Assembly: GCF_900111115.1 (NCBI RefSeq)
Contig: NZ_FOGD01000002.1
Coordinates: 62,001 to 126,000 of the forward strand
Length of the DNA: 64,000 nucleotides
DNA from: Giesbergeria anulus
GTDB taxonomy: Bacteria > Pseudomonadota > Gammaproteobacteria > Burkholderiales > Burkholderiaceae_C
Direction: 5' to 3'
The notes under the pieces were generated by a model. It saw only the letters and a program-made list of their open reading frames with translations, ran no database searches and was not told the origin of the DNA. The position numbers and the translations under genes are program-made. Numbering within the stretch: the stretch's first letter is position 1; each line of letters starts with the position of its first letter. This document shows positions 1-64,000 of this stretch, one piece after another.

Positions 1-257
1 TTGGCCATGGCTGTAGAACTGACAAAGCCGAGCAAGGCCACCAACAAGGCGGCCTCAAAGTAGTGTGGGCTGTCGTAGCGCAAGCCCAGCACCAGCATCG
101 CCAACATGGCGTTAAGGTACATGCAGTCCAGTGCCAACACCCGGTCTTGGGCGGTGGGGCCGATCAGCACACGCACCAAGGTGCAAGCCATTGCCAGCAC
201 CAAGATCAGCAGAGCCAAAGGGATGGCCCACGACAAAATAGGCGCGGTGGTGGTCAT
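1..257 (-). CDS. mnhF: Mrp/Mnh Na+/H+ antiporter subunit F, partial
   Basis: This is the N-terminal 85 codons of the small membrane subunit F of the multisubunit Mrp cation/proton antiporter; the 3' end lies beyond the left edge. The ATG at 257 overlaps the mnhE stop in an ATGA, as expected for translational coupling. The visible part has one N-terminal hydrophobic helix (about residues 8-30), then the family-typical segment VLIGPTAQDRVLALD and two further hydrophobic stretches. Subunit G should follow outside the window. The call rests on the IGPT..DR..ALD pattern and on operon position. Confidence 0.9.
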   Translation of the reverse strand, partial: MTTTAPILSWAIPLALLILVLAMACTLVRVLIGPTAQDRVLALDCMYLNAMLAMLVLGLRYDSPHYFEAALLVALLGFVSSTAMA

Positions 258-748
258 GGTTCAAAAATCTCCATCAGGCGGCGCTCATACTGTTGCTTGA
301 TATGGGCGACGATGGCATCGGCATCATCCAACTCCAACACATGCAGCAGCAATACACTGCGGTCAAGTGCCAACTCGGCCCAAGCGGTGCCGGGGGTGAT
401 GCAGACAATCATGGCTAGCACGGCCAGCGCATGGGGGTCACGCACCTCCAGCGGCACATGGACAAAGCCTGCCGGATAGCGTCTGCGGCTGGGCAGCAAC
501 AAAAAACGCATCAGGGCGATGTTGGAGCGGATGGAATCGAGCAACACTGCCAGCAGCAAACGCACGATGGTGCCGGGCCGCCGCACCCGCACCGACAAGG
601 GGCGCAGCCCTTGGGTCAGTAAAGGGATCAGCAGCGCCAGCAGCACGGCCATGAGCCAGTGGCCTGCACTCAAACTGCGATTGAGCAGCAACCACAACAG
701 CAGCAAAGCCAGAGACAGCAACGGCGTGGGCAGCAAACGTTTCATCAT
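254..748 (-). CDS. mnhE: Mrp/Mnh antiporter subunit E
   Basis: This 164-residue membrane subunit E of the Mrp antiporter is of normal length. Two strongly hydrophobic N-terminal helices (about residues 5-45) are followed by a cytoplasmic domain containing the family-typical PAGFVHVPL and ITPGTAW segments. It overlaps mnhD upstream and mnhF downstream by 4 bp each (ATGA), so translation is probably coupled through the operon. In known Mrp complexes subunit E is an accessory membrane component needed for full activity. The ORF begins with two adjacent Met codons and the exact start is not decided by a clear ribosome site. Confidence 0.92.
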   Translation of the reverse strand: MMKRLLPTPLLSLALLLLWLLLNRSLSAGHWLMAVLLALLIPLLTQGLRPLSVRVRRPGTIVRLLLAVLLDSIRSNIALMRFLLLPSRRRYPAGFVHVPLEVRDPHALAVLAMIVCITPGTAWAELALDRSVLLLHVLELDDADAIVAHIKQQYERRLMEIFEP

Positions 749-2451
749 GGGGTAGCCTCCGTGTGGGGGGAGGGTATCGGCATGGTGGACATCACCGCGC
801 GTATGTAGGTTCCGGGCGAGTGCAGGGCATCGGCGGTGGCTTGGGTATAGCGCAGCACGGGTTCAGCCGCCACGGTCAGCAGCACACAGGCCAGCAGCAG
901 CCCGGCAATCGGCAGCCCCTCTACCAAACGCAATTGCGGTGCGGCCCGGTCGTGGGCCGCCCAAAAATGCCGGATGCCCACACGGGTAAGGGCTATCAGC
1001 GCCAGCAGCCCGGAGGCAATCAGCAGCGCCAAAAAACTCCAGCCCGGCCAACCGGGTTGGTACCCCGCCGAGGCCCCCATGCCCAAGGGGTTGAGCACAG
1101 CCGTGAGCATGGCAAACTTGCCGACAAAACTGGCCAGTGGCGGCAAGCCTGCCACCATCAGGGTGCAGCCCAAAAAAGCTATGCCCATAAAGGCTGCTGC
1201 CGCCGGAATGACGCGGCCCACCAGCACTTCTTCCTCATCATCGAGGTTCATGCCTGCGGGGGCGGGTACGAGTTCAGCATCTAAAAACGGGGCTTCATCG
1301 GCCAGCGGTTCGTAGGGCATGGTGCCACTGCCGTCGGAGCGCCAACGGTCGATCAGGTCACTGAGCAAAAAGAGCGCGCTGACCGCCAAGGTGGAGCCGA
1401 GCAGGTAATACAGCAGGCTGCCTGTGAGCAGGTTGTGACCGAAACCCATCGCTGCCAGCAAGGTGCCCGACGACAACACCGCCGCATAACCCGCCAAATG
1501 GCCTAGGCGCTGCGAGCCGAGCATGCCTATCGCCGCAAAAGCCATCGTCAGTAAGCCGCCACTGAGCAGCCACAGACTACCAAACCACGCCGACGCCCCC
1601 GACTCGGTGCCAAACAGCAGCGTCCACAAGCGCAGCAGGGCGTAAATACCCACCTTGGTCATCAGGGCAAACAAGGCACCAACGGGGGCCGTGGCGGCAC
1701 TATAGGCCGGTACCAGCCAAAAATTGAGCGGCCAAGCCGCAGCCTTGATGAGAAAAGCCGTGGCTAGCACCGCCGCCGCCGCGTGCAGCAACCCCCGGTC
1801 GTTGCTGTGGATGGCGGGCATACTGCGGGCCAAATCAGCCATGTTTAGTGTGCCAGTCAGGCCATAGAGCATAGACACGCCAATCAAAAACAGTGCCGAA
1901 GCGGCCAGATTGATAGCGATGTAATGCAGCCCTGCTTGCACCCGCGCCCGCCCAGAGCCATGCAGCAGCAGGCCATAAGAAGCGGCCAGCATGATCTCAA
2001 AAAAGACAAACAGATTGAACAAATCTGCCGTTAGAAAAGCACCGCTCAAACCCATCAACTGAAATTGGAACAGCGGGTGGTAATGCACCCCGGCCCGGTG
2101 CCAGCGCGCCGATGCAAACAGCACCGAAGCCAGTGCTACCACGCTGGTGAGCACCAGCATCAGCGCGGCCAGGCGATCGAGCGCCAACACAATGCCAAAG
2201 GGGGCAGGCCAGTTGCCGGGCAGATAGACCCCCAAGCTGGTGGGCAAGCCCTGCTGGTTTGTCCAGAACAGCAACACCACGGCAATGAGCAGCCCCAAGG
2301 CGGTAGAAAGCAAGTTGAGCGTGACTTTGAGGCGCTGCTGTTCTTCGCGCAAGATCAGCATCAAGGCGGCAGTCACCAGCGGCAACACCACCGGGGCCAG
2401 CATCAGATGGGGCATGGCGGCCTGCGCCAGTGAGAGCAGCAGGGCCTTCAT
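745..2451 (-). CDS. mnhD: Mrp/Mnh antiporter subunit D
   Basis: This 568-residue polytopic protein is related to the NuoN/NuoM proton-pumping subunits of complex I and is a core proton/cation translocating subunit of the Mrp complex. It shows about fourteen hydrophobic segments. The typical intramembrane stretch FLIKAAAWPLNFWLVPAYS lies near residues 235-255, followed by the A-P-V-G-A-L segment. A polar, acidic insert around residues 380-410 (rich in E and D) is longer than I would expect and may be a lineage-specific cytoplasmic loop. The gene overlaps mnhC and mnhE by 4 bp each. Confidence 0.93.
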   Translation of the reverse strand: MKALLLSLAQAAMPHLMLAPVVLPLVTAALMLILREEQQRLKVTLNLLSTALGLLIAVVLLFWTNQQGLPTSLGVYLPGNWPAPFGIVLALDRLAALMLVLTSVVALASVLFASARWHRAGVHYHPLFQFQLMGLSGAFLTADLFNLFVFFEIMLAASYGLLLHGSGRARVQAGLHYIAINLAASALFLIGVSMLYGLTGTLNMADLARSMPAIHSNDRGLLHAAAAVLATAFLIKAAAWPLNFWLVPAYSAATAPVGALFALMTKVGIYALLRLWTLLFGTESGASAWFGSLWLLSGGLLTMAFAAIGMLGSQRLGHLAGYAAVLSSGTLLAAMGFGHNLLTGSLLYYLLGSTLAVSALFLLSDLIDRWRSDGSGTMPYEPLADEAPFLDAELVPAPAGMNLDDEEEVLVGRVIPAAAAFMGIAFLGCTLMVAGLPPLASFVGKFAMLTAVLNPLGMGASAGYQPGWPGWSFLALLIASGLLALIALTRVGIRHFWAAHDRAAPQLRLVEGLPIAGLLLACVLLTVAAEPVLRYTQATADALHSPGTYIRAVMSTMPIPSPHTEATP

Positions 2452-2816
2452 GCATCGTCCTCAGGGGCTTGGCGCGGGTCGCGGCCATCGACATGGTCAT
2501 TGCCTGCCAGCCCGCGTGAGGCCAGCAACACCACCAAAAACAAGGCCGTCATGGCAAAGCCAATGACGATGGCCGTGAGCACCAAAGCCTGCGGCAGCGG
2601 GTCGGCATAGTGCGCCAAATCTTGGGCCACGCCGGGGCGCAGCACCGGGTCCATGCCAGTGCTCAGGCCTAAGCGGCCCATGCTAAAAATAAACAGGTTA
2701 ACGGCATACGATAGCAGCGACAAACCCATAATGACCTGAAAAGTGCGCGGGCGCAGCAGCAGCCAAACGCCAGAGCCAGTTAATACGCCAATCGCCAAGG
2801 CCAAAGTCAGTTCCAT
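2448..2816 (-). CDS. mnhC: Mrp/Mnh antiporter subunit C
   Basis: This 122-residue NuoK-like membrane subunit has three hydrophobic segments and the typical stretch GLSLLSYAVNLFIFSMGR near residues 32-49. The conserved DPLPQALVLTAIVIGFA segment follows near residues 72-88. Its length matches the family. The ATG overlaps the end of the AB subunit gene by 10 bp, and its own end overlaps mnhD by 4 bp. It is expected to form part of the MrpA-C-D membrane core. Confidence 0.93.
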   Translation of the reverse strand: MELTLALAIGVLTGSGVWLLLRPRTFQVIMGLSLLSYAVNLFIFSMGRLGLSTGMDPVLRPGVAQDLAHYADPLPQALVLTAIVIGFAMTALFLVVLLASRGLAGNDHVDGRDPRQAPEDDA

Positions 2817-5740
2817 TTGTCGCCTCCGGGCTGATGGGCAGCCTCTTCTGCCATCCGGGCATGAAAACGGTGGCCGCGCACCGACTGGTGGGCAATCGAG
2901 GTCAAAATGACCAAAGTAGCCCCCACCACCAAGGTAAACACACCCAAATCAAAAAACAAAGCGCTGGCCAAGTGCAACTCGCCCAGCCAAGGCAAGGTGA
3001 GATGCGCGGTGTGTGTGGTCAAGAAAGGGTAGCCCCAATACAGCGCACCCAAACCGGTAGCCAAGGCAAACAGCAGGCCCGTAGCCATCCAGCGCCGGGG
3101 CGTGAGCGGCATATGGGCCTCGACCCACTGCGTGCCCGACACGATGTATTGCAGCAGCAGCCCGACTGAAAACACCAGCCCGGCCACAAAGCCGCCCCCC
3201 GGCTCGTTGTGGCCACGCATGAACAAATACACCGCCACCAAGATGGTGAACGGCAACAGCAAACGCACCAGCACCGCAGGCACCATCAGGTAGCCCACTG
3301 CTGTATCGGTGGCTTGGCGTGGATTGATGAGGTCGGTTTGCAAGTCTGCGGGCAGCGAGCGTTGCTGCACCGGCAAATCCAGTGTTTCAGTGGCTGGGCG
3401 AAAACGCCGCAGCAAGGCATAAACCGTCAAAGCCACGATGCACAGCACCACGATCTCGCCAAAGGTGTCAAAGCCGCGAAAATCGACCAGCATCACATTG
3501 ACCACATTGCTGCCGCCGCCGCCCGTCAGCGCATTTTCTAAAAAGAAAGTGGAGGTGCTTTCGGGAAAAGGCCGACGGAGCATCGCCAGTGCCAAAACCG
3601 CCATGCCAGCACCGGCGGCCAGCGCCAGCCAAAAATCGCGCAAGCGCCGCGCTTGGGTGCGCAAGCGCCCCGTGGGGGCGGGGGCGATGTCTTGCTCGCG
3701 CCGGGGCAGCCAGCGCAGGCCGAGCAAAATCAGCACCGTGGTCACCATCTCTACCATCAGTTGTGTCAGGGCCAAATCGGGTGCAGAAAACCACAGAAAA
3801 GTCATGCTGGTACACAAGCCCGCCCCGCCCATCAGCGTGAGCGCTGCCATGCGGTGGTATTTGGCCTGCCAAGCTGCTGCCACCGCGCAGGCCATGCCCG
3901 CCAGCCACAACACGACAAAGGCAGGCGATACCGGCATGGCCGAGCGGTTGCCGATATGCAGCCCACGGCTCCACAGCGGCACCGAGGCCACTAACAGGGT
4001 GATGCAGCACAGCCAGAACATTTGCCATTGCAGGCGCTGGGTGCCCAGCAAGCGCCGCCCTTGGCGTCCGAGCAGCGACAAGCGCGCCAGCCCATGTTCA
4101 AACAGGCGCTGGGCATCCAAGCCCCGCAGCCCCGGTGTGCCCTCCAGCCCCACACGCGCCCGTTGCCAACGCAACAGACTGTACAACGCCGTGCCCCCCA
4201 GCAAGGCCACCACACTCATCACAAATGGGGTATTAAAGCCGTGCCACACCGCCAAGCTGAACTCAGGCAAACGCCCGCCCACCACAGGCAATGCAGCAGC
4301 ATTTAAGTAAGGGCCAACTGCCCAAGCAGGCAACATGCCCACCACCAAACAGGCACACACCAGTAGCTCGACCGGCACGCGCATCCAATGCGGCGGCTCA
4401 TGGGGCTGGCGCGGCAGGTCGGTGGCGGGTGGCCCCCAAAACACATCTACCGTAAAACGCAAGGAATAAGCCACGCTAAACACCCCGGCCACAGTGGCAG
4501 CGATAGGCAAGAAGTAATTCACCAGCGTACTGCCATCGACAAACACGGTTTCGGCAAAAAACATCTCTTTCGACAGAAAACCATTGAGCAAAGGCACCCC
4601 GGCCATTGCTGCTGCCGCCACAGTCGCCAAGGTGGCCGTAATTGGCATCATGGTGCGCAGCCCAGACAAACGCCGGATATCGCGGGTGCCGCTTTCGTGA
4701 TCGACAATGCCTGCCGCCATAAACAACGAGGCTTTGAAGGTGGCGTGGTTCAAAATGTGGAACACCGCTGCCACTGCCGCCAACGGGCTATTGAGGCCCA
4801 ACAGCAGGGTAATCAAGCCCAAATGCGAGATGGTCGAATAGGCCAGCAAGCCTTTCAGATCATTTTGAAACATGGCGACATACGCGCCCAGCAGCAGGGT
4901 ACAAGCCCCCGCTCCCCCCACCAGCCAAAACCATTCTTCAGTGCCACTAAGCACCGGCCACAGCCGCGCCAACAAAAACACCCCTGCCTTGACCATGGTG
5001 GCTGAATGCAAATAGGCCGACACCGGCGTGGGTGCTGCCATGGCATGGGGCAACCAAAAATGGAACGGAAACTGCGCGCTCTTGCTCAAGGCACCAAGCA
5101 AAATCAGCACCAACGCCGTGAGATACAGCGGATGGTCTCGCACCAACTGGCCCGCCACCAGCACATGGTCTAGGTCGTAACTGCCCACAATATGGCCCAG
5201 CACCAGCATCCCAGCCAACATACACAGCCCGCCCGTGCCCGTCACTGTGAGGGCCATGCGCGCACCGCGCCGAGCATCTTTGCGGTGGTGCCAGTAGCCA
5301 ATGAGCAAAAACGAGAACAAGCTGGTCAGTTCCCAAAACAGCGCCAACTGGATCAGGTTGCCCGACAGCACCACGCCCAGCATGGCCCCCATAAAAGCGA
5401 GAAAGAAGGCAAAAAAGCGCGGCACCGGATCGGCTGGTGACATGTAGTAGCGCGCATACAGCACCACCAACGCACCGATGCCCAGCACCAGCATACAAAA
5501 CAGCCAAGCAAAACCATCCAGGCGCAGCACCAAGTTCAGCCCTAGGGCTGGTAGCCAAGTGATTTCTTCGCGCACCACACCGCCACCGGCCAACTGCGGA
5601 AAATACAGTGCCATCTGTACGCAGCAAAACAGCGCCACTGCTCCAGCCAGCGTGGACTCGGTATTGCGCGCATTAGATGGCAGGACAGCAGCAACAGCGC
5701 TGGCTAAAAATGGTAGAAAAAGCAGGAGAATCAAAGACAT
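2807..5740 (-). CDS. mnhA: Mrp/Mnh antiporter fused subunit A-B
   Basis: At 977 residues this is longer than stand-alone MrpA and carries MrpB at its C-terminus, the arrangement of group-2 Mrp operons such as rhizobial PhaAB. The N-terminal part is NuoL-like. It has the ALFWELTSLFSFLLIGYW segment (around residue 130) and the SKSAQFPFHFWLPHAM and APTPVSAYLHSATMVKAG segments (around residues 220-255). A MrpA C-terminal/MbeD-like section is followed by the MrpB domain (about residues 830-965), recognisable by RGHNEPGGGFVAGL. It is the first gene of the antiporter operon and is divergent from the nitronate monooxygenase gene with only 39 bp between start codons. No strong ribosome site is visible. 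Confidence 0.93.
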   Translation of the reverse strand: MSLILLLFLPFLASAVAAVLPSNARNTESTLAGAVALFCCVQMALYFPQLAGGGVVREEITWLPALGLNLVLRLDGFAWLFCMLVLGIGALVVLYARYYMSPADPVPRFFAFFLAFMGAMLGVVLSGNLIQLALFWELTSLFSFLLIGYWHHRKDARRGARMALTVTGTGGLCMLAGMLVLGHIVGSYDLDHVLVAGQLVRDHPLYLTALVLILLGALSKSAQFPFHFWLPHAMAAPTPVSAYLHSATMVKAGVFLLARLWPVLSGTEEWFWLVGGAGACTLLLGAYVAMFQNDLKGLLAYSTISHLGLITLLLGLNSPLAAVAAVFHILNHATFKASLFMAAGIVDHESGTRDIRRLSGLRTMMPITATLATVAAAAMAGVPLLNGFLSKEMFFAETVFVDGSTLVNYFLPIAATVAGVFSVAYSLRFTVDVFWGPPATDLPRQPHEPPHWMRVPVELLVCACLVVGMLPAWAVGPYLNAAALPVVGGRLPEFSLAVWHGFNTPFVMSVVALLGGTALYSLLRWQRARVGLEGTPGLRGLDAQRLFEHGLARLSLLGRQGRRLLGTQRLQWQMFWLCCITLLVASVPLWSRGLHIGNRSAMPVSPAFVVLWLAGMACAVAAAWQAKYHRMAALTLMGGAGLCTSMTFLWFSAPDLALTQLMVEMVTTVLILLGLRWLPRREQDIAPAPTGRLRTQARRLRDFWLALAAGAGMAVLALAMLRRPFPESTSTFFLENALTGGGGSNVVNVMLVDFRGFDTFGEIVVLCIVALTVYALLRRFRPATETLDLPVQQRSLPADLQTDLINPRQATDTAVGYLMVPAVLVRLLLPFTILVAVYLFMRGHNEPGGGFVAGLVFSVGLLLQYIVSGTQWVEAHMPLTPRRWMATGLLFALATGLGALYWGYPFLTTHTAHLTLPWLGELHLASALFFDLGVFTLVVGATLVILTSIAHQSVRGHRFHARMAEEAAHQPGGDKWN

Positions 5741-5779
5741 GCAGAAACCATTTTACGGGGTGACACTATCATCCACACC

Positions 5780-6814
5780 ATGATGCGAATACAAGACCTT
5801 TTCGGAATCGAGCTACCGATCATCCAAGCACCCATGGCCGGGGTACAAAACAGCGCATTGGCGATTGCTGTGTCCAACGCGGGGGGCTTAGGCTCCTTGC
5901 CTTGTGCCATGCTCAGTGCAGAAGCCCTGCGCTCCGAGCTAGAAACCCTCCAAGCCCAGACCCAGCGGCCATTCAACCTCAATTTCTTTTGCCACCAGCC
6001 ACCTACCCCTGATGCCAGCAAGGCTGTTGCATGGCAGTCCCTGTTTGCGACCTATTACGCACAGTGGGGCATTGACCCCACCCAAGTGCCACGCGGCCCA
6101 GCCCGGATGCCATTCAACCAAGAGATGGCAGCCTTGGTGTGCGAATACCAGCCTGCGGTGGTGAGCTTTCATTTTGGGCTACCCGCCCCAGAACTGCTGA
6201 ACATGGTGCGCAACTGCGGGGCCAAAATCGTCTCGTCGGCCACCACCGTAGCCGAAGCGCTGTGGCTAGAGGCCCAAGGGGTGGATGCCATCATTGCCCA
6301 AGGGCTAGAAGCAGGGGGCCATCGCGGTATGTTTCTCAGCCAAGACATCAGCACCCAAGTGGGCACCTTTGCCTTGCTACCGCAGATCGTGCAGGCCGTC
6401 AAGGTGCCAGTGATTGCCGCCGGGGGCATTGCCGATGCCGCTGGGGTACGCGCCGCCTTGGCTTTGGGCGCGGCAGGTGTGCAGGTGGGCACAGCCTATT
6501 TGTTATGCCCAGAGGCTACAACCAGTGCCGTCCATCGCGCAGCGCTCCAGAGCAGTCACGCACGCGTTACGGCACTGACCAATGTGTTCTCAGGCCGCCC
6601 CGCGCGGGGCATTGTCAATCGCTTGATGCAAGAGCTGGGGCCGATGAATACGCTGGCCCCAGCGTTTCCACAAGCCACCGCTGCATCAGCCCCCTTGCGG
6701 CTTGCCGCTGAACGGGCGGGCCTTGGCGATTTCTCTCCTTTGTGGGCTGGGCAAAATGTGTCGGGCTGCCAAGAGATTTCTGCGGCAGCACTCACGCAGG
6801 AGCTGGCAGGCTGA
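5780..6814 (+). CDS. Nitronate monooxygenase (2-nitropropane dioxygenase family)
   Basis: This 344-residue FMN-dependent TIM-barrel enzyme oxidises alkyl nitronates such as propionate-3-nitronate to a carbonyl and nitrite, a detoxification role. The N-terminal IQAPMAG (residues 15-21), the buried SFHFG with a candidate catalytic His (residue 131), the flavin/phosphate-binding QGLEAGGHRG (174-183) and the IAAGGIAD segment all match the family. Two ATGs are adjacent at the start; the first is used here. It is monocistronic by position: divergent from the Mrp operon and separated from the next gene by a riboswitch leader. Enoyl-ACP reductase FabK is a distant relative, but FabK would be shorter. 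Confidence 0.9.
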   Translation: MMRIQDLFGIELPIIQAPMAGVQNSALAIAVSNAGGLGSLPCAMLSAEALRSELETLQAQTQRPFNLNFFCHQPPTPDASKAVAWQSLFATYYAQWGIDPTQVPRGPARMPFNQEMAALVCEYQPAVVSFHFGLPAPELLNMVRNCGAKIVSSATTVAEALWLEAQGVDAIIAQGLEAGGHRGMFLSQDISTQVGTFALLPQIVQAVKVPVIAAGGIADAAGVRAALALGAAGVQVGTAYLLCPEATTSAVHRAALQSSHARVTALTNVFSGRPARGIVNRLMQELGPMNTLAPAFPQATAASAPLRLAAERAGLGDFSPLWAGQNVSGCQEISAAALTQELAG

Positions 6815-6840
6815 AGTCCGTTTAGAATCAAAAGTTCCCG

Positions 6841-6940
6841 TCATTGGGGAGTAGCCGACCTGCACCACGCAGGAGTTTGCGTCAACACACTTGTCCCTCA
6901 GGACATGGCGCAAGCAGCTTCCAAGCCTGGCAAGACCTTT
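6841..6940 (+). ncRNA. Manganese-sensing yybP-ykoY riboswitch aptamer
   Basis: The leader of the downstream UPF0016 exporter gene carries the invariant parts of the yybP-ykoY (Mn2+) aptamer in the right order. GGGGAGTAGC is at 6846-6855, the paired stem segment GTCAACACAC at 6881-6890, and GCAAGACCTTT at 6930-6940. These correspond to the two loops that jointly bind Mn2+ and the closing P1 stem in solved members of the class. Position directly ahead of a GDT1/UPF0016 gene is one of the best known contexts for this riboswitch. Boundaries are approximate; recognition is by motif, not by covariance search. Confidence 0.87.
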
Positions 6941-6988
6941 GACTGTACCGCCTGCGGATGGGCCGCCGGGCTGTGCAGTCTTTGTTTT
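6941..6988 (+). terminator. Terminator-like hairpin forming the riboswitch expression platform
   Basis: Immediately after the aptamer, GACTGTAC (6941-6948) can pair with GTGCAGTC (6973-6980) with one G-T wobble. A G+C-rich inner stem sits between them, and TTTGTTTT follows at 6981-6988. This is an intrinsic-terminator layout placed between aptamer and the ribosome site at 7002-7005. It suggests transcriptional control: Mn2+ binding would favour read-through into the exporter gene. The mechanism is inferred from layout. Confidence 0.65.
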
Positions 6989-7010
6989 GCTTGCGGCCCT
7001 TGGAGTTGTT

Positions 7011-7583
7011 ATGGAATCCTTCTTTATCTCTACCGGCGTGGTCGCTCTGGGCGAAATGGGTGACAAAACCCAGTTGCTGGCCGTCTTGCTGGCAGCCAAA
7101 TTCCGCAAACCCTGGCCGATTATTTTGGGCATTTTGGTCGCCACCTTAGCCAACCATGCCTTGGCCGGGGCGGTGGGGCAATGGGTAGCCAGCCTGCTAG
7201 GGCCAGAGTTGTTGCGCTGGGTAATTGGCGTGTCTTTCTTGGCAATGGCTGGTTGGATGCTGATCCCAGATAAAGTAGATGATGATGCCGCCGATAGCAA
7301 GGTGCTGCTGGGCGTGTTTGGCACCACCGTGCTGGCTTTTTTTATGGCCGAGATGGGCGACAAGACCCAAATTGCCACAGTGGCTTTAGCCGCTAAATAC
7401 CCAGATTTTGTATCGGTTGTGGCCGGTACTACTTTTGGCATGATGCTGGCTAATGTGCCAGCGGTGTATTTGGGCCACAAGGTGGCCGAGCGCATCCCCA
7501 TGAAGTTGGTGCATGGCATTGCAGCGGCTATTTTTGCTGTGCTGGGGCTGCTCACTTTATTCAATGTGGGTAATCTTTGGTAA
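7011..7583 (+). CDS. GDT1/UPF0016 (TMEM165) family manganese exporter
   Basis: This 190-residue inner-membrane transporter has two homologous halves. Each carries the family signature E-M-G-D-K-T-Q (residues 15-21 and 114-120) inside a hydrophobic helix, and six membrane helices are visible in total. Bacterial members such as MneA of Vibrio export Mn2+, and control by a Mn2+ riboswitch supports that role here. I start the gene at the ATG at 7011, preceded by GGAG at 7002-7005. Longer versions beginning near 6891 would run through the riboswitch and add sequence foreign to the family. Confidence 0.92.
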   Translation: MESFFISTGVVALGEMGDKTQLLAVLLAAKFRKPWPIILGILVATLANHALAGAVGQWVASLLGPELLRWVIGVSFLAMAGWMLIPDKVDDDAADSKVLLGVFGTTVLAFFMAEMGDKTQIATVALAAKYPDFVSVVAGTTFGMMLANVPAVYLGHKVAERIPMKLVHGIAAAIFAVLGLLTLFNVGNLW

Positions 7584-7639
7584 CAGACGGCACGGCCCAA
7601 GCACTCTATCTAACACCTTGATACTCCAAAGGAGTAGGT

Positions 7640-8917
7640 TTGACTATTGGTACATCATTTCTGCTCATCATTCTGGCCAGTGTGGTATTGGCCATGGCGC
7701 TGGCAGTGGTGTCGTACCGCCGCACCGGTACCCATGTACTGCATATCTGGGCCAGTGGACTGGTCGTCCATGCCATAGCCTATGTGCTGTTTGCCTTGCG
7801 CGGCCAAATCAACGATGGGCTGTCTATTGTGCTGGCCAATACCCTGCTGGCCTTTATGTTTATTCTGTTTGCATTGGGCGTGGCCCGGTTTCAGCAGCGC
7901 CCATTAGCACCCCTGCTGCTGTGGGGGCCGATGGTGGTGGTGCCACTGCTGTTTACCGTGTTGTTACCCTATAGCGAGGCCAGAGTGGTGCTGGGTGGGG
8001 TGATCTTTTCTGCACAAGCGGGGTTGGCTGTACTGCTGCTGTGGCAGCAGCGTCAGCAAACGCCGGGGCGAGGGCAATACATTTTGATGGCCGGGTTTTT
8101 TCTGGTCATTTCGGTGTTTAGCTTGCGCGCCGTCGCTACCCTGACCGGATACGTCAAAATGACCTCGATACTAGACGAAAACCCGGTGCAGTACCTCTCT
8201 TTTCTGACAGTAATTGTTTGTTTAATGTTGCTGGCCATGGGACTGGTGTTGATGGTTTATGAACGCCTAGAAACCGCTTTACTCGACAGCCAAGCCCTGT
8301 TGCAGGAACAAAACCAAGAACTGGCACAGTATGCGATTGATTTAAAGCGGGCCAATCAACAATTAGAAACCCTGTCTATCACCGACGGCCTCACTGGGCT
8401 GTTCAACCGCCGCCATTTTGATCATCTGCTAGAAACGCAGTGGGCGCAGGCGGCCCGCCAAGGCGGTGTGTTTTCGGTGCTCATGACCGATGTAGACTGC
8501 TTTAAGAAATTTAACGACCACTACGGCCACCAAGCAGGCGATGCATGTTTAGTGCAGGTAGCGCAAGTGCTGCAAAATCTTACCCTGCGGGCTGGCGATG
8601 TGGTTGCCCGCTATGGAGGTGAAGAGTTTGTTTTGCTGTTGGGCGGCAGCGCACAGCCCGCTGCCGCTGGCGCAGTGGCGGATGCCTTATGCCAAGCAGT
8701 GCAGGCGTTGCACATTCCCCATACCAAATCACCGTGGGGATATGTCACCATCAGTGTGGGCGTGGCCTCGGTAATGGCAACCCCACAGGGGTCGGTTGAC
8801 CAAGTGTTAAAGCTGGCCGATGACGCTTTGTACGCGGCCAAAGCTGCTGGGCGCAATCGGGTTTGCACTGCGGCATCACTCAAGGCCAGCCCGCACGCCC
8901 TTGAGATTGCTCATTGA
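7640..8917 (+). CDS. Membrane-bound diguanylate cyclase (GGDEF)
   Basis: This 425-residue protein synthesises c-di-GMP. About seven hydrophobic segments occupy residues 5-205 as an uncharacterised membrane sensor region, followed by a helical linker rich in Q/E/L (about 208-245). The GGDEF domain spans about 247-415, with GGEEF at 326-330 in the A-site. An R-A-G-D inhibitory I-site lies at 317-320, five residues upstream, so the enzyme should be active and product-inhibited. The start is TTG at 7640, supported by AAAGGAG at 7628-7634. Its last 38 bp overlap the end of the convergent yigZ gene. The sensed signal is unknown. Confidence 0.92.
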   Translation: MTIGTSFLLIILASVVLAMALAVVSYRRTGTHVLHIWASGLVVHAIAYVLFALRGQINDGLSIVLANTLLAFMFILFALGVARFQQRPLAPLLLWGPMVVVPLLFTVLLPYSEARVVLGGVIFSAQAGLAVLLLWQQRQQTPGRGQYILMAGFFLVISVFSLRAVATLTGYVKMTSILDENPVQYLSFLTVIVCLMLLAMGLVLMVYERLETALLDSQALLQEQNQELAQYAIDLKRANQQLETLSITDGLTGLFNRRHFDHLLETQWAQAARQGGVFSVLMTDVDCFKKFNDHYGHQAGDACLVQVAQVLQNLTLRAGDVVARYGGEEFVLLLGGSAQPAAAGAVADALCQAVQALHIPHTKSPWGYVTISVGVASVMATPQGSVDQVLKLADDALYAAKAAGRNRVCTAASLKASPHALEIAH

Positions 8918-9461
8918 TGTGGGCCACAAAAGCAGCGGCCTGCGTTTGGGGCAGGCGCAAATGCAGCGTGACCAACGAGGCGTGTTCTACCTGCAACAAT
9001 TCGGCCCCGGCGTGTTCAATCTCGCGGCGCAGCAGGCCCTCTAGGGCATACGGCACAAGGCATTGCAAGGTTTGCATCCGTTGCAACTGCACTTTTTGCG
9101 CTGTGAGCAAGGCTTGGGCAATGGTGTCGGTGTAGGCACGCACCAAGCCCCCGGCCCCCAGCTTGACGCCGCCAAAGTAGCGCACCACGGTCGCCAACAC
9201 CCCTTCAAGGTCTTGGTGGCGCAGCACATCCAACATAGGCCGCCCTGCCGTACCCCCCGGTTCCCCATCATCCACCGCTGCCGATTGCCCACCCGCCAGC
9301 AAAGCCCAACAAATATGGGCCGCCCCCGGATGTTCTTTCCAGAGGGCATCCACATGGGCTTGGGCCGAGGCCCGGTCGCTCATGGGCAGCACGCAACCGA
9401 TAAAGCGGCTCTTTTTAATGATGAGTTCGCTGTGCGCTGGGGCAGCAAGGGTTTGGGACAT
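8880..9461 (-). CDS. yigZ: YigZ/IMPACT family protein
   Basis: This 193-residue member of the YigZ/IMPACT (UPF0029) family has the signature DDGEPGGTAGRP at residues 64-75 and RYFGGVKLGAGGLVRAY at 94-110, followed by the usual C-terminal ferredoxin-like domain. Its biochemical role in bacteria is not settled; links to translation or stress are proposed for eukaryotic IMPACT. It starts 11 nt after the livF stop and is probably the last gene of the liv transcript. Its 3' end overlaps the diguanylate cyclase gene on the other strand by 38 bp. Confidence 0.9.
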   Translation of the reverse strand: MSQTLAAPAHSELIIKKSRFIGCVLPMSDRASAQAHVDALWKEHPGAAHICWALLAGGQSAAVDDGEPGGTAGRPMLDVLRHQDLEGVLATVVRYFGGVKLGAGGLVRAYTDTIAQALLTAQKVQLQRMQTLQCLVPYALEGLLRREIEHAGAELLQVEHASLVTLHLRLPQTQAAAFVAHINEQSQGRAGWP

Positions 9462-9472
9462 GGGGCGGCAGT

Positions 9473-10186
9473 TTACGCGCCGAGATAGGCTTTGCGGATA
9501 TCACCGTTGGCTAGCAGATTAGCCCCGGTATCTTCGAGCACGACCCGGCCATTTTCTAGCACATAGCCCCGGTCGGCAATTTGCAACGCTTTGTTGGCAT
9601 TTTGCTCCACCAAAAACACCGTCACGCCCTCGCTGCGCACCTTTTGAATGATCTCAAAAATCTGGGCAATGATGAGCGGGGCCAGCCCCAGCGTAGGCTC
9701 ATCGAGCAGCAACAGGCGCGGTTTGGACATCAGCGCCCGCCCAATCGCCAGCATTTGCTGCTCACCACCCGACATGGTGCCTGAGCGCTGATGCGCCCGC
9801 TCGCGCAAGCGTGGAAACAGGCCAAACACGTGCTCAATGCCCGCCTCAATCTCAGCGTTGTCGAGAAAGAAACCGCCCATTTTCAGGTTTTCGGTCACGG
9901 TTAAATCGGCAAAGACGCGCCGCCCTTCGGGCGAGATAGCAATACCCTTGCGCATCAAAAGGTGCGAGGGCAAGTTGGTGATGTTCTCGCCCTCAAACCA
10001 CACCGAGCCACTGCTGGCGCGGGGGTTGCCACACACCGTCATCAGCAGGGTGGTTTTGCCAGCACCGTTAGAGCCGATCAAAGAGACGATCTCGCCTTGG
10101 TTGACGCGCAGGCTGACATCGCTGGCTGCCCGGATGGCTCCATAGTAGGTATTGATGTCGCGCAGTTCCAACATGGTTTGCATCAT
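9473..10186 (-). CDS. livF: Branched-chain amino acid ABC transporter, ATP-binding protein LivF
   Basis: This is a 237-residue cytoplasmic ATPase of the high-affinity branched-chain amino acid importer family. Walker A GSNGAGKTT (38-46), signature MSGGEQQ (138-144) and Walker B LLLLDEP (158-164) are intact. The length, and the EGRRVF/LTVTENL stretch after the Q-loop, are LivF-like. The gene overlaps livG by 4 bp. LivF-type ATPases also serve urea, amide and aromatic acid transporters, so the substrate is set by the binding protein and is not certain. Confidence 0.93.
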   Translation of the reverse strand: MMQTMLELRDINTYYGAIRAASDVSLRVNQGEIVSLIGSNGAGKTTLLMTVCGNPRASSGSVWFEGENITNLPSHLLMRKGIAISPEGRRVFADLTVTENLKMGGFFLDNAEIEAGIEHVFGLFPRLRERAHQRSGTMSGGEQQMLAIGRALMSKPRLLLLDEPTLGLAPLIIAQIFEIIQKVRSEGVTVFLVEQNANKALQIADRGYVLENGRVVLEDTGANLLANGDIRKAYLGA

Positions 10187-10950
10187 TCTTCTCCCAGATA
10201 GGCTTTGATGACCCGCTCGTCGTTGCGAATGGCTTCGGGGGTGCCCAAAGCAATCGGTTTGCCGTACTCCATCACCAAAATGCGCTCCGAGACTCCCATC
10301 ACCAAGCTCATGTCGTGCTCAATCAACAACACCGTGACTTTGTGCTGATCGCGCAATTGCCGGATCAAGCCTTGCAGGTCTTTTTTCTCTTGGGGGTTCA
10401 GGCCCGCCGCAGGCTCGTCCAGCATCAGGACGCGCGGGCGGGTAATCATGCAGCGGGCAATCTCTAAGCGGCGCTGGTGACCGTAGGCCAAATTGCCCGC
10501 CTCGCGGTTGGCAAACTCGCGCAGGCCCATGTAGTCCAGCCACTGCACGGCTTGGTCGATGGCTTCTTGTTCGGCGCGGCGGTAGGCCGCCGTATTGAAC
10601 AGCCCGGCCAGCAATCCGGCACGCACATGACGGTGTTGGGCCACCAGAAGGTTTTCCAGCACCGTCATGTTTTTGAACAAGCGGACATTCTGAAAGGTAC
10701 GCACCAAGCCGTGCGTGGCTACGGTGTGGCTACCTAAACCGGCAATGTCGCGGCCTTCTAGCGCAATGCGGCCCGTGCTGGGCTTGTAAAAACCGCTGAT
10801 GCAGTTAAACACCGTGGTTTTGCCCGCCCCATTGGGGCCAATGATGGCAAAAATCTCGCCACTTTGCAGCGAGAACTCGACGCCATCCACGGCCAGCAGA
10901 CCGCCAAAACGCATCGACAGTTGCTTGATGTCTAGCAAAGGGGCGCTCAT
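10183..10950 (-). CDS. livG: Branched-chain amino acid ABC transporter, ATP-binding protein LivG
   Basis: This is the second ATPase of the importer, 255 residues. Walker [10 protein letters not shown] is at 38-46, the signature region reads [13 protein letters not shown] (around residue 154), and Walker B is VLMLDEP. The C-terminus carries the LivG-specific extension ([19 protein letters not shown]). It pairs with LivF under the LivH/LivM permeases and overlaps both neighbours by 4 bp. Confidence 0.93.
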
Positions 10951-12179
10951 GTTCGCACCTCGATATGGTGACGTTGCATCGGCAGCAGCCCTTGGGGCCG
11001 CCAGACCATCATCAAAATCATGACCAGCCCAAAAATCAACATGCGGTATTCAGAGAACTCACGCGCCAGCTCAGGCAGCACCGTAATCAGGATGGCCGCG
11101 ATAATCACGCCCAATTGCGAACCCATGCCGCCCAGCACCACAATCGCCAAAATCAAGGCCGATTCAATAAAGGTGAATGATTCAGGATTCACAATGCCTT
11201 GGCGCGCCGCAAAAAAGGCACCACCAAAACCGGCAAACATAGCCCCCAGCGTAAAGGCCGAGAGTTTGATTTTCATCGGGTTCAGGCCCAAAGAGCGGCA
11301 GGCGATTTCATCCTCGCGCAGCGCTTCCCAAGCCCGGCCAATCGGCATGCGGATCAGGCGGTTAGAAATCCACAGCGTCAACACCGCCAGCGCCAGCGCC
11401 ATCAGGTAGAGAAAAATCACCATGTGCAAGGAGTTGAACTCCAGCCCCAGCCATTGGTGGAAAGTGGTACCCCCCTCCACACTGGGATTGCGGGCCAGCT
11501 CCAACCCAAACACGGTGGGTTTAGGAATGCTAGAGATGCCATCGGGGCCGCCCGTCCAGTCAGTCAGGTTGACCAGCAACAGGCGGATGATTTCGCCAAA
11601 GCCCAGCGTAACGATAGCCAGATAGTCACCGCGCAGACGCAGCACCGGAAAGCCCAACAAAAAGCCAAACAGTGCCGAGGCCGCGCCAGCCAACGGCAGC
11701 GCCTCCCAGAAGCTCCAGCCCGCCCAGTGGAACAACAGGCCATAGGTATAAGCGCCCACGGCATAAAAGCCGACAAAACCCAAATCGAGCAAGCCTGCAA
11801 AGCCGACCACAATGTTCAGGCCCAAGCCAAGCATGACGTAAATCATCGCCAAGGTGGCAATGTCCACGGCGTTACGACCGGCAAAAAACGGCCAGCTCAC
11901 CGCAATCAGCAAAGCGGCCAATATCAGGCCGGTACGCTGGCTGCCAGACACCGATGGCAAGCTAGGCCAAGCCAAGTGTGACAGGCGCTTGCCTAGCACC
12001 GGGCGCAGCATTTGCACCACAAACACCAAGGCACAGGCCCAGAAGACCCCATTCCACTGCGGCAGCACCACTGTGCGGCCCCCAGCGCGCTCTAGGTGCA
12101 AGCCAAAAATCGGAATCACTACCAATGCCGTGAGCACGGTAGCCATGAACGCATGGCGAAGGTTAGAACGCAGCATCAC
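10947..12179 (-). CDS. livM: Branched-chain amino acid ABC transporter, permease LivM
   Basis: This 410-residue inner-membrane permease has about ten hydrophobic segments, including three N-terminal helices typical of the longer LivM forms. The conserved [20 protein letters not shown] (around residue 125) and the coupling-helix region [15 protein letters not shown] (around 285-299) are present. It overlaps livH and livG by 4 bp each. It forms the membrane channel with LivH. Confidence 0.93.
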
Positions 12180-13102
12180 ACCTTCTCCACTTCAGGTTTG
12201 CCCAGCAGGCCCGTGGGGCGGAACAACAAAATCAACACCAGCAAGCCAAAGGCCACGATGTCTTTGTATTCCGACGAGATATAGGCAGCGGCAAAGGTTT
12301 CTGCCACCCCCAGCAGCAAGCCGCCGAGCATGGCCCCCGGAATGCTGCCAATCCCGCCCAGCACCGCCGCCGTAAAGGCTTTGATGCCAACCAAAAAGCC
12401 AATGAACGGATTGAGCTTGCCCACGGCTAGCGCGATCAGCACCCCGCCCACCGCAGCCAGCATAGCCCCCAAAATAAAAGTGAACGAAATCACGCGGTTG
12501 GTATCAATACCTAACAGATTAGCCATATGCATATCCTGCGAACAAGCCCGCGAGGCACGCCCCATGCGCGAATGCTTGATATACAGCGTCAGGGCAATCA
12601 TCAAGGCCACAGCCACCACAATAATCAGCACACGCGAATAGGGGATATAAATTTCAAAGCTACCCTCAGTACCAAAGCGCATGGCACCGGGAATGAGCGA
12701 GGGCACAGCCATGTCGCGCGCACCTTGGCCCAAGGCCACCCAGTTTTGCAGAAAAATCGACATCCCAATGGCCGAGATCAGCGCGACCAAGCGGGGGCCG
12801 TGGCGCACCGGCTTGTAGGCCACTTGCTCGACGACAAAGCCATAAACGCCGGTGAGCAAAGCCGACACCAGCAGCATCAGCCCAATCACCACCGCCACGG
12901 GCAAACCGCTTTGCGTGCCAATGACCGACAAAGTGACCAGACCGGCATAGGCACCGATCATATAAATTTCGCCATGCGCAAAGTTGATCATGCCGATGAT
13001 GCCGTACACCATGGTGTAGCCAATGGCAATCAGCGCATAAATCGCACCCAGCGACAGGCCGTTAAACAGCTGTTGAATCAGCTGTGGCAGGAGTTCAGAC
13101 AT
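12176..13102 (-). CDS. livH: Branched-chain amino acid ABC transporter, permease LivH
   Basis: This 308-residue permease has the hallmark [17 protein letters not shown] followed by [14 protein letters not shown] near the N-terminus, and about eight hydrophobic segments. I use the ATG at 13102 ([11 protein letters not shown]), because family members begin a few residues before the L..QLFNGL segment. The next ATG upstream, at 13141, would add 13 residues without a better ribosome site. It is the first permease gene after the livK-livH intergenic hairpin. Confidence 0.92.
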
Positions 13103-13159
13103 CCAGAGCCATCCAAAAGAAAAGGGGCCATACGCCCCCAAGAATCAATGACGCACCAA

Positions 13160-13190
13160 AGCATGGCCCCCGCTACTGCGGGGCCATGCT
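13160..13190 (-). terminator. Hairpin between livK and livHMGF (attenuator or mRNA stabiliser)
   Basis: AGCATGGCCCC (13160-13170) and GGGGCCATGCT (13180-13190) form a perfect 11-bp stem that can extend past a bulged C. On the transcribed minus strand it is followed only by TTTGG rather than a T-run, so it is a weak terminator at best. This position, after the binding protein gene and before the permeases, commonly holds a structure that lets the abundant binding protein be expressed more than the membrane subunits. Confidence 0.55.
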
Positions 13191-13220
13191 CAGGCAAAAG
13201 GTTTGAGGGTGGGTTGCGGT

Positions 13221-14345
13221 TTACTTGGTAGCCAACGACTTGCCGCCGTCTTTGTGCCACTGGTAAATTTGGAACTCAAACGACTTCAGATCGCCCTTTT
13301 TGTCCCACGCCACGGTACCAATGGGGGTTTCAAACGATGCTTTGTGCAAATGTTCGGCCACCTTGGCGGGGTTGTCACCCACGGCCTTGATGCTGTCAAT
13401 CAGCACTTGGGCAGCGGCATAAGAAGACAATTGGAAGGCACCGGCAGGATCGCGCTTCTTGTCTTTGAATGCCTTGACGATGGCGGCATTCTTGGGGTTG
13501 GCAGAAAAATCGGCGGGCAGGGTCAGCAACATGCCTTCTACGGCAGGGCCAGCAATGGCATTGATTTCGGGGTTGCCCACGCCTTCAGGGCCCATGATGC
13601 GGGTTTTCAGGCCCTGCTCTGCCGACTGGCGCAGCAACAAGCCCATTTCAGGGTGATAGCCACCGTAGTAGATGAAATCCACACCGGCACTCTTGAGCTT
13701 GGTAATGACGGCAGAGTAATCGCTGTCGCCCGCGTTAATGCCTTCAAACAGCACTACATTGACGCCCACCTTCTTTAGGTCGTCGCGCACGGAGGCGGCA
13801 ATGCCTTGGCCGTAGGATTGCTTGTCGTGCAGCACAGCCACTTTTTTCGGCTTGATTTTGTCCGCAATAAACTTGGCTGCTGCGGGGCCTTGCTGGTCAT
13901 CGCGGCCAATAGTGCGGAAGATGAACTGGAAGTTCTTGCCTTCGGTCAGGGCCGGAGAGGTGGCCGAGGGGGTGACGGCCACTACGCCTTCATTGTTGTA
14001 GATTGGCACGGCAGCAATGGCAGCGCCAGAACACACTGGGCCGACCACATAACCAATTTTGGCATTAACAACGCGGTTGGCCGCCACGGGGCCTTGCTTG
14101 GGCTCGCAGGCATCATCGACCGGCACCAGTTCAATCTTCTTACCGTTAATGCCACCGGCGGCATTGGCCATTTCTACGGCAGTGGTCACGCCTTCTTTGA
14201 CCATATCACCGTACTGGGTGACGGGGCCAGTGGCCGGAATGACCATCGCAATTTTGATATTTTGGGCGTGGGCTACGGGCAACAACATGGCACCAGCCAA
14301 ACCCAAGGCCGCAGCGACGGTGTGCAAGCGAAACGAAGACGTCAT
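13221..14345 (-). CDS. livK: Branched-chain amino acid ABC transporter, periplasmic binding protein
   Basis: This 374-residue type-I periplasmic binding protein captures leucine, isoleucine, valine or a related ligand for LivHMGF. A cleavable signal peptide is clear (residues 1-26, hydrophobic core then AHA before QNIKIA). The mature protein has the family start IKIAMVIPATGPVTQYGD. The ATG at 14345 is preceded by GGAAG at 14354-14358, which favours it over the codon at 14360. It is the first gene of the liv operon and is divergent from the LuxR-type regulator gene. Confidence 0.93.
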   Translation of the reverse strand: MTSSFRLHTVAAALGLAGAMLLPVAHAQNIKIAMVIPATGPVTQYGDMVKEGVTTAVEMANAAGGINGKKIELVPVDDACEPKQGPVAANRVVNAKIGYVVGPVCSGAAIAAVPIYNNEGVVAVTPSATSPALTEGKNFQFIFRTIGRDDQQGPAAAKFIADKIKPKKVAVLHDKQSYGQGIAASVRDDLKKVGVNVVLFEGINAGDSDYSAVITKLKSAGVDFIYYGGYHPEMGLLLRQSAEQGLKTRIMGPEGVGNPEINAIAGPAVEGMLLTLPADFSANPKNAAIVKAFKDKKRDPAGAFQLSSYAAAQVLIDSIKAVGDNPAKVAEHLHKASFETPIGTVAWDKKGDLKSFEFQIYQWHKDGGKSLATK

Positions 14346-14372
14346 CGGAAATACTTCCAAAATAGGGTGATA

Positions 14373-14389
14373 CCAAACTTACAGTTTGG
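14373..14389. promoter_or_regulatory. Palindrome in the livK/luxR-type divergent region
   Basis: CCAAACT-TAC-AGTTTGG is a perfect 7-bp inverted repeat with a 3-nt spacer, 27 bp ahead of livK and about 84 bp ahead of the regulator start used here. Its symmetry and position suit a dimeric repressor or LuxR-type site controlling one or both genes. It could equally be a short RNA hairpin in a leader. No bound factor is known. Confidence 0.4.
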
Positions 14390-14472
14390 CGAAAAGTGGC
14401 GCTATTGTCTGCCAAGATGAAAGAATTTGTATAGAAGGAACCCTGCCTGCTGGGGTATTACCGTACGACCTT

Positions 14473-15312
14473 ATGTCAGACCACTGGTTGCTTGCCCCAC
14501 ACCCCAGCCACCGCTTGCAGTTGCCGCTGCAAGAGACTACAGCCTTGCTAGAAAAGTTGGGCCACGCCAGCAGCCATGCCGTGGCGGAAGATTTGCTGCG
14601 CCTGCTGGGCCGCCATGTGGCCTTGGCGCAATGCACCATCTTTACTTTTCGCGGCCAAGGCAGCCCACAACTGGTGGGGTTGGGGGATCGTTCTCGCACC
14701 CAGCAGTTGGCGCTGATCTCTAGCGACTATGTGCGCCGTTTTTACCTGCTCGATGGCAGCCAGCAGGTGATGCAGGCTGAGCAAAGCCGCCATCGCCGCT
14801 CAGGTGCCGCTGGTGATCGGCAGCGCATCTTGTTACACCGCCAGCGCAGCAGCGATGTACAGCACCCGGAATACCGCGCCATTTGTTATGAGCAGCCCCG
14901 GCTGGTGGAGCGGCTGTCTATTTTGCAGCCGCAGGAGGGCGGGCGCTGGCTGTCAGTCAATCTGTACCGGGGCGTAGAGCACGGCTTTTTGGATGAAACG
15001 GCCATTGCCACCATCGAAGCCTATGCCCCCTTGGTCATGCAGGCCATGCGTCTGCACTATGCGGGCCAAACCTTGGAGGATGACTTGGCGGGCTTGGTGC
15101 TGGCCCGCCTGCAACAGCGTTGTGCCACTTTAACGCCGCGTGATCTGGACGTAGTGCGGGCCGTATTGCAGGGCCTGAGCACCGAGGCGCTGGCCGAGCG
15201 CTTGGGCCTGACGGTAGAAAGCGCCCGCACTTACCTCAAGCGCCTGTACCGCAAACTGGGCGTGGCCGGGCAGCGCGAGCTGTTTGCGCTGCTGCTAGAG
15301 CCTGTGGCCTAA
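14473..15312 (+). CDS. LuxR-type helix-turn-helix transcriptional regulator
   Basis: This 279-residue regulator has a C-terminal LuxR/GerE DNA-binding domain (about residues 215-275): LTPRDLDVVRAVLQGLSTE, then the recognition helix region LTVESARTYLKRLYRKLGV. The N-terminal 200 residues resemble no sensor domain I can name. I use the ATG at 14473 (MSDHWLLAPHP); an upstream TTG at 14386 keeps the frame open but no start has a clear ribosome site. The neighbouring FAD monooxygenase gene on the same strand suggests it controls that enzyme in response to an aromatic substrate, which is inference. Confidence 0.8.
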   Translation: MSDHWLLAPHPSHRLQLPLQETTALLEKLGHASSHAVAEDLLRLLGRHVALAQCTIFTFRGQGSPQLVGLGDRSRTQQLALISSDYVRRFYLLDGSQQVMQAEQSRHRRSGAAGDRQRILLHRQRSSDVQHPEYRAICYEQPRLVERLSILQPQEGGRWLSVNLYRGVEHGFLDETAIATIEAYAPLVMQAMRLHYAGQTLEDDLAGLVLARLQQRCATLTPRDLDVVRAVLQGLSTEALAERLGLTVESARTYLKRLYRKLGVAGQRELFALLLEPVA

Positions 15313-15358
15313 AACCTACCGCCCCCCACGGGAAAAACCACCCCTCAGCAGGAGCTGT

Positions 15359-15383
15359 ATGTCCCCTTTTAGGGACATTTTGG
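15359..15383 (+). terminator. Terminator-like hairpin after the LuxR-type regulator
   Basis: ATGTCCC (15359-15365) pairs with GGGACAT (15372-15378) around a 6-nt loop, followed by TTTGG. It sits 46 nt after the regulator stop and 50 nt before the monooxygenase start. It may separate the two transcripts, and it argues against starting the monooxygenase at the ATG at 15359. Confidence 0.45.
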
Positions 15384-15433
15384 ACGCGCCTTCATTTCTA
15401 CACTGCATAGCATTCAGATTGGAGACCTTGTTG

Positions 15434-17125
15434 ATGCACCAGCCCACCACCCAGCCGCGTCCCTCGATTTACTATCCTTATCAGGTCTTTGCGCCGTGGC
15501 TGCCCTCGCAACACCCGGCCCAAGAGCGCAAAAAAGTGGTGATTGCCGGTTCTGGCCCCGCTGGGATGGTGACAGCGCTGGAGCTGGCCCGCCACGGCGT
15601 GCCCTGTGTGGTGCTGACCTCAGAATTGCAATTTTCGCAAGGCAGCCGAGCGATTGTGTTTACGCGCCGCAGCATGGAAATTTTGCAGCAGGTGGGCACC
15701 GCCGAGCGCATGACTGAAAACGGTCTGCCTTGGCTATATGGCAACTCTTACTACCGGGGCCAACGTGTATTTCGCATGGAAAGCCAGCACGACACGGACG
15801 ACCGCTTCTTTCCGATGCTCAACATCCAGCAGCAGTACATGGAAGAATATCTGTACGAAGCCTGCGCCGCCCAGCCGCTGATTGATTTCCGCTGGGGCAA
15901 CAAGGTGGTCAAGGTAGAACAAAAAGCCCCAGTGGCCCATGTCACGGTGGATACGCCGGAGGGTGAATACCAACTCGATACCGATTGGCTGGTGGCCGCC
16001 GACGGTGGCCGCTCTGACATCCGTACCGCCCTGAATTTGCAGATGGAAGGTGCATCTTACGAAGGCTTTTTTGTCATTGCCGACATCAAGATTGATTTGC
16101 CCTTACCCACCGAGCGCTTTGCCTATTTTGACCCCGACTGGAACCCCGGCAACACCATCTTGATGCACCGTGAGCCGCATGGCATTTGGCGCGTCGATTA
16201 CCAATTACCCCCGGGTGAAACCCCGGAGCAAGCCCTGCGCCCCGAATCGCTCAAGGCGCGCATCAATGCGCAATTGGCGATGATTGGCCATGCTGGCGTG
16301 CCGTGGGAGCTGGATTGGAGTTCGGTCTATTCGGCCCGCACCCTGACTCTGCCCGACTATGTACACGGGCGTATCTTGTTCACCGGCGATGCCGCCCACC
16401 TGCTGCCCATTTTTGGCGTGCGCGGGGCCAACACGGCTTTCCAAGACGCGCAATCCTTGGGCTGGCAGTTGGCTTTTGTGGTCAAAGGCTTGGCGAGTGA
16501 GAAACTCTTGGCCAACCACAGCGCCGAGCGCGTTGGCGCGGCCCGCGAGATCATTGACGAGGCGGGCAAAAGCACCCGTTTCATGGCCCCGCCCAGCGCA
16601 GGCTTTCGCCTGCTGCGTGATGCGGTGCTGTCTTTGTCACTCACCCAAGCCTTTGTGCGTCCGCTCTACCACTGGCGCACTTCGCGCCCCCATGCCTATA
16701 CCCATTCCATACTCAACAGCTTGGGGGACGATAACGCCCTGTTCAAGGCCGGGCCAGCGCATGGTGCGCCGCCACAAAATATCCGTTTGGGGGCCAACGA
16801 TTTTCTGCTCGACCACTTGGGCGGTGGTTTTGACCTGCTGTATTTCACCGATGCAGCAGCCATCCCAGAAGCTTTGCAAAAGGTGGTGCAAGCTGCCCGC
16901 GCCCAAGGCGTGCCGCTCAAGGTGATTGCCGTGGGGGCCAACCAACCCGTGGCGGGGGCCGATCAAACGCTGGCCGATGCTGAAGGCCATTTCCGCCAGC
17001 GCTATGGCGTTTTAGCCAATGGTGTTGCTTATCTGCTGCGCCCCGATCAGCATATCTGCGCCCGCTGGCTCACGCTGGATGCCACGCGCCTGCAAGCAGC
17101 CCTGAACACGGCTTTGCCCCAGTAA
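15434..17125 (+). CDS. FAD-dependent aromatic monooxygenase (phenol/3-HPP hydroxylase type)
   Basis: This 563-residue flavoprotein belongs to the class-A aromatic hydroxylases (PheA/MhpA/TfdB relatives). The N-terminal dinucleotide fold has GSGPAG followed by ALELARHGV, the middle has the DWLVAADGGRSDIR segment, and the second FAD motif GDAAHLLPIFGVRGANTAFQ lies around residues 318-337. The C-terminal 130 residues are thioredoxin-like, as in this subfamily, without a CxxC. The ATG at 15434 has GGAG at 15421-15424. The substrate is not predictable. The regulator upstream and the DUF2783 gene directly downstream form its likely unit. Confidence 0.87.
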   Translation: MHQPTTQPRPSIYYPYQVFAPWLPSQHPAQERKKVVIAGSGPAGMVTALELARHGVPCVVLTSELQFSQGSRAIVFTRRSMEILQQVGTAERMTENGLPWLYGNSYYRGQRVFRMESQHDTDDRFFPMLNIQQQYMEEYLYEACAAQPLIDFRWGNKVVKVEQKAPVAHVTVDTPEGEYQLDTDWLVAADGGRSDIRTALNLQMEGASYEGFFVIADIKIDLPLPTERFAYFDPDWNPGNTILMHREPHGIWRVDYQLPPGETPEQALRPESLKARINAQLAMIGHAGVPWELDWSSVYSARTLTLPDYVHGRILFTGDAAHLLPIFGVRGANTAFQDAQSLGWQLAFVVKGLASEKLLANHSAERVGAAREIIDEAGKSTRFMAPPSAGFRLLRDAVLSLSLTQAFVRPLYHWRTSRPHAYTHSILNSLGDDNALFKAGPAHGAPPQNIRLGANDFLLDHLGGGFDLLYFTDAAAIPEALQKVVQAARAQGVPLKVIAVGANQPVAGADQTLADAEGHFRQRYGVLANGVAYLLRPDQHICARWLTLDATRLQAALNTALPQ

Positions 17126-17140
17126 CCAGAGAACCCCATC

Positions 17141-17335
17141 ATGACCACCACCCCCAACGCCCTGACCATTGCTGGCCTAGAAACCGTGTACGACGCCTTG
17201 GCCAGCGCCATCGACCAAGCTGGCCCCGAAAAATCGCAACTCTTTTTGGTCAAGCTGGCGCTGCTCAACGCCAACACGCTGGCCGATACCGAGCTGTTTG
17301 CGGCGCACATTGCGGCCTCCTTGTGCGATTTGTAA
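17141..17335 (+). CDS. DUF2783 family small protein
   Basis: This 64-residue soluble, largely helical protein starts 15 nt after the monooxygenase stop. From memory it matches DUF2783, a family of unknown function found next to this kind of FAD monooxygenase in Burkholderiales. Visible traits are a conserved-looking LETVYDALASAIDQAG stretch and a C-terminal FAAHIAASLCDL. The tight linkage suggests an accessory role for the monooxygenase, such as assembly or flavin handling; no catalytic motif is visible. Confidence 0.75.
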   Translation: MTTTPNALTIAGLETVYDALASAIDQAGPEKSQLFLVKLALLNANTLADTELFAAHIAASLCDL

Positions 17336-17431
17336 CCGCGCTGCCCGTCAGGGCGCACTCAACGACCGCTGGCCCGACACGCAGGCTGTGGAATACTTCA
17401 CGCTCTGAGTTTTTCTTCACGGAGCAGCGCC

Positions 17432-18436
17432 TTGCCGGGCCTGAATGTTTTGTCTTCTGCGCACACTTCCTGCCATTGCGGCCACGACCACGGCCCCAGC
17501 GCCAAGCATATTTATATCTATTCGCCCTCCAGCGCCGTGCGCGACAAAGCAGCGTTTCGCCGGGGCGTGAAGCGTTTGCAGGCACTGGGCCATGAGGTAG
17601 AAATTGATACCGATGCCTTGGCTAGCCATACCCGCTTTGCAGGCGACGATGCCACACGATTGGCCGCTATTGGGCGCGCCGCCGCCAGTGGTGCCGATGT
17701 GGCGCTGATCTCACGCGGGGGCTATGGTCTGACGCGCATTTTGCCCGGCATCCCCTATGCCGCAGTGGACAAGGCAATTGCGCAGGGCACACAGTTTGTC
17801 GGGGTGAGTGATTTCACGGCCTTCCAATTGGCCGTGCTGGCGCAAACTGGGGCCACCACTTGGGCTGGCCCGGCCCTGTGCCCCGATTTTGGCGGCACTG
17901 AGGCCCCCGACGACATCATGCAAGCCTGTTTTGAAGATTTGCTCTACGGCCACGGCGAAGGCTCTGGCTGGCGCTTGCCACCGCCCAAAAAGCTGCCAGC
18001 CGATCAGCCATCGCCACCACCACAAGAACTGCACATCGAATCGGGGCGGCTGTGGGGCGGCAACCTGACCGTGCTGTGCTCTTTGCTGGGCACGCCATAT
18101 TTTCCGCAAGTGCCGGGCGGCATTTTGTTTCTAGAAGATGTGAACGAGCACCCCTACCGCATTGAGCGCATGTTGACGCAACTGTTGCACGCTGGGGTGC
18201 TGGCGCAACAACAGGCGGTGCTGTTGGGACAATTTACTGGCTACACCTTGGCCGCCCATGACAAGGGTTTTAAGCTGGCTACCGTGGTGGAAGGGCTGCG
18301 CAGCCAACTCAAGGTGCCGGTGCTGACCGGCCTACCCTACGGCCATGTCGAGACCAAGGTGCTGTTGCCCGTGGGGGCAACGGTGGAGCTATCGGTGCAG
18401 GGGCGCGATGCCCTGCTGTATTGGGGCCATCTATAA
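17432..18436 (+). CDS. ldcA: LD-carboxypeptidase (S66 family, LdcA/MccF-like)
   Basis: This 334-residue serine peptidase is of the S66 family, which removes the terminal D-Ala from muropeptide tetrapeptides during peptidoglycan recycling; related MccF enzymes detoxify microcin C. SRGGYG (94-99), the nucleophile in GVSD (Ser126), the Glu in FLEDVNEHPYR and the His in GYGHVETK-like LPYGHVETK supply the expected Ser-Glu-His triad. The start is TTG at 17432 with GGAG at 17421-17424. A Cys/His-rich N-terminal stretch (residues 11-20, HTSCHCGHDH) is unusual and could bind metal, though it may be chance. Confidence 0.87.
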   Translation: MPGLNVLSSAHTSCHCGHDHGPSAKHIYIYSPSSAVRDKAAFRRGVKRLQALGHEVEIDTDALASHTRFAGDDATRLAAIGRAAASGADVALISRGGYGLTRILPGIPYAAVDKAIAQGTQFVGVSDFTAFQLAVLAQTGATTWAGPALCPDFGGTEAPDDIMQACFEDLLYGHGEGSGWRLPPPKKLPADQPSPPPQELHIESGRLWGGNLTVLCSLLGTPYFPQVPGGILFLEDVNEHPYRIERMLTQLLHAGVLAQQQAVLLGQFTGYTLAAHDKGFKLATVVEGLRSQLKVPVLTGLPYGHVETKVLLPVGATVELSVQGRDALLYWGHL

Positions 18437-18462
18437 AGCGCAAGCAGAAAATTTGCGTCCCG

Positions 18463-19458
18463 CTACAGCGCACCCAAACTGGTACTGCGCTGGGCAGCAT
18501 ACAGCCCTACGCGCACCATGGTGCGGTGGTTAAGCTCCATCGTGACGGCGGCACGAGGCAGCGCAGACTGGATCAGCGGCTTGCTGTCAGCCGTTTGGTG
18601 CAATCGAGCCGGGTTGTATTGCTTGCCATTTTGATCGGCCAGACAGGCCACCAGCGGCAGGTTGGCTCTGTCGCTGCGGCGCAGCACAATGGCGGTGTCG
18701 CCGTTGTCTAGGCGCACAAAAGTGCCGGGCGGGCACAGGCCAATACTGCGCACCAGCAAATAGCCTACCTCGTCGCGTTGGTCAATGCCGGGGCCAACCA
18801 GCGCCCGTACAGAGTCGGTAGCACTGCGCCCTGGGCGGCTGTGGCGCGGGCTGATCATGGCGGCGTAGCGGTCAATGGTGTTCAAAATCCGCGTCAGGCG
18901 ATCCACCTCTTCCAGCGCGGCCAGCGGTGTGCGCTGGGGCAGATTGAGATGGTGCTGGCCCACCACGTCCAGCCAGAGATGATCGGTGACGTACAAGCGC
19001 TCTAGCAAGGCTTGGCCTTCGTCGGGGTGCTTTTGGATGGCTTGTTGCTGCTCCGCGTTGGGACGCTCGTGCTGGTTAGCCAACTCATCTTGCAGCGCGG
19101 TCATGCCCACATTCATGGTCAGGGCAGCGCGCACCAAGGCATTGCGCTCGCGCTGTGGCAGGGCCAGCTCTGCGGCCATGATGTGGCACAAAGTAGCGCA
19201 GACCAGCGCGTGAGAGGTGCTGTAACCCACGGTAGAGGTAGAGGCCAACTGAAACATCAGGTACAGCGCGGCGTCAATGTCGTGGGCCACCAAGTCTTGC
19301 AGCCAGCGGTCACACTGGCGCACTTTGGCGGCAAAATTGCGCGCTTGCAGCGGATAGGCGAGCAATACCGACAGGCTAGACTCCAAATCGGCCCACAAGC
19401 CCAGCAGGTCTTCGTATTCTTCGTCTTGTGCCTGACGACGCGGCACTCTGGAATTCAT
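18463..19458 (-). CDS. Degenerate HD-GYP-like protein
   Basis: This 331-residue soluble protein has the helical layout of an HD-GYP c-di-GMP phosphodiesterase domain (about residues 60-225) but lacks its metal ligands. The HD position reads MNVGM, and the GYP region reads QHHLNLPQR. YSTSHALVCATLCHIMAAEL and the following helices still align by pattern. It is probably catalytically dead and may bind a nucleotide or a partner. A C-terminal extension of about 100 residues includes a beta-rich stretch (FVRLDNGDTAIVLRRSD). The ATG at 19458 is preferred over the TTG at 19470; neither has a good ribosome site. It follows the aspartic protease gene by 21 nt. Confidence 0.72.
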   Translation of the reverse strand: MNSRVPRRQAQDEEYEDLLGLWADLESSLSVLLAYPLQARNFAAKVRQCDRWLQDLVAHDIDAALYLMFQLASTSTVGYSTSHALVCATLCHIMAAELALPQRERNALVRAALTMNVGMTALQDELANQHERPNAEQQQAIQKHPDEGQALLERLYVTDHLWLDVVGQHHLNLPQRTPLAALEEVDRLTRILNTIDRYAAMISPRHSRPGRSATDSVRALVGPGIDQRDEVGYLLVRSIGLCPPGTFVRLDNGDTAIVLRRSDRANLPLVACLADQNGKQYNPARLHQTADSKPLIQSALPRAAVTMELNHRTMVRVGLYAAQRSTSLGAL

Positions 19459-19479
19459 GGCGGAGAGCAAAACGGGAGG

Positions 19480-20139
19480 TCAGCGGCGCTTTTCTAGCAC
19501 CATCTGGTCGGGGCTGCGGGTCATCTGAAAATAGTTCAGAAAATTGTTGCCCAGTAGCACATAGGGCATGGGTTGCGACGTCACTATCGCATCGACACCA
19601 AAAACCTGCACATCCCCCAAGCGCACGCTATCGAGGCGCAAACGCCAGCCTTGGGCAATGCCATTGGCAGTGTTTATGCGTACCGGCGGGCCGCTGCGGT
19701 AGTCCAGCCCTAAGCGCTGGGCTTGGGCTTGGCCCAAGGCGATGGTAGAGGCACCGGTATCGACCATAAACTCCATCAACTGGCCATTGATCTGCCCTTG
19801 CTGCACAAAATGCCCTCGGGCATCGGCCACCAACACCACACGTTGGCTGCCACCGCCAGTGCCACCCACACTCACGGGCGCTTGGCCCAGTTGCAAGGTG
19901 CTGCGCGTGCCAGCCACCTCCACCACGGCCTCTTCTTTGCCCACCGAGAGCACACGCACGCCTTGGTGCGTTTCACCGGCAGCCACGGCGCGGGGCGCAG
20001 CGCCCGCCACCACCAACAGGGCCTTGCCACCGAGCACGCCACTCAAGGCCACGCTTTGTGCTGGCGCTAATGTGGGGGTCAGCGCCAGAAAGGCCGCTGC
20101 CAACAGGTGATGTATCCCGTGGGAGTAAGGCTGCAACAT
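19480..20139 (-). CDS. Retropepsin-like aspartic protease (clan AA, TIGR02281 type)
   Basis: This 219-residue protein has an N-terminal signal peptide (hydrophobic residues 11-24, then LAPAQS) and a C-terminal single-domain retroviral-type aspartic protease with the catalytic motif DTGAS at 127-131 and the flap-side ALGQAQAQRLGL. Related proteins are periplasmic or membrane-associated and act as dimers; their substrates are mostly unknown. The start at 20139 gives a clean signal peptide, whereas the longer frame to 20205 would run into yajQ. It lies between yajQ (25 nt) and the HD-GYP-like gene (21 nt). Confidence 0.82.
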   Translation of the reverse strand: MLQPYSHGIHHLLAAAFLALTPTLAPAQSVALSGVLGGKALLVVAGAAPRAVAAGETHQGVRVLSVGKEEAVVEVAGTRSTLQLGQAPVSVGGTGGGSQRVVLVADARGHFVQQGQINGQLMEFMVDTGASTIALGQAQAQRLGLDYRSGPPVRINTANGIAQGWRLRLDSVRLGDVQVFGVDAIVTSQPMPYVLLGNNFLNYFQMTRSPDQMVLEKRR

Positions 20140-20164
20140 GGGGCCGATCCGCAAGCTGGGGCGC

Positions 20165-20650
20165 TTAGTCGCGGAAGTTGTTAAACGACAGCGGCATATC
20201 GGCAATGTCTTTGCGGATCAGTGCCATTGCAGCCTGCAAGTCGTCGCGTTTGGTGCCGGTAACGCGCACTTTTTCGTCTTGGATGGCCGCTTGCAGCTTG
20301 AGCTTGCTCTCTTTGATGAGCTTTTGCAGCTTTTTGGCCAGTTCGCCCTCAATGCCGTTGCGCACCTTGATGACTTGCTTGAGCTTGTCACCGCCCATTT
20401 TTTGCGGCTTGCCAATGTCCAAAAAGCGCACATCCACATTGCGCTTGGTCAGCTTGTTGCGCAGCAGGTCTTCTACCTGTTGGAGCTGGAACTCAGCATC
20501 GCCAAACAGGGTGATCTCTTTGTCTTTTAGCTCAATGCCCGCAGAGGTGCCCTTAAAGTCAAAGCGGGTGCCAATTTCTTTGGCCGCGTTGTCCACGGCA
20601 TTTTTGACTTCTACAAAATCGGCTTCGCAAACGGTATCAAACGATGGCAT
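20165..20650 (-). CDS. yajQ: YajQ/UPF0234 family nucleotide-binding protein
   Basis: This 161-residue cytoplasmic protein of normal length is recognisable from [20 protein letters not shown], the [12 protein letters not shown] stretch and the C-terminal [10 protein letters not shown]. Family members have two tandem ferredoxin-like folds and bind nucleotides; in Xanthomonas and Pseudomonas they were reported as c-di-GMP-binding transcription co-regulators. The ATG at 20650 is used; the upstream extension to 20692 is not family sequence. It is the first gene of a three-gene minus-strand run and is divergent from murB. Confidence 0.93.
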
Positions 20651-20728
20651 AGTAAAAAATCTTTCCAAAAAAGCGTGTCGCACACAATACACAAGCCCGC
20701 CTAGCAGCCCGGTGCGACAATCTGGGCA

Positions 20729-21799
20729 ATGTTAGTCGAGAAAAACGTTTCCTTACAACCTTGCAACACCTTTGGCATCTTGGCCCGCGCCCAGACCTTG
20801 GTGCGCGTGCGCAGCGTGGACGATTTGCATGCCCTGCGCGCCGATCCGGTGCTGGGCCGCCAACCTTGGCTGGTGCTGGGCGGTGGCAGCAATATCGTGT
20901 TTACTGGCGATGTGGAGCCGGTGGTGCTAAAAATGGAACTGCGGGGCCGCCGCTTGGTGCAAGAGACCGAGCGCGCTTGGATTATCGAGGCCGCCGCTGG
21001 TGAGTCTTGGCACGACACCGTGGCCTGGACGCTAGCGCAGGGCTGGCCGGGGCTAGAAAACATGGCGCTGATTCCGGGCACCGTGGGCGCAGCGCCAGTG
21101 CAAAACATCGGTGCCTATGGTATCGAGTTGCAAGACCGTTTTGAGTCTTTAGATGCCATCGACATGGCGACGGGCCAAGCTTTTACGCTGGATGCTGCGC
21201 AATGCGCCTTTGGCTACCGCGATTCGGTGTTCAAGCACCTGCCAGCCGCCAGCACTGCCGAGGGTCTACCGCGTGGCATGGGGCTGGCTGGGCGCGCCAT
21301 CATCACACAGGTGCGCCTGCGCCTGCCCAAGCCGTGGAAGCCAGCGCTGGGCTATTTGGAGCTAGAACGCCGCTGCGCTCAAGAGGGTACAACGCAGCCC
21401 AGCGCACAGCAAATTTTTGACTGGGTGTGTGAAATTCGCCGTGCCAAGCTACCCGATCCGGCAGTGATTGGCAATGCAGGCAGTTTTTTCAAAAACCCCA
21501 CGGTCACGCCCGAGCAGTGCGCCGACATCATCGCGCGCGAGCCGAAAATCGTGCATTACCCCATGCCCGATGGCACGATCAAGCTGGCCGCCGGTTGGAT
21601 GATTGACGCCTGCGGCTGGAAGGGCAAAACCGTGGGCCAAGCCGCCGTGTATGACAAGCAAGCGCTGGTGCTGGTGAATCGAGGCCGAGGCGAGAACAGC
21701 GTCACTGGCGGCGAGGTGATGACGCTGGCCAAAGCCATCCAAACCAGCGTCTATGAGCGCTTTGGTATCCGGCTAGAGCCTGAGCCGTTGGTGGTATAG
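20729..21799 (+). CDS. murB: UDP-N-acetylenolpyruvoylglucosamine reductase MurB
   Basis: This 356-residue cytoplasmic FAD enzyme makes UDP-MurNAc from the enolpyruvyl intermediate in peptidoglycan precursor synthesis. The N-terminus has LQPCNTFGI, the FAD site has [12 protein letters not shown] and the [15 protein letters not shown] segment, and the catalytic Ser lies in NAGSFFKNP near residue 251. The C-terminal part is the type-I (E. coli-like) domain. It is divergent from yajQ with 78 bp between, and its 3' end lies only 12 bp from the convergent lipoprotein gene. Confidence 0.95.
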
Positions 21800-21811
21800 C
21801 ACGGTCGTGGT

Positions 21812-22387
21812 TTAAGAATCTGGCTGCGTGCCATCGAGCAAGTAGCGCTTGACCAGATCAAAGAAGCTATCGTAAAAGCTGTCTGAGGAGATAGTCTGGC
21901 TACCCACCTTAGCCAAAGACTCGCCCCCGGAGCTAAATGGCAACGACACTGACCCCAGCCCCCCTACACCCAAGCTAGCCGAGTTGTTGATTTTTTTCAG
22001 GGTGTAGCTGTCTTGCACAGCGGTGACAAAGCCCAAACTGACGTTGCCGGTGTGGCCTTCGGACACACAAACGATGCGAATCAGCATTTGCAAGTGCGTA
22101 TCGCCGTTGGGCTGAAAGTTTTTCTTGCCCTCAATCAGCTCAGGTTGGCTGGTTTCAATCAGATAGCCTTGGCTGAGCAGGGCACGCCGGGCGGCCTCGC
22201 AGGTTTGCGCGGGGGTGGCATCAAACAGCCGCGAATAAGTAGCCACCGAAGAAAAGCTCTCTTGTGGCCCCAGCACCTTGGTACGACTGGTGGCACAACC
22301 GGCCAGCAGGGCCACAGTGCACAAACCAACTGCACAGGCGCTGCGCGGCCCACGGGCCCAAGGGGCGGAAAACGGCAAATAGCTCAT
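21812..22387 (-). CDS. Predicted lipoprotein (DUF2242-like)
   Basis: This 191-residue outer- or inner-membrane lipoprotein has a hydrophobic signal ending in the lipobox LLAGC (Cys31). The mature part has a QTCEAARRALLSQGYLIETS region and a C-terminal SFYDSFFDLVKRYLL helix. From memory it resembles DUF2242 proteins of Burkholderiales, function unknown; that name is tentative. It is the last gene of the long minus-strand run, 10 nt after hslR. Confidence 0.72.
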   Translation of the reverse strand: MSYLPFSAPWARGPRSACAVGLCTVALLAGCATSRTKVLGPQESFSSVATYSRLFDATPAQTCEAARRALLSQGYLIETSQPELIEGKKNFQPNGDTHLQMLIRIVCVSEGHTGNVSLGFVTAVQDSYTLKKINNSASLGVGGLGSVSLPFSSGGESLAKVGSQTISSDSFYDSFFDLVKRYLLDGTQPDS

Positions 22388-22397
22388 AGCAGGGGGC

Positions 22398-22817
22398 TCA
22401 TTTTTCTACCGAGGCGCTCCAGCGGTCGCCCCAGTCGCGCACGCGTTCTAGGTCGCGGCGGTTGCGTTTGGTCGGGCGGCCTTCGTGCAGGCTGGCAGCA
22501 GGCTCTGGGGCTAGGCGGCGCTGCTCGGCAGCTTTCTCACGGGCCAAGATACTGTCGGGGGTTTCTTCGTACAGTTGCTGCGCTACGGGAGCCGGGCCAC
22601 GGGTGTGGCTGATAGCGCGTACCAGCACAGTGCGCGGCACCAAGCCTTGGCGCAAGGCCACGGTGTCGCCGGGGCGCACTTCACGGGCTGCTTTCACCGC
22701 TTGGCCATTCACGCTCACGCGGCCTTTGGCGATTTCGTCAGCCGCGAGGCTGCGGGTTTTGAAAAAGCGGGCGCACCACAACCATTTGTCAATGCGCAAA
22801 GTTTCGGGAGGGTTCAT
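22398..22817 (-). CDS. hslR: Hsp15, S4-domain ribosome-associated heat-shock protein
   Basis: This 139-residue protein has an N-terminal S4 RNA-binding domain (about residues 7-70; RIDKWLWCARFFKTRSLAAD then GRVSVNGQAVK) and a basic, charged tail containing RPTKRNRRDLER. Hsp15 binds free 50S subunits carrying a nascent chain and helps recycle stalled ribosomes after heat shock. Its placement near LonB-like and DksA-like genes fits a stress function. No heat-shock promoter is visible directly upstream; it lies 29 nt after the Na/Pi symporter gene. Confidence 0.92.
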   Translation of the reverse strand: MNPPETLRIDKWLWCARFFKTRSLAADEIAKGRVSVNGQAVKAAREVRPGDTVALRQGLVPRTVLVRAISHTRGPAPVAQQLYEETPDSILAREKAAEQRRLAPEPAASLHEGRPTKRNRRDLERVRDWGDRWSASVEK

Positions 22818-22846
22818 GGCAAGGGCAGGTAGAGATAGAAACCGTT

Positions 22847-24676
22847 TTATGCTGCTGGCGTGAGCGGCGCTGGCTCACTGTCTTGTGGCAGGGGGGCAAG
22901 ATCAGACAAGCGCGCCAGCCGCTGCGCCGCTTTATAGCCTTGCTCTACAGCGCGGCGCAAGTCGCTCAGGCGAGCCAGCCAGTCATACACCGCACCCACA
23001 TCCACGGCACCACCGGCACCGGCGTGCAGCAAGGCAGCTTTGGCCGCTTGGTAGCTGTCTTCAAAATTATCGTGGGCCTCTGTCAGGAGCCAAGTGCAGC
23101 CGGGGCCTTGTTGCTCGCCCTCAGGGTCAGCGGTGGTAAAAAACTCCTGTGCGGCCTGAAACACCGGCACCACACACACGACGAGATCTGTGCTGGGGGT
23201 TTTGGTTGGCTCGGTGGGCACAGGGGCGGTGCCTGACGTGCTGGTTGGGGTCAATATCTGTTGCAGTACATTGGGCAAAATCAGCAGCGAGGGGGCTGCG
23301 CTGGCAAGGGCTGGCTCAGGCCGGGGCATATGCCAGCCTTGCAGGCCTACATGGTGCATGACCCGCGCCAAGGTATCAAAGTGGGTGGCAATGCGCAGCA
23401 GTTCGGGCAGTTGGCTCGATACATCTTGGGGCATGGGCTGGCGGCTCAGTTCCCCGACAAAATCACCAATGGCGCGTTGCAGGTGCTCCACGGTTTCTAA
23501 TTCGCGGGCCAGTTGCTGCTCGGCATGGGCCGGTGCCGCTGCCCAAGGCAAAGCCAACGGATTCAGGCGGGTGGCATGGCCGGCTAATTGCACTGACAGA
23601 TGGCCCATGCGCGCCAGTTCGCGCCGCAGGGCTTGCAAAGCCAGCACCGGCACCGCCGTCACGTTGCGATCAAGATAACGCGGGCGGGCCAAGTCTTCAT
23701 GGCCGCTATCAAAGCGCGCCAGCAAAAATTGAACCAGCCAATGCGACAGCGGCCACATCAGCAGCACGCCCAGAAAATTGAACACCGTATGAAACACCAC
23801 CAGCTGCGTGACCACATCGCCACTGTCGGCGGCCCACAAAATCATGGTGTGGATCAGCTCCAGCAAGGGCGAGAGCAGTGCCATCGCCACCACCGCCGTG
23901 ACCACATTGAACAAGACATGCGCGGCTGCCAGCCGCCGAGCATTGGCAGTGGCACCAATGGCCGCCAGAATGCCGGTCAGTGTGGTACCCACATTGGCAC
24001 CAATCACCATGCCTGCGCCCACCTCGACCGTCATCATGCCCCCAGCCACAGCGGTAAGCACCAGCGTCAGGGTGGCCGATGAGGCTTGCAACACAATGGT
24101 CAGCGCCAGCCCGATCAGCATAGCCAAGCCCACGCCATGCCAGTCATTGCCCAACTGCGGCAAAGATTCTGGCCCCAGCCCGGCAAAGCCGTTTTTGAGC
24201 ATATCAATACCCAAAAACAGCACACCAAACCCGGCCAGCGCCATGCCCAGCCCAGCCCGGCGCGTGCCTGCCCCAGTGAGCTTGAGTGCCATGCCAATGC
24301 CAATAAAGGGCAGGGCAAAGGCATCAATTTTCATTTTGAAGCCAATCCAAGCCACCAGCCAGCCCGTGACCGAGGAGCCTAGGTTGGAGCCAAACACCAC
24401 CCACAATGCCGAAGAAAACGTGAGCAGCCCGGCATTGACAAAGCCAATCGCTGCCACCGTCATGGCCGTGGACGATTGCACCAGTGCCGTGAGCAAAATA
24501 CCTGTGATGAGCCCGTGCAGGCGGGTGCGCGTCCAAGCGGCCAAAATGCGCTCCAAAGCCCGGCCTGCGGCCAGTTTCAGGCCATCGGTGAGCATGGTCA
24601 TGCCCAGCAAGAACAAGCCAATGCCACCCAGCAAGGCGATGAGCATCATTGTGGGCGAAGGGGCAGCAGGGGTCAT
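22847..24676 (-). CDS. Na+/phosphate symporter family protein with PhoU-like tail
   Basis: This 609-residue membrane protein is of the NptA/YjbB Na/Pi cotransporter family. The N-terminal half has two inverted repeats with the paired family motifs LVQSSTAMTVAAIGFV (around residues 65-80) and VLQASSATLTLVLTAV. The C-terminal 240 residues are helical and soluble, as in members with a PhoU-like domain. The ATG at 24676 is chosen because GGAGAG sits just ahead of it. It lies 45 nt after the LonB-like gene. Bacterial homologues export or import phosphate; direction is not predictable here. Confidence 0.9.
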   Translation of the reverse strand: MTPAAPSPTMMLIALLGGIGLFLLGMTMLTDGLKLAAGRALERILAAWTRTRLHGLITGILLTALVQSSTAMTVAAIGFVNAGLLTFSSALWVVFGSNLGSSVTGWLVAWIGFKMKIDAFALPFIGIGMALKLTGAGTRRAGLGMALAGFGVLFLGIDMLKNGFAGLGPESLPQLGNDWHGVGLAMLIGLALTIVLQASSATLTLVLTAVAGGMMTVEVGAGMVIGANVGTTLTGILAAIGATANARRLAAAHVLFNVVTAVVAMALLSPLLELIHTMILWAADSGDVVTQLVVFHTVFNFLGVLLMWPLSHWLVQFLLARFDSGHEDLARPRYLDRNVTAVPVLALQALRRELARMGHLSVQLAGHATRLNPLALPWAAAPAHAEQQLARELETVEHLQRAIGDFVGELSRQPMPQDVSSQLPELLRIATHFDTLARVMHHVGLQGWHMPRPEPALASAAPSLLILPNVLQQILTPTSTSGTAPVPTEPTKTPSTDLVVCVVPVFQAAQEFFTTADPEGEQQGPGCTWLLTEAHDNFEDSYQAAKAALLHAGAGGAVDVGAVYDWLARLSDLRRAVEQGYKAAQRLARLSDLAPLPQDSEPAPLTPAA

Positions 24677-24721
24677 CGTTCTCTCCTTCGGCAAAGGTGC
24701 GCTAGGCCGTAGGCGGCAGGG

Positions 24722-27181
24722 TTACGACGAGCGGCGCGGCAGCCGCGTGCGCGCTGCGGCCTGACAAGCCCGGCGAAAGCGGCGCAGCGTCTGTTCGGCG
24801 CGGGCAATCACGCTGCCCGCTTCTGCCGTCATGCCGCTGGCATCGACACCGGGGGCGCAACCCGTGAGCAAGGCTATGCCATCGCCCACATGGCTGGCGG
24901 TATAGATATGAAAATTCCCTTGCGCTACCGCTTGCACGATGTGCGGCTCTAACATCAGGTGGTGGCGGTTGCGCGCCGGAATCAGCACCCCTTGGCGGCC
25001 ATCCAAGCCCGCCGCTGCGCAGGTGCGAAACCAGCCCTCGATTTTTTCATTGATACCGCCCACGGGCAGCACCTCGCCGTGCTGGTTCAAAGCCCCAGTG
25101 ACGGCAATGCCTTGTGCCAGCGGCAAGCCCGACAGCGCCGACAGCAGTGCATACAGCTCGGCGCACGAGGCCGAATCGCCCTCCACACCGCTGTATTCTT
25201 GCTCAAACACAATCGAGGCATTCAGCGCCAGCGGGGCAATGTGACCAAACAGCGCCATCAGGTAGCTGTGCAAAATCAGCACCCCCTTGTCATGGATGGG
25301 GCCAGACATTTCTACTTCGCGCTCAATGTTGAGCAAGCCCTCGTGCCCGGCAAAGGCCCGCGCTGTGATGCGTACCGGAAAACCAAAGCGGTAGTCGCCC
25401 AAGTCAATTTGCGTTAAGGCGTTGATCTGACCGATATGGCTGCCGTGCAGGCTCAGGAGCCGCTCGCCGTCGGTGATGGACTCGTGCAGGCGCTCTTCGG
25501 GGTAATTGTGGCGCAACATGCGCGCTTGCAGGGCAGCGTCAATATCGCAAGACTCGACCAAAGTGCCGCTGCGGCTGCTGCACTGCGCGGCACTCTCAAT
25601 CACCAGCGCCTCGGTTTGGGCAAACAGGGCACTTTGTCGCGTTTGGTCGTCGGCATCGCGGTGGCTTTGCTCTAGCAAGCGGGCTACGGCAGCGGCAGAG
25701 AGATGCGGCAGGTTGCGCTTGCGCACCGTTTGGGCGATAAAAACGGCAGTGTTGTGCCGGGTGTGCGCCGTGGCACGGAAGGATTCGACAAAATCGACCT
25801 TGACACGAAAGCGCCGCGCCACTTCGGGGTCGCCTTCTTGCAGGGCGTAATACTCGTCCACCGAGCCAATCAGCACAATTTTCACGTCCACCGGCACGGA
25901 CTCTGGTTGCAGCGCCACCGTAGCTAGGGGGCCATGCGGGGCACCCGGCTCCTCAATTTGCAGCCGGTTGCAGCGCAAAAAGCGGCGCAAGCGCTCCCAC
26001 AAGCCCTCGTCTTCGAGCAGATCGCGCAGATGCAACATCAAAAAGCCGCCATGTGCGCGCAGCAAGCTACCGGCATGGATGCAAGAAAAATCAGCCAGCA
26101 GCATGTCGTCTTGGGCTTGGTATTCAATGCTGCCAAACAGGGTACGCACCTGCGGGTTGTCTTCGCTCAGCACCGGGGCGCTATCTAACCCGGCATTGTC
26201 TACCACCAGATTGACATGGCAATGCGCCAGCAGGTCTTCCAGATCGTCTTTGCGCTCTTCTTCGGCGGCCTCACTGCTAGGCTCGCTGCTGACAAACAAC
26301 TCTAGCTGCTCAAGCACCTCTTTTTGCACTTGCGCTAGCCATTGCGTCAGGCGGGTAGGGTCAGCCTCTGGGGCCTCTGGGGCCTCTGGCGTCTCTGGGG
26401 GGGCTTGCAGGCTAGCGCGCACGGTTTGCAAGGCTTGCTCTACCAAAGGCTGGGCCGTTTGGCGGCGCAGTTGCTCTAGGGCCTCGTCGCGGGCGCGCTC
26501 CAACGGGCGCGTAACATCGAGAAAATGGGTGATTTCTCCGCGCAGGCGTTGCTCGGCGGTATCCAATTCAGCGCGGCGCTCACGCGGCAGAGCATGGGCT
26601 TCGTTTTCGGTCAGTGGGTGGCCTTTGGCCCCCAGCAGGGTAAAAACCATGTGGCCGTTATCGCGGCTGAGGCGAAAGTGCAGCGTTTCGGCCAAGGCAT
26701 CGAGCGCAGCAAAGGCGGCATTTTCTTGCGTTTGGTAGTTTTTTTCGATGCGTTCGGCCTCGGCGCGAAAGTCCGCCCCTTCTAGCCGCTTGGGCAGTTC
26801 GGTTTGCAAGGTGCGGGTGCATTGCTCCATGCCTTGGCGCAAAAGGCGGCCTTGGCCTGCGGGCAGGCGCAGTGCATGGGGGTGCTCAGGGGTGTCAAAG
26901 TCGTGCAAATAGCAGACATCGGGCGGCACCGGGCGCTCCTTGGCCGCCGCCTGCATAGCTTGGCGCAGCAGTGAGGTGCGCCCGCTGCCCACTTCGCCCA
27001 GCACAAACAGGTGGTAGTCGGGTTGCAGCAGTCCTAAGCCAAACTGCGCCGCTGCCTGTGCGCGCTCTTGGCCTATCCACGGCACGGGCAACCCTTGCAG
27101 TTCTGCGGTGCTGGCAAAACCCAAGGTGGCAGGATCGATGGTCAGGCGCAGTTGGTTGGGGGCAAGGGTGGCAGCAGGCAT
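24722..27181 (-). CDS. LonB-like ATP-dependent protease
   Basis: This 819-residue protein is of the LonB/YcbZ-like group (COG1067), distinct from the classical Lon at 46893. An N-terminal ATPase portion has GEVGSGRTS (about 62-70), where the Walker A lysine is Arg; a long helical insert follows (about 90-320). The AAA+ part resumes from about residue 340, and the C-terminal Lon protease domain has its nucleophile in EGDSASCAELYALLSAL and its Lys in GGINEKIEGWF. Four 9-bp repeats at 26364-26399 encode a PEAPEA-type linker. The ATG at 27181 is used; a TTG at 27202 is possible. It lies 42 nt after hemH. Confidence 0.88.
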   Translation of the reverse strand: MPAATLAPNQLRLTIDPATLGFASTAELQGLPVPWIGQERAQAAAQFGLGLLQPDYHLFVLGEVGSGRTSLLRQAMQAAAKERPVPPDVCYLHDFDTPEHPHALRLPAGQGRLLRQGMEQCTRTLQTELPKRLEGADFRAEAERIEKNYQTQENAAFAALDALAETLHFRLSRDNGHMVFTLLGAKGHPLTENEAHALPRERRAELDTAEQRLRGEITHFLDVTRPLERARDEALEQLRRQTAQPLVEQALQTVRASLQAPPETPEAPEAPEADPTRLTQWLAQVQKEVLEQLELFVSSEPSSEAAEEERKDDLEDLLAHCHVNLVVDNAGLDSAPVLSEDNPQVRTLFGSIEYQAQDDMLLADFSCIHAGSLLRAHGGFLMLHLRDLLEDEGLWERLRRFLRCNRLQIEEPGAPHGPLATVALQPESVPVDVKIVLIGSVDEYYALQEGDPEVARRFRVKVDFVESFRATAHTRHNTAVFIAQTVRKRNLPHLSAAAVARLLEQSHRDADDQTRQSALFAQTEALVIESAAQCSSRSGTLVESCDIDAALQARMLRHNYPEERLHESITDGERLLSLHGSHIGQINALTQIDLGDYRFGFPVRITARAFAGHEGLLNIEREVEMSGPIHDKGVLILHSYLMALFGHIAPLALNASIVFEQEYSGVEGDSASCAELYALLSALSGLPLAQGIAVTGALNQHGEVLPVGGINEKIEGWFRTCAAAGLDGRQGVLIPARNRHHLMLEPHIVQAVAQGNFHIYTASHVGDGIALLTGCAPGVDASGMTAEAGSVIARAEQTLRRFRRACQAAARTRLPRRSS
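26364..26399 (-). repeat. Four 9-bp tandem units inside the LonB-like gene
   Basis: GCCTCTGGG occurs as four consecutive units (two exact, two with one or two changes). On the coding strand they encode a P-E-A/P-E-T repeat in a flexible linker within the helical insert. Being a multiple of three, changes in copy number would keep the reading frame. Confidence 0.8.
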
Positions 27182-27223
27182 GGAGCGATGTGGGTTTCTC
27201 AAGATGGGTTAATCGGAGGTGTG

Positions 27224-28324
27224 TCAGGCACCTTCTGGCGCGCCACCGGCCAGCGCATGGGCTTTGGCGCTAGCCTGTACCATGCGATCAGGCGCTTGCG
27301 TGGGCCAGCCCAACAGGTGCTGTTGGGCAATGCCTTGCAGCGCGGCAATCCAGCCGGGGCTGTCATTCAAACAAGGGATGTAGTGAAATTCTTTGCCACC
27401 AGCGTGCAAAAAGGCTTCGCGTGCTTCTTGGTTGATTTCTTCAAGCGTCTCTAGGCAGTCGCTGCTAAAGCCAGGGCAAATCACATCCACCCGCTCCACA
27501 CCCGACTGGGCCAATTGCACCAAAGTAGGCTCGGTGTAGGGTTGCAGCCATTTGGCCTTGCCAAAGCGCGATTGGAAGGTGACTTGGTAATCGTCCTTCT
27601 GCAAGCCCATGCGCTGGGCCAGCAGGCGCGCGGTCTTGTGGCTTTCGCAGTGGTATGGGTCGCCCAGATGCAGGGTGCGCTCAGGCACGCCATGAAAGCT
27701 CATCACCAGCTTATCTGGCGGGCCATGGCGCTTCCAGTGGTTTTTCAGACTGGCGGCCAAGGCATCGATATAACCAGCATCATCGTGGTAGTGATTAACA
27801 AAGCGCAGCTCTGGGATGTGGCGCGTGCGCGCCGCCCACGCATAAACCGCATCACACACGCTAGCCGTAGTGGGGCCAGAATACTGTGGGTACAGCGGCA
27901 AAATCAGGATGCGCGTAGCCCCTTCTGCCTTCAGGGCATCGAGCTGGCTGGCAATCGACGGGTTGCCATAGCGCATGGCATGGCGCACCAACACATGGTG
28001 CCCGGCGTCTTCTAGGGCATCGTGCAACAGGGCGGCCTGCTTGGCTGTCCAAACGGCCAGCGGCGAGCCTTCGGGCGTCCAAACGCTGGCATATTTGGCC
28101 GCTGATTTGCGTGGCCGGGTGCGCAAAATAATGCCGTGCAAAATCAGCCACCACAGCGGCTTAGGGATTTCTACCACGCGCTGGTCAGACAAAAACTGCC
28201 CCAAATAACGGCGCAATGCTGATGGCGTGGGTGCATCGGGGGTGCCCAAATTGCACAGCAAAACGCCAGTGCGGGGGGCTTGTCCGTGGGTGTAGGCTGG
28301 TTCAGGATAAAAAGGCATCGGCAT
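27224..28324 (-). CDS. hemH: Ferrochelatase HemH
   Basis: This 366-residue enzyme inserts Fe2+ into protoporphyrin IX, the last step of haem synthesis. The N-terminal [14 protein letters not shown], the metal-site His in SFHGVPERT (around residue 200), the [13 protein letters not shown] helix and the [15 protein letters not shown] segment are all intact. The ATG at 28324 overlaps the stop of the DUF1566 gene in TGATG, which suggests coupling; another ATG follows two codons later. It is followed by the LonB-like gene on the same strand. Confidence 0.95.
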
Positions 28325-28992
28325 CAATCAAAAGAGCGTACGAGGCGCACGGCCAAGGGCGTGGTTTTGGGCAGATCGCCGGTAGCCTCGCCCGTTTGCG
28401 GGTTGAACGCCCAGCCCAACAAAGGCGACAGGGTACTGCCGCCTTCGCCGGTGCGACCTTGGGAAATGTTGGCATAGTCGTACTGATTGCCAGGGCTGTG
28501 CTGGATAGAGGGCGTAGACGTCCAGTGCAGATCGGTGGGCGCTTGCGGAAACAAACCCGGATGCAGCCCCGGTGGCTTGCTGTATTTGTCCACCAGATGG
28601 CGCAACTCAGACACACGCGGCAACCGCCAGCGCACTCCCGGCGCTGGGCTGCGCGCCGCCGCCAACTCTACGGCATCGGCATACTCAAACAACATGCGAA
28701 AGCCAATGCAAGTGCTGCCCGTCCAGCGCATCCCCTCCACACAGCGCGGCCAAATCAACCTGCTGCGCAGATCGAGCACATAGTTGCCATCGGCAGAAAC
28801 CACCAAATGCGGTGGTACTGGCGGCAGGGCAGGCGTAGCACTGGGGGAGGCGGGTATGGGGGTGATGGTCACAGCCACCCCTGCCGGTGCGCTCTGTGCC
28901 GCCCCCTTGGTGGGAGCTGCACCCAGCACCAAGCAGGCCACGACACACAGGGCAGAAGAAAAAAGCGTGGAGTGCAGCATGGTAGGGGCCAT
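28324..28992 (-). CDS. Secreted DUF1566 (Lcl C-terminal) domain protein
   Basis: This 222-residue protein has an N-terminal signal sequence (hydrophobic stretch then GAAQSA) and a Pro/Ala-rich linker. The C-terminal domain of about 140 residues has the DUF1566 pattern: [14 protein letters not shown] near its start, [16 protein letters not shown] in the middle, HWTSTP, and a final VRLVRS. Two Cys pairs (WPRCVEG, STCIGF) could form a disulfide. The function of the domain is unknown; it is related to formylglycine-generating-enzyme/lectin-like folds. The ATG at 28992 lies 8 nt after the dksA-like stop. Confidence 0.82.
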
Positions 28993-29000
28993 CAGTGCCT

Positions 29001-29363
29001 TTAGTGCGCCTTGTGGTGCTGTTGTTCCCAACGCGACTTGCAAGCCACACAGTGCTGCGTTTGCGGCTCGATTTTCAGACGCTCAAACGGGATATGGCAA
29101 CCACATTCACCACACAGGCCATAACTGCTGTCTTCAAGGGTCTTGAGGGCATGGTCAATGCGCTGGATGTCGGCAGCTTCAATGTCGGTCAAGGCTTGCT
29201 CTACTTCGCGAGCCACATTGCGCTGCACCACGCCACCTTCATCGGCAGAAGGCGGGGTCAGGTTCTCACGTTTTTGCGCAATTTGCAGCAGCAATTCGCT
29301 GCGGTGGGCCAGCAGCAAAGCTTTGAGTTCATCGCGTTGCACGGCGGTCAGTGCTTGGGGCAT
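29001..29363 (-). CDS. Short DksA/TraR family zinc-finger protein
   Basis: This 120-residue protein has a helical N-terminal region and a C-terminal C4 zinc finger (C84, C87, C105, C108). It is shorter than DksA of E. coli (151 residues), and the DxxDxA tip needed for DksA action on RNA polymerase is absent: the corresponding position reads DEGGVV. It is therefore probably a paralogue rather than the main DksA. The ATG at 29363 has AGGAG closely upstream. It heads a tightly spaced seven-gene minus-strand run and sits next to the AT-rich island, so its promoter is probably in or near that island. Confidence 0.87.
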   Translation of the reverse strand: MPQALTAVQRDELKALLLAHRSELLLQIAQKRENLTPPSADEGGVVQRNVAREVEQALTDIEAADIQRIDHALKTLEDSSYGLCGECGCHIPFERLKIEPQTQHCVACKSRWEQQHHKAH

Positions 29364-31194
29364 GTGGTTCTCCTGTAGGGGAAGGGTCAAAAAAAGATGG
29401 GCCTGCGGCCACCTGTCCAGAATACCCGTTTCCGCCCCCCGTGCCGGGCAAATGCAGCAACAATTGGGGTTTATGGCTCAAGCACGTGCATTGTGACGGC
29501 TTGCTGGCTCTGGCTACGCCCCCCTGCCTACACTAGTGGCAGTGCCCACCAAGAGAAGATCGTAGCCCTGCCAGTACATTATCAGAAACTTCTTTAGAAG
29601 AATGGTTTATTGTGGAATATATGCCATTTAAATAATTGGCAATCATTCAATTCGATAAAAATAAAAATCTAGAAAAATTAATACTGCCGGTAGTTTTTAC
29701 AATCGTAACCAGCTTTATTATATCCACACCAAAACCAAGAAAGTAAAAATAACACAGAAAATAATATCTACGCCGAATTTTCGGCATCATGTTATATAGC
29801 ATACGAGATTGAGGAAAATTTTTACAAATAGGAATTCCGGCTGCCGGAGCCAATAAAATTGGTGCCATCAGCACCCAACAATCCAGAACATCAAGAATTT
29901 ATCTACAAACCAGCATTGCAAACCCCATACAAATAGTCTTTAATTCTTTATTCTGCTAACGGCATGGAAATTCCACATTATTATAATTTTCCTAAAAAAC
30001 AAGGACATCAATCTACTGACCTCAGGCACTCTATTGAAAAATCCAATGGGGAAATCATAGAAACCCCATGTTAAAAATTTTAACCAAAGACCTGTTATCG
30101 CCAACAGACCGCCATCAAAAACAAATCTAGCCATATGATTAGCATACCGACTAAAATTTTCTTAATTATCCGAATAATTCTGCTTTGCCAGACAACCAAA
30201 TTCGCTCTTGAAAATCCTAATCTTTCACCATCAATATGCCAAAATAATGAATTATTGCAACACCCAGAGATCAATCAAGCATACTTGATAAAATCAAAGA
30301 ACCCAGTATCAATGCACGAACCCCTATTAAAACAACTCCATCGACTAGCTAGATTTTGTAAATTATCCTTCCAATCAAAGATTCCTTTATTCCTGTGCGC
30401 ACAATACAGTGGCTGACCCACAAAAGCTCTGGTGGCCTTTCTACATTATTTCTTCTCTTAGCATAGTTTTCTTGTGGCGCATATAACATCCATTGCATGC
30501 AGCCACCACCAAAATCCAGAGCATGATCTGTGGCAAAGAAAAACCCCATACCTTGCCAGTATTTTTCAAGCTGAATTTCATATTTTTCAGTATCTTAAAT
30601 ATTTTTATTCGATCAATACAACGAATTAGCAAAAGACTTAGGCCAGAGCAACGAACCCCCTCATCTCCATTATTAAAACAGAATAAAAATAGCCATAATT
30701 ACTCAAAAATATGGCAATCAACGAAACACTATTGCGAAAATTAAACATACTGGAAAAAAATATGCTCTTTCTAAAACATGAATGGCAGGCAATCGCCATA
30801 AAAGTGACACAAGCACTGCCGCCATCATACCAAGATGCTCTCAATTTCTTCAGCACCAAAATCAGCTAATAATTTTATGGATCACTGTATTTTTAAATCA
30901 TTGGATTAAAAAGTTCACGCTATTGAATTGATAAATATTCTGTACTCACACACAATGCTCGCGACGACATTATCGGCCCGCCAAGTATGTCCAGTGATCT
31001 TAAAAAACGATCAAGTCTTCAACTCAGGCACTGTGAGGCCATCGTTCATTTTTCAAATGATACAATTATTAGAAAAATGCTAGGCGGTGTAATCATTAGC
31101 TGCCCCCAGAGGATGAATCTATTTCAAATTAAACCGATGGCACAATAATTTCAAAAATCAGCACCATGTTACTTCTAGAAGATTACCAGCATGA
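29364..31194. other. AT-rich intergenic island without an intact recognisable gene
   Basis: The first 210 bases have the normal composition and should hold the promoter of the dksA-led operon. From about 29575 to 31200 the sequence is visibly AT-rich (roughly a third G+C by eye). Short open frames on both strands look membrane-like or helical, for example 30135-30416 (+, signal-like start then ALENP) and 29647-29874 (-), but I recognise none. Several plus-strand fragments read like protein pieces interrupted by stops, such as 29964-30074 and 30711-30869, consistent with a decayed gene upstream of the PAS-GGDEF remnant. I see no terminal inverted repeats, transposase or tRNA boundary. Confidence 0.7.
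30711..30869 (+). CDS. Possible small ORF, 52 residues, in the AT-rich island
   Basis: This short frame from ATG to TAA encodes an amphipathic, probably helical peptide with leucines in heptad-like spacing (LLRKLNILEKNMLFLKHEW). No ribosome site precedes it and the composition is that of the island. It could be a genuine small gene, but is as likely a fragment of a decayed larger gene. I do not recognise it. Confidence 0.2.
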   Translation: MAINETLLRKLNILEKNMLFLKHEWQAIAIKVTQALPPSYQDALNFFSTKIS

Positions 31195-31842
31195 AAAATA
31201 AATTCTTCAGAATTAAGAAGCGGTATCGTCAAATTCCTGAGGGGCCGACTGTGCGAAGATAGTATGATGCTTAGCATCAGCGCCACGATTTTTCTGATCT
31301 TTGATGGTCAAGGAAATGTAGTCGGCACCTCTGAGGTTGCACGCGATAATACTGAGAAAATTCGCAAAAACGATCTAAAACGCTTGACGTAAACCCATAT
31401 GCTCACAGGCTTGGCAATCGGCACCATTTCACAGCACTGACCGAGCAAGAGTTAGCACACACCGCTTTCTACGGTAGAAAATTATCGGCATTGATAATAT
31501 ATATTGACCACTTCAAAAATATCAATAGCACCTATGGTCACCATGCTGGCGATCTGGTTACTCAGAAGCTGGGACAATTGTTCCAACAAAATTTGCGTAA
31601 AGATATTGACGTGGCAAAGCGCATTGGTGGCGAGGAATTTGCTGTTATTTTGCCCAAAACAGACAGTCAGCAGACCGTGGATGCCGCAGAACGTTTGCAC
31701 GACGGATTGCACGCACCGAGGTGCCTTGGGAGCAGGGTGGCCCGCTCCACTTTACCGTGTCAGTAGGGGTGGTCGGTACCTCTATGGTGCCAAAGCAAAT
31801 GGCCGTAATCGGGTCTGCTGCGAGCATGCCGCCCTCTCGTGA
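31195..31842 (+). pseudogene. Decayed PAS-GGDEF diguanylate cyclase
   Basis: The reading starts with a PAS-like end (IFDGQGNVVGTSEVARD, then the linker to LKRLT), is broken by TAA at 31390-31392, and frameshifts inside the LTGLGNRHHF entry motif. It then stays open through YIDHFKNINSTYGHHAGD and RIGGEEFAVILP. After the AAERL stretch it shifts frame again to read TEVPWEQGG and LHFTVSVGVV, then shifts a third time to YGAKANGRNRVCC and a stop at 31842. About 25-30 residues are missing between SVGVV and YGAK. Several independent lesions make this a pseudogene. Upstream material in the AT-rich island may have been its sensor part. Confidence 0.85.
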
Positions 31843-31957
31843 TGGTGGGTGACGCCGGAGCCAGCAGCCACAGGCGCAGGACAATACGGTTCTTACTTTT
31901 TGGAGGTACTTTTCCGATGTTGTTGTTTCCCCTGTTAACGCTGCGGTGGTGGCAGCC

Positions 31958-32170
31958 ATGATTTTCGGCTTGACTGAAGAGCAAATTGCCGAATTTTTCC
32001 TCACCTATGGCGTCGGTGCCTTTATCGTACTGATGCTTTTTATCATTGGGCAACTGGCTTGGGAGTCCAAGGCGGGCAAGTTTGGCACGATGATCATGTT
32101 CATCGGCTTGGGCCTAGGTATTTTGGGTTTTGTGGCCAAAATGGTGTTGCAGTCGGTGCTCAAGTTATAG
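31958..32170 (+). CDS. DUF2788 family small membrane protein
   Basis: This 70-residue protein has two hydrophobic helices (about residues 12-33 and 47-66) separated by a short basic loop with ESKAGKFGT, which from memory matches the DUF2788 family of proteobacterial inner-membrane proteins of unknown function. The ATG at 31958 (MIFGLTEEQIAEFF) is preferred to the GTG at 31946. Its last 6 bp overlap the end of the convergent hpnE gene. Confidence 0.8.
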   Translation: MIFGLTEEQIAEFFLTYGVGAFIVLMLFIIGQLAWESKAGKFGTMIMFIGLGLGILGFVAKMVLQSVLKL

Positions 32171-33499
32171 CGCCAGCTGGTCAAGCACGCCCAAACCCGC
32201 AGCGGTGCCACTGCGCACCGCCCCCTCCAACGTGGCGGGGTAAGGCCCAGCAATGTAGTCGCCACAGGCCCACAGGCCATTGGCAATCTGGCGCGCTGGG
32301 CGTTGCAGCCCTGGGGTGCAGGCAAAGGTGGCACGCTTTTCAATCACGGTTTGTACCGGCACCAATCCCTCGAGGCCCAGTTCGCGCTGCGCCTGTTCTA
32401 GCACCTGCTGCTCTAGGCTAGCGCGGTCTCCTTGGCTAGCGCTGGCTACAAAGGCCAACAGCCCCGGTGGGCCACCAAGCTGGCCCCGATCAAAAACAAA
32501 TTGGGCAGGCCCATGCAGATGGCTACGCAAGGCCAGCATCGGGCTTGACAATACCGGCCCCGGCCCACGCTCTTGCATCGGCACTTGGGCATACACAGTG
32601 GCTATGGCCTGAAACTGCAAGGCTTGTGCGGTGGCCGTCCAATCGCACAAGCGGATCACCATGGCAGGCGGGGCCGTTTGCACGCAATGCGACACCAGCC
32701 GTGCCGCTTCATTGCTCGAGCAGGCCAGCACTACAGCATCAAAGGGGGTGCCGTTGATCAGCCAGCGCCCACTTTGGGGCATGGCATTGAGTGTGCGCGC
32801 GCGCACCCCGGTGCGGACAATCGAGCCTTGGCCCCGCAGCCAGCGCGCAGCGGCTTCTGGAAAAACCTCACCCAAATTGACACGCGGCAGCAGCAAATTG
32901 GAGCCCCCCGGCCCACTGAACAAGCTATCGTGCAGCACCCGCAAAAAAACTTGGCCACTGGCCTGTAGGGCGGGCGTGTTGAGTGCTGCCACGCACAGCG
33001 GGTCAATAAACTCATCGAGCAGGCGCTGGGGCAGGGCGCTACACAACTCGGCCACCGTCACTTGGGCATCACAGCGAAAACGCTTGAGCCGCCACTTGAG
33101 CGCCGTGCGCAACAGCGCCAGCCGCTCTTGGCGCTTCCAGCCTCTGGCAGTAGCAATAGCCACCAGTGCATCCCAAGGCGGCGATAGCCTAGGCCATTGC
33201 AGCCCGGTGCCATCGGCAAAACGCAGCACCAGCGGCAAGCGCAACAGCGCGGCATCTACATCCACACCCACTTGGCGCATCAAACGCAGCGATTCAGTAT
33301 AGGCACCAATCAAGATATGCTGACCGTTGTCGAGCACCAGCGGCGCCTCATGGCTGGCACTGTGGCCCAAAATGGCCCGCGCCCGCCCGCCAATCACGCG
33401 CGCAGCCTCTAACACCGTGGCACGGTGCCCGCCTTGCACCACGGCCATGGCCGCTGCCATACCCGCCCAACCCGCCCCAATGACGGCTACTTTTTTCAC
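32165..33499 (-). CDS. hpnE: Hydroxysqualene dehydroxylase HpnE
   Basis: This 444-residue FAD-dependent amine-oxidase-fold enzyme removes the hydroxyl of hydroxysqualene to give squalene, the last step of the HpnCDE route. The N-terminal VAVIGAGWAGMAAA carries the dinucleotide GxGxxG, followed by LEAARVIGGRAR; the C-terminal GLWACGDYIAGPYPATLEGAVRSG closes the FAD site. The start is GTG at 33499 overlapping the hpnD stop in GTGA, which fits both coupling and family length; the TTG at 33535 would add 12 foreign residues. Phytoene desaturase relatives share the fold, but the hpnD neighbour settles the call. Confidence 0.92.
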   Translation of the reverse strand: MKKVAVIGAGWAGMAAAMAVVQGGHRATVLEAARVIGGRARAILGHSASHEAPLVLDNGQHILIGAYTESLRLMRQVGVDVDAALLRLPLVLRFADGTGLQWPRLSPPWDALVAIATARGWKRQERLALLRTALKWRLKRFRCDAQVTVAELCSALPQRLLDEFIDPLCVAALNTPALQASGQVFLRVLHDSLFSGPGGSNLLLPRVNLGEVFPEAAARWLRGQGSIVRTGVRARTLNAMPQSGRWLINGTPFDAVVLACSSNEAARLVSHCVQTAPPAMVIRLCDWTATAQALQFQAIATVYAQVPMQERGPGPVLSSPMLALRSHLHGPAQFVFDRGQLGGPPGLLAFVASASQGDRASLEQQVLEQAQRELGLEGLVPVQTVIEKRATFACTPGLQRPARQIANGLWACGDYIAGPYPATLEGAVRSGTAAGLGVLDQLAL

Positions 33500-34335
33500 A
33501 AACGCCCCAAGGCTTGAACTTTCCAAGCCAACCAAAATTTGCGCAGTGGCGTCAGGCTGATGCGCTGGTGCAGCACTTGGAATTCCTCGTCTTCAATCTC
33601 ACGCAGCAAGGTGCGGTAGATGCTGGCCATCATCAGGCCAGGCTTTTGGGCGCGCCGGTCTGCCGCTGGCAGCAAGGCCAAGGCTTCGTCGTAGAGCTGG
33701 TGCGCCCGCTGGGCCTCAAACCGCATCAGCGCCACAAAGCGCTCGGAGTATTCGCGCTTGATGATCTCGTGCGCCTTGACATCAAACTGCTGTAAATCAT
33801 TAACGGGCAGATAGATGCGCCCGCGCAGCGCATCCTCGCCCACATCGCGCAAGATGTTGGTCAGTTGCAGCGCTTGGCCCAAGCGGTGGGCATATTGTGT
33901 GGTGGCGGGGTCAGTTTGGCCAAAAATTTGCGCCGCCACCTCACCTACGATGCCCGCTACCAAATGGCAATAGCGTTGCAGGCCAGCGTAGTCCAAATAA
34001 CGGGTTTGGTCTAAGTCCATCAGGCAGCCCTCAATCACGGCTTGCAGGTGGCGCGGCTCCATGTGGTAGCTGGTGGTGTGGGGCATCAGGGCCTGCATCA
34101 CCGGATGGCTAGGTTGGCCCTGAAAGGCCCGTTGCACTTCGCCCTGCCACCACACCAGCTTGTTGCGCGCAACGCTAGGGTCGGAGGTTTCATCGACCAC
34201 ATCATCAACCTCTCGGCAAAAGGCATAAAACGCCGTAATAGCTGCCCGCCGGGGTGGAGGCAGGAACAAAAAGGCGTAATAGAAACTGCTGCCCGAAGCG
34301 GCGGCTTTTTGCTGGACGTACTGTTCCGGATTCAT
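33496..34335 (-). CDS. hpnD: Presqualene diphosphate synthase HpnD
   Basis: This 279-residue trans-prenyltransferase condenses two farnesyl diphosphates to presqualene diphosphate. Both Mg2+/diphosphate motifs are intact: DDVVDE (44-49) and RDVGED (163-168, followed by RGRIYLP). The ATG at 34335 is the family-type start (MNPEQYVQQKAAAS); longer frames to 34479 run into the chemoreceptor promoter region. The gene is coupled to hpnE by a 4-bp overlap and is divergent from the chemoreceptor. Confidence 0.93.
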   Translation of the reverse strand: MNPEQYVQQKAAASGSSFYYAFLFLPPPRRAAITAFYAFCREVDDVVDETSDPSVARNKLVWWQGEVQRAFQGQPSHPVMQALMPHTTSYHMEPRHLQAVIEGCLMDLDQTRYLDYAGLQRYCHLVAGIVGEVAAQIFGQTDPATTQYAHRLGQALQLTNILRDVGEDALRGRIYLPVNDLQQFDVKAHEIIKREYSERFVALMRFEAQRAHQLYDEALALLPAADRRAQKPGLMMASIYRTLLREIEDEEFQVLHQRISLTPLRKFWLAWKVQALGRL

Positions 34336-34438
34336 AGGGCGATTGTCACATGATGCCTGTTCGCTTTTGGCAGAGCTTTCGGGCGCTATCATCGCTGGCC
34401 CCCAGCCACTTCTCTCTCCTATTGCTTGTCTTGCCCCT

Positions 34439-36073
34439 ATGTTCAATAACCTGCGCATTACCCAGCGTTTTATCGTCATCCTTTGTGCTTACTGGATTTC
34501 ATTTGCTGCTGTGATTGCAGTCAGCCTCTGGGGTTTGCTGGCAGCACGCGATGGCCTGCGCATCGTGCATGACCAAGCCATGCAGCGCGCACTCATGGCC
34601 GAAGAATCCATGAATGCCACGATTCAAAATCGCTTACAAGTACTGTTGGCCTTCCAACACGCACCAGAGAACCCATTGGCGTCGGTACACACCCACCCAA
34701 CCAATCTCCACTTGGATGCCATTGCCGAGACCCGTATCAAAGCTAACGCAACCAACAAGGCGATGGAAGAGGGCATTGTCGATCCCGAAGAGCGCAAACT
34801 CTACGATTCCACCAAGCCCATCCGCGCCGCATGGCGGGCCAAGCTCGATGAGACCACTGAAGCCATCCGCACGGGCAACTTCAGTACTGTGGCATTAGAA
34901 CGATTTTTGGTGGCCAGCCGTACCGAAGGCGAGGCAGTTGTCCAGTCGATGGGGGCCTTTCGCGATTACCAAGTAAGCCGCGGCAAGCTGGCCTATGAAG
35001 AAGCGCAAAAGCGCTACGAAGCGGGCCTGTGGGTGTTTGGCCTGACCACCGTGCTGGGGGGCATTCCTGCCACCTTCCTGGCGCTCACCTTGCTCTCACG
35101 CATGCGTTCAGGCTTTGGCATGGCTATTGAAACTGCCAGCGAGATTGCAGGCAACAACTTGTCGCACCCCGTGCCCCATGCCGGTCACGACGAAATTGGC
35201 ACACTGCTGGGCCAGATGGAAATCATGCGCAGCAATCTGCACAAAACTATCAGCCAAGTACGCCACGGGGCCAATGCCATTGCCGGTGCGGCTGCCGAGG
35301 TAGCCACGGGCACACACGATCTGTCGGCCCGCACCGACTCACAAGCCAGCTCTTTGGAGCAAACGGCGGCGGCCACCGAGCAGCTCTCAGGCACTGTGCG
35401 GCACAACGCCGACAACGCCAACCAAGCCAACCAACTGGCCTCTGCGGCCACCGGCATGGCTCAACGTGGCGGTACTGTGGTGGCACAAGTGGTAGGTACG
35501 ATGGAAGCCATCAACACGTCTTCGCGCAAAATTGTGGACATCATCGGCGTGATCGATGGCATTGCTTTTCAAACCAATATTTTGGCGCTCAATGCAGCAG
35601 TAGAAGCAGCACGCGCTGGTGAGCAAGGCCGGGGCTTTGCCGTGGTGGCCTCTGAGGTGCGCAACTTGGCTGGACGCAGCGCTGAAGCAGCCAAAGAGGT
35701 GCGCGCCTTGATTACAGACTCGGTGGACAAAGTGGGCGTGGGCAGCACCCAAGTGTCACAGGCGGGCACTACCATGCAAGAGATTGTCTCTGGCATCCAG
35801 CGGGTGGCCGATATTGTGGGCGAGATCGCAGCGGCCAGCGTCGAGCAATCTTCCGGGCTGGCACAAATTAACCAAGCCGTGGCCCAACTCGATGGCGTCA
35901 CGCAGCAAAATGCGGCCTTGGTCGAACAAACCTCAGCCGCGTCCAGTGCCTTGCAAGATCAAGCGCGCCAATTGGCTGCGCTGGCGGCCTTGTTTACTTT
36001 GGAGTCTGGCAGCAGTGCCAGCCAGACCCTGCGTTCTGTACCACGGACATCCGTGGCCCTGCTGGGCCGGTGA
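34439..36073 (+). CDS. Methyl-accepting chemotaxis protein
   Basis: This 544-residue inner-membrane chemoreceptor has TM1 (about 10-33), a periplasmic helical sensor of about 160 residues, TM2 (about 197-219), a HAMP segment and a cytoplasmic signalling domain. The highly conserved hairpin tip GIAFQTNILALNAAVEAARAG lies around residues 375-396 and is followed by GFAVVASEVRNLAGRS. The ligand is unknown. No CheR-tethering pentapeptide is visible at the C-terminus. I start at ATG 34439 (MFNNLRITQRFIV), although no ribosome site precedes it; the ATG at 34343 would add 32 residues overlapping the hpnD leader. Confidence 0.92.
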   Translation: MFNNLRITQRFIVILCAYWISFAAVIAVSLWGLLAARDGLRIVHDQAMQRALMAEESMNATIQNRLQVLLAFQHAPENPLASVHTHPTNLHLDAIAETRIKANATNKAMEEGIVDPEERKLYDSTKPIRAAWRAKLDETTEAIRTGNFSTVALERFLVASRTEGEAVVQSMGAFRDYQVSRGKLAYEEAQKRYEAGLWVFGLTTVLGGIPATFLALTLLSRMRSGFGMAIETASEIAGNNLSHPVPHAGHDEIGTLLGQMEIMRSNLHKTISQVRHGANAIAGAAAEVATGTHDLSARTDSQASSLEQTAAATEQLSGTVRHNADNANQANQLASAATGMAQRGGTVVAQVVGTMEAINTSSRKIVDIIGVIDGIAFQTNILALNAAVEAARAGEQGRGFAVVASEVRNLAGRSAEAAKEVRALITDSVDKVGVGSTQVSQAGTTMQEIVSGIQRVADIVGEIAAASVEQSSGLAQINQAVAQLDGVTQQNAALVEQTSAASSALQDQARQLAALAALFTLESGSSASQTLRSVPRTSVALLGR

Positions 36074-36198
36074 TGCACTCGTGGCGCTCTGGGGCATACC
36101 AGCCATTGCCTTGTTATGCAGGCGTGGTCGGTACTGCCGTTGTTCATATTGATTGCAGCCAATCCAATGGGGTGTTGTGCTGATTGCGTGGGGAATTT

Positions 36199-37815
36199 AT
36201 GTCGTCCGTTCTTCAAATTCCAGGTCTTTCGTTTGAGGAAGCTGATAACCAAATTTTGTTGGTGGCCTTGCCCACCACAGAGCGTCAGCCCATCGATAGC
36301 GATACCCTGCACGAATTGCTGCTACAAGCCGGTTACGGCGATTGCTCTATCAATCAAGCGTCGATCCGCAGCGCCGCTGAGATGTGCAATATGCAGAAAG
36401 AGCCTTTTGGCATTGAGCTGGCGCGCCGCTACGATGCAGAGTACCAAGTGCATGTGTCCTCTGATGGCATGAATGCCACCCTGACCATCATCGCGCCCAT
36501 TGGTGGCAAAGCGGTCAGCACCGATGATGCTTTGCGCGCATTGAGCAAGGCCAGTGTCAGCTTTGGGATTGACCAAAGTGCCGTGCAAACGGCCTGCGAG
36601 CGCGGCAGTTGTACCCATGTGATTGTGGCGCGTGGCATTGATGCCATTGATGGTATCGATGCCTTATTTGAAGACCTGACCCCGCACACCGTCGATCGCG
36701 AGCCTAAGCTCGATGAAAATGGCCTGATTGACTACCGCGAGCATGGTGAAATCGTTGCTGTGCAGCCCGGCTATCCACTGATGCGGCGCACACCAGCCAC
36801 CACCGGCACCGATGGCAAAAGCGTCAAGGGAACCGTGGTCAAGGCCAAACCTGGTAAAGACAAGCCTTTTGCCACCGGGCTCAAGGGAGCAGAAATCTCT
36901 GCCGATGACCCCACCGTGCTGGTGGCGGCCATCGGTGGTTTGCCAGTACGTGTCGATGCAGGTGTTAATGTCGAGCCGGTGCTGCATTACAAAGAAGTAA
37001 ATATGGCCACCGGCAACATCCACTTTGATGGCAGCGTCCATGTCACGGGTGAGGTAGTGCAGGGCATGACCATCCATGCCACCGGCGACATCGTGGTCGA
37101 TGGCATGGTCGATTCGGGCATTTTGCAGGCCGGGGGCGATATACGTATTGCTGGCGGCATCATTGGCCGCTCAACGATTGAAGCGGCAGGCTCGGTAACA
37201 GCCCGTTTTGCCGAAGGGGTAGAAATCCGCGCAGGCACTGTCATTGCACTCAAAGACATGGCGCTAGAGTGTGAGCTGCACGCCATCAACCAAATCACCA
37301 TTGGCACAGGCGTGCGCAAAACTGGGCGCTTGGTGGGTGGCAGCGCCTCGGCCATGATGGCGATTCGTGTCGCCACCCTAGGCTGCGACAAAGGTGGCAC
37401 CACCAAGGTCACGTTGGGCGTTAATCCAGCCTTAGATGCCGAATATGCCGCTCTGCTCAAGCGCATTGAAGAAGAAAAAGCCCAAGAAACCCGGCTAGAG
37501 CAAGTGGTCAAGCAACTCAAAACGGCTGATCCAAAAGGGATGCTGGAGCGCGCCCGTGCTTCTTGGCAACTGGCCGTGCAAGTGTGGGGGAAATCGCTCA
37601 AAGAGCGTGAGGTACTAGAAAAAGAACTCGAAAAAGCCCGTTTAGCACACCTAGAAGTCACTGTGGGCACTGAGGGCGCGGTAGAAATCACCCTGTGCAA
37701 ATTGGTAGCCCGTTTGCGCCAAGACTTTAGTGCTGGAGCATTTCACTTGGATGAGGGCGGCAGCCTGATCTTTACGGGGCGCGACAGCAAACCGGTGATT
37801 TTGGCACTGGGCTAA
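36199..37815 (+). CDS. FapA/DUF342 family protein
   Basis: This 538-residue cytoplasmic protein is of the DUF342/FapA family. The N-terminal part carries an alpha/beta region (about 1-160). A central right-handed beta-helix-like section with repeated G-D-I/V motifs runs about 190-410 (VHVTGEVVQGMTIHATGDIVV-type turns), and a coiled-coil follows (about 415-490, rich in K/E/L). Family members have been linked to polar flagellar control and chemosensory function in Vibrio, which fits the chemoreceptor gene 125 bp upstream. The ATG at 36199 has GGGGA at 36190-36194. Confidence 0.85.
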   Translation: MSSVLQIPGLSFEEADNQILLVALPTTERQPIDSDTLHELLLQAGYGDCSINQASIRSAAEMCNMQKEPFGIELARRYDAEYQVHVSSDGMNATLTIIAPIGGKAVSTDDALRALSKASVSFGIDQSAVQTACERGSCTHVIVARGIDAIDGIDALFEDLTPHTVDREPKLDENGLIDYREHGEIVAVQPGYPLMRRTPATTGTDGKSVKGTVVKAKPGKDKPFATGLKGAEISADDPTVLVAAIGGLPVRVDAGVNVEPVLHYKEVNMATGNIHFDGSVHVTGEVVQGMTIHATGDIVVDGMVDSGILQAGGDIRIAGGIIGRSTIEAAGSVTARFAEGVEIRAGTVIALKDMALECELHAINQITIGTGVRKTGRLVGGSASAMMAIRVATLGCDKGGTTKVTLGVNPALDAEYAALLKRIEEEKAQETRLEQVVKQLKTADPKGMLERARASWQLAVQVWGKSLKEREVLEKELEKARLAHLEVTVGTEGAVEITLCKLVARLRQDFSAGAFHLDEGGSLIFTGRDSKPVILALG

Positions 37816-37830
37816 ACAGCCAGCACTTGT

Positions 37831-38673
37831 TTACATCACCAGCGCCCGCCCCAGCATCAGCGGCCCATCCCAAGCTCGGATGCGGGGCCGCTGGTGCAAG
37901 CTGGCACCGTGCAGCGCCTCCAGTTTGTCCAAGATGCGCAGGCCCCCTTGCACCACCAGCCGCAACTCCCAACCAATGCGCCCCGGCAACCGATGCACCA
38001 GTGGCGCACCGCGCAGCATTTCGCTGCGCGCCCATCGGGCGCAGTCCAGAACCAAGGCCACGGTGGCTGGGGTGCTGCGCAGCGCCAGCAGATCAGCCCG
38101 CGCCACGGCATGGGCAGTGCAGTCGGCTTCGGGCAGGTAGAACCGGCCGCGTGGAATATCTACACTCAAATCTTGCCAAAAATTAATCAGTTGCAGCGCC
38201 GTACAGATAGCGTCACTTTGCTGCAAGGCTTGGGGCTCTTGCACGCCATACAGGTGCAATAACAAGCGCCCCACAGGATTGGCGGAGCGGCGGCAGTAGT
38301 CGAGCAATTCGGTGCGGTCAGCGTAGCTGGCAGCGGCAGCTGTTTTTTGTACATCTTGTACAAAGGCACTGAGCAAATCGTCCAACAGGGCTACCGGCAG
38401 CTGGTGGCGGTGCAACATGGCTGCCAACGGCACAAACACCTGCGCCCAACGCGGGCCGGGGGCAGCACCCGTAGCAATGATATGCAGCTCCATGCGGTAA
38501 GCCGTTAAATCGGCCAGCCGTTCAAGATCTGTGGCATCACCTTCGTCGGCAATATCGTCAGCAGTACGCGCAAAGGCATAAATAGCAGCAATCGGTGGCC
38601 GCAGTGCGGGCGGGCACAAGAGCGAGGCCACCGGAAAATTTTCGTAATGGGTAATAGCTTGAGGTTTAGTCAC
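37831..38673 (-). CDS. hpnC: Hydroxysqualene synthase HpnC
   Basis: This 280-residue squalene/phytoene synthase-fold enzyme converts presqualene diphosphate to hydroxysqualene. The first Asp-rich motif is DDIADE (39-44), and the second region reads NFWQDLSVDIPRGRFYLP. The N-terminal HYENFPVAS is characteristic of HpnC. The start is GTG at 38673. It converges with the DUF342 gene (15 bp between stops) and is separated from hpnD-hpnE by two unrelated genes on the other strand. No squalene-hopene cyclase gene is in the window. Confidence 0.9.
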   Translation of the reverse strand: MTKPQAITHYENFPVASLLCPPALRPPIAAIYAFARTADDIADEGDATDLERLADLTAYRMELHIIATGAAPGPRWAQVFVPLAAMLHRHQLPVALLDDLLSAFVQDVQKTAAAASYADRTELLDYCRRSANPVGRLLLHLYGVQEPQALQQSDAICTALQLINFWQDLSVDIPRGRFYLPEADCTAHAVARADLLALRSTPATVALVLDCARWARSEMLRGAPLVHRLPGRIGWELRLVVQGGLRILDKLEALHGASLHQRPRIRAWDGPLMLGRALVM

Positions 38674-38688
38674 AGGCCTGATTGTCGC

Positions 38689-38740
38689 TTGACAAGCAAC
38701 GCCCCTATCGCCTAGATTACTAACCAGTCAGTCAGTAACT
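38689..38740 (+). promoter_or_regulatory. Sigma-70 promoter and operator-like repeat for the RND efflux genes
   Basis: TTGACA (38689-38694) and TAGATT (38713-38718) are separated by 18 bp and lie 44 bp ahead of the membrane fusion protein start. Overlapping the -10 end and the likely start point, 38716-38740 contains CCAGTCAGTCAGTAAC, an imperfect inverted and direct repeat of the kind TetR-family repressors of RND pumps bind. No regulator gene is adjacent. The site also lies just upstream of hpnC on the other strand. Confidence 0.6.
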
Positions 38741-38761
38741 ACCCGCTACTCTGGATTTTTC

Positions 38762-39892
38762 ATGTCCTCTTTGCCCGCACCACCGTCCCGTAAGGGGCTT
38801 TTTTGGGTTTGTGCCGCCACTTTCTGCTTGGCGGCCTGCTCCCGGCCCGAACCTGCTCCTGAGCCACTGCGTGCCGTCAAGCTGCTGACGGTGGGAGCCA
38901 ACGCCTTGCAAGCCCAGCAAGAATATGCGGGTGAGGTGCGCGCGCGCACCGAGTCACGACTGGGCTTTCGTGTGGCGGGCAAAATCATGCAGCGCCCGGC
39001 AGAACTAGGGGCACATGTGCGCCCCGGTGAATTGCTCGCGCAGCTCGATCCACAAGACTACCAACTGGCAGCGCAGGCAGCACAGGCCCAAGTCACGGCA
39101 GCACAAACACAGCAAGAATTGGCAGCTGCTGACTACCAACGCTACGCCCGTCTGCAAGCGCAAAACTTTATCAGCGGTGCTGAATTAGAGCGCCGCGAAA
39201 CCACCCTCAAAGCCGCACAAGCCACGCTGGCCCAATCGCGCGCCCAAGCAGCGGCACAAAGCAACCAAACCGGCTACACCCGCCTGTTGGCCGATGTGGC
39301 CGGTGTGATTACTGCCATTGAGGCAGAACCCGGTCAAGTCGTCACTGCGGGAGCACCGGTGCTGCGCTTGGCCCACGATGGCCCGCGCGATGTGGTGTTT
39401 GCTGCACCCGAAGACAAAGTGTCCGCCCTGCGCACCGGCCAAGCGGTGCAAGTGCGGCCTTGGGTGCAGGGTGCCTTGTTGCAAGGGCGTATCCGTGAAG
39501 TAGCTGCCAGCGCCGATCCCACCACCCGCACCTACGCCGTCAAGGTGGCTTTAGAGGGGGCCAACCCGCCAGCTTTGGGGGCCACGGTGTATGTGCTTCC
39601 GCAGTCTTTAGGTCGGGCTGGTCAGACCGCTATCACCCTGCCCACCACTGCACTGCTGCAGCAAGGCAATGGCACCGCCGTCTGGGTGTATGACCCAGCC
39701 ACCAGCACGGTGCGCCTGCAAAAAATAGAAGTGGCTACGGCCGATGGCAATGCAGCCGTGGTGGCCTCTGGCCTGACCCCCGGCATGCAGGTGGTAGCTA
39801 CAGGCGTGCATGTGCTGTCGCCGGGGCAAAAAGTGACCGTGTACCAGCCCAAAACCGGGGTTGCAAATGGTGTTGTTTCTTCTCAGCATTAA
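38762..39892 (+). CDS. RND efflux pump periplasmic adaptor (membrane fusion protein)
   Basis: This 376-residue lipoprotein has the lipobox LAACS (Cys26). The mature part has a beta-barrel entry (RVAGKIMQRPAELGAHVRPG), a long alpha-helical hairpin (about 105-165, rich in A/Q/L), a lipoyl-type half (TRLLADVAGVITAIEAEPGQVV) and a membrane-proximal C-terminal domain, the order of AcrA-type adaptors. It links the inner-membrane pump encoded 6 bp downstream to an outer-membrane channel, which is not encoded here. Confidence 0.92.
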   Translation: MSSLPAPPSRKGLFWVCAATFCLAACSRPEPAPEPLRAVKLLTVGANALQAQQEYAGEVRARTESRLGFRVAGKIMQRPAELGAHVRPGELLAQLDPQDYQLAAQAAQAQVTAAQTQQELAAADYQRYARLQAQNFISGAELERRETTLKAAQATLAQSRAQAAAQSNQTGYTRLLADVAGVITAIEAEPGQVVTAGAPVLRLAHDGPRDVVFAAPEDKVSALRTGQAVQVRPWVQGALLQGRIREVAASADPTTRTYAVKVALEGANPPALGATVYVLPQSLGRAGQTAITLPTTALLQQGNGTAVWVYDPATSTVRLQKIEVATADGNAAVVASGLTPGMQVVATGVHVLSPGQKVTVYQPKTGVANGVVSSQH

Positions 39893-39898
39893 ACCGCC

Positions 39899-42800
39899 AT
39901 GACTACCCCGACCAAGCCAGAGGGCTTTAACCTCTCCCAGTGGGCGCTAGACCATCCGGCCCTCACGCGCTACCTGATGATCGTGCTGATGCTGCTGGGC
40001 TTTGCGGCCTACTTTCAGCTGGGTCAAGACGAAGACCCGCCCTTTACCTTCCGCGTCATGGTGGTGCGCACCCTGTGGCCCGGTGCCACCGCGCAGCAGA
40101 TGGCCGAGCAAGTGACCGACAAGCTCGAGCGCACCCTGCAAGAGGCCCCCTATGCCGACAAAATTCGCAGCTACTCTAAGCCCGGCGAGTCACAAATCAT
40201 CTTCCAGATCAAAGACTCCTCCCCAGCCAGTGAGGTAGCCAATGTCTGGTACACCGTGCGCAAAAAAATCACCGATATGCGCCACACCCTGCCCCAAGGC
40301 ATCCAAGGGCCGTTTTTTAACGACGAGTTTGGCGATGTCTATGGCGTGATTTATGCACTAGAGGCCGATGGCTTTAGCCCAGCGGAACTCAAAGTCTTTG
40401 CCGATGATGCGCGCCAGCAGTTGTTGCGCGTACCCGATGTCGCCAAGGTAGAACTCTTTGGCGTGCAAGACGAAAAGCTGTTTGTCGAAATTTCGCAAAA
40501 GCGCCTATCCCAGCTGGGGCTGGACATGAATGCTGTGCTGGCCCAACTGGGCCAACAAAACGCCATCGAGAGCGCGGGCACAGTGCAAACCCCGCACGAC
40601 CAAATCCAAGTGCGCGTAGCCGGACAGTTCAACGCCATCGAAGAACTGCAAGCCATGCCCATCCGGGGCGCTTCGGGGCGGCCATTGCGTTTGGCTGATA
40701 TTGCCGAGGTGCGGCGTGGCTATATCGATCCGCCCAACGTCAAGGTGCGTCACGAAGGACAAGACGTCATTGCCTTGGGGGTTTCGATGACCAAGGGCGG
40801 CGACATCATCGCCTTGGGCAAAGCCTTACACCACGCCACAGACACCATCGCCCAACAATTGCCTGCCGGTGTGCGGCTGGTCAATGTACAAGACCAGCCC
40901 CAAGCCGTGGCTAATTCGGTCAATGAATTTGTCAAGGTGCTGATGGAAGCCGTGGTCATTGTGCTGCTGGTGAGCTTTATCAGCCTAGGCTTGCACCGCC
41001 GCCCCGGCACGCAACAGTGGTGGCGACGCTGGACGCTCGACCCCCGGCCCGGCTTGGTGGTCGGCATCACCATCCCACTGGTTTTAGCCATCACCTTTTT
41101 GGCGATGTGGTACTGGAACATTGGGCTGCACAAAATTTCTTTAGGCTCGCTCATCATTGCGCTGGGCCTGTTGGTGGACGATGCCATCATCGCCGTAGAA
41201 ATGATGGTGCTCAAGCTCGAAGAAGGCTACGACAAGGTGCGCGCTGCCACCTTTGCCTATGAAGCCACAGCCATGCCCATGCTCACTGGCACCTTGATTA
41301 CCGCCGCAGGTTTTTTACCCATCGGCATTGCCAAGTCGGTCACGGGTGAATACACCTTTGCCATCTTCGCCGTGACGGTGATTGCGCTGGTACTGTCGTG
41401 GGTGGTGTCGGTGTATTTCGTGCCCTATTTGGGCACCTTGATCCTCAAGCCACCACCGCATTTGCCGTTAGTACCCGCAGCACCGGGAGCGCCTGAAGGC
41501 ATCCACGCCGATCCGCACGAAGTGTTTGACACCCCGTTTTACACCGCGTTTCGCCGTTTGGTTGATGGGTGCGTGGAGCACCGCTGGCTCACCATTGCAG
41601 CCACGGTACTGATTTTTGCCTTGGGCGTAGTGGGCATGGGCCGGGTGCAGCAACAGTTCTTCCCCGATTCCAACCGCCCCGAAATTTTGGTCGATGCGTG
41701 GTTTCCCGAAGGCACCTCTTTTGTGGGCAACGAAGAAGTCACGCGCCGCATTGAGGCCCGACTGCGCGCCGAGCCAGGCGTGAACAGCGTCACTACGTGG
41801 ATTGGTTCGGGCGTACCCCGTTTCTATCTGCCCCTCGATCAGGTGCTGCCACAGAGCAATGTGTCGCAGTTCATCGTCATGTCCAAAGACTTAGCCACCC
41901 GTGCTATTTTGCTGGAACAACTGCCTGCCACCTTGGCCAGTGAGTTTCCTGAAGTACGGGGCCGCGTCAAACTGCTGCCCAACGGGCCACCCGTGCCCTA
42001 CCCGGTACAGTTTCGTGTCGTGGGGCCAGACCCGCTAGTGCTGCGCGCCCGTGCCGACGAGGTCAAAGAGGTGCTGCGCCAATCGCCACAAATGCACGGC
42101 GTCAATGACAACTGGAACGAATCGGTCAAAGCGCTGCGTCTGGAAGTCGATCAAGACAAAGCCCATGCGCTGGGCGTGAGCAGCCAGAGCATTGCCCAAG
42201 CCTCTAGGGTGATGCAGTCGGGCGCATCCATTGGCCAGTACCGTGAGGGCGACAAACTCATCGACATCGTGCTGCGCCAGCCCGAAGCCGAGCGCCGCTT
42301 GATTACCGACATTGCCAATACCTACTTGCCCACGGCATCAGGCCAGTCGATTCCAATGATGCAAATTGCCAAGCCCATCTTTACTTGGGAACCGGGCGTC
42401 ATGTGGCGCGAAAACCGCGACTACGCCATCACCGTGCAAGGCGATGTCACCACCGGCGTGCAGGGCGCTACCGTCACCGAGGCACTGCTGCCCGCACTGC
42501 GCCAAATCGAAGCGCGTTGGCACACATCTGGTCAAAATGCCTACCGCATTGAGGCTGCTGGAGCGGTAGAAGAAAGCGCCAAGGGTGCAGCCTCAATTGC
42601 GGCGGGTGTGCCCGTCATGCTGTTCATCACCTTCACCCTATTGATGCTGCAATTGCACAGCTTTAGCCGGGCACTGCTGGTATTTTTGACTGGGCCGCTG
42701 GGCATTGCCGGTGTAGCTGCTGCCCTGCTGCTGCTTGATCGCCCGTTTGGCTTTGTCGCTCTGCTGGGTGTGATTGCCCTGATGGGCATGATCCAACGCA

Positions 42801-43090
42801 ACTCCGTCATTCTGATCGACCAGATTGAAAAAGACCGCGCCCGTGGCGTACCGGCCTGGGATGCCATTGTCGAGGCTGCCGTGCGCCGCCTGCGCCCAAT
42901 TGTGCTCACAGCCGCCGCAGCAGTGCTGGCTATGATTCCCCTGTCGCGCAGCGTCTTCTGGGGGCCGATGGCCGTTGCCATCATGGGCGGCTTGATCGTG
43001 GCCACCGTACTCACGTTACTGGGCCTGCCAGCCCTGTATGCAGCCTGTTTTCGTGTGCATCGGCCCAATCCTTTACTGCGTGATGGCTAA
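39899..43090 (+). CDS. RND family multidrug efflux permease
   Basis: This 1063-residue inner-membrane proton/drug antiporter has the twelve-helix RND plan with two large periplasmic loops. The proton-relay Asp pair is present in GLLVDDAIIAVE (D427, D428), and the second half carries GVIALMGMIQRNSVILIDQIE. The short cytoplasmic N-terminus and the DEDPPF motif after TM1 resemble the subgroup that includes VexF- and MexK-like pumps rather than AcrB, but the substrate cannot be predicted. It forms an operon with the adaptor. The following tRNA gene begins 88 bp downstream. Confidence 0.92.
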   Translation: MTTPTKPEGFNLSQWALDHPALTRYLMIVLMLLGFAAYFQLGQDEDPPFTFRVMVVRTLWPGATAQQMAEQVTDKLERTLQEAPYADKIRSYSKPGESQIIFQIKDSSPASEVANVWYTVRKKITDMRHTLPQGIQGPFFNDEFGDVYGVIYALEADGFSPAELKVFADDARQQLLRVPDVAKVELFGVQDEKLFVEISQKRLSQLGLDMNAVLAQLGQQNAIESAGTVQTPHDQIQVRVAGQFNAIEELQAMPIRGASGRPLRLADIAEVRRGYIDPPNVKVRHEGQDVIALGVSMTKGGDIIALGKALHHATDTIAQQLPAGVRLVNVQDQPQAVANSVNEFVKVLMEAVVIVLLVSFISLGLHRRPGTQQWWRRWTLDPRPGLVVGITIPLVLAITFLAMWYWNIGLHKISLGSLIIALGLLVDDAIIAVEMMVLKLEEGYDKVRAATFAYEATAMPMLTGTLITAAGFLPIGIAKSVTGEYTFAIFAVTVIALVLSWVVSVYFVPYLGTLILKPPPHLPLVPAAPGAPEGIHADPHEVFDTPFYTAFRRLVDGCVEHRWLTIAATVLIFALGVVGMGRVQQQFFPDSNRPEILVDAWFPEGTSFVGNEEVTRRIEARLRAEPGVNSVTTWIGSGVPRFYLPLDQVLPQSNVSQFIVMSKDLATRAILLEQLPATLASEFPEVRGRVKLLPNGPPVPYPVQFRVVGPDPLVLRARADEVKEVLRQSPQMHGVNDNWNESVKALRLEVDQDKAHALGVSSQSIAQASRVMQSGASIGQYREGDKLIDIVLRQPEAERRLITDIANTYLPTASGQSIPMMQIAKPIFTWEPGVMWRENRDYAITVQGDVTTGVQGATVTEALLPALRQIEARWHTSGQNAYRIEAAGAVEESAKGAASIAAGVPVMLFITFTLLMLQLHSFSRALLVFLTGPLGIAGVAAALLLLDRPFGFVALLGVIALMGMIQRNSVILIDQIEKDRARGVPAWDAIVEAAVRRLRPIVLTAAAAVLAMIPLSRSVFWGPMAVAIMGGLIVATVLTLLGLPALYAACFRVHRPNPLLRDG

Positions 43091-43138
43091 AACTGCTCGC
43101 CAACAGGTTAAAATAACGGACTCACCAATTTCACACAG

Positions 43139-43170
43139 GCGGCAAACTCAGCGTTGCCGCACTGTTTGTT
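43139..43170 (+). terminator. Possible terminator after the RND genes
   Basis: GCGGCAA (43139-43145) and TTGCCGC (43154-43160) form a 7-bp stem with an 8-nt loop followed by ACTGTTTGTTAG. It lies 48 nt after the RND stop and just ahead of tRNA-Leu, so it may end the pump transcript or be part of the tRNA leader. Confidence 0.4.
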
Positions 43171-43178
43171 AGAAGAGT

Positions 43179-43265
43179 GCGCGGGTGGCGAAATTGGTAG
43201 ACGCACCAGGTTTAGGTCCTGACGCCAGCAATGGTGTGGGGGTTCGAGTCCCCCCCCGCGCACCA
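43179..43265 (+). tRNA. leuW: tRNA-Leu (anticodon UAG)
   Basis: The acceptor arm GCGCGGG (43179-43185) pairs perfectly with CCCGCGC (43255-43261), followed by A and an encoded CCA. The anticodon stem CAGG/CCTG encloses loop TTTAGGT with anticodon TAG. The GGTTCGAGTCC T-arm and a long variable arm are present, as expected for a class-II leucine tRNA of 87 nt. Confidence 0.95.
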
Positions 43266-43347
43266 CTCTTTTATAAAAACTTGCCCCCCATTGGCGTGCG
43301 CTATGGCGTCATGGGCAGGTTCAAATCCCCCCAATATAGGAATCGTC

Positions 43348-44658
43348 ATGGCTGTTACCGTTGAAACCCTCGAAAAGCTCGAACGCAAGATCACGCTGAG
43401 CCTGCCTGCCACCGCCATCGAAACCGAAGTGCAAACCCGCCTCAAGCGCTTGGCCCGCACTGTCAAGATGGATGGCTTCCGTCCCGGCAAGGTTCCTCTG
43501 AGCGTGGTAGCCCAACGTTATGGCTACTCAGTGCAATACGAAGTGCTCAACGATAAAGTAGCAGAAGCCTTTTCCGTGGCCGCCAACGAAGCCAATCTGC
43601 GCGTTGCTGGTCAGCCCCGCATCAGCGAAAAAGAAGGCGCACCTGAAGGCGAACTGACTTTCGATGCCGTGTTTGAAGTCTTCCCCGAAGTCAAACTCGG
43701 CGACCTGAGCGACGTCACCATTGAAAAGCTCACCACCGAAGTCGATGACGGTGCCATCGATAAAACTGTGGACATCCTGCGCAAACAACGCCGCACCTTT
43801 GCCCAGCGCCCCCAAGACGCTGCTGCCCAAGACAGCGACCGCGTGACGGTGGATTTTGAAGGCAAGCTCGATGGCGAACCCTTCCAAGGCGGCAAGGCTG
43901 AAGACTTCCAGTTTTTGGTCGGCGAAGGCCAGATGCTGAAAGAATTTGAAGACGCCGTGCGCGGCATGAAGGCAGGCGAAAGCAAGACTTTCCCCTTGGC
44001 CTTCCCTGAAGACTACCACGGCAAGGACGTGGCCGGTAAAACAGCCGACTTCTTGGTCACCGTCAAGAAGATTGAAGCCGCCCACCTGCCCGAAGTCAAC
44101 GAAGCCATGGCTAAGTCCTTGGGCATTGCTGATGGCAGCATCGATGGCCTGCGCGCAGACATCAAAGCCAATCTGGAGCGCGAAGTCAAGTTCCGCCTGC
44201 TGGCCCGCAACAAGCAAGCTGTCATGGACGCCCTGCTGTCCAAGGCTGAACTCGATCTGCCCAAGGCCAGCGTAGAGTCTGAAGTCGAGCGTCTGCGCGA
44301 AGGTGCCGTGGCCGACCTCAAGCAACGCGGCATCAAAGACGCCGACAAGATCGAAATTCCTGCTGACGTCTTCCTGCCCCAAGCCGAGCGCCGCGTGCGT
44401 CTGGGCTTGGTCGTAGCCGAGCTGGTACGTGCCAACGAACTGCAAGCCAAGCCAGAGCAACTCAAAGCACACATCGACGATCTGGCCGCCAGCTACGAAA
44501 AGCCTGAAGACGTAGTGCGCTGGTACTTTGGCGACCGCCAACGTCTGGCCCAAGTCGAGGCCGTAGTGATCGAAAACAATGTGTCCGATTTTGTCTTGGG
44601 CCAAGCCAAGGTCACCGAAAAAGCCATCGCCTTTGACGAGCTGATGGGCCAGAGCTGA
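43348..44658 (+). CDS. tig: Trigger factor
   Basis: This 436-residue ribosome-bound chaperone and peptidyl-prolyl isomerase receives nascent chains at the exit tunnel. The N-terminal ribosome-binding domain has the signature region GFRPGKVPLSVV (around residues 44-55). The FKBP-type isomerase domain follows (about 150-245; VDFEGKLDGEPFQGGKAEDF), then the helical C-terminal chaperone arms. The ATG at 43348 (MAVTVETLEKLERK) is the family start; the frame is open further upstream only because it runs through the tRNA-Leu. It is first in the tig-clpP-clpX-lon block. Confidence 0.96.
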   Translation: MAVTVETLEKLERKITLSLPATAIETEVQTRLKRLARTVKMDGFRPGKVPLSVVAQRYGYSVQYEVLNDKVAEAFSVAANEANLRVAGQPRISEKEGAPEGELTFDAVFEVFPEVKLGDLSDVTIEKLTTEVDDGAIDKTVDILRKQRRTFAQRPQDAAAQDSDRVTVDFEGKLDGEPFQGGKAEDFQFLVGEGQMLKEFEDAVRGMKAGESKTFPLAFPEDYHGKDVAGKTADFLVTVKKIEAAHLPEVNEAMAKSLGIADGSIDGLRADIKANLEREVKFRLLARNKQAVMDALLSKAELDLPKASVESEVERLREGAVADLKQRGIKDADKIEIPADVFLPQAERRVRLGLVVAELVRANELQAKPEQLKAHIDDLAASYEKPEDVVRWYFGDRQRLAQVEAVVIENNVSDFVLGQAKVTEKAIAFDELMGQS

Positions 44659-44719
44659 TCCACGGATTCCACGGTGCTTGGCGAAAATCTTTGATTTCGC
44701 CAGAACCTTTGGCATCCTA

Positions 44720-44760
44720 GGGGCTTGTGCTTACGCGCACAGGCCCCCATTTGTTTCTGG
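44720..44760 (+). terminator. Terminator between tig and clpP
   Basis: GGGGCTTGTGC (44720-44730) pairs with GCACAGGCCCC (44737-44747) with one G-T wobble, and a T-rich tail (ATTTGTTT) follows. It is probably the tig terminator, possibly partial so that some transcripts read into clpP. Confidence 0.7.
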
Positions 44761-44771
44761 GTACAGTACCC
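44759..44771. promoter_or_regulatory. Perfect palindrome in the clpP leader
   Basis: GGGTAC-A-GTACCC is a perfect 6-bp inverted repeat with a 1-nt centre, 18 nt before the clpP start codon and 7 nt before its AGGAG ribosome site (44779-44783). It may be an operator. A 1-nt loop is too tight for a full RNA hairpin. Confidence 0.35.
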
Positions 44772-44789
44772 GCCTGACAGGAGAAAACA

Positions 44790-45398
44790 ATGAGCGCACT
44801 GGAAACACAAGGCCTGGGCATGATCCCGATGGTCATCGAGCAATCGGGCCGTGGTGAACGGTCTTATGACATCTATTCGCGCCTGCTCAAAGAGCGGGTG
44901 ATTTTTCTGGTCGGGCCAGTCAATGACCACAGCGCCAATTTGGTCGTGGCACAGTTGTTGTTCCTTGAAAGCGAAAACCCCGACAAGGACATCTCGTTCT
45001 ATATCAACTCGCCCGGTGGCTCCGTCAGTGCCGGCATGGCGATTTTTGATACCATGAACTTCATCAAGCCCGATGTGTCCACACTGTGCACCGGCTTGGC
45101 CGCCAGCATGGGGGCGTTCTTGTTGGCTGCTGGAGCCAAGGGCAAGCGTTTTTCGCTGCCCAACTCCAAAGTCATGATCCACCAGCCTTTGGGCGGTATG
45201 CAGGGCCAAGCCACTGAGATCGAAATTCACGCCCGCGAAATCCTCAAGACCCGCGAGCAGTTGAACAAAATCTTGGCCGAACGCACCGGCCAGCCGCTGG
45301 AAAAGATCGAGCGCGACACCGAACGCGACTACTTCCTCTCGGCGGCTGAGGCCAAAGACTACGGTCTGGTCGATCAAGTTATTGACAAACGCGCCTGA
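44790..45398 (+). CDS. clpP: ATP-dependent Clp protease proteolytic subunit ClpP
   Basis: This 202-residue serine peptidase assembles as a double heptamer and degrades substrates delivered by ClpX or ClpA. The nucleophile is Ser106 in LAASMGAF and the catalytic His131 is in VMIHQPLGG; the Asp follows in the C-terminal third. [15 protein letters not shown] and the hydrophobic N-terminal axial loop (IPMVIEQ) are typical. The ATG at 44790 has AGGAG at a good distance. It is followed by a terminator and clpX. Confidence 0.97.
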
Positions 45399-45418
45399 AC
45401 CTAGCCACTGCACCGTGG

Positions 45419-45458
45419 ACGGCGTTTTCCCCCACAGGGAAGGCGCCGTTTCTGTTTG
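45419..45458 (+). terminator. Terminator between clpP and clpX
   Basis: ACGGCGTTTTCCC (45419-45431) pairs with GGGAAGGCGCCGT (45437-45449) over 13 bp, including two G-T wobbles, around a 5-nt loop, followed by TTCTGTTT. It lies 20 nt after the clpP stop. It would make clpX expression depend on read-through or its own promoter. Confidence 0.75.
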
Positions 45459-45509
45459 GTTATCATCGCAGGCCCATTTTCTTCATTCTCGTCACAAGGC
45501 ATTCTTCCC

Positions 45510-46772
45510 ATGGCCGATAAAAAAGGCTCTCCCAGCGAAAAAACCCTTTACTGCTCTTTCTGTGGCAAAAGCCAGCACGAGGTAAAGAAGCTGATTGCCG
45601 GCCCGTCGGTTTTCATCTGCGATGAGTGCATCGACCTGTGCAATGAGATCATCCGCGATGAACTACCCGCCGACGCTGGCCGTGATGCGCGTGGCGATCT
45701 GCCCACCCCCGCAGAAATCAAGGGCAACCTTGACAACTACGTTATTGGCCAAGAAACGGCCAAACGCACCTTGGCGGTGGCGGTGTACAACCATTACAAG
45801 CGCCTGCGCCACAAAGACAAAGCCCACAAAGACGACATCGAGCTGTCTAAGAGCAATATTTTGCTGATTGGCCCCACAGGCTCCGGTAAAACGCTGCTGG
45901 CACAAACGCTGGCCCGTATGTTGGATGTACCCTTTGTCATGGCCGATGCCACCACCCTGACCGAAGCCGGTTATGTGGGTGAAGACGTTGAAAACATCGT
46001 AGCCAAGCTGCTGCAAAGCTGCAATTACGACGTCGAGCGTGCCCAGCGCGGCATTGTCTACATCGACGAAATCGACAAAATTTCGCGCAAGGCCGACAAC
46101 CCCTCCATTACCCGCGATGTCTCCGGTGAAGGCGTGCAGCAAGCACTGCTCAAATTGATCGAAGGCACGATGGCCAGCGTCCCACCCCAAGGTGGGCGCA
46201 AGCACCCGAACCAAGATTTTCTGCAAATCGACACCACCAACATTCTGTTCATTTGCGGTGGTGCCTTTGCTGGGCTAGAAAAGGTGATTGAAAACCGTAC
46301 CGAAGCCTCTGGCATTGGTTTTGGCGCTGCCGTGCGCAGCAAAAAGCAGCGCTCGTTGTCGGATGTGTTCACGGAGATCGAACCCGAAGATCTGATCAAA
46401 TTTGGTCTGATCCCTGAGTTGGTAGGCCGGATGCCGGTAGTCACGGCGCTGGCCGAACTGAGCGAAGATGCCTTGGTGCAGATTTTGACCGAGCCCAAGA
46501 ATGCCTTGGTTAAGCAATACAGCAAGCTGCTGACCATGGAAGGGGCCGAGCTAGAAATCCGCCCAGCCGCCCTCAAAGCCATTGCCCGCAAGGCGCTGGC
46601 ACGCAAAACGGGTGCCCGTGGCCTGCGCTCCATTCTGGAGCAGGCATTGATTGGCACGATGTTCGATCTGCCCACCATGAGCAACGTGGAGAAAGTGGTG
46701 GTCGAAGAGTCCACGATCGAAGAAAGCAAGCCCCCGCTGCTGGTGTACCGCGAGGCGGCCAAGCAAGCCTAA
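45510..46772 (+). CDS. clpX: ATP-dependent Clp protease ATP-binding subunit ClpX
   Basis: This 420-residue AAA+ unfoldase feeds ClpP. An N-terminal zinc-binding dimerisation domain carries C15, C18, C37 and C40 ([11 protein letters not shown] and [10 protein letters not shown]). The AAA+ module has Walker A GPTGSGKT (around residues 120-127) and the pore loop GYVGEDVE. The sensor region and the C-terminal [14 protein letters not shown] are intact. The ATG at 45510 ([11 protein letters not shown]) is the family start; the frame extends to 45456 without family sequence. Confidence 0.97.
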
Positions 46773-46781
46773 GCCTCGACA

Positions 46782-46817
46782 GCCAACCTGTTTCTCACGC
46801 CGCAGGTTGGCGTTTGT
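46782..46817 (+). terminator. Terminator after clpX
   Basis: GCCAACCTG (46782-46790) and CAGGTTGGC (46803-46811) form a perfect 9-bp stem with a 12-nt loop, followed by GTTTGTG. It lies 9 nt after the clpX stop and separates it from lon. The T-run is weak. Confidence 0.6.
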
Positions 46818-46892
46818 GCTGCTATCGTCACGCTGGCGGGTTGAAAACCCCAGTCTGCGGGTCATCTTCTATCCAGCTTCATGAGAATTCCC

Positions 46893-49367
46893 ATGTCCGG
46901 ACACACCCCCTTGCCTGCTCTCCCGATTGATCTACCCCTGTTGCCGTTGCGCGACGTGGTTGTTTTTCCCCACATGGTCATACCGCTGTTTGTCGGCAGA
47001 CCCAAAAGCATTAAAGCCCTAGAACTGGCGATGGAAGCCGACCGGCGCATCATGCTGGTGGCGCAAAAAGCAGCGGCCAAAGACGAGCCATCGGTCAGCG
47101 ATATGTTTGATGTGGGTTGCATCTCCACCATCCTGCAAATGCTGAAATTGCCCGATGGCACCGTCAAGGTGCTGGTCGAAGGCCAACAGCGTGCCTTGGT
47201 GAAAGAAATTGTTGATGCGCAAACCCATTTCTCCGCCACCATCCTGCCGGTAGAACTGGAACTGACCGCTGGCAAACCCAGCGAGATCGAAGCCTTGCGC
47301 CGCGCGGTGATGCAGCAGTTTGACCAGTACGTCAAGCTGAACAAAAAAATCCCGCCCGAAATCCTGACCTCCATCTCCAGCATTGAAGATCCAGGCCGCT
47401 TGGTCGATACCATCGCTGCCCATCTGCCACTCAAGCTGGAAAACAAGCAAGCCGTGCTAGACCTGTCCGACATCAAGGATCGGCTAGAAAACCTGTTTGA
47501 GCAGCTCGACCGCGAAGTCGATATCCTGAATGTAGATAAAAAAATCCGGGGCCGCGTCAAGCGCCAGATGGAAAAAAACCAGCGCGATTTTTACCTGAAT
47601 GAGCAAGTCAAGGCCATTCAAAAAGAATTGGGCGAAGGCGAAGACGGGGCTGATCTCGAAGAACTGGACAAAAAAATCCGCTTGGCCAAGATGCCGCTGG
47701 AAGCGCGCAAAAAAGCCGAGAACGAGCTGAAAAAGCTCAAGCTGATGTCGCCTATGTCAGCAGAAGCCACCGTGGTGCGCAACTACATTGACGTGCTGGT
47801 GGGTTTGCCTTGGAGCAAAAAAACCAAAGTCAAGCACGACTTGGGCCATGCCGAAACCGTGCTCAACGAAGACCATTACGGCCTCGACAAAGTTAAAGAC
47901 CGCATTTTGGAATACCTTGCGGTGCAACAGCGCGTGGACAAGGTCAAGGCTCCCATTTTGTGCTTGGTTGGGCCTCCGGGCGTGGGCAAAACCTCACTGG
48001 GGCAATCGATTGCCAAGGCTACCGGGCGCAAATATGTGCGCATGGCCTTGGGCGGTATGCGCGATGAAGCCGAGATTCGGGGCCACCGCCGCACCTACAT
48101 TGGTGCCATGCCCGGCAAAGTTTTGCAAAGCCTGAGCAAGGCTGGCGCACGCAACCCGCTGTTTCTGCTTGATGAAATCGACAAGCTGGGCACCGATTTT
48201 CGGGGTGATCCGTCCAGCGCCCTGCTCGAAGTGCTTGACCCAGAGCAGAACAGCAAATTTGCCGACCACTATGTCGAAGTGGATTTCGACCTGAGCGACG
48301 TCATGTTTGTCGCCACCTCGAACTCCATGAACATCCCTCCGGCATTGCTGGATCGGATGGAAGTGATTCGCCTGTCGGGTTACACCGAAGACGAAAAAAC
48401 CAACATCGCCACCAAATACTTGGTTCCTAAGCAATTCACCAATAATGGTGTCAAGGCCGACGAGCTGCGTATCGACGAATCCGCCGTGCGCGACATCGTG
48501 CGCTACTACACCCGTGAGGCAGGCGTGCGCTCGCTAGAGCGCGAACTGTCCAAAATCTGCCGCAAAGTTATTAAAGGTTTGCAGCTCAAGCAGCTGCAAG
48601 CTCCGGTGGTGGTGGGCGCAGACAATCTGCCCGACTATCTGGGCGTGCGCAAATACAGCTATGGCCGCGCCGAGCAGCAAAACCAAGTCGGTCAGGTCGT
48701 TGGCTTGGCATGGACAGAGGTGGGTGGTGATTTGCTCACCATCGAGGCTGCCACTATGCCCGGCAAGGGCGTCATTACCCGCACCGGCTCGCTGGGCGAT
48801 GTGATGAAGGAATCGGTAGAAACAGCCCGCACTGTGGTGCGCAGCCGCGCCCGCGCCTTGGGTATTTTGGACGAAGCCTTTGAAAAGAAGGACATCCATA
48901 TCCATGTGCCCGATGGCGCTACCCCCAAGGATGGCCCTAGCGCGGGTGCCGCCATGACCACGGCATTTGTGTCAGCGCTGACGGGCATTCCGGTGCGCGG
49001 CGATGTGGCGATGACCGGCGAGATCACCCTGCGCGGTGAAGTCACGGCCATTGGTGGCCTGAAAGAAAAGCTGCTGGCCGCTTTGCGTGGTGGCATCAAG
49101 ACGGTGCTGATCCCGGAAGAAAACGTCAAGGACTTGCAAGAGATCCCTGACAACGTCAAAAGCGGCCTAGAAATCGTGCCAGTGAAATGGATCGACAAGG
49201 TGCTAGAGATTGCCCTAGAGCGCCAGCCTGTGCCCCTGACCGAAGAGCAAGTGCAGGCGCAGCAGGCTGCCGCAGCCGCGAAAGCACCGGCCAGCGCGGT
49301 GGTAGCAGCTGTGGCCCCCCCTGCCCCAGTCCCGGCCAAGACGAGAAAAGCACCGGTCAAGCACTAA
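46893..49367 (+). CDS. lon: ATP-dependent Lon protease
   Basis: This 824-residue classical LonA protease degrades misfolded and regulatory proteins. An N-terminal substrate-recognition domain begins LPLLPLRDVVVFPHMVIPLFV. Walker A GPPGVGKTS lies around residues 360-368, and the catalytic dyad is Ser683 (DGPSAGAAM) with Lys726 (GLKEKLLAA), the normal spacing. An Ala/Pro-rich tail of about 35 residues is an extension over E. coli Lon. I use the ATG at 46893, which has GAGAA at 46883-46887; an in-frame ATG at 46881 would add four residues. A TTGAAA at 46840-46845 could belong to a heat-shock promoter, but the -10 is poor. Confidence 0.96.
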   Translation: MSGHTPLPALPIDLPLLPLRDVVVFPHMVIPLFVGRPKSIKALELAMEADRRIMLVAQKAAAKDEPSVSDMFDVGCISTILQMLKLPDGTVKVLVEGQQRALVKEIVDAQTHFSATILPVELELTAGKPSEIEALRRAVMQQFDQYVKLNKKIPPEILTSISSIEDPGRLVDTIAAHLPLKLENKQAVLDLSDIKDRLENLFEQLDREVDILNVDKKIRGRVKRQMEKNQRDFYLNEQVKAIQKELGEGEDGADLEELDKKIRLAKMPLEARKKAENELKKLKLMSPMSAEATVVRNYIDVLVGLPWSKKTKVKHDLGHAETVLNEDHYGLDKVKDRILEYLAVQQRVDKVKAPILCLVGPPGVGKTSLGQSIAKATGRKYVRMALGGMRDEAEIRGHRRTYIGAMPGKVLQSLSKAGARNPLFLLDEIDKLGTDFRGDPSSALLEVLDPEQNSKFADHYVEVDFDLSDVMFVATSNSMNIPPALLDRMEVIRLSGYTEDEKTNIATKYLVPKQFTNNGVKADELRIDESAVRDIVRYYTREAGVRSLERELSKICRKVIKGLQLKQLQAPVVVGADNLPDYLGVRKYSYGRAEQQNQVGQVVGLAWTEVGGDLLTIEAATMPGKGVITRTGSLGDVMKESVETARTVVRSRARALGILDEAFEKKDIHIHVPDGATPKDGPSAGAAMTTAFVSALTGIPVRGDVAMTGEITLRGEVTAIGGLKEKLLAALRGGIKTVLIPEENVKDLQEIPDNVKSGLEIVPVKWIDKVLEIALERQPVPLTEEQVQAQQAAAAAKAPASAVVAAVAPPAPVPAKTRKAPVKH

Positions 49368-49370
49368 AAT

Positions 49371-49400
49371 TTGTGCAAACCCAAAAAACTGCGCTATAAT
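49371..49400 (+). promoter_or_regulatory. Promoter of the tRNA cluster
   Basis: TTGTGC (49371-49376) and a perfect TATAAT (49395-49400) with 18 bp between lie 36 bp ahead of the first tRNA-Gly, directly after the lon stop codon. Confidence 0.7.
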
Positions 49401-49436
49401 AAATGGATTGCAGCAATCGTAAGATTTCTGCTTTAT

Positions 49437-49512
49437 GCGGGATTAGCTCAGTTGGTAGAGCGATACCTTGCCAAGGTATAGGTCGAGAGTTCGAGCCTCT
49501 TATCCCGCTCCA
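49437..49512 (+). tRNA. glyV: tRNA-Gly (anticodon GCC), copy 1
   Basis: This 76-nt gene has acceptor stem GCGGGAT/ATCCCGC, D-arm TAGCTCAGTTGGTAGAGC, anticodon loop TTGCCAA with GCC, T-arm GAGTTCGAGCCTC (one mismatch-free stem side AGAG/CTCT) and an encoded CCA. It is identical to copy 2 at 49696. Confidence 0.95.
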
Positions 49513-49521
49513 AATTGGCAT

Positions 49522-49547
49522 AAAAGGGAAGCAACCGCTTCCCTTTT
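49522..49547 (+). terminator. Terminator-like hairpin after tRNA-Gly copy 1
   Basis: AAAAGGGAAGC (49522-49532) and GCTTCCCTTTT (49537-49547) form a perfect 11-bp stem around AACC. The 3' arm itself supplies the T-run. A nearly identical hairpin follows tRNA-Gly copy 2. Confidence 0.65.
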
Positions 49548-49562
49548 GTATTCGGATGATAA

Positions 49563-49636
49563 GGCGCGGTAGCAAAGCGGTTATGCCCCGGATTGCAAAT
49601 CCGGTTAGTCCGGTTCGACTCCGGACCGCGCCTCCA
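49563..49636 (+). tRNA. cysT: tRNA-Cys (anticodon GCA)
   Basis: This 74-nt gene has acceptor stem GGCGCGG/CCGCGCC, anticodon arm CCGGATTGCAAATCCGG with anticodon GCA, T-arm TCCGGTTCGACTCCGGA and an encoded CCA. Confidence 0.95.
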
Positions 49637-49640
49637 AAGT

Positions 49641-49668
49641 TTGGAGCCTTCAAAAGCTCTGATATAAT
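49641..49668 (+). promoter_or_regulatory. Internal promoter before tRNA-Gly copy 2
   Basis: TTGGAG (49641-49646) and TATAAT (49663-49668) with a 16-bp spacer lie 28 bp ahead of the second tRNA-Gly. It implies that this copy can be transcribed independently of the first. Confidence 0.55.
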
Positions 49669-49695
49669 TGGAAACCACAAAATTGTGGTGACTCT

Positions 49696-49771
49696 GCGGG
49701 ATTAGCTCAGTTGGTAGAGCGATACCTTGCCAAGGTATAGGTCGAGAGTTCGAGCCTCTTATCCCGCTCCA
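49696..49771 (+). tRNA. glyV: tRNA-Gly (anticodon GCC), copy 2
   Basis: This 76-nt gene is identical in sequence to copy 1, with acceptor stem GCGGGAT/ATCCCGC, anticodon GCC and an encoded CCA. Confidence 0.95.
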
Positions 49772-49780
49772 AATTAAAAA

Positions 49781-49812
49781 CAAAAGGGAAGCAACGCTTC
49801 CCTTTTGTTTTG
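49781..49812 (+). terminator. Terminator after tRNA-Gly copy 2
   Basis: CAAAAGGGAAGC (49781-49792) and GCTTCCCTTTTG (49796-49807) form a 12-bp stem around AAC, followed by TTTTGG. It is a good intrinsic terminator and near-identical to the hairpin at 49522-49547. Confidence 0.75.
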
Positions 49813-49873
49813 GGTATTGCCTTGGCGTAAAGGCCGGGTTACGCTGTGGTAAAACCATATGCACAGCACCCAT

Positions 49874-49965
49874 GCCCCGATGGTGAAATTGGTAGACACT
49901 GCGGACTTAAAATCCGCCGCTTCCTGAAAAGGGGCGTGCCGGTTCGATTCCGGCTCGGGGCACCA
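49874..49965 (+). tRNA. leuZ: tRNA-Leu (anticodon UAA)
   Basis: This 92-nt class-II tRNA has acceptor stem GCCCCGA/TCGGGGC, anticodon stem GCGGA/TCCGC around CTTAAAA with anticodon TAA, a long variable arm, T-arm GCCGGTTCGATTCCGGC and an encoded CCA. Confidence 0.95.
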
Positions 49966-49978
49966 TTACGATTCAATC

Positions 49979-50602
49979 ATGTCAAACTACAACGCTCCCT
50001 TCGAAATTCATGTACATGGCGAGGTGTTGCTGCGCGCCGATGTTCAATACGCACAGTTGCAAGAGGCGCTCAAACCCCTGTGGCAATACGCCGGGGCACG
50101 CTCCTTAGCTGCCGGTGCTGCCAGTGCCTATGAAGAAGAGCCGGGCATCAAGTTTGATGCCCCAGAGCATGTTTTGCGTATGTGCTGGACAGTGCGCGGC
50201 GACGAAGATTTCCGCCAGTCTTTGGATGAGATGTGCATGGGCCTCAACGAGTTGGCCGAGCAGGGCGCACCCATTGAAGTCACGTTTTACGATGCCCAAT
50301 TCGATGACGACGAAGATGAGAACGATGACGCAGAGTCGCGCGATGACTTTTTGATGCTGTTCGTTGGGCCGACGCCCGCAGCCATCATGCAGGTGCAGCG
50401 TGATCTGTTGGTGCAAGATGTGGTTCACATGATGGAGCGCCATTTTGATGGTGCTGAACTGGGCGGCGTCGTCACTGAGATCGACAAGCTGTTTACCCAG
50501 CGTTTTGACGCTTTGGTCGATTCCTTAGAAATCAGCAAACCGCCCCGTGGCGCTTCGGGTGGTGGTCATGGTGGTGGCCGTCGGCCCCGCCACTTGCACT
50601 AA
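49979..50602 (+). CDS. Conserved hypothetical protein with acidic loop and Gly/His-rich tail
   Basis: This 207-residue soluble protein matches no family I can name with certainty; I have an impression that it is widespread in Comamonadaceae. The N-terminal part (about 1-105) is alpha/beta with FEIHVHGEVLLRADVQYAQL. A strongly acidic loop follows (about 108-124, mostly D and E), then an FLMLFVGPTPAAIMQVQRDLL segment. The last 20 residues are Gly/His/Arg-rich. The final segment overlaps no motif of known metallochaperones, but a His-rich tail could bind metal. The next gene, a YgjP-like metalloprotease, begins 3 nt after its stop. Confidence 0.75.
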   Translation: MSNYNAPFEIHVHGEVLLRADVQYAQLQEALKPLWQYAGARSLAAGAASAYEEEPGIKFDAPEHVLRMCWTVRGDEDFRQSLDEMCMGLNELAEQGAPIEVTFYDAQFDDDEDENDDAESRDDFLMLFVGPTPAAIMQVQRDLLVQDVVHMMERHFDGAELGGVVTEIDKLFTQRFDALVDSLEISKPPRGASGGGHGGGRRPRHLH

Positions 50603-50605
50603 GCC

Positions 50606-51178
50606 ATGGCCTTGGGGGGGCGCGGGGTGCCAGTCGCCCCGCCCGCGCATGATTTTCCTTATCTGCGCGCCTATTCTGAGAGCTTGCGCCAACAGGTAGC
50701 GGCGCTGATGGCGCAAGAGGATGGTTTGGCTGCGCTGCTGCGACGCAAGTACCCGCACGCGCATACCGTGCGCACCGACAAAGCACTCTACCACTACACC
50801 AGCGCCCTCAAAAGCCGCCATCTGCGCAATGCCGACGCGGTGAACAAGGTGGTGTTTGACAGCAAAATCCATGTCGTGCGCCATGCCCTAGGGCTGCACA
50901 CGGCGGTGTCACGGGTACAGGGGGGCCGCTTGGCGGCTAAACACGAGATTCGTATCGCAGCGATGTTCAAGCAGGTGCCTGAAGAGTTTCTGCGCATGAT
51001 CGTGGTGCATGAACTGGCACATCTGCGTGAGCGTGAACACAACAAGGCGTTTTACCAACTCTGTGAGCACATGGAACCTGCCTACCATCAGTATGAACTC
51101 GATGTACGGCTGTACCTAACGCATTTAGAGCACACTGGCCCTAGGCTATGGCAGGCTGATCTGGCGGTGGCTGAATAG
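50606..51178 (+). CDS. YgjP-like zinc metallopeptidase (DUF45/M48-like)
   Basis: This 190-residue cytoplasmic protein has the zinc motif HELAH (about residues 134-138) followed by LREREHNKAFYQLCEHMEP, the pattern of the YgjP/DUF45 family, in which the third ligand is the His of EHNKAF. The upstream half is a beta-rich region with KSRHLRNADAVNKVVFDSKIHV. Substrates are unknown. It starts 3 nt after the conserved hypothetical gene, so the two are probably translated together. Confidence 0.85.
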   Translation: MALGGRGVPVAPPAHDFPYLRAYSESLRQQVAALMAQEDGLAALLRRKYPHAHTVRTDKALYHYTSALKSRHLRNADAVNKVVFDSKIHVVRHALGLHTAVSRVQGGRLAAKHEIRIAAMFKQVPEEFLRMIVVHELAHLREREHNKAFYQLCEHMEPAYHQYELDVRLYLTHLEHTGPRLWQADLAVAE

Positions 51179-51188
51179 CCATTACAGG

Positions 51189-52052
51189 TCAGTGGTGCGG
51201 CAAAGCAATGGCTTGGCAACAGCTGGTGGGCAGTTGCAGCCAGCGCGCTGCGGCGGTTTGCAGAGCAGCGAGGGTGCCGGTGGTGTAAAGCTGCACGGCT
51301 GTGTGAGGGGCGGCTATGGCCTCTGGTGGCGCTAGGGTGCCTGCCGCTTGCAACAAACGCCGTGTTTGGCGCGCTACCGGGTCTCCGGTGGCTATCAGGC
51401 GAATGTGTGGCCCCAGCAGAGCGCGCAGCTCCTCTTGGGCAAACAGATAGTGCGTGCAGCCCAGCACCAAGGTATCCATAGCGCCGGTCTGCGGGCCAAA
51501 AGCACCCATCGCTTGGGTATATTGAGCGCACAAGGCGTGGGTTTCTGTCTGCGTGGCATCGTCGGGCGGGGAATGCAAGGTGCTGCGCTCAATGGCATGG
51601 GCCAACCCATCGCACGGTTGCACCACAAACTCGGCCTGCCCTTGCAGGGAGGCCAACAGCCGGCCAAAGCGGGCGCTGCCCAGCGTGCCACGCGTGCCCA
51701 TCACGCCAATGCGCTTGGTCTGGCTCTGGGCTACGGCAGGCTTGAGGGCTGGCTCCATGCCCACCAGCGGCAAGGCTGGGTGCTGGGTGCGCAATACATC
51801 AATGGCGGCGGCGGTGGCGGTGTTGCAAGCAATGACCAGCGCCTTGATATGGTGTGTTTGGCAAAGATAATCTGTAATAGCTTGGCTGCGTGCCGTGACA
51901 AAAGCGTCACCGCGCTCGCCGTAGGGTGCGTAAGCGCTGTCGGCCAAATAAACAAAACGCTCATGCGGCAACTCAGCCCGCAACGCTTGGAGCACGCTCA
52001 ACCCACCCACGCCACTATCAAAGACACCAACAGGGGAGGAGGAAAGTGGCAT
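51189..52052 (-). CDS. murI: Glutamate racemase MurI
   Basis: This 287-residue cytoplasmic enzyme makes D-glutamate for peptidoglycan. The two catalytic cysteines are Cys76 in VIACNTATA and Cys199 in VLGCTHY; the N-terminal GVFDSGVGGLSVL and ADSAYAPYG segments complete the active site. The ATG at 52052 (MPLSSSPVGVFDSG) is the family-type start; the longer frame to 52112 would add a non-family hydrophobic stretch. It is the third gene of the mfd run on the minus strand. Confidence 0.95.
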   Translation of the reverse strand: MPLSSSPVGVFDSGVGGLSVLQALRAELPHERFVYLADSAYAPYGERGDAFVTARSQAITDYLCQTHHIKALVIACNTATAAAIDVLRTQHPALPLVGMEPALKPAVAQSQTKRIGVMGTRGTLGSARFGRLLASLQGQAEFVVQPCDGLAHAIERSTLHSPPDDATQTETHALCAQYTQAMGAFGPQTGAMDTLVLGCTHYLFAQEELRALLGPHIRLIATGDPVARQTRRLLQAAGTLAPPEAIAAPHTAVQLYTTGTLAALQTAAARWLQLPTSCCQAIALPHH

Positions 52053-52130
52053 GGCGCAGCAAAACCCAATGGCGAGGTAAAGAAAAATCGAGGCCCGATT
52101 GTAGGAAAACACGCCTCGGCTGTCGCTGGC

Positions 52131-52766
52131 TTAGGTGGGTGGTGGTGGCAGATAAAGCCGGTCTGACCACGTAGCCAGCCATTCTGGTCTAAAAGCCACA
52201 AAAATGGCGGTCATCATCCCAGTCATAAAGGCATCGCCCCAAGCCATGAGCCAATGCGCCACCATCGACAAATCGCCGCCCACACCGGGCAGGGGCTGGC
52301 CCAACCACTGCGCCAGCGCCGATGCCGCAAACAACGACAACGCAGTGCCCAAAAAGGCCCGGCCCAGCACATAAACAAACAGGTGCTCGCCGGTCAAGCG
52401 GCGCAACAACGCCCCCCAGCCCAGCGCCAGCGTAGCCGGAAGCACTCCCTGCCACAGCGCCAAGGCCATGATGCCATCCAGCGATGGCGCGCCACTGAAC
52501 ACACCCGCCACCACAGCCACCAGCAGGAATAACAGCACAGCCAAAGGCCAGCCCAACATCAGCGCCACCATGCAAGCGCCTGAGAACTGCAATTGCAGCG
52601 GCATAGCGTGCAACTGCGGCAAAGCCCACATCCACGGCAGCACCACCAAGGTAGCTAGCACGGGCGTGAGCAGGGCACCACCGCGCAGCCAGCGCCAAGG
52701 CTTCATCCACAGGGCGATAGCCAGAGTACAGGCCAATAGCAGCAGGGTAGGTTCTTGGTCGGTCAT
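52131..52766 (-). CDS. Predicted CbiM-like energy-coupling factor permease (membrane protein)
   Basis: This 211-residue protein has about six hydrophobic helices. LQFSGACMVALMLGWPLAVLLF and WGDAFMTGMMTAIFVAF resemble the CbiM-like ECF permease family annotated in Burkholderiales, but the metal-binding N-terminal MHI motif of true CbiM is missing (the start reads MTDQEPTLL). Without neighbouring ECF ATPase genes its function is unclear. It lies 14 nt after mfd and 78 nt before murI on the same strand. Confidence 0.65.
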   Translation of the reverse strand: MTDQEPTLLLLACTLAIALWMKPWRWLRGGALLTPVLATLVVLPWMWALPQLHAMPLQLQFSGACMVALMLGWPLAVLLFLLVAVVAGVFSGAPSLDGIMALALWQGVLPATLALGWGALLRRLTGEHLFVYVLGRAFLGTALSLFAASALAQWLGQPLPGVGGDLSMVAHWLMAWGDAFMTGMMTAIFVAFRPEWLATWSDRLYLPPPPT

Positions 52767-52780
52767 GGTGGCGATGTCTC

Positions 52781-55700
52781 TTATGCTACGGTATCTACCG
52801 AGGGAGTCAACGGCTGTCCCAAACTGCGCAAAATCTCGCGCACGGCTTGGGCACGGTCTTGCGGGTCGGGCAGGGCGCGTTCAATGCGCAGTTTCTCGTT
52901 GCCAGCCAGTTTGATATGTTTGTGCTTTTGCACCAGCTCAATGATGCGCATCGGGTCAATGGGGGGCTGGGGCTTGAAGGTGATGATGATGACGCCTGGT
53001 GTGGCATCCACCTTGGTCACGCCATAGGGCTGGGACAGCACACGCAAGCGATGCACATCGACCAGCGTTTGCGCCTGCGGTGGCAGCTTGCCAAAGCGAT
53101 CGACAATTTCTTCCAGCAGCGCATCAATTTTGTCGGCGGTTTTGGCAGTGGCGAGCTTTTTATAAAAGCTCAGGCGCAGATGCACGTCACCACAATAATC
53201 ATCCGGCAATAATGCCGGGGCGTGCAGGTTGATGTCGGTGGCTGCCGACAGCGGGGCCAGCAGGTCTGGCTCTTTACCGGCTTTGAGGCAGCGCACGGCT
53301 TCGGACAGCATCTCGTTGTAGAGCTGAAAGCCAATCTCCATCATGTTGCCGCTTTGGTTCTCGCCCAGCACCTCACCAGCACCACGAATCTCCAGATCGT
53401 GCATCGCCAGATAAAAGCCGCTGCCCAGTTCTTCCATCGCTTGGATGGCGTCCAGCCGCTGTTGGGCCTGTTTGGTCAGGCTCTCGATGTCGGGCACCAT
53501 CAGGTACGCATAGGCTTGGTGGTGACCGCGGCCCACGCGGCCCCGCAACTGGTGCAACTGTGCCAAGCCAAACTTGTCGGCGCGGCTCATGATGATGGTG
53601 TTGGCGGTGGGCACGTCAATGCCGGTCTCGATGATGGTGGAGCAGAGCAGAATATTGAAACGCTGGGCGACAAAATCGCGCATCACTTTTTCGAGTTCGC
53701 GCTCAGGCATTTGGCCGTGGGCGATGGCAATGCGCGCTTCGGGCAAAATTTCCAGCAGCTTCTGGCGGCGGTTTTCAATGGTTTCGACTTCGTTGTGCAA
53801 AAAGTAGCACTGGCCGCCGCGCTTGAGTTCGCGCAGTATGGCTTCACGAATCACGCCGTTGTTTTCGCTGCGGACAAAGGTTTTAATCGCCAAACGCCGT
53901 TGCGGTGCCGTGGCGATCACGCTCAGGTCGCGCAAACCTTCTAGCGCCATGCCCATGGTGCGCGGAATTGGCGTGGCCGTGAGCGTGAGCACATCCACTT
54001 CGGCGCGCAGGGCTTTCATCTGCTCTTTGTGGCGCACGCCAAAGCGGTGTTCTTCGTCAATGATGAGCAGGCCCAAGTTGTGGAACTTTGTCGATTCACT
54101 GAGCAGCTTGTGCGTACCGACCACAATATCCACTGTGCCATCGGCAATGCCCTTGATGGCGGCAGAAATCTCTTTGCCAGAGCGAAAGCGTGACACTTCG
54201 GCAATTTTGACCGGCCATTTGGCAAAGCGATCAACCAAGGTTTGGTAGTGCTGTTCCGCCAGCAGCGTGGTTGGGGCCAAAAAGGCCACCTGTCTGCCCC
54301 CAGTGACGGCGACAAATGCGGCGCGCAATGCCACTTCGGTTTTGCCAAAACCGACATCGCCACAGACCAGTCTGTCCATCGGGCGCGGGCTAATCATGTC
54401 TTGGATCACGGCATGGATAGCGGCGTTTTGGTCGGCGGTTTCTTCAAAGCCGAAGTCGTTGGCAAATTGTTCGTATTCTTGCGGGTGGAAACGGAAGGCA
54501 AAGCCTTCGCGGGCGGCGCGGCGAGCGTAGATGTTGAGCAACTCGGCGGCGCTGTCGCGCACCTGTTCAGCCGCTTTGCGCTTGGCTTTTTCCCATTGGC
54601 CGCTACCCAGTTTGTGCAACGGAGCCTCGTCGGCACTGACGCCGGTATAGCGGCTAATCAGGTGCAACTGGCTGACCGGCACATAGAGCACGGCTTGGGC
54701 GGCGTATTCCAAGTGCAGAAATTCTTGCAAGGCCGGGCTGCCATCGGCGTTTTTCTCGCCCAAGTCCATGTTCACCAGACCCCGGTAGCGGCCAATGCCA
54801 TGCTGGCTATGGACTACCGGGTCACCGATGTTCAGTTCGCTCAGGTCTTTGATGAGCGCTTCGACATCACTGACTTGCTCTTGCTTTTTGCGTCGGCGCA
54901 CACTGGCCCCGGCGGAGAACAATTCGGTCTCGGTAATGAAGTCGATGCCCTGCTCTTGGCAAGAAAAACCCACGGCCAAGGCGGCAGTAGCCATGCCCAG
55001 CGGCTCGGTGCTGGCCGCAAAGGCGGCCAGCGAGTCAAACACCACCGGCTGCACCTTGCCTGCACGCAGAAAGTCGAGCAAGCTCTCGCGGCGGCCATCG
55101 CTTTCGGCTAGCAGCAGTACGCGCTGCGGGGTGTTAGCAATGTGGGCGCGCAAGCGGGCCAGTGGCTCCTCAGCGCCGCGCACCACCGACACATCCTTGA
55201 TGGATTGGATGTCAGACGCGCCTGCTGCGGCATCGCTGCTGGCGGGGCGCAGCGCCAGTTGCGCATGGGCCTTGCACTGGCCGTAGAACTGCTCGGTACT
55301 CAAAAACAGCGCTGGCGGGGGCAGCACTGGGCGTTCTGGGTCGCCCTGCACCAGGCGGTAGCGGTCTTGAGTGTCTTGCCAAAAGCGCTGGAACACGGGT
55401 TCTAAATCGCCGTGCAGCACCACGGTGGCGTTTTCGCCCAAGTAGTCGAACATGGTGGCGGTGTCATCAAAGAACAGCGGCAGGTAATACTCGATGCCCG
55501 CCGTGGCTACGCCGTTGCCCATGTCTTTGTAGATGCGGCTTTTGGTCGGGTCACCGTCCAGCAGTTCGCGCCAGCGGCTGCGAAATTTAGCCCGCGCCGG
55601 CTCGTCCATCGGAAACTCGCGCCCCGGCAGCAAGCGCACTTCGGGCACCGGGTACAGGCTGCGCTGGGTGTCTGGGTCAAAGGTGCGGATGCTGTCGATC

Positions 55701-56272
55701 TCATCATCGAACAAATCCACGCGGTAGGGCACGGGCGAACCCATTGGGAACAAATCTATCAGGCCGCCGCGCACGGCATACTCGCCGGGGCTGACTACTT
55801 GCGTCACATGGTTGTAGCCCGCCAGCGTGAGTTGGGCGCGAAATTTAGCCTCATCCAGCTTTTGCCCCACCTTAAAGTGGAAGGTGTAGCCAGCCATAAA
55901 GCTCGGCGGAGCCAGCCGGTACAGCGCCGTGGTGGCGGGCACAATCACCACGTCTGCGCCGGTATCTTGGGTTTTTTGCCGGATGCGCCAGAGAGCCGCC
56001 AAGCGCTCGCTAATCAGGTCTTGGTGCGGTGAGAAGGTATCGTAGGGCAGGGTTTCCCAATCCGGAAACAACGCGCAGCGCAAGCCGGGGGCAAAAAAGG
56101 CCAGCTCGTCCAGTAGGCGACCAGCATCGCTGGCATCGGCGGTGACGATAGCGGTAGTACGCTGGGCGGCCTGTTCGCGCTGGCCGAGGCGGGCCAGCAA
56201 CAGGGCATCGGCACTGCCCACAGGGCGGGGAAGGGTAAAACGTTTGCCGGGGGAGAGTTTGGGGAGTTCCAT
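52781..56272 (-). CDS. mfd: Transcription-repair coupling factor Mfd
   Basis: This 1163-residue DNA translocase displaces RNA polymerase stalled at lesions and recruits UvrA. The N-terminal UvrB-like module has FPDWETLPYD, the RNA polymerase-interacting Tudor-like domain follows near residues 490-560 (GDPVVHSQHGIGRYRGL), and the RecG-like motor has Walker A GDVGFGKTE and the DEEH box (IIDEEHRFG). The C-terminal D7 domain ends the protein. Length agrees with E. coli Mfd (1148). The ATG at 56272 (MELPKLSPGKRF) is used. It is divergent from ispD. Confidence 0.96.
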   Translation of the reverse strand: MELPKLSPGKRFTLPRPVGSADALLLARLGQREQAAQRTTAIVTADASDAGRLLDELAFFAPGLRCALFPDWETLPYDTFSPHQDLISERLAALWRIRQKTQDTGADVVIVPATTALYRLAPPSFMAGYTFHFKVGQKLDEAKFRAQLTLAGYNHVTQVVSPGEYAVRGGLIDLFPMGSPVPYRVDLFDDEIDSIRTFDPDTQRSLYPVPEVRLLPGREFPMDEPARAKFRSRWRELLDGDPTKSRIYKDMGNGVATAGIEYYLPLFFDDTATMFDYLGENATVVLHGDLEPVFQRFWQDTQDRYRLVQGDPERPVLPPPALFLSTEQFYGQCKAHAQLALRPASSDAAAGASDIQSIKDVSVVRGAEEPLARLRAHIANTPQRVLLLAESDGRRESLLDFLRAGKVQPVVFDSLAAFAASTEPLGMATAALAVGFSCQEQGIDFITETELFSAGASVRRRKKQEQVSDVEALIKDLSELNIGDPVVHSQHGIGRYRGLVNMDLGEKNADGSPALQEFLHLEYAAQAVLYVPVSQLHLISRYTGVSADEAPLHKLGSGQWEKAKRKAAEQVRDSAAELLNIYARRAAREGFAFRFHPQEYEQFANDFGFEETADQNAAIHAVIQDMISPRPMDRLVCGDVGFGKTEVALRAAFVAVTGGRQVAFLAPTTLLAEQHYQTLVDRFAKWPVKIAEVSRFRSGKEISAAIKGIADGTVDIVVGTHKLLSESTKFHNLGLLIIDEEHRFGVRHKEQMKALRAEVDVLTLTATPIPRTMGMALEGLRDLSVIATAPQRRLAIKTFVRSENNGVIREAILRELKRGGQCYFLHNEVETIENRRQKLLEILPEARIAIAHGQMPERELEKVMRDFVAQRFNILLCSTIIETGIDVPTANTIIMSRADKFGLAQLHQLRGRVGRGHHQAYAYLMVPDIESLTKQAQQRLDAIQAMEELGSGFYLAMHDLEIRGAGEVLGENQSGNMMEIGFQLYNEMLSEAVRCLKAGKEPDLLAPLSAATDINLHAPALLPDDYCGDVHLRLSFYKKLATAKTADKIDALLEEIVDRFGKLPPQAQTLVDVHRLRVLSQPYGVTKVDATPGVIIITFKPQPPIDPMRIIELVQKHKHIKLAGNEKLRIERALPDPQDRAQAVREILRSLGQPLTPSVDTVA

Positions 56273-56366
56273 GCGCTCAAGGGGAAAGTGGCCGCGCCAC
56301 GACCCCGGTGGCGCAAACTGTGCACACACCGCCCGCGACGGGAAGCGGCAATTTTAGAATGCTGCC

Positions 56367-57203
56367 ATGACTGCCCCCCCGCCCCTATCCCAAAGCCTAG
56401 CCCATAGCACTGTCACACCTCCCCGTTTTTGGGCAGTGATTCCTTGTGCGGGCACCGGTAGCCGCGCCCTGTCTGCGGATCAGGCCAGTGCAGCCGCCCC
56501 CTTGCCCAAGCAATACCAACAGGTGGCGGGCCAACCTTTGGTGCTGCATACCTTGGCAGCTTTTGCGCTGGTACCACGGATACAGGCCACGCTGGTGGCC
56601 GTGGCCGCTGGAGACCACTTTTTGGCGGCCTACCCGGCGACCTCTTTCTTTTTGGCCGAATGCGGTGGCCCCACCCGCGCCGATACCGTGCTCGGGGGCT
56701 TACGCACCTTGCGCCAACGCGGCGCCCAAGAGCAAGATTGGGTGCTGGTACACGATGCCGCCCGCTGCCTGATTACGCCGCAGCAAATTGACGCGCTGAT
56801 TGACGCCTGCGCCAGCGATGGCGTCGGTGGCCTGTTGGCGCACAAGCTGGCCGACACCCTCAAAACCGCTACCAACGGCCCAGCCGGTTTGCGCGTGGGC
56901 AGCACCTTAGACCGCAGCGACAAATGGTTGGCGCAAACGCCCCAAATGTTCCGCCTTGGCCCCCTGTGCCATGCGCTAGAGCAACTGGGGCCAGCGGCCA
57001 CCGACGAGGCCAGCGCCATCGAGGCGATGGGGCTACACCCACGTTTGGTACCGGCCAGCGCGCTCAATTTCAAGGTCACGTATCCCGAAGATTTTGCGCT
57101 GGCCGAGGCGGTACTGACACAACGTGCCCACGGTGCCACGCTAGAACGCTTTGGCGGCGACCGGGGCTTGGCCAGCGATGCGCCACACCGCACTATTTTT
57201 TAA
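56367..57203 (+). CDS. ispD: 2-C-methyl-D-erythritol 4-phosphate cytidylyltransferase IspD
   Basis: This 278-residue enzyme activates MEP with CTP in the non-mevalonate isoprenoid pathway. [12 protein letters not shown] and the Lys-containing [17 protein letters not shown] form the nucleotide site, and [10 protein letters not shown] and QTPQMFR are the usual substrate loops. The protein is about 40 residues longer than E. coli IspD, with an N-terminal Pro/Ser-rich extension and an insertion between GTGSRA and LPKQY. It is followed by ispF after 11 nt and supplies precursors also needed by HpnCDE. Confidence 0.94.
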
Positions 57204-57214
57204 GGACGATTTGC

Positions 57215-57727
57215 ATGAACTTCAGAATTGGCGAGGGCTGGGACATCCATGCCTTGGTGCCGGGACGCCGCTTGGTGCTCGGTGGCATTGAGATAGCCCA
57301 CCACAGTGGCCTACTGGGACACTCGGATGCCGACGCGCTGCTGCACGCCATCACCGATGCCGTGTTGGGGGCAGCAGCGTTGGGCGATATTGGCAGCCAT
57401 TTTCCAGACACCGATGCCACCTTTCGCGGGGCCAACTCGATGGTGCTGCTGGCCGAAGCCGTGCGCCAAGTGCGCGCCCAAGGCTACGACATTGGCAATA
57501 TCGACAGCACCATCGTGGCGCAAGCGCCGCGCATGGCCGCACATATACCAGCCATGCGCCAAGCCATTGCCCAAGCACTGGGTTTGCAAATGGCACAGAT
57601 CAACATCAAGGCCAAAACCGCCGAGCGCCTCGGCCCGGTAGGCCAAGGGCTGGCGATTGAAGCGCGTGCGGTAGCATTGCTGTTCAACTGTGTACCGAGT
57701 AAGGGCGCGGCGGCAGGTTGCGCTTGA
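57215..57727 (+). CDS. ispF: 2-C-methyl-D-erythritol 2,4-cyclodiphosphate synthase IspF
   Basis: This 170-residue zinc enzyme closes the cyclodiphosphate ring in the MEP pathway. The zinc ligands Asp10 and His12 are in GWDIHAL and the third His is in [24 protein letters not shown] and [15 protein letters not shown] follow as expected. The ATG at 57215 is preceded by AAGGA. The frame is open far upstream through ispD, but that part is a shadow. Its last 44 bp overlap the 3' end of the convergent histidine kinase gene. Confidence 0.96.
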
Positions 57728-59174
57728 TCTGTGGGCGTTGTAGGCGTTGTTGCGGGTCGGCACCCTCAGGCAAATCACGGGCGCGTTGCAGTTGCACATG
57801 GGCTACTAAGCCCCCAGCGGCAGAATTGGCAAGGGCAAACACTCCCCCCATACGCTGCACGGTTTTTTCCACAATCGACAGGCCCAACCCCGCGCCAGCA
57901 GCCGCAGTGCGTGCCAAATCGCCGCGAAAGAACGGTTTAGTCAGGTTAGACAACAGCTCAGGCGAGACGCCCAAGCCGTGGTCGCGCACCTTGATAACTA
58001 CCCAGTTTTCATTGCCTTTAGCCACCATATCCACATGGGCAATACCCGCACTGTCTGGGGTTTTGCCATAGCGGCGGGAGTTTTCTAACAGATTAGAAAG
58101 AATGCGCGCCAACTCTACCTCGTCGGCCAGCACGTTCAGGTCTTCGGGCACCTCGATCGTAATTTGCAGCTCGCGGTGGTCTTGCACGGCATAAACACAG
58201 GAGGCCACGACGGCATGGAGATTGACCGGTTTGAGCGTGACATGGCCAGGGCGGGCGTAATCCAAAAATTTGTCGATGGTGGCATCAAGCTGCACAATAT
58301 CGGCCACCATGTGCTCGCGGGCTACTTCGTCAGAGACGCTCATTTCGGTCTCTAGCCGCAAACGCGCCAGCGGCGTGCGCAGGTCATGCGAGATACCCGC
58401 CAGCATCACGGCACGGTCTTGCTCTAACTTGGCTAGTTTTTCGGCCATGCGGTTAAAGCCAATATTGACCTCGCGGATCTCATTGGTCACGGCTTCTTCG
58501 TCCAAATGGCTGGCCGAAAAATCGCCGCCTTGCACCTTGTTGGCAGCGTAAGACAGCTGCTTGAGCGGCTGGTTAATGAGCTGTGCAATAGCAGCTGCAC
58601 CAGCCAGTGACAGCACGCCAGCCATGACTAACCAGAGCAACCAAGTTTTATCGTTGGTCGGTTGCAGGCGAGACAACTCCATGCGCAGCCAGTGGGCCTG
58701 TCTGCCGGTGCTAAAACCTATCCACAAGCCCGGCTCGCTATTGACGCTACCCGCCATGACCGTACTAGGGCCCAGCTGTGCAGACAAGGTCTGACCCAGC
58801 AGCTCACTCACTGCCGTAGGCGGCAACGGGGTAAACTGGTCTTCAGGCAAGCGCAACTGGATGCGCAAACCCTCTTGTTCCGCCAAGATGTTGAGCAGGG
58901 AGGTACGCCCCAGCGGATCAGCAGACAACAAGGCCGTACGGCTCAGTTGCACCAAGGAAGTCAATTGCTGCGCTATATGCAAACTGCGCGGCTCAAACTC
59001 CAACCCCCGCAGGGTTTGTAGCCAAGCCAGAATGCTCACCACCAGCAGCAAGCCGAGTAAAAAGAAGGTGCGCCAAAACAAGTTGAGTCGCATCCGCCTG
59101 CTGGCTTCGCGCTGCCTTTCGCACAACTCCAGCGGAGCCGAGCCGGTGGCATCGGGGTGTACGCTGTGGCTCAT
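57684..59174 (-). CDS. Sensor histidine kinase, EnvZ/RisS-like
   Basis: This 496-residue inner-membrane kinase has TM1 (33-55), a periplasmic domain of about 120 residues, TM2 (177-199), HAMP (about 200-253), an H-box [15 protein letters not shown] with phospho-acceptor His263, an N-box LLENSRRYG and G-boxes DHGLGV and GAGLGLSI. The layout and the partner regulator are of the OmpR/EnvZ type, like RisAS of Bordetella. A charged tail of about 35 residues after the ATPase domain is rich in R, Q and P. It lies 21 nt after the regulator gene. Confidence 0.92.
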
Positions 59175-59195
59175 GGCTGCGCACTCCCCTCAGCG

Positions 59196-59927
59196 TTAAG
59201 ACTTGCCATCGGGCACAAAAACGTAGCCTACACCCCACACCGTTTGGATATAACGTGGCACAGTGGGATCGTCTTCGATCAACTTGCGCAGGCGCGAGAT
59301 TTGCACATCCAAGCTGCGATCAAAGGGTTCAAACTCGCGGCCACGGGCTAGCAGGGCCAGCTTCTCGCGCGACAACGGCTGGCGCGAGTGGCGCACCAGC
59401 GCCTTGAGCATGGCAAACTCACCCGTGGTCAGGGACAACTCCTCACCCGTTTTTTGCAGAGTGCGCGTCGTCAAATCAAAGGTGAAGGGGCCAAAAGCCA
59501 CCACTTCATCCTCTGCCGAGGGTGCGCCCGGCGCTTCTTGCAATGGGCGGCGGCGCAGCACAGCATGGATACGCGCCAGCAGTTCGCGCGGGTTAAAGGG
59601 CTTGCCAAGGTAATCGTCAGCGCCCACTTCAAGGCCCACGATGCGATCGACATCCTCACCTTTGGCAGTGAGCATGATGATGGGCGTGCGGTCATTGCAA
59701 GCGCGCAAACGCCGACAAATCGACAAGCCATCCTCGCCGGGCATCATGAGATCGAGCACGATCAAATCGACGCTATCGCGCAGCAACACCCGGCTCAGGG
59801 CTTTACCGTCTTCAGCTACCATGGTCTCAAAACCTTCTTGTGCCAGATAGCGGCGCAACAGCTCGCGGATACGCGCATCGTCATCGACGATCAAAATTTT
59901 GTCGGCCCGGTGGTTAGTGCCTGCCAT
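59196..59927 (-). CDS. ompR: OmpR-family response regulator, OmpR/RisA-like
   Basis: This 243-residue regulator has a receiver domain with D16/D17 (IVDDDARI) and phospho-acceptor Asp59 (LIVLDLMMPGEDG), and the conserved Lys in GKPFNPREL. A winged-helix DNA-binding domain follows (about 140-238), with RSLDVQISRLRKLIEDDP as recognition helix and VWGVGYVFVPDG as wing. The ATG at 59927 is used; the upstream frame to 59987 lacks family sequence. It is co-transcribed with the kinase. GTTAC-core repeats upstream (59950-60023) may be autoregulatory sites. Confidence 0.92.
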   Translation of the reverse strand: MAGTNHRADKILIVDDDARIRELLRRYLAQEGFETMVAEDGKALSRVLLRDSVDLIVLDLMMPGEDGLSICRRLRACNDRTPIIMLTAKGEDVDRIVGLEVGADDYLGKPFNPRELLARIHAVLRRRPLQEAPGAPSAEDEVVAFGPFTFDLTTRTLQKTGEELSLTTGEFAMLKALVRHSRQPLSREKLALLARGREFEPFDRSLDVQISRLRKLIEDDPTVPRYIQTVWGVGYVFVPDGKS

Positions 59928-59949
59928 ATCGGGTGCCCTGCGGTTGTTT

Positions 59950-60023
59950 GTAACAGCAGCGATTGTTACCAGTTTGTACGGGCTCACTTTGGTTTTTTAG
60001 GCCATTGGCTAACCAAAGGTTAC
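59950..60023. promoter_or_regulatory. GTTAC-core inverted repeats upstream of the response regulator
   Basis: GTAACA (59950-59955) and TGTTAC (59964-59969) form a perfect inverted repeat with an 8-bp spacer. TAACC-AAA-GGTTA (60010-60022) is a second palindrome sharing the GTTAC core. Both lie 23-96 bp ahead of the regulator start codon, a usual place for autoregulation by an OmpR-family protein. Binding is unproven. Confidence 0.4.
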
Positions 60024-60048
60024 AAGTTTTGCCATTGAGGCACATTAC

Positions 60049-60078
60049 TGGCCCCACCAGCCCGTGCTGGGGGGGCCA
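60049..60078 (-). terminator. Hairpin after bdhA
   Basis: TGGCCCC (60049-60055) pairs with GGGGCCA (60072-60078), and inside it CCAGC with GCTGG around CCGT, giving a strong stem 11 nt after the bdhA stop. No T-run follows on the minus strand, so it may protect the mRNA end or act with Rho. Confidence 0.5.
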
Positions 60079-60088
60079 TACGAGGGCA

Positions 60089-60871
60089 TTACTGCGCTGC
60101 CCAACCGCCATCCATGTTCCAAGCCACACCGCGCACATTGTTGGCTGCCGATGAGCAGAGAAACACGGCCAACGCGCCCAGCTCATCTGGCGTCGTAAAC
60201 TGCATGGATGGCTCTTTTTCACCCAGTAGCTGGCGCGTAGCCTCTTCATTGGAAATGCCCAAGGCAACCGCCTTGGCATCTACCTGCTTTTGCACCAGCG
60301 GCGTCAGCACCCAGCCGGGGCAAATCGCATTGCAGGTGATACCGGTGGTGGCCGTCTCTAGTGCTGTCACCTTGGTCAGGCCCACCAAGCCATGCTTGGC
60401 CGCCACATAGGCCGATTTTTGCGCCGAGGCCACCAAGCCATGCACCGAGGCCAAATTGATGATACGCCCCCAGTTGGCTGCCTTCATCGCGGGCAAAGCC
60501 AATCGGGTGGTATGAAAAGCGCTGCTCAGGTTGATGGCAATGATGCTGTCCCAACGCTCGGCAGGAAAATCCTCAATGTTGGCCACATGCTGGATGCCCG
60601 CGTTGTTCACCACAATGTCTACTGCGCCAAACTCGGCTTGGCAATAGCCAAACATGGCTTCAATCTCGCTGGCACGCGACATATCGGCACCGTGGTAGCC
60701 CACACGGGCCCCACTGCCTTGGGTGGCGGCCAGCACCTCGGCACGTGGCGCATCCACGTCACCAAAACCATTAAGCACCACATGGGCACCTTGGCTGGCC
60801 AATGCCTTAGCAATGCCCAAACCAATGCCGCTGGTAGAGCCGGTGACGAGCGCTGTTTTGCCTTTAAGCAT
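60089..60871 (-). CDS. bdhA: 3-hydroxybutyrate dehydrogenase
   Basis: This 260-residue NAD-dependent short-chain dehydrogenase interconverts D-3-hydroxybutyrate and acetoacetate, the step after poly-hydroxybutyrate depolymerisation. TGSTSGIG (10-17) binds the cofactor, NNAGIQHV is the NAG motif, and NLASVHGL with YVAAK gives the Ser-Tyr-Lys triad; the IQHV and HGLVAS segments are typical of this dehydrogenase. The ATG at 60871 has GGAG just upstream; the long open frame to 61276 is a shadow. It is divergent from the hydrolase gene. Confidence 0.93.
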   Translation of the reverse strand: MLKGKTALVTGSTSGIGLGIAKALASQGAHVVLNGFGDVDAPRAEVLAATQGSGARVGYHGADMSRASEIEAMFGYCQAEFGAVDIVVNNAGIQHVANIEDFPAERWDSIIAINLSSAFHTTRLALPAMKAANWGRIINLASVHGLVASAQKSAYVAAKHGLVGLTKVTALETATTGITCNAICPGWVLTPLVQKQVDAKAVALGISNEEATRQLLGEKEPSMQFTTPDELGALAVFLCSSAANNVRGVAWNMDGGWAAQ

Positions 60872-60958
60872 GAAATCTCCTAAGAATGAATTACGATGGA
60901 AAGAGAAGGTATTGGCATCCTGAGCCATTATCCCGCCATGTTTCCCGGAGCTGCCCCC

Positions 60959-61903
60959 ATGCTTAAACCTACGCTGAACTACGTACCCTGTCCTTGGGCC
61001 GCCCCCGCTGGCCAGTCTGAGGCAGTGCGCCGCATGGCCTATTGGGAATGGAATGCCACCGGCAACCTCCACCATCCGCATGTGGTGCTTTGTGTACACG
61101 GCTTGGCGCGCCAAGGGCGCGATTTTGATGTGCTGGCACGCACTCTTAGCCCCTATGCGCGCATCATTTGCCCCGATGTCGCAGGCCGTGGCCAAAGCGA
61201 CTGGCTGGCCGATCCGCAGGGCTACCAAATACCGCTCTATGTGGCCGACATACTGGGCTTGCTGGCCCAACTGCACCAGCAGGCCCCCATCACCACGCTC
61301 GATTGGGTGGGCACCAGCATGGGCGGCTTGATTGCGCTGGGGCTACTGGGCCAGCCGGGCCTGCCTTTGCCGGTACCAGTGCGCCGTTTGGTGCTCAATG
61401 ATGTTGGGCCAGTGATTGAATGGGAGGCGCTGACGCGCATTGGCGAGTACGTGGGGCAAATGGAGCAATTTGATTCTCTGGAACAAGCCGCTGATGCCCT
61501 TTGGGGGATATCAGGCAGTCATTTTGGCCCGCACACGCGCCAGCAGTGGCTCGATTTGTGCGCCCCCCAATTGCGCCCACGGCCCGAAGGGGGCCTCACC
61601 CTGCATTACGACCCGGCCATTGCCGTGCCCTTTCGCACATTAGCCCAAGCCACCCCGGAGATGGCCCAAGCCGGGGAGGCGGCGATGTGGCAGCTTTATG
61701 AGCACATCACGGCACAAACTTTGCTTCTGCGTGGCGCACAATCGGATCTGCTGTCTTCAGCCACCGCCGCTGCCATGACCCAGCGCGGCCCCCAAGCTCG
61801 CTTGGTTGAATTTGACAACGTCGGACACGCCCCCACCTTGGTGGTGGCCGAACAGGTGGCTGTGGTAAGTGATTTTTTATTCCCGGCCGATGAGCCAAGG
61901 TAG
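60959..61903 (+). CDS. Alpha/beta hydrolase
   Basis: This 314-residue alpha/beta-hydrolase-fold protein has the oxyanion/strand segment VVLCVHGLARQGRDF, the acidic DVAGRGQSDW, the nucleophile elbow WVGTSMGG and a C-terminal His in GHAPTL, so Ser-Asp-His are available. The substrate is unknown. Its position opposite bdhA suggests a hydroxybutyrate ester or oligomer, but this is only inference. The ATG at 60959 has GGAG at 60947-60950. The gene ends 7 nt before relA. Confidence 0.82.
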   Translation: MLKPTLNYVPCPWAAPAGQSEAVRRMAYWEWNATGNLHHPHVVLCVHGLARQGRDFDVLARTLSPYARIICPDVAGRGQSDWLADPQGYQIPLYVADILGLLAQLHQQAPITTLDWVGTSMGGLIALGLLGQPGLPLPVPVRRLVLNDVGPVIEWEALTRIGEYVGQMEQFDSLEQAADALWGISGSHFGPHTRQQWLDLCAPQLRPRPEGGLTLHYDPAIAVPFRTLAQATPEMAQAGEAAMWQLYEHITAQTLLLRGAQSDLLSSATAAAMTQRGPQARLVEFDNVGHAPTLVVAEQVAVVSDFLFPADEPR

Positions 61904-61910
61904 TGAGTGC

Positions 61911-64000
61911 ATGACCGTTTCTCCCAGCCCCGCGCTTGATATTTTGTCCTTGCCCGAACCAGTGGCACCCGTGGCCCCACTGATTGTGGCCACCTCCCAG
62001 ACCCTGCCAGAGCAAGAAAATGCCCTCATCCGCGCCCGTGCTTTTGCCGAGCCCCTGATTGCCGATGAAAACCTAGCCACCGGCGAAAATGCCCTCGCCC
62101 ACGCCGATGCCGTAGCCGCCATCCTCAAGGTGATTGGCGGCTCCGAGGCCATGCAGGCGGCCAGCTACTTGGTGCATGCCTGTATGCACCTGAACAAGCC
62201 TGAAGAGGTAATTGCCAAAGCCTTCGGCCAGAACTTTGCCACCTTGGCCGTCGAAACCACCAAGCTGATGCGAGTGCAAGAGCGCGCGCGTGCCGTGCAT
62301 CCGTCGGTGCAGCAGGTCAACGACCCGGCGGTGCAAACCGAAAATGTGCGCAAAATGCTGCTGGCGTTTTCACGCGACTTGCGCGTGGTGATGCTGCGGC
62401 TGGCCTCGCGCCTGCAAACCCTGCGCTACCACGCGGCCAGCAGCACGCCAGTGCCCCCCAGCATCTCGCACGAGGCGCTGCATGTGTTTGCGCCGCTAGC
62501 CAATCGGCTGGGCATCTGGCAAATCAAGTGGGAGATGGAAGACCTGGCCTTTCGCTTTCTGGAGCCACAAACCTACCGCGAAGTGGCCCGCCTGCTGGAC
62601 GAAAAACGCGCTTGGCGCGAGGTCTATATGGCGCAACTACGCGCCAGAGTGGCGTCTGAACTGCGCGCACGCAGCATCAGTGCCAGCGTGCAGGGGCGGC
62701 CCAAGCATATCTACAGCATCGTCAAAAAAATGCGCGGCAAATCGCTGCATTTTGACCAGTTGTTTGATTTGCGCGCCTTGCGCGTCATTGTGCCCAGCGT
62801 GCGCGATTGCTATGCGGCCCTCAGTTGGATTCATGCCCAATTTGAGTCCATTGCCGAGGAGTTTGATGACTACATCGCCCGGCCCAAGCCCAATGGCTAC
62901 CAATCGCTGCATACCGTCGTCTATGACGAAGCTGGGCGCACCATTGAGATTCAGATTCGCACCCAAGCCATGCACGACCACGCCGAGCACGGTGTGGCTG
63001 CGCACTGGGCCTACAAAGAGGCGGGCAGCAAAGGCTATGCCGGGGTCTCGGCCAATGGCGACTACGACAGCAAAATTGCCGTGCTGCGCCAGTTGCTGGC
63101 ATGGGAGCGCGACTTGGTGGGCGCACCGCAACAACAAGGCCTGTTTGATGACCGCATCTATGTGCTCACGCCCGACGCGGCCATTGTTGAATTGCAGCAA
63201 GGCTCCACGCCGGTCGATTTTGCCTATGCCGTACACACCAACTTAGGCCACCGCTGCCGGGGTGCCAAGATCAACGGCAACATGGTGCCGCTCAACACCC
63301 AGTTGCAAAACGGCCAAACAGTAGAGATCATCGCGACCAAAGAAGGCGGCCCGTCACGCGATTGGCTCAACGCCGATTTAGGCTACCTCAACAGCAATCG
63401 GGGCCGCGCCAAGGCCAGAGCGTGGTTCAACGCCCGGGCCCTGCACGAAACCGTGGCCCGTGGCCGCGAAGCAGTCGAAAAACTGTTGCAGCGCGAAGGC
63501 AAAACCGCCATCAAACTGGACGATCTGGCAGGACAGTTAGGCTTCAAATCAGCCGATGCGCTGTTTGAAGTGGTGGGCAAAGACGAGTTCTCACTGCGCA
63601 ATATCGAAAATCTGCTGCGCCCTCCAGAGCCGCCCCCTGATATTGAAGACTATCTGCTGCAAAGAAAAGTCCGCTATGCCGACCGCACGCCCAAAGGCGG
63701 CGTACTGGTGGTGGGTGTCGATTCGCTGATGACGCAGTTAGCCAAATGCTGCAAGCCCGCGCCGCCCGACGAGATTTGTGGCTTTGTCACCCGTGGCAAA
63801 GGGGTGAGCGTCCACCGGGCCGATTGCAGCAATTTTCATGAACTGGCCGCACGCACGCCTGAGCGCGTGATTGAGGTCGAATGGGGCCTGCCCAAAAAGT
63901 CGGACGTGGCTTCGGTCTATCCGGTGGATGTCATGGTGCAAGCCTCCGACCGCCAAGGCTTGCTGCGCGACATCTCAGAAGTTTTTGCCAAAGAAAAAGT
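61911..64000 (+). CDS. relA: GTP pyrophosphokinase RelA, partial
   Basis: This is the N-terminal 696 codons of RelA, the ribosome-linked synthetase of (p)ppGpp; the 3' end is outside the window. The N-terminal hydrolase domain is dead: where SpoT has the metal-binding HD pair and LADRL, this protein reads LVHACMHLN and LASRL. The synthetase domain has KHIYSIVKKM, FDLRALRV and the EFDD motif (in AEEFDDYIARPKPNGYQSLHT) of monofunctional RelA. A TGS domain (RIYVLTPDAAIVELQQGSTPVDFAYAVH) and a regulatory region with CCKP follow, then the start of an ACT domain. It is probably co-transcribed with the hydrolase gene. Confidence 0.94.
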   Translation, partial: MTVSPSPALDILSLPEPVAPVAPLIVATSQTLPEQENALIRARAFAEPLIADENLATGENALAHADAVAAILKVIGGSEAMQAASYLVHACMHLNKPEEVIAKAFGQNFATLAVETTKLMRVQERARAVHPSVQQVNDPAVQTENVRKMLLAFSRDLRVVMLRLASRLQTLRYHAASSTPVPPSISHEALHVFAPLANRLGIWQIKWEMEDLAFRFLEPQTYREVARLLDEKRAWREVYMAQLRARVASELRARSISASVQGRPKHIYSIVKKMRGKSLHFDQLFDLRALRVIVPSVRDCYAALSWIHAQFESIAEEFDDYIARPKPNGYQSLHTVVYDEAGRTIEIQIRTQAMHDHAEHGVAAHWAYKEAGSKGYAGVSANGDYDSKIAVLRQLLAWERDLVGAPQQQGLFDDRIYVLTPDAAIVELQQGSTPVDFAYAVHTNLGHRCRGAKINGNMVPLNTQLQNGQTVEIIATKEGGPSRDWLNADLGYLNSNRGRAKARAWFNARALHETVARGREAVEKLLQREGKTAIKLDDLAGQLGFKSADALFEVVGKDEFSLRNIENLLRPPEPPPDIEDYLLQRKVRYADRTPKGGVLVVGVDSLMTQLAKCCKPAPPDEICGFVTRGKGVSVHRADCSNFHELAARTPERVIEVEWGLPKKSDVASVYPVDVMVQASDRQGLLRDISEVFAKEK

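Follow-up and report, generated by a model that had tools for sequence, protein, structure and literature searches.

In the 64,000-nucleotide stretch of Giesbergeria anulus DNA analyzed here (the window), the yajQ gene heads a three-gene run that ends in a gene for an HD-GYP-like protein (hereafter the HD protein), in which the HD diad is replaced and five other shared metal ligands are retained. We tentatively read the HD protein, at a little short of an even chance, as an HD-GYP pseudoenzyme that is probably co-transcribed with yajQ and serves as a ligand-binding partner of YajQ, with the aspartic protease encoded between them standing apart. As the original prediction described, the run consists of three minus-strand genes with gaps of 25 nt between yajQ and the protease gene and 21 nt between the protease and HD genes (Table 1). 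All three are intact, and the family assignments also held: DUF520/YajQ (E 1.9e-62), gag-asp protease (E 6.9e-25) and HD_5 (E 2.6e-9, above cut-off in a Pfam search). Comparisons with named relatives gave dN/dS values of 0.02-0.08 for yajQ (5 pairs), 0.15-0.27 for the protease gene (3 pairs) and 0.05-0.26 for the HD gene (5 pairs), values that suggest purifying selection on all three. That the HD gene is simply decaying was considered and rejected on its dN/dS range and the invariance of its retained ligands. A promoter scan found no sigma-70-like promoter, and a terminator scan returned six terminator-like sites (3.3 in shuffles) and was left unused.

Table 1. Features of the yajQ run in the window (coordinates are those of the window).
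Feature	Coordinates	Strand	Basis
yajQ (DUF520/PF04461), 161 aa, first gene of the run	20165..20650	-	PF04461 and NF003819 matches
Clan AA (retropepsin-like) aspartic protease, TIGR02281, 219 aa	19480..20139	-	TIGR02281; signal-like N-terminus (by eye)
Protease active site D127-T128-G129	19753..19761	-	Invariant in 23/23 aligned sequences including the window's own
Putative HD-GYP-like pseudoenzyme (MN-HD protein), 331 aa	18463..19458	-	HD_5 match; AF2 model; solved-fold comparison
Retained metal-ligand position H83 (PmGH H189)	19210..19212	-	141/141 loci
M115-N116 replacing the HD diad (PmGH H221-D222)	19111..19116	-	N 141/141, M 137/141 loci
Retained ligands H169-H170 (PmGH H276-H277), GYP after them absent	18949..18954	-	141/141, 140/141 loci
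R205-H-S-R208, with the spacing of PmGH R314/K317 after D196 = D305	18835..18846	-	R205 136/141, R208 141/141 loci
C-terminal small beta domain, residues 241-300, begins LCPPGTFVRLDNG	18559..18738	-	Model; conserved residues
murB, divergent neighbour, conserved block edge	20729..21799	+	Within 3 kb of yajQ in 69/69 named loci

We used profile searches and an AlphaFold2 model (pLDDT 81, pTM 0.83) to assign the fold of the HD protein. No Pfam HDOD match to the protein appeared at E up to 1, and comparison of the model with MmoQ 3p3q (Z 9.3) and 3m1t (Z 9.2), which we take to be HDOD structures, gave scores below those of the HD-GYP chains. The best solved fold for the model is Bd1817 (Z 16.5, rmsd 3.5 over 214 residues), followed by c-di-GMP-bound DvhD (Z 15.1) and PmGH (Z 12.3). 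As far as these searches show, the predicted fold is that of HD-GYP proteins, in line with the family first proposed, and HDOD appears to be the poorer label. Bd1817, from Bdellovibrio, is described as an unconventional, catalytically inactive HD-GYP type, and differs from the HD protein in having a binuclear iron center that the HD diad helps to coordinate (PMC4159591). After the helical part of the model comes the small C-terminal beta domain, with strands at residues 247-300, and G240, P243 and G245 do not vary among 35 distinct yajQ-linked rows. The best 19-residue mean hydropathy of the protein is 1.5 and falls inside the domain, leaving no obvious membrane-spanning stretch, and the closest named relative is from a Giesbergeria MAG at 90% identity.

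The active site of the HD protein was read against PmGH, in which E185, H189, H221, D222, H250, H276, H277 and D305 are metal ligands, D183 and K225 are catalytic, R314 and K317 contact guanine, and the Tyr of GYP touches a phosphate of c-di-GMP (PMC4159591). In the same account, alanine at H221, D222, D183 or K225 abolished PmGH activity, R314A and K317A did not substantially reduce it, and a form with iron at the G site alone held intact c-di-GMP (PMC4159591). Pairing by alignment and spacing places Y79, H83, M115, N116, H144 and H169 of the HD protein at PmGH E185, H189, H221, D222, H250 and H276, and H170, D196, V77, M119, R205 and R208 at H277, D305, D183, K225, R314 and K317. Lost are the HD diad (M115-N116), D183 (V77), K225 (M119) and the GYP tripeptide, whose position reads HHLNLPQ with no GYP after HH; kept are the five other shared metal ligands (H83, H144, H169, H170 and D196) and both guanine-contacting basic positions (R205 and R208). 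Because Tyr in place of E185 marks the Y/F subfamily, as the subfamilies are described, only the diad is lost among the seven ligands common to both HD-GYP subfamilies. The earlier statement that the protein lacks its metal ligands is not true beyond the diad, since the other five are present, and the QHHLN motif, previously read as a lost GYP, is indeed devoid of GYP but carries the retained ligands H169-H170.

The retained positions are nearly constant across 141 homologue loci (80 named loci, 24 divergent linked loci, 18 other loci of the family and 19 from other families), which represent 139 distinct sequences because L031/L035 and L080/L115 are identical pairs. N116, H83, H144, H169, D196 and R208 are kept in 141/141 loci, H170 in 140/141, M115 in 137/141 (with Ala in the other four) and R205 in 136/141. 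We also aligned 35 distinct yajQ-linked rows, comprising 24 from beyond the named set, 10 named and the window's own; one of these, L138, lies at a contig end with the protease gene preceding the HD gene, and its linkage to yajQ was assumed. Among 312 columns, 37 are invariant and include all five ligands together with R205 and R208, a coincidence with a hypergeometric probability of 1.9e-7 when kinship among rows is ignored. Invariant pocket residues may be structurally fixed. Judged from these substitutions, the active site appears selectively and not wholly dead, c-di-GMP hydrolysis is predicted to be absent given loss of the D183, H221, D222 and K225 equivalents, and the HD protein looks like a conserved pseudoenzyme. 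With the catalytic set natively lost and the binding set kept, it is best read as a non-cutting binder, probably a dead, nucleotide-binding HD-GYP protein, and the retained pocket would fit the receptor or scaffold role proposed for it at the outset. Loss of the GYP Tyr speaks against binding of c-di-GMP by the HD protein.

A comparable pattern has been described in PA2572 of Pseudomonas aeruginosa, a REC and YN-GYP protein whose diad is replaced with Asn at the Asp position, which showed no detectable c-di-GMP hydrolysis and on which phenotypes nonetheless depend (PMC3411652). Likened by motif description, the HD protein appears to follow this pattern of Asn at the diad Asp with other ligands kept, whereas PA2572 has a receiver domain, keeps GYP and is partnered with the chemotaxis sensor PA2573, not with YajQ (PMC3411652). 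More broadly, the sequences place the HD protein in a wider group with xN at the diad position, found in Burkholderiales and other orders, in which most members read keep GYP. GYP follows HH in 18 of 19 homologues from other Burkholderiales families, which carry MN or AN in place of HD. Outside Burkholderiales, 25 of 27 rows have xN (x = G, A, S, Q, C or M), a fraction biased upward because the loci were picked as top matches to a profile with Asn built in; the exceptions are L201, which has HD, and L202, which is unaligned and reads AD, and L192, L199 and L204 were dropped from this count as coming from genomes already counted. These observations fit an order of events in which HD changed to xN first and GYP was lost later within the window's family.

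We constructed a 99-row tree, without L198 and L202, in which all 35 linked rows fall inside one clade of 40 (SH-aLRT 99); it is a quick tree with SH-aLRT support alone, many weak deep forks and a root on one long branch. A single origin of xN was not recovered because the xN part also takes in, at weak support, an RD row (L083) and the HD row L201. The five unlinked members of the clade are L139, L140 (beside murB), L141, L142 and L144, of which L141 and L142 are second copies, their genomes each having a linked one as well. Among the linked members, three (L129, L133 and L136) are longer, with open frames of 415-468 aa and an extra N-terminal domain to which Pfam gave no name; the long HD gene lies directly 3' of yajQ in L133 and L136, and the protease gene intervenes in L129. 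The short form of the HD protein may have arisen by trimming after linkage.

Conservation of gene order was measured at 80 named loci (the best 80 of 99) found with the HD protein alone, 78 of which contain upstream DNA, with L025 and L038 at contig edges. In all 78 of these loci yajQ lies upstream of the HD gene; a protease match lies between the two in 69, L059 having a 56-residue remnant, and the protease is upstream of yajQ in L080 and absent from the remaining 8. Within 3 kb of yajQ, in those named loci whose DNA extends far enough, we found the HD gene in 77/77, the protease in 69/77 and ldcA in 19/77, murB in 69/69 when only loci with at least 3 kb of DNA upstream are counted, and the lipoprotein-like and S4 genes in 0/69 each, the lipoprotein-like gene being a weak control since tblastn can miss a fast-changing protein. 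In the genus-level set the HD count of 35/35 follows by construction from the choice of loci for linkage, and only the named set is unbiased for the HD gene. These control counts identify a conserved block of murB followed by yajQ-(protease)-HD, with the genes just outside it mostly not kept. General synteny as the sole cause of yajQ-HD adjacency is weakened by ldcA, the lipoprotein-like gene and S4, although murB is kept.

The order persists well beyond close relatives, down to about 37% identity of the HD protein, within a single GTDB family. We sampled 150 genomes from 141 genera of the window's GTDB family and found yajQ in 145. A linked HD gene lies at most 1.5 kb downstream of yajQ in 43 of these 145 genomes, where HD genes weaker than E 1e-58 could be counted as linked only at 30 loci that were read, and a protease gene lies downstream of yajQ in 102. 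Adjacency rows covered HD matches to E 5.4e-61 and 55 yajQ rows, and weaker HD rows checked by eye held no adjacent pair; the neighbor classes used all 145 yajQ genomes. By class, 29 genomes have both neighbors, 14 have the HD gene without a downstream protease, 73 have the protease only and 29 have neither; G171, one of the 14, carries the protease upstream instead, and G526, placed in the last of these classes, is apparently a trio interrupted where its contig stops. YajQ does not need a linked HD gene, since 102 of the 145 genomes are without one. The trio as a strict unit was rejected on the 14 genomes with the HD gene and no downstream protease and the 73 with the protease only.

A search of 399 genomes of the order gave no HD match outside the window's family stronger than E 2.8e-53, and yajQ was absent from the flanks (mostly near 1.5 kb, less where a contig stopped) of 19 other-family and 27 other-order homologue loci. 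The yajQ-linked HD gene was seen only in one GTDB family, whose members live in soil and water, among the genomes sampled and looks like an addition within that family. A sample of 150 genomes of the order contained a protease match in 85, and distances from yajQ were taken in 79 of these, six with only short matches being left out. Of those 79, 75 also hold yajQ: the two genes are adjacent in 13 (4 in the window's family), the protease lies further downstream on the same strand, within 4.5 kb, in 31, and 31 show neither arrangement. Together the order and family samples indicate that yajQ and the protease gene are the older neighbors across Burkholderiales.

The protease itself has a TIGR02281 match at E 2.2e-30 (105.3 bits, cut-off 57.95) and a DTGA motif beginning at D127 that is invariant in 23/23 aligned sequences. 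Its model (pLDDT 86, pTM 0.56) has APRc 5c9f as the nearest solved fold (Foldseek E 8.1e-11), and the protein shares the fold and DTG site of this Rickettsia protease but, unlike APRc, has in the model a beta domain before the protease domain, to which domain and structure searches gave no name. By description it can also be likened to PerP of Caulobacter, a retroviral-type bacterial protease (PMC4140852). The label "secreted-type" given to it earlier is based on a start that is signal-like by eye, and the protein's peak of hydrophobicity lies elsewhere than in this N-terminus. In the family sample the protease stands beside yajQ independently of the presence of an HD gene, and the best explanation is an older yajQ neighbor with its own envelope role.

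YajQ of the window is a full-length family member (PF04461, residues 2-160; NF003819, E 2.3e-64, 216.5 bits with a cut-off of 146), in this respect like the XC_3703-type c-di-GMP effectors, and solved relatives include XC_3703 5b7w. YajQ proteins bind c-di-GMP in Xanthomonas, P. aeruginosa and Stenotrophomonas, yet not all prefer this nucleotide, and E. coli YajQ binds GTP and tRNA (PMC4199771). The partner of XC_3703 in Xanthomonas is a LysR-family regulator, and the abstract and discussion of that report name no HD partner (PMC4199771). A yajQ mutant of a Burkholderia endophyte lacks flagella and is reduced in biofilm formation and swarming (PMC5047915). Among the matches listed in a search of open-licence PMC papers, no title or abstract opening describes a pairing of YajQ with an HD-GYP protein.

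In the mechanism we propose, the catalytic diad has changed to Met-Asn with much of the rest of the pocket kept, and the HD protein would bind a guanine nucleotide without cleaving it, with c-di-GMP as first choice and pGpG, GMP and cGAMP next, and would change what YajQ binds. The cell likely contains c-di-GMP, since the genome holds 41 GGDEF matches. Adjacency suggests a physical or regulatory link between YajQ and the HD protein, and it persists where the intervening protease is absent, reduced to a remnant (L059) or moved (L080 and G171). That persistence, together with the mostly or wholly absent ldcA, lipoprotein-like and S4 genes outside the block, argues against a reading in which a functional pseudoenzyme hitchhikes behind yajQ for expression and by inherited order and the two proteins do not cooperate. 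We consider such hitchhiking somewhat unlikely, and several observations favor it: murB, a cell-wall gene with, to our knowledge, no known tie to YajQ, is as constant beside yajQ as the HD gene, so that the block may be inherited synteny; most yajQ genomes have no HD gene linked to it; in G421 the HD gene stands next to murB and yajQ was not found; and a paralogue with the same Met-Asn site occurs elsewhere in the same genome (L082). Also against a partnership with YajQ are the five unlinked members of the HD clade, two of them second copies. An improbable alternative for the pocket itself is an altered-metal hydrolase, in which N116 and the retained His and Asp residues hold one or two metals and another substrate is cleaved. 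Asn can ligate metal, and the invariance of N116 alongside five kept ligands favors this idea, but M115 is a poor substitute for a ligand His, other orders have G, A, S, Q, C or M at that position, as though being rid of the His were all that counted, and the D183 and K225 equivalents are gone, where an alanine change at either residue of PmGH abolished activity.

Two further readings concern the pathway that the HD protein would serve. YajQ might act through tRNA or GTP, with the HD protein aiding that pathway instead of c-di-GMP signaling; the binding properties of E. coli YajQ and the varied nucleotide preference of the family would allow this, and the predicted fold, which is that of c-di-GMP phosphodiesterases, together with the many GGDEF matches in the genome makes it very improbable. 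We give least credence of all to the three-part module of the original prediction, in which YajQ together with the dead enzyme would sense c-di-GMP and act through the periplasmic protease, a design comparable to LapD-LapG. LapD controls LapG as a membrane receptor that carries the degenerate domain, whereas the hydropathy scan shows no clear membrane stretch in the HD protein, which leaves no visible route for a signal to cross the membrane. The three genes are contiguous in the window and yajQ has both neighbors in 29 genomes of the family sample, but the gene orders lend no support to a protease output: among the 78 named loci the protease is missing in 8, a remnant in 1 and relocated upstream of yajQ in 1, it does not lie downstream in 14 of 43 linked genomes, and in 73 genomes it follows yajQ where no HD gene is linked.

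Widespread as YajQ is, its role is unsettled: it is a c-di-GMP effector in some species and binds GTP and tRNA in E. coli. A conserved genetic partner is a direct handle on YajQ, consisting here of two small proteins with no obvious membrane stretch. Genome surveys could mistake the xN proteins of Burkholderiales and other orders for c-di-GMP phosphodiesterases, and the group predicts, residue by residue, what is retained in a dead HD-GYP domain. A stronger and rather unlikely form of the pseudoenzyme-partner reading is that YajQ in Comamonadaceae-type bacteria has a dedicated co-receptor, an HD-GYP clade that lost catalysis through Met-Asn and then loss of GYP and became a YajQ-binding switch for c-di-GMP or a related nucleotide. 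If this is true, YajQ signaling in these bacteria would be a two-protein system.

At eight loci in other Burkholderiales families (L245, L247, L248, L249, L250, L251, L256 and L257), a frame on the opposite strand separates yajQ from the aspartic protease gene. This intervening frame contains the motif MKP(V/I)AI(F/M)R...EGP(G/A)YF(A/G)T at all eight loci, and we take it to be glutamine-amidotransferase-like. At locus L059 the protease gene, which lies between yajQ and the gene for the HD-GYP-like pseudoenzyme (HD gene), has apparently decayed, judging from its residual match, with the yajQ–HD pair retained. The HD gene at L140 lies on a long branch of the tree (0.74), and yajQ was not found in the near-complete genome that carries it (G421).

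Coordinates of the features described in this section
Feature	Location	Strand	Remarks
Extra N-terminal beta domain of protease	residues 28-91; gene at window 20139-19480	-	
Paralogue L083	own genome, C17:118694-119491		RD replacing HD; HHERPDGKGYP intact
L140	G421:C1:92000-96000		HD gene adjoins murB
L059 protease match	5769-5936		between yajQ and HD gene; 56 residues only
Partial GGDEF frame	window 31491-31766	+	short open frame; match C18:93407-93709, profile 8-107
Full GGDEF domain	window 8378-8860	+	inside 431-aa open frame

By eye, the N-terminal beta domain of the protease resembles the GspC/PilP periplasmic domain, a likeness that received no support from profile search or fold search.

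The genome holds 41 matches to the GGDEF (diguanylate cyclase) domain, including the full domain in the window. The domain in the short frame is incomplete, and this frame looks like the remnant of a diguanylate cyclase gene. The same genome carries, besides the RD copy (L083), which by its motifs is half-degenerate, an MN copy (L082) and a canonical HD...GYP copy (L084).
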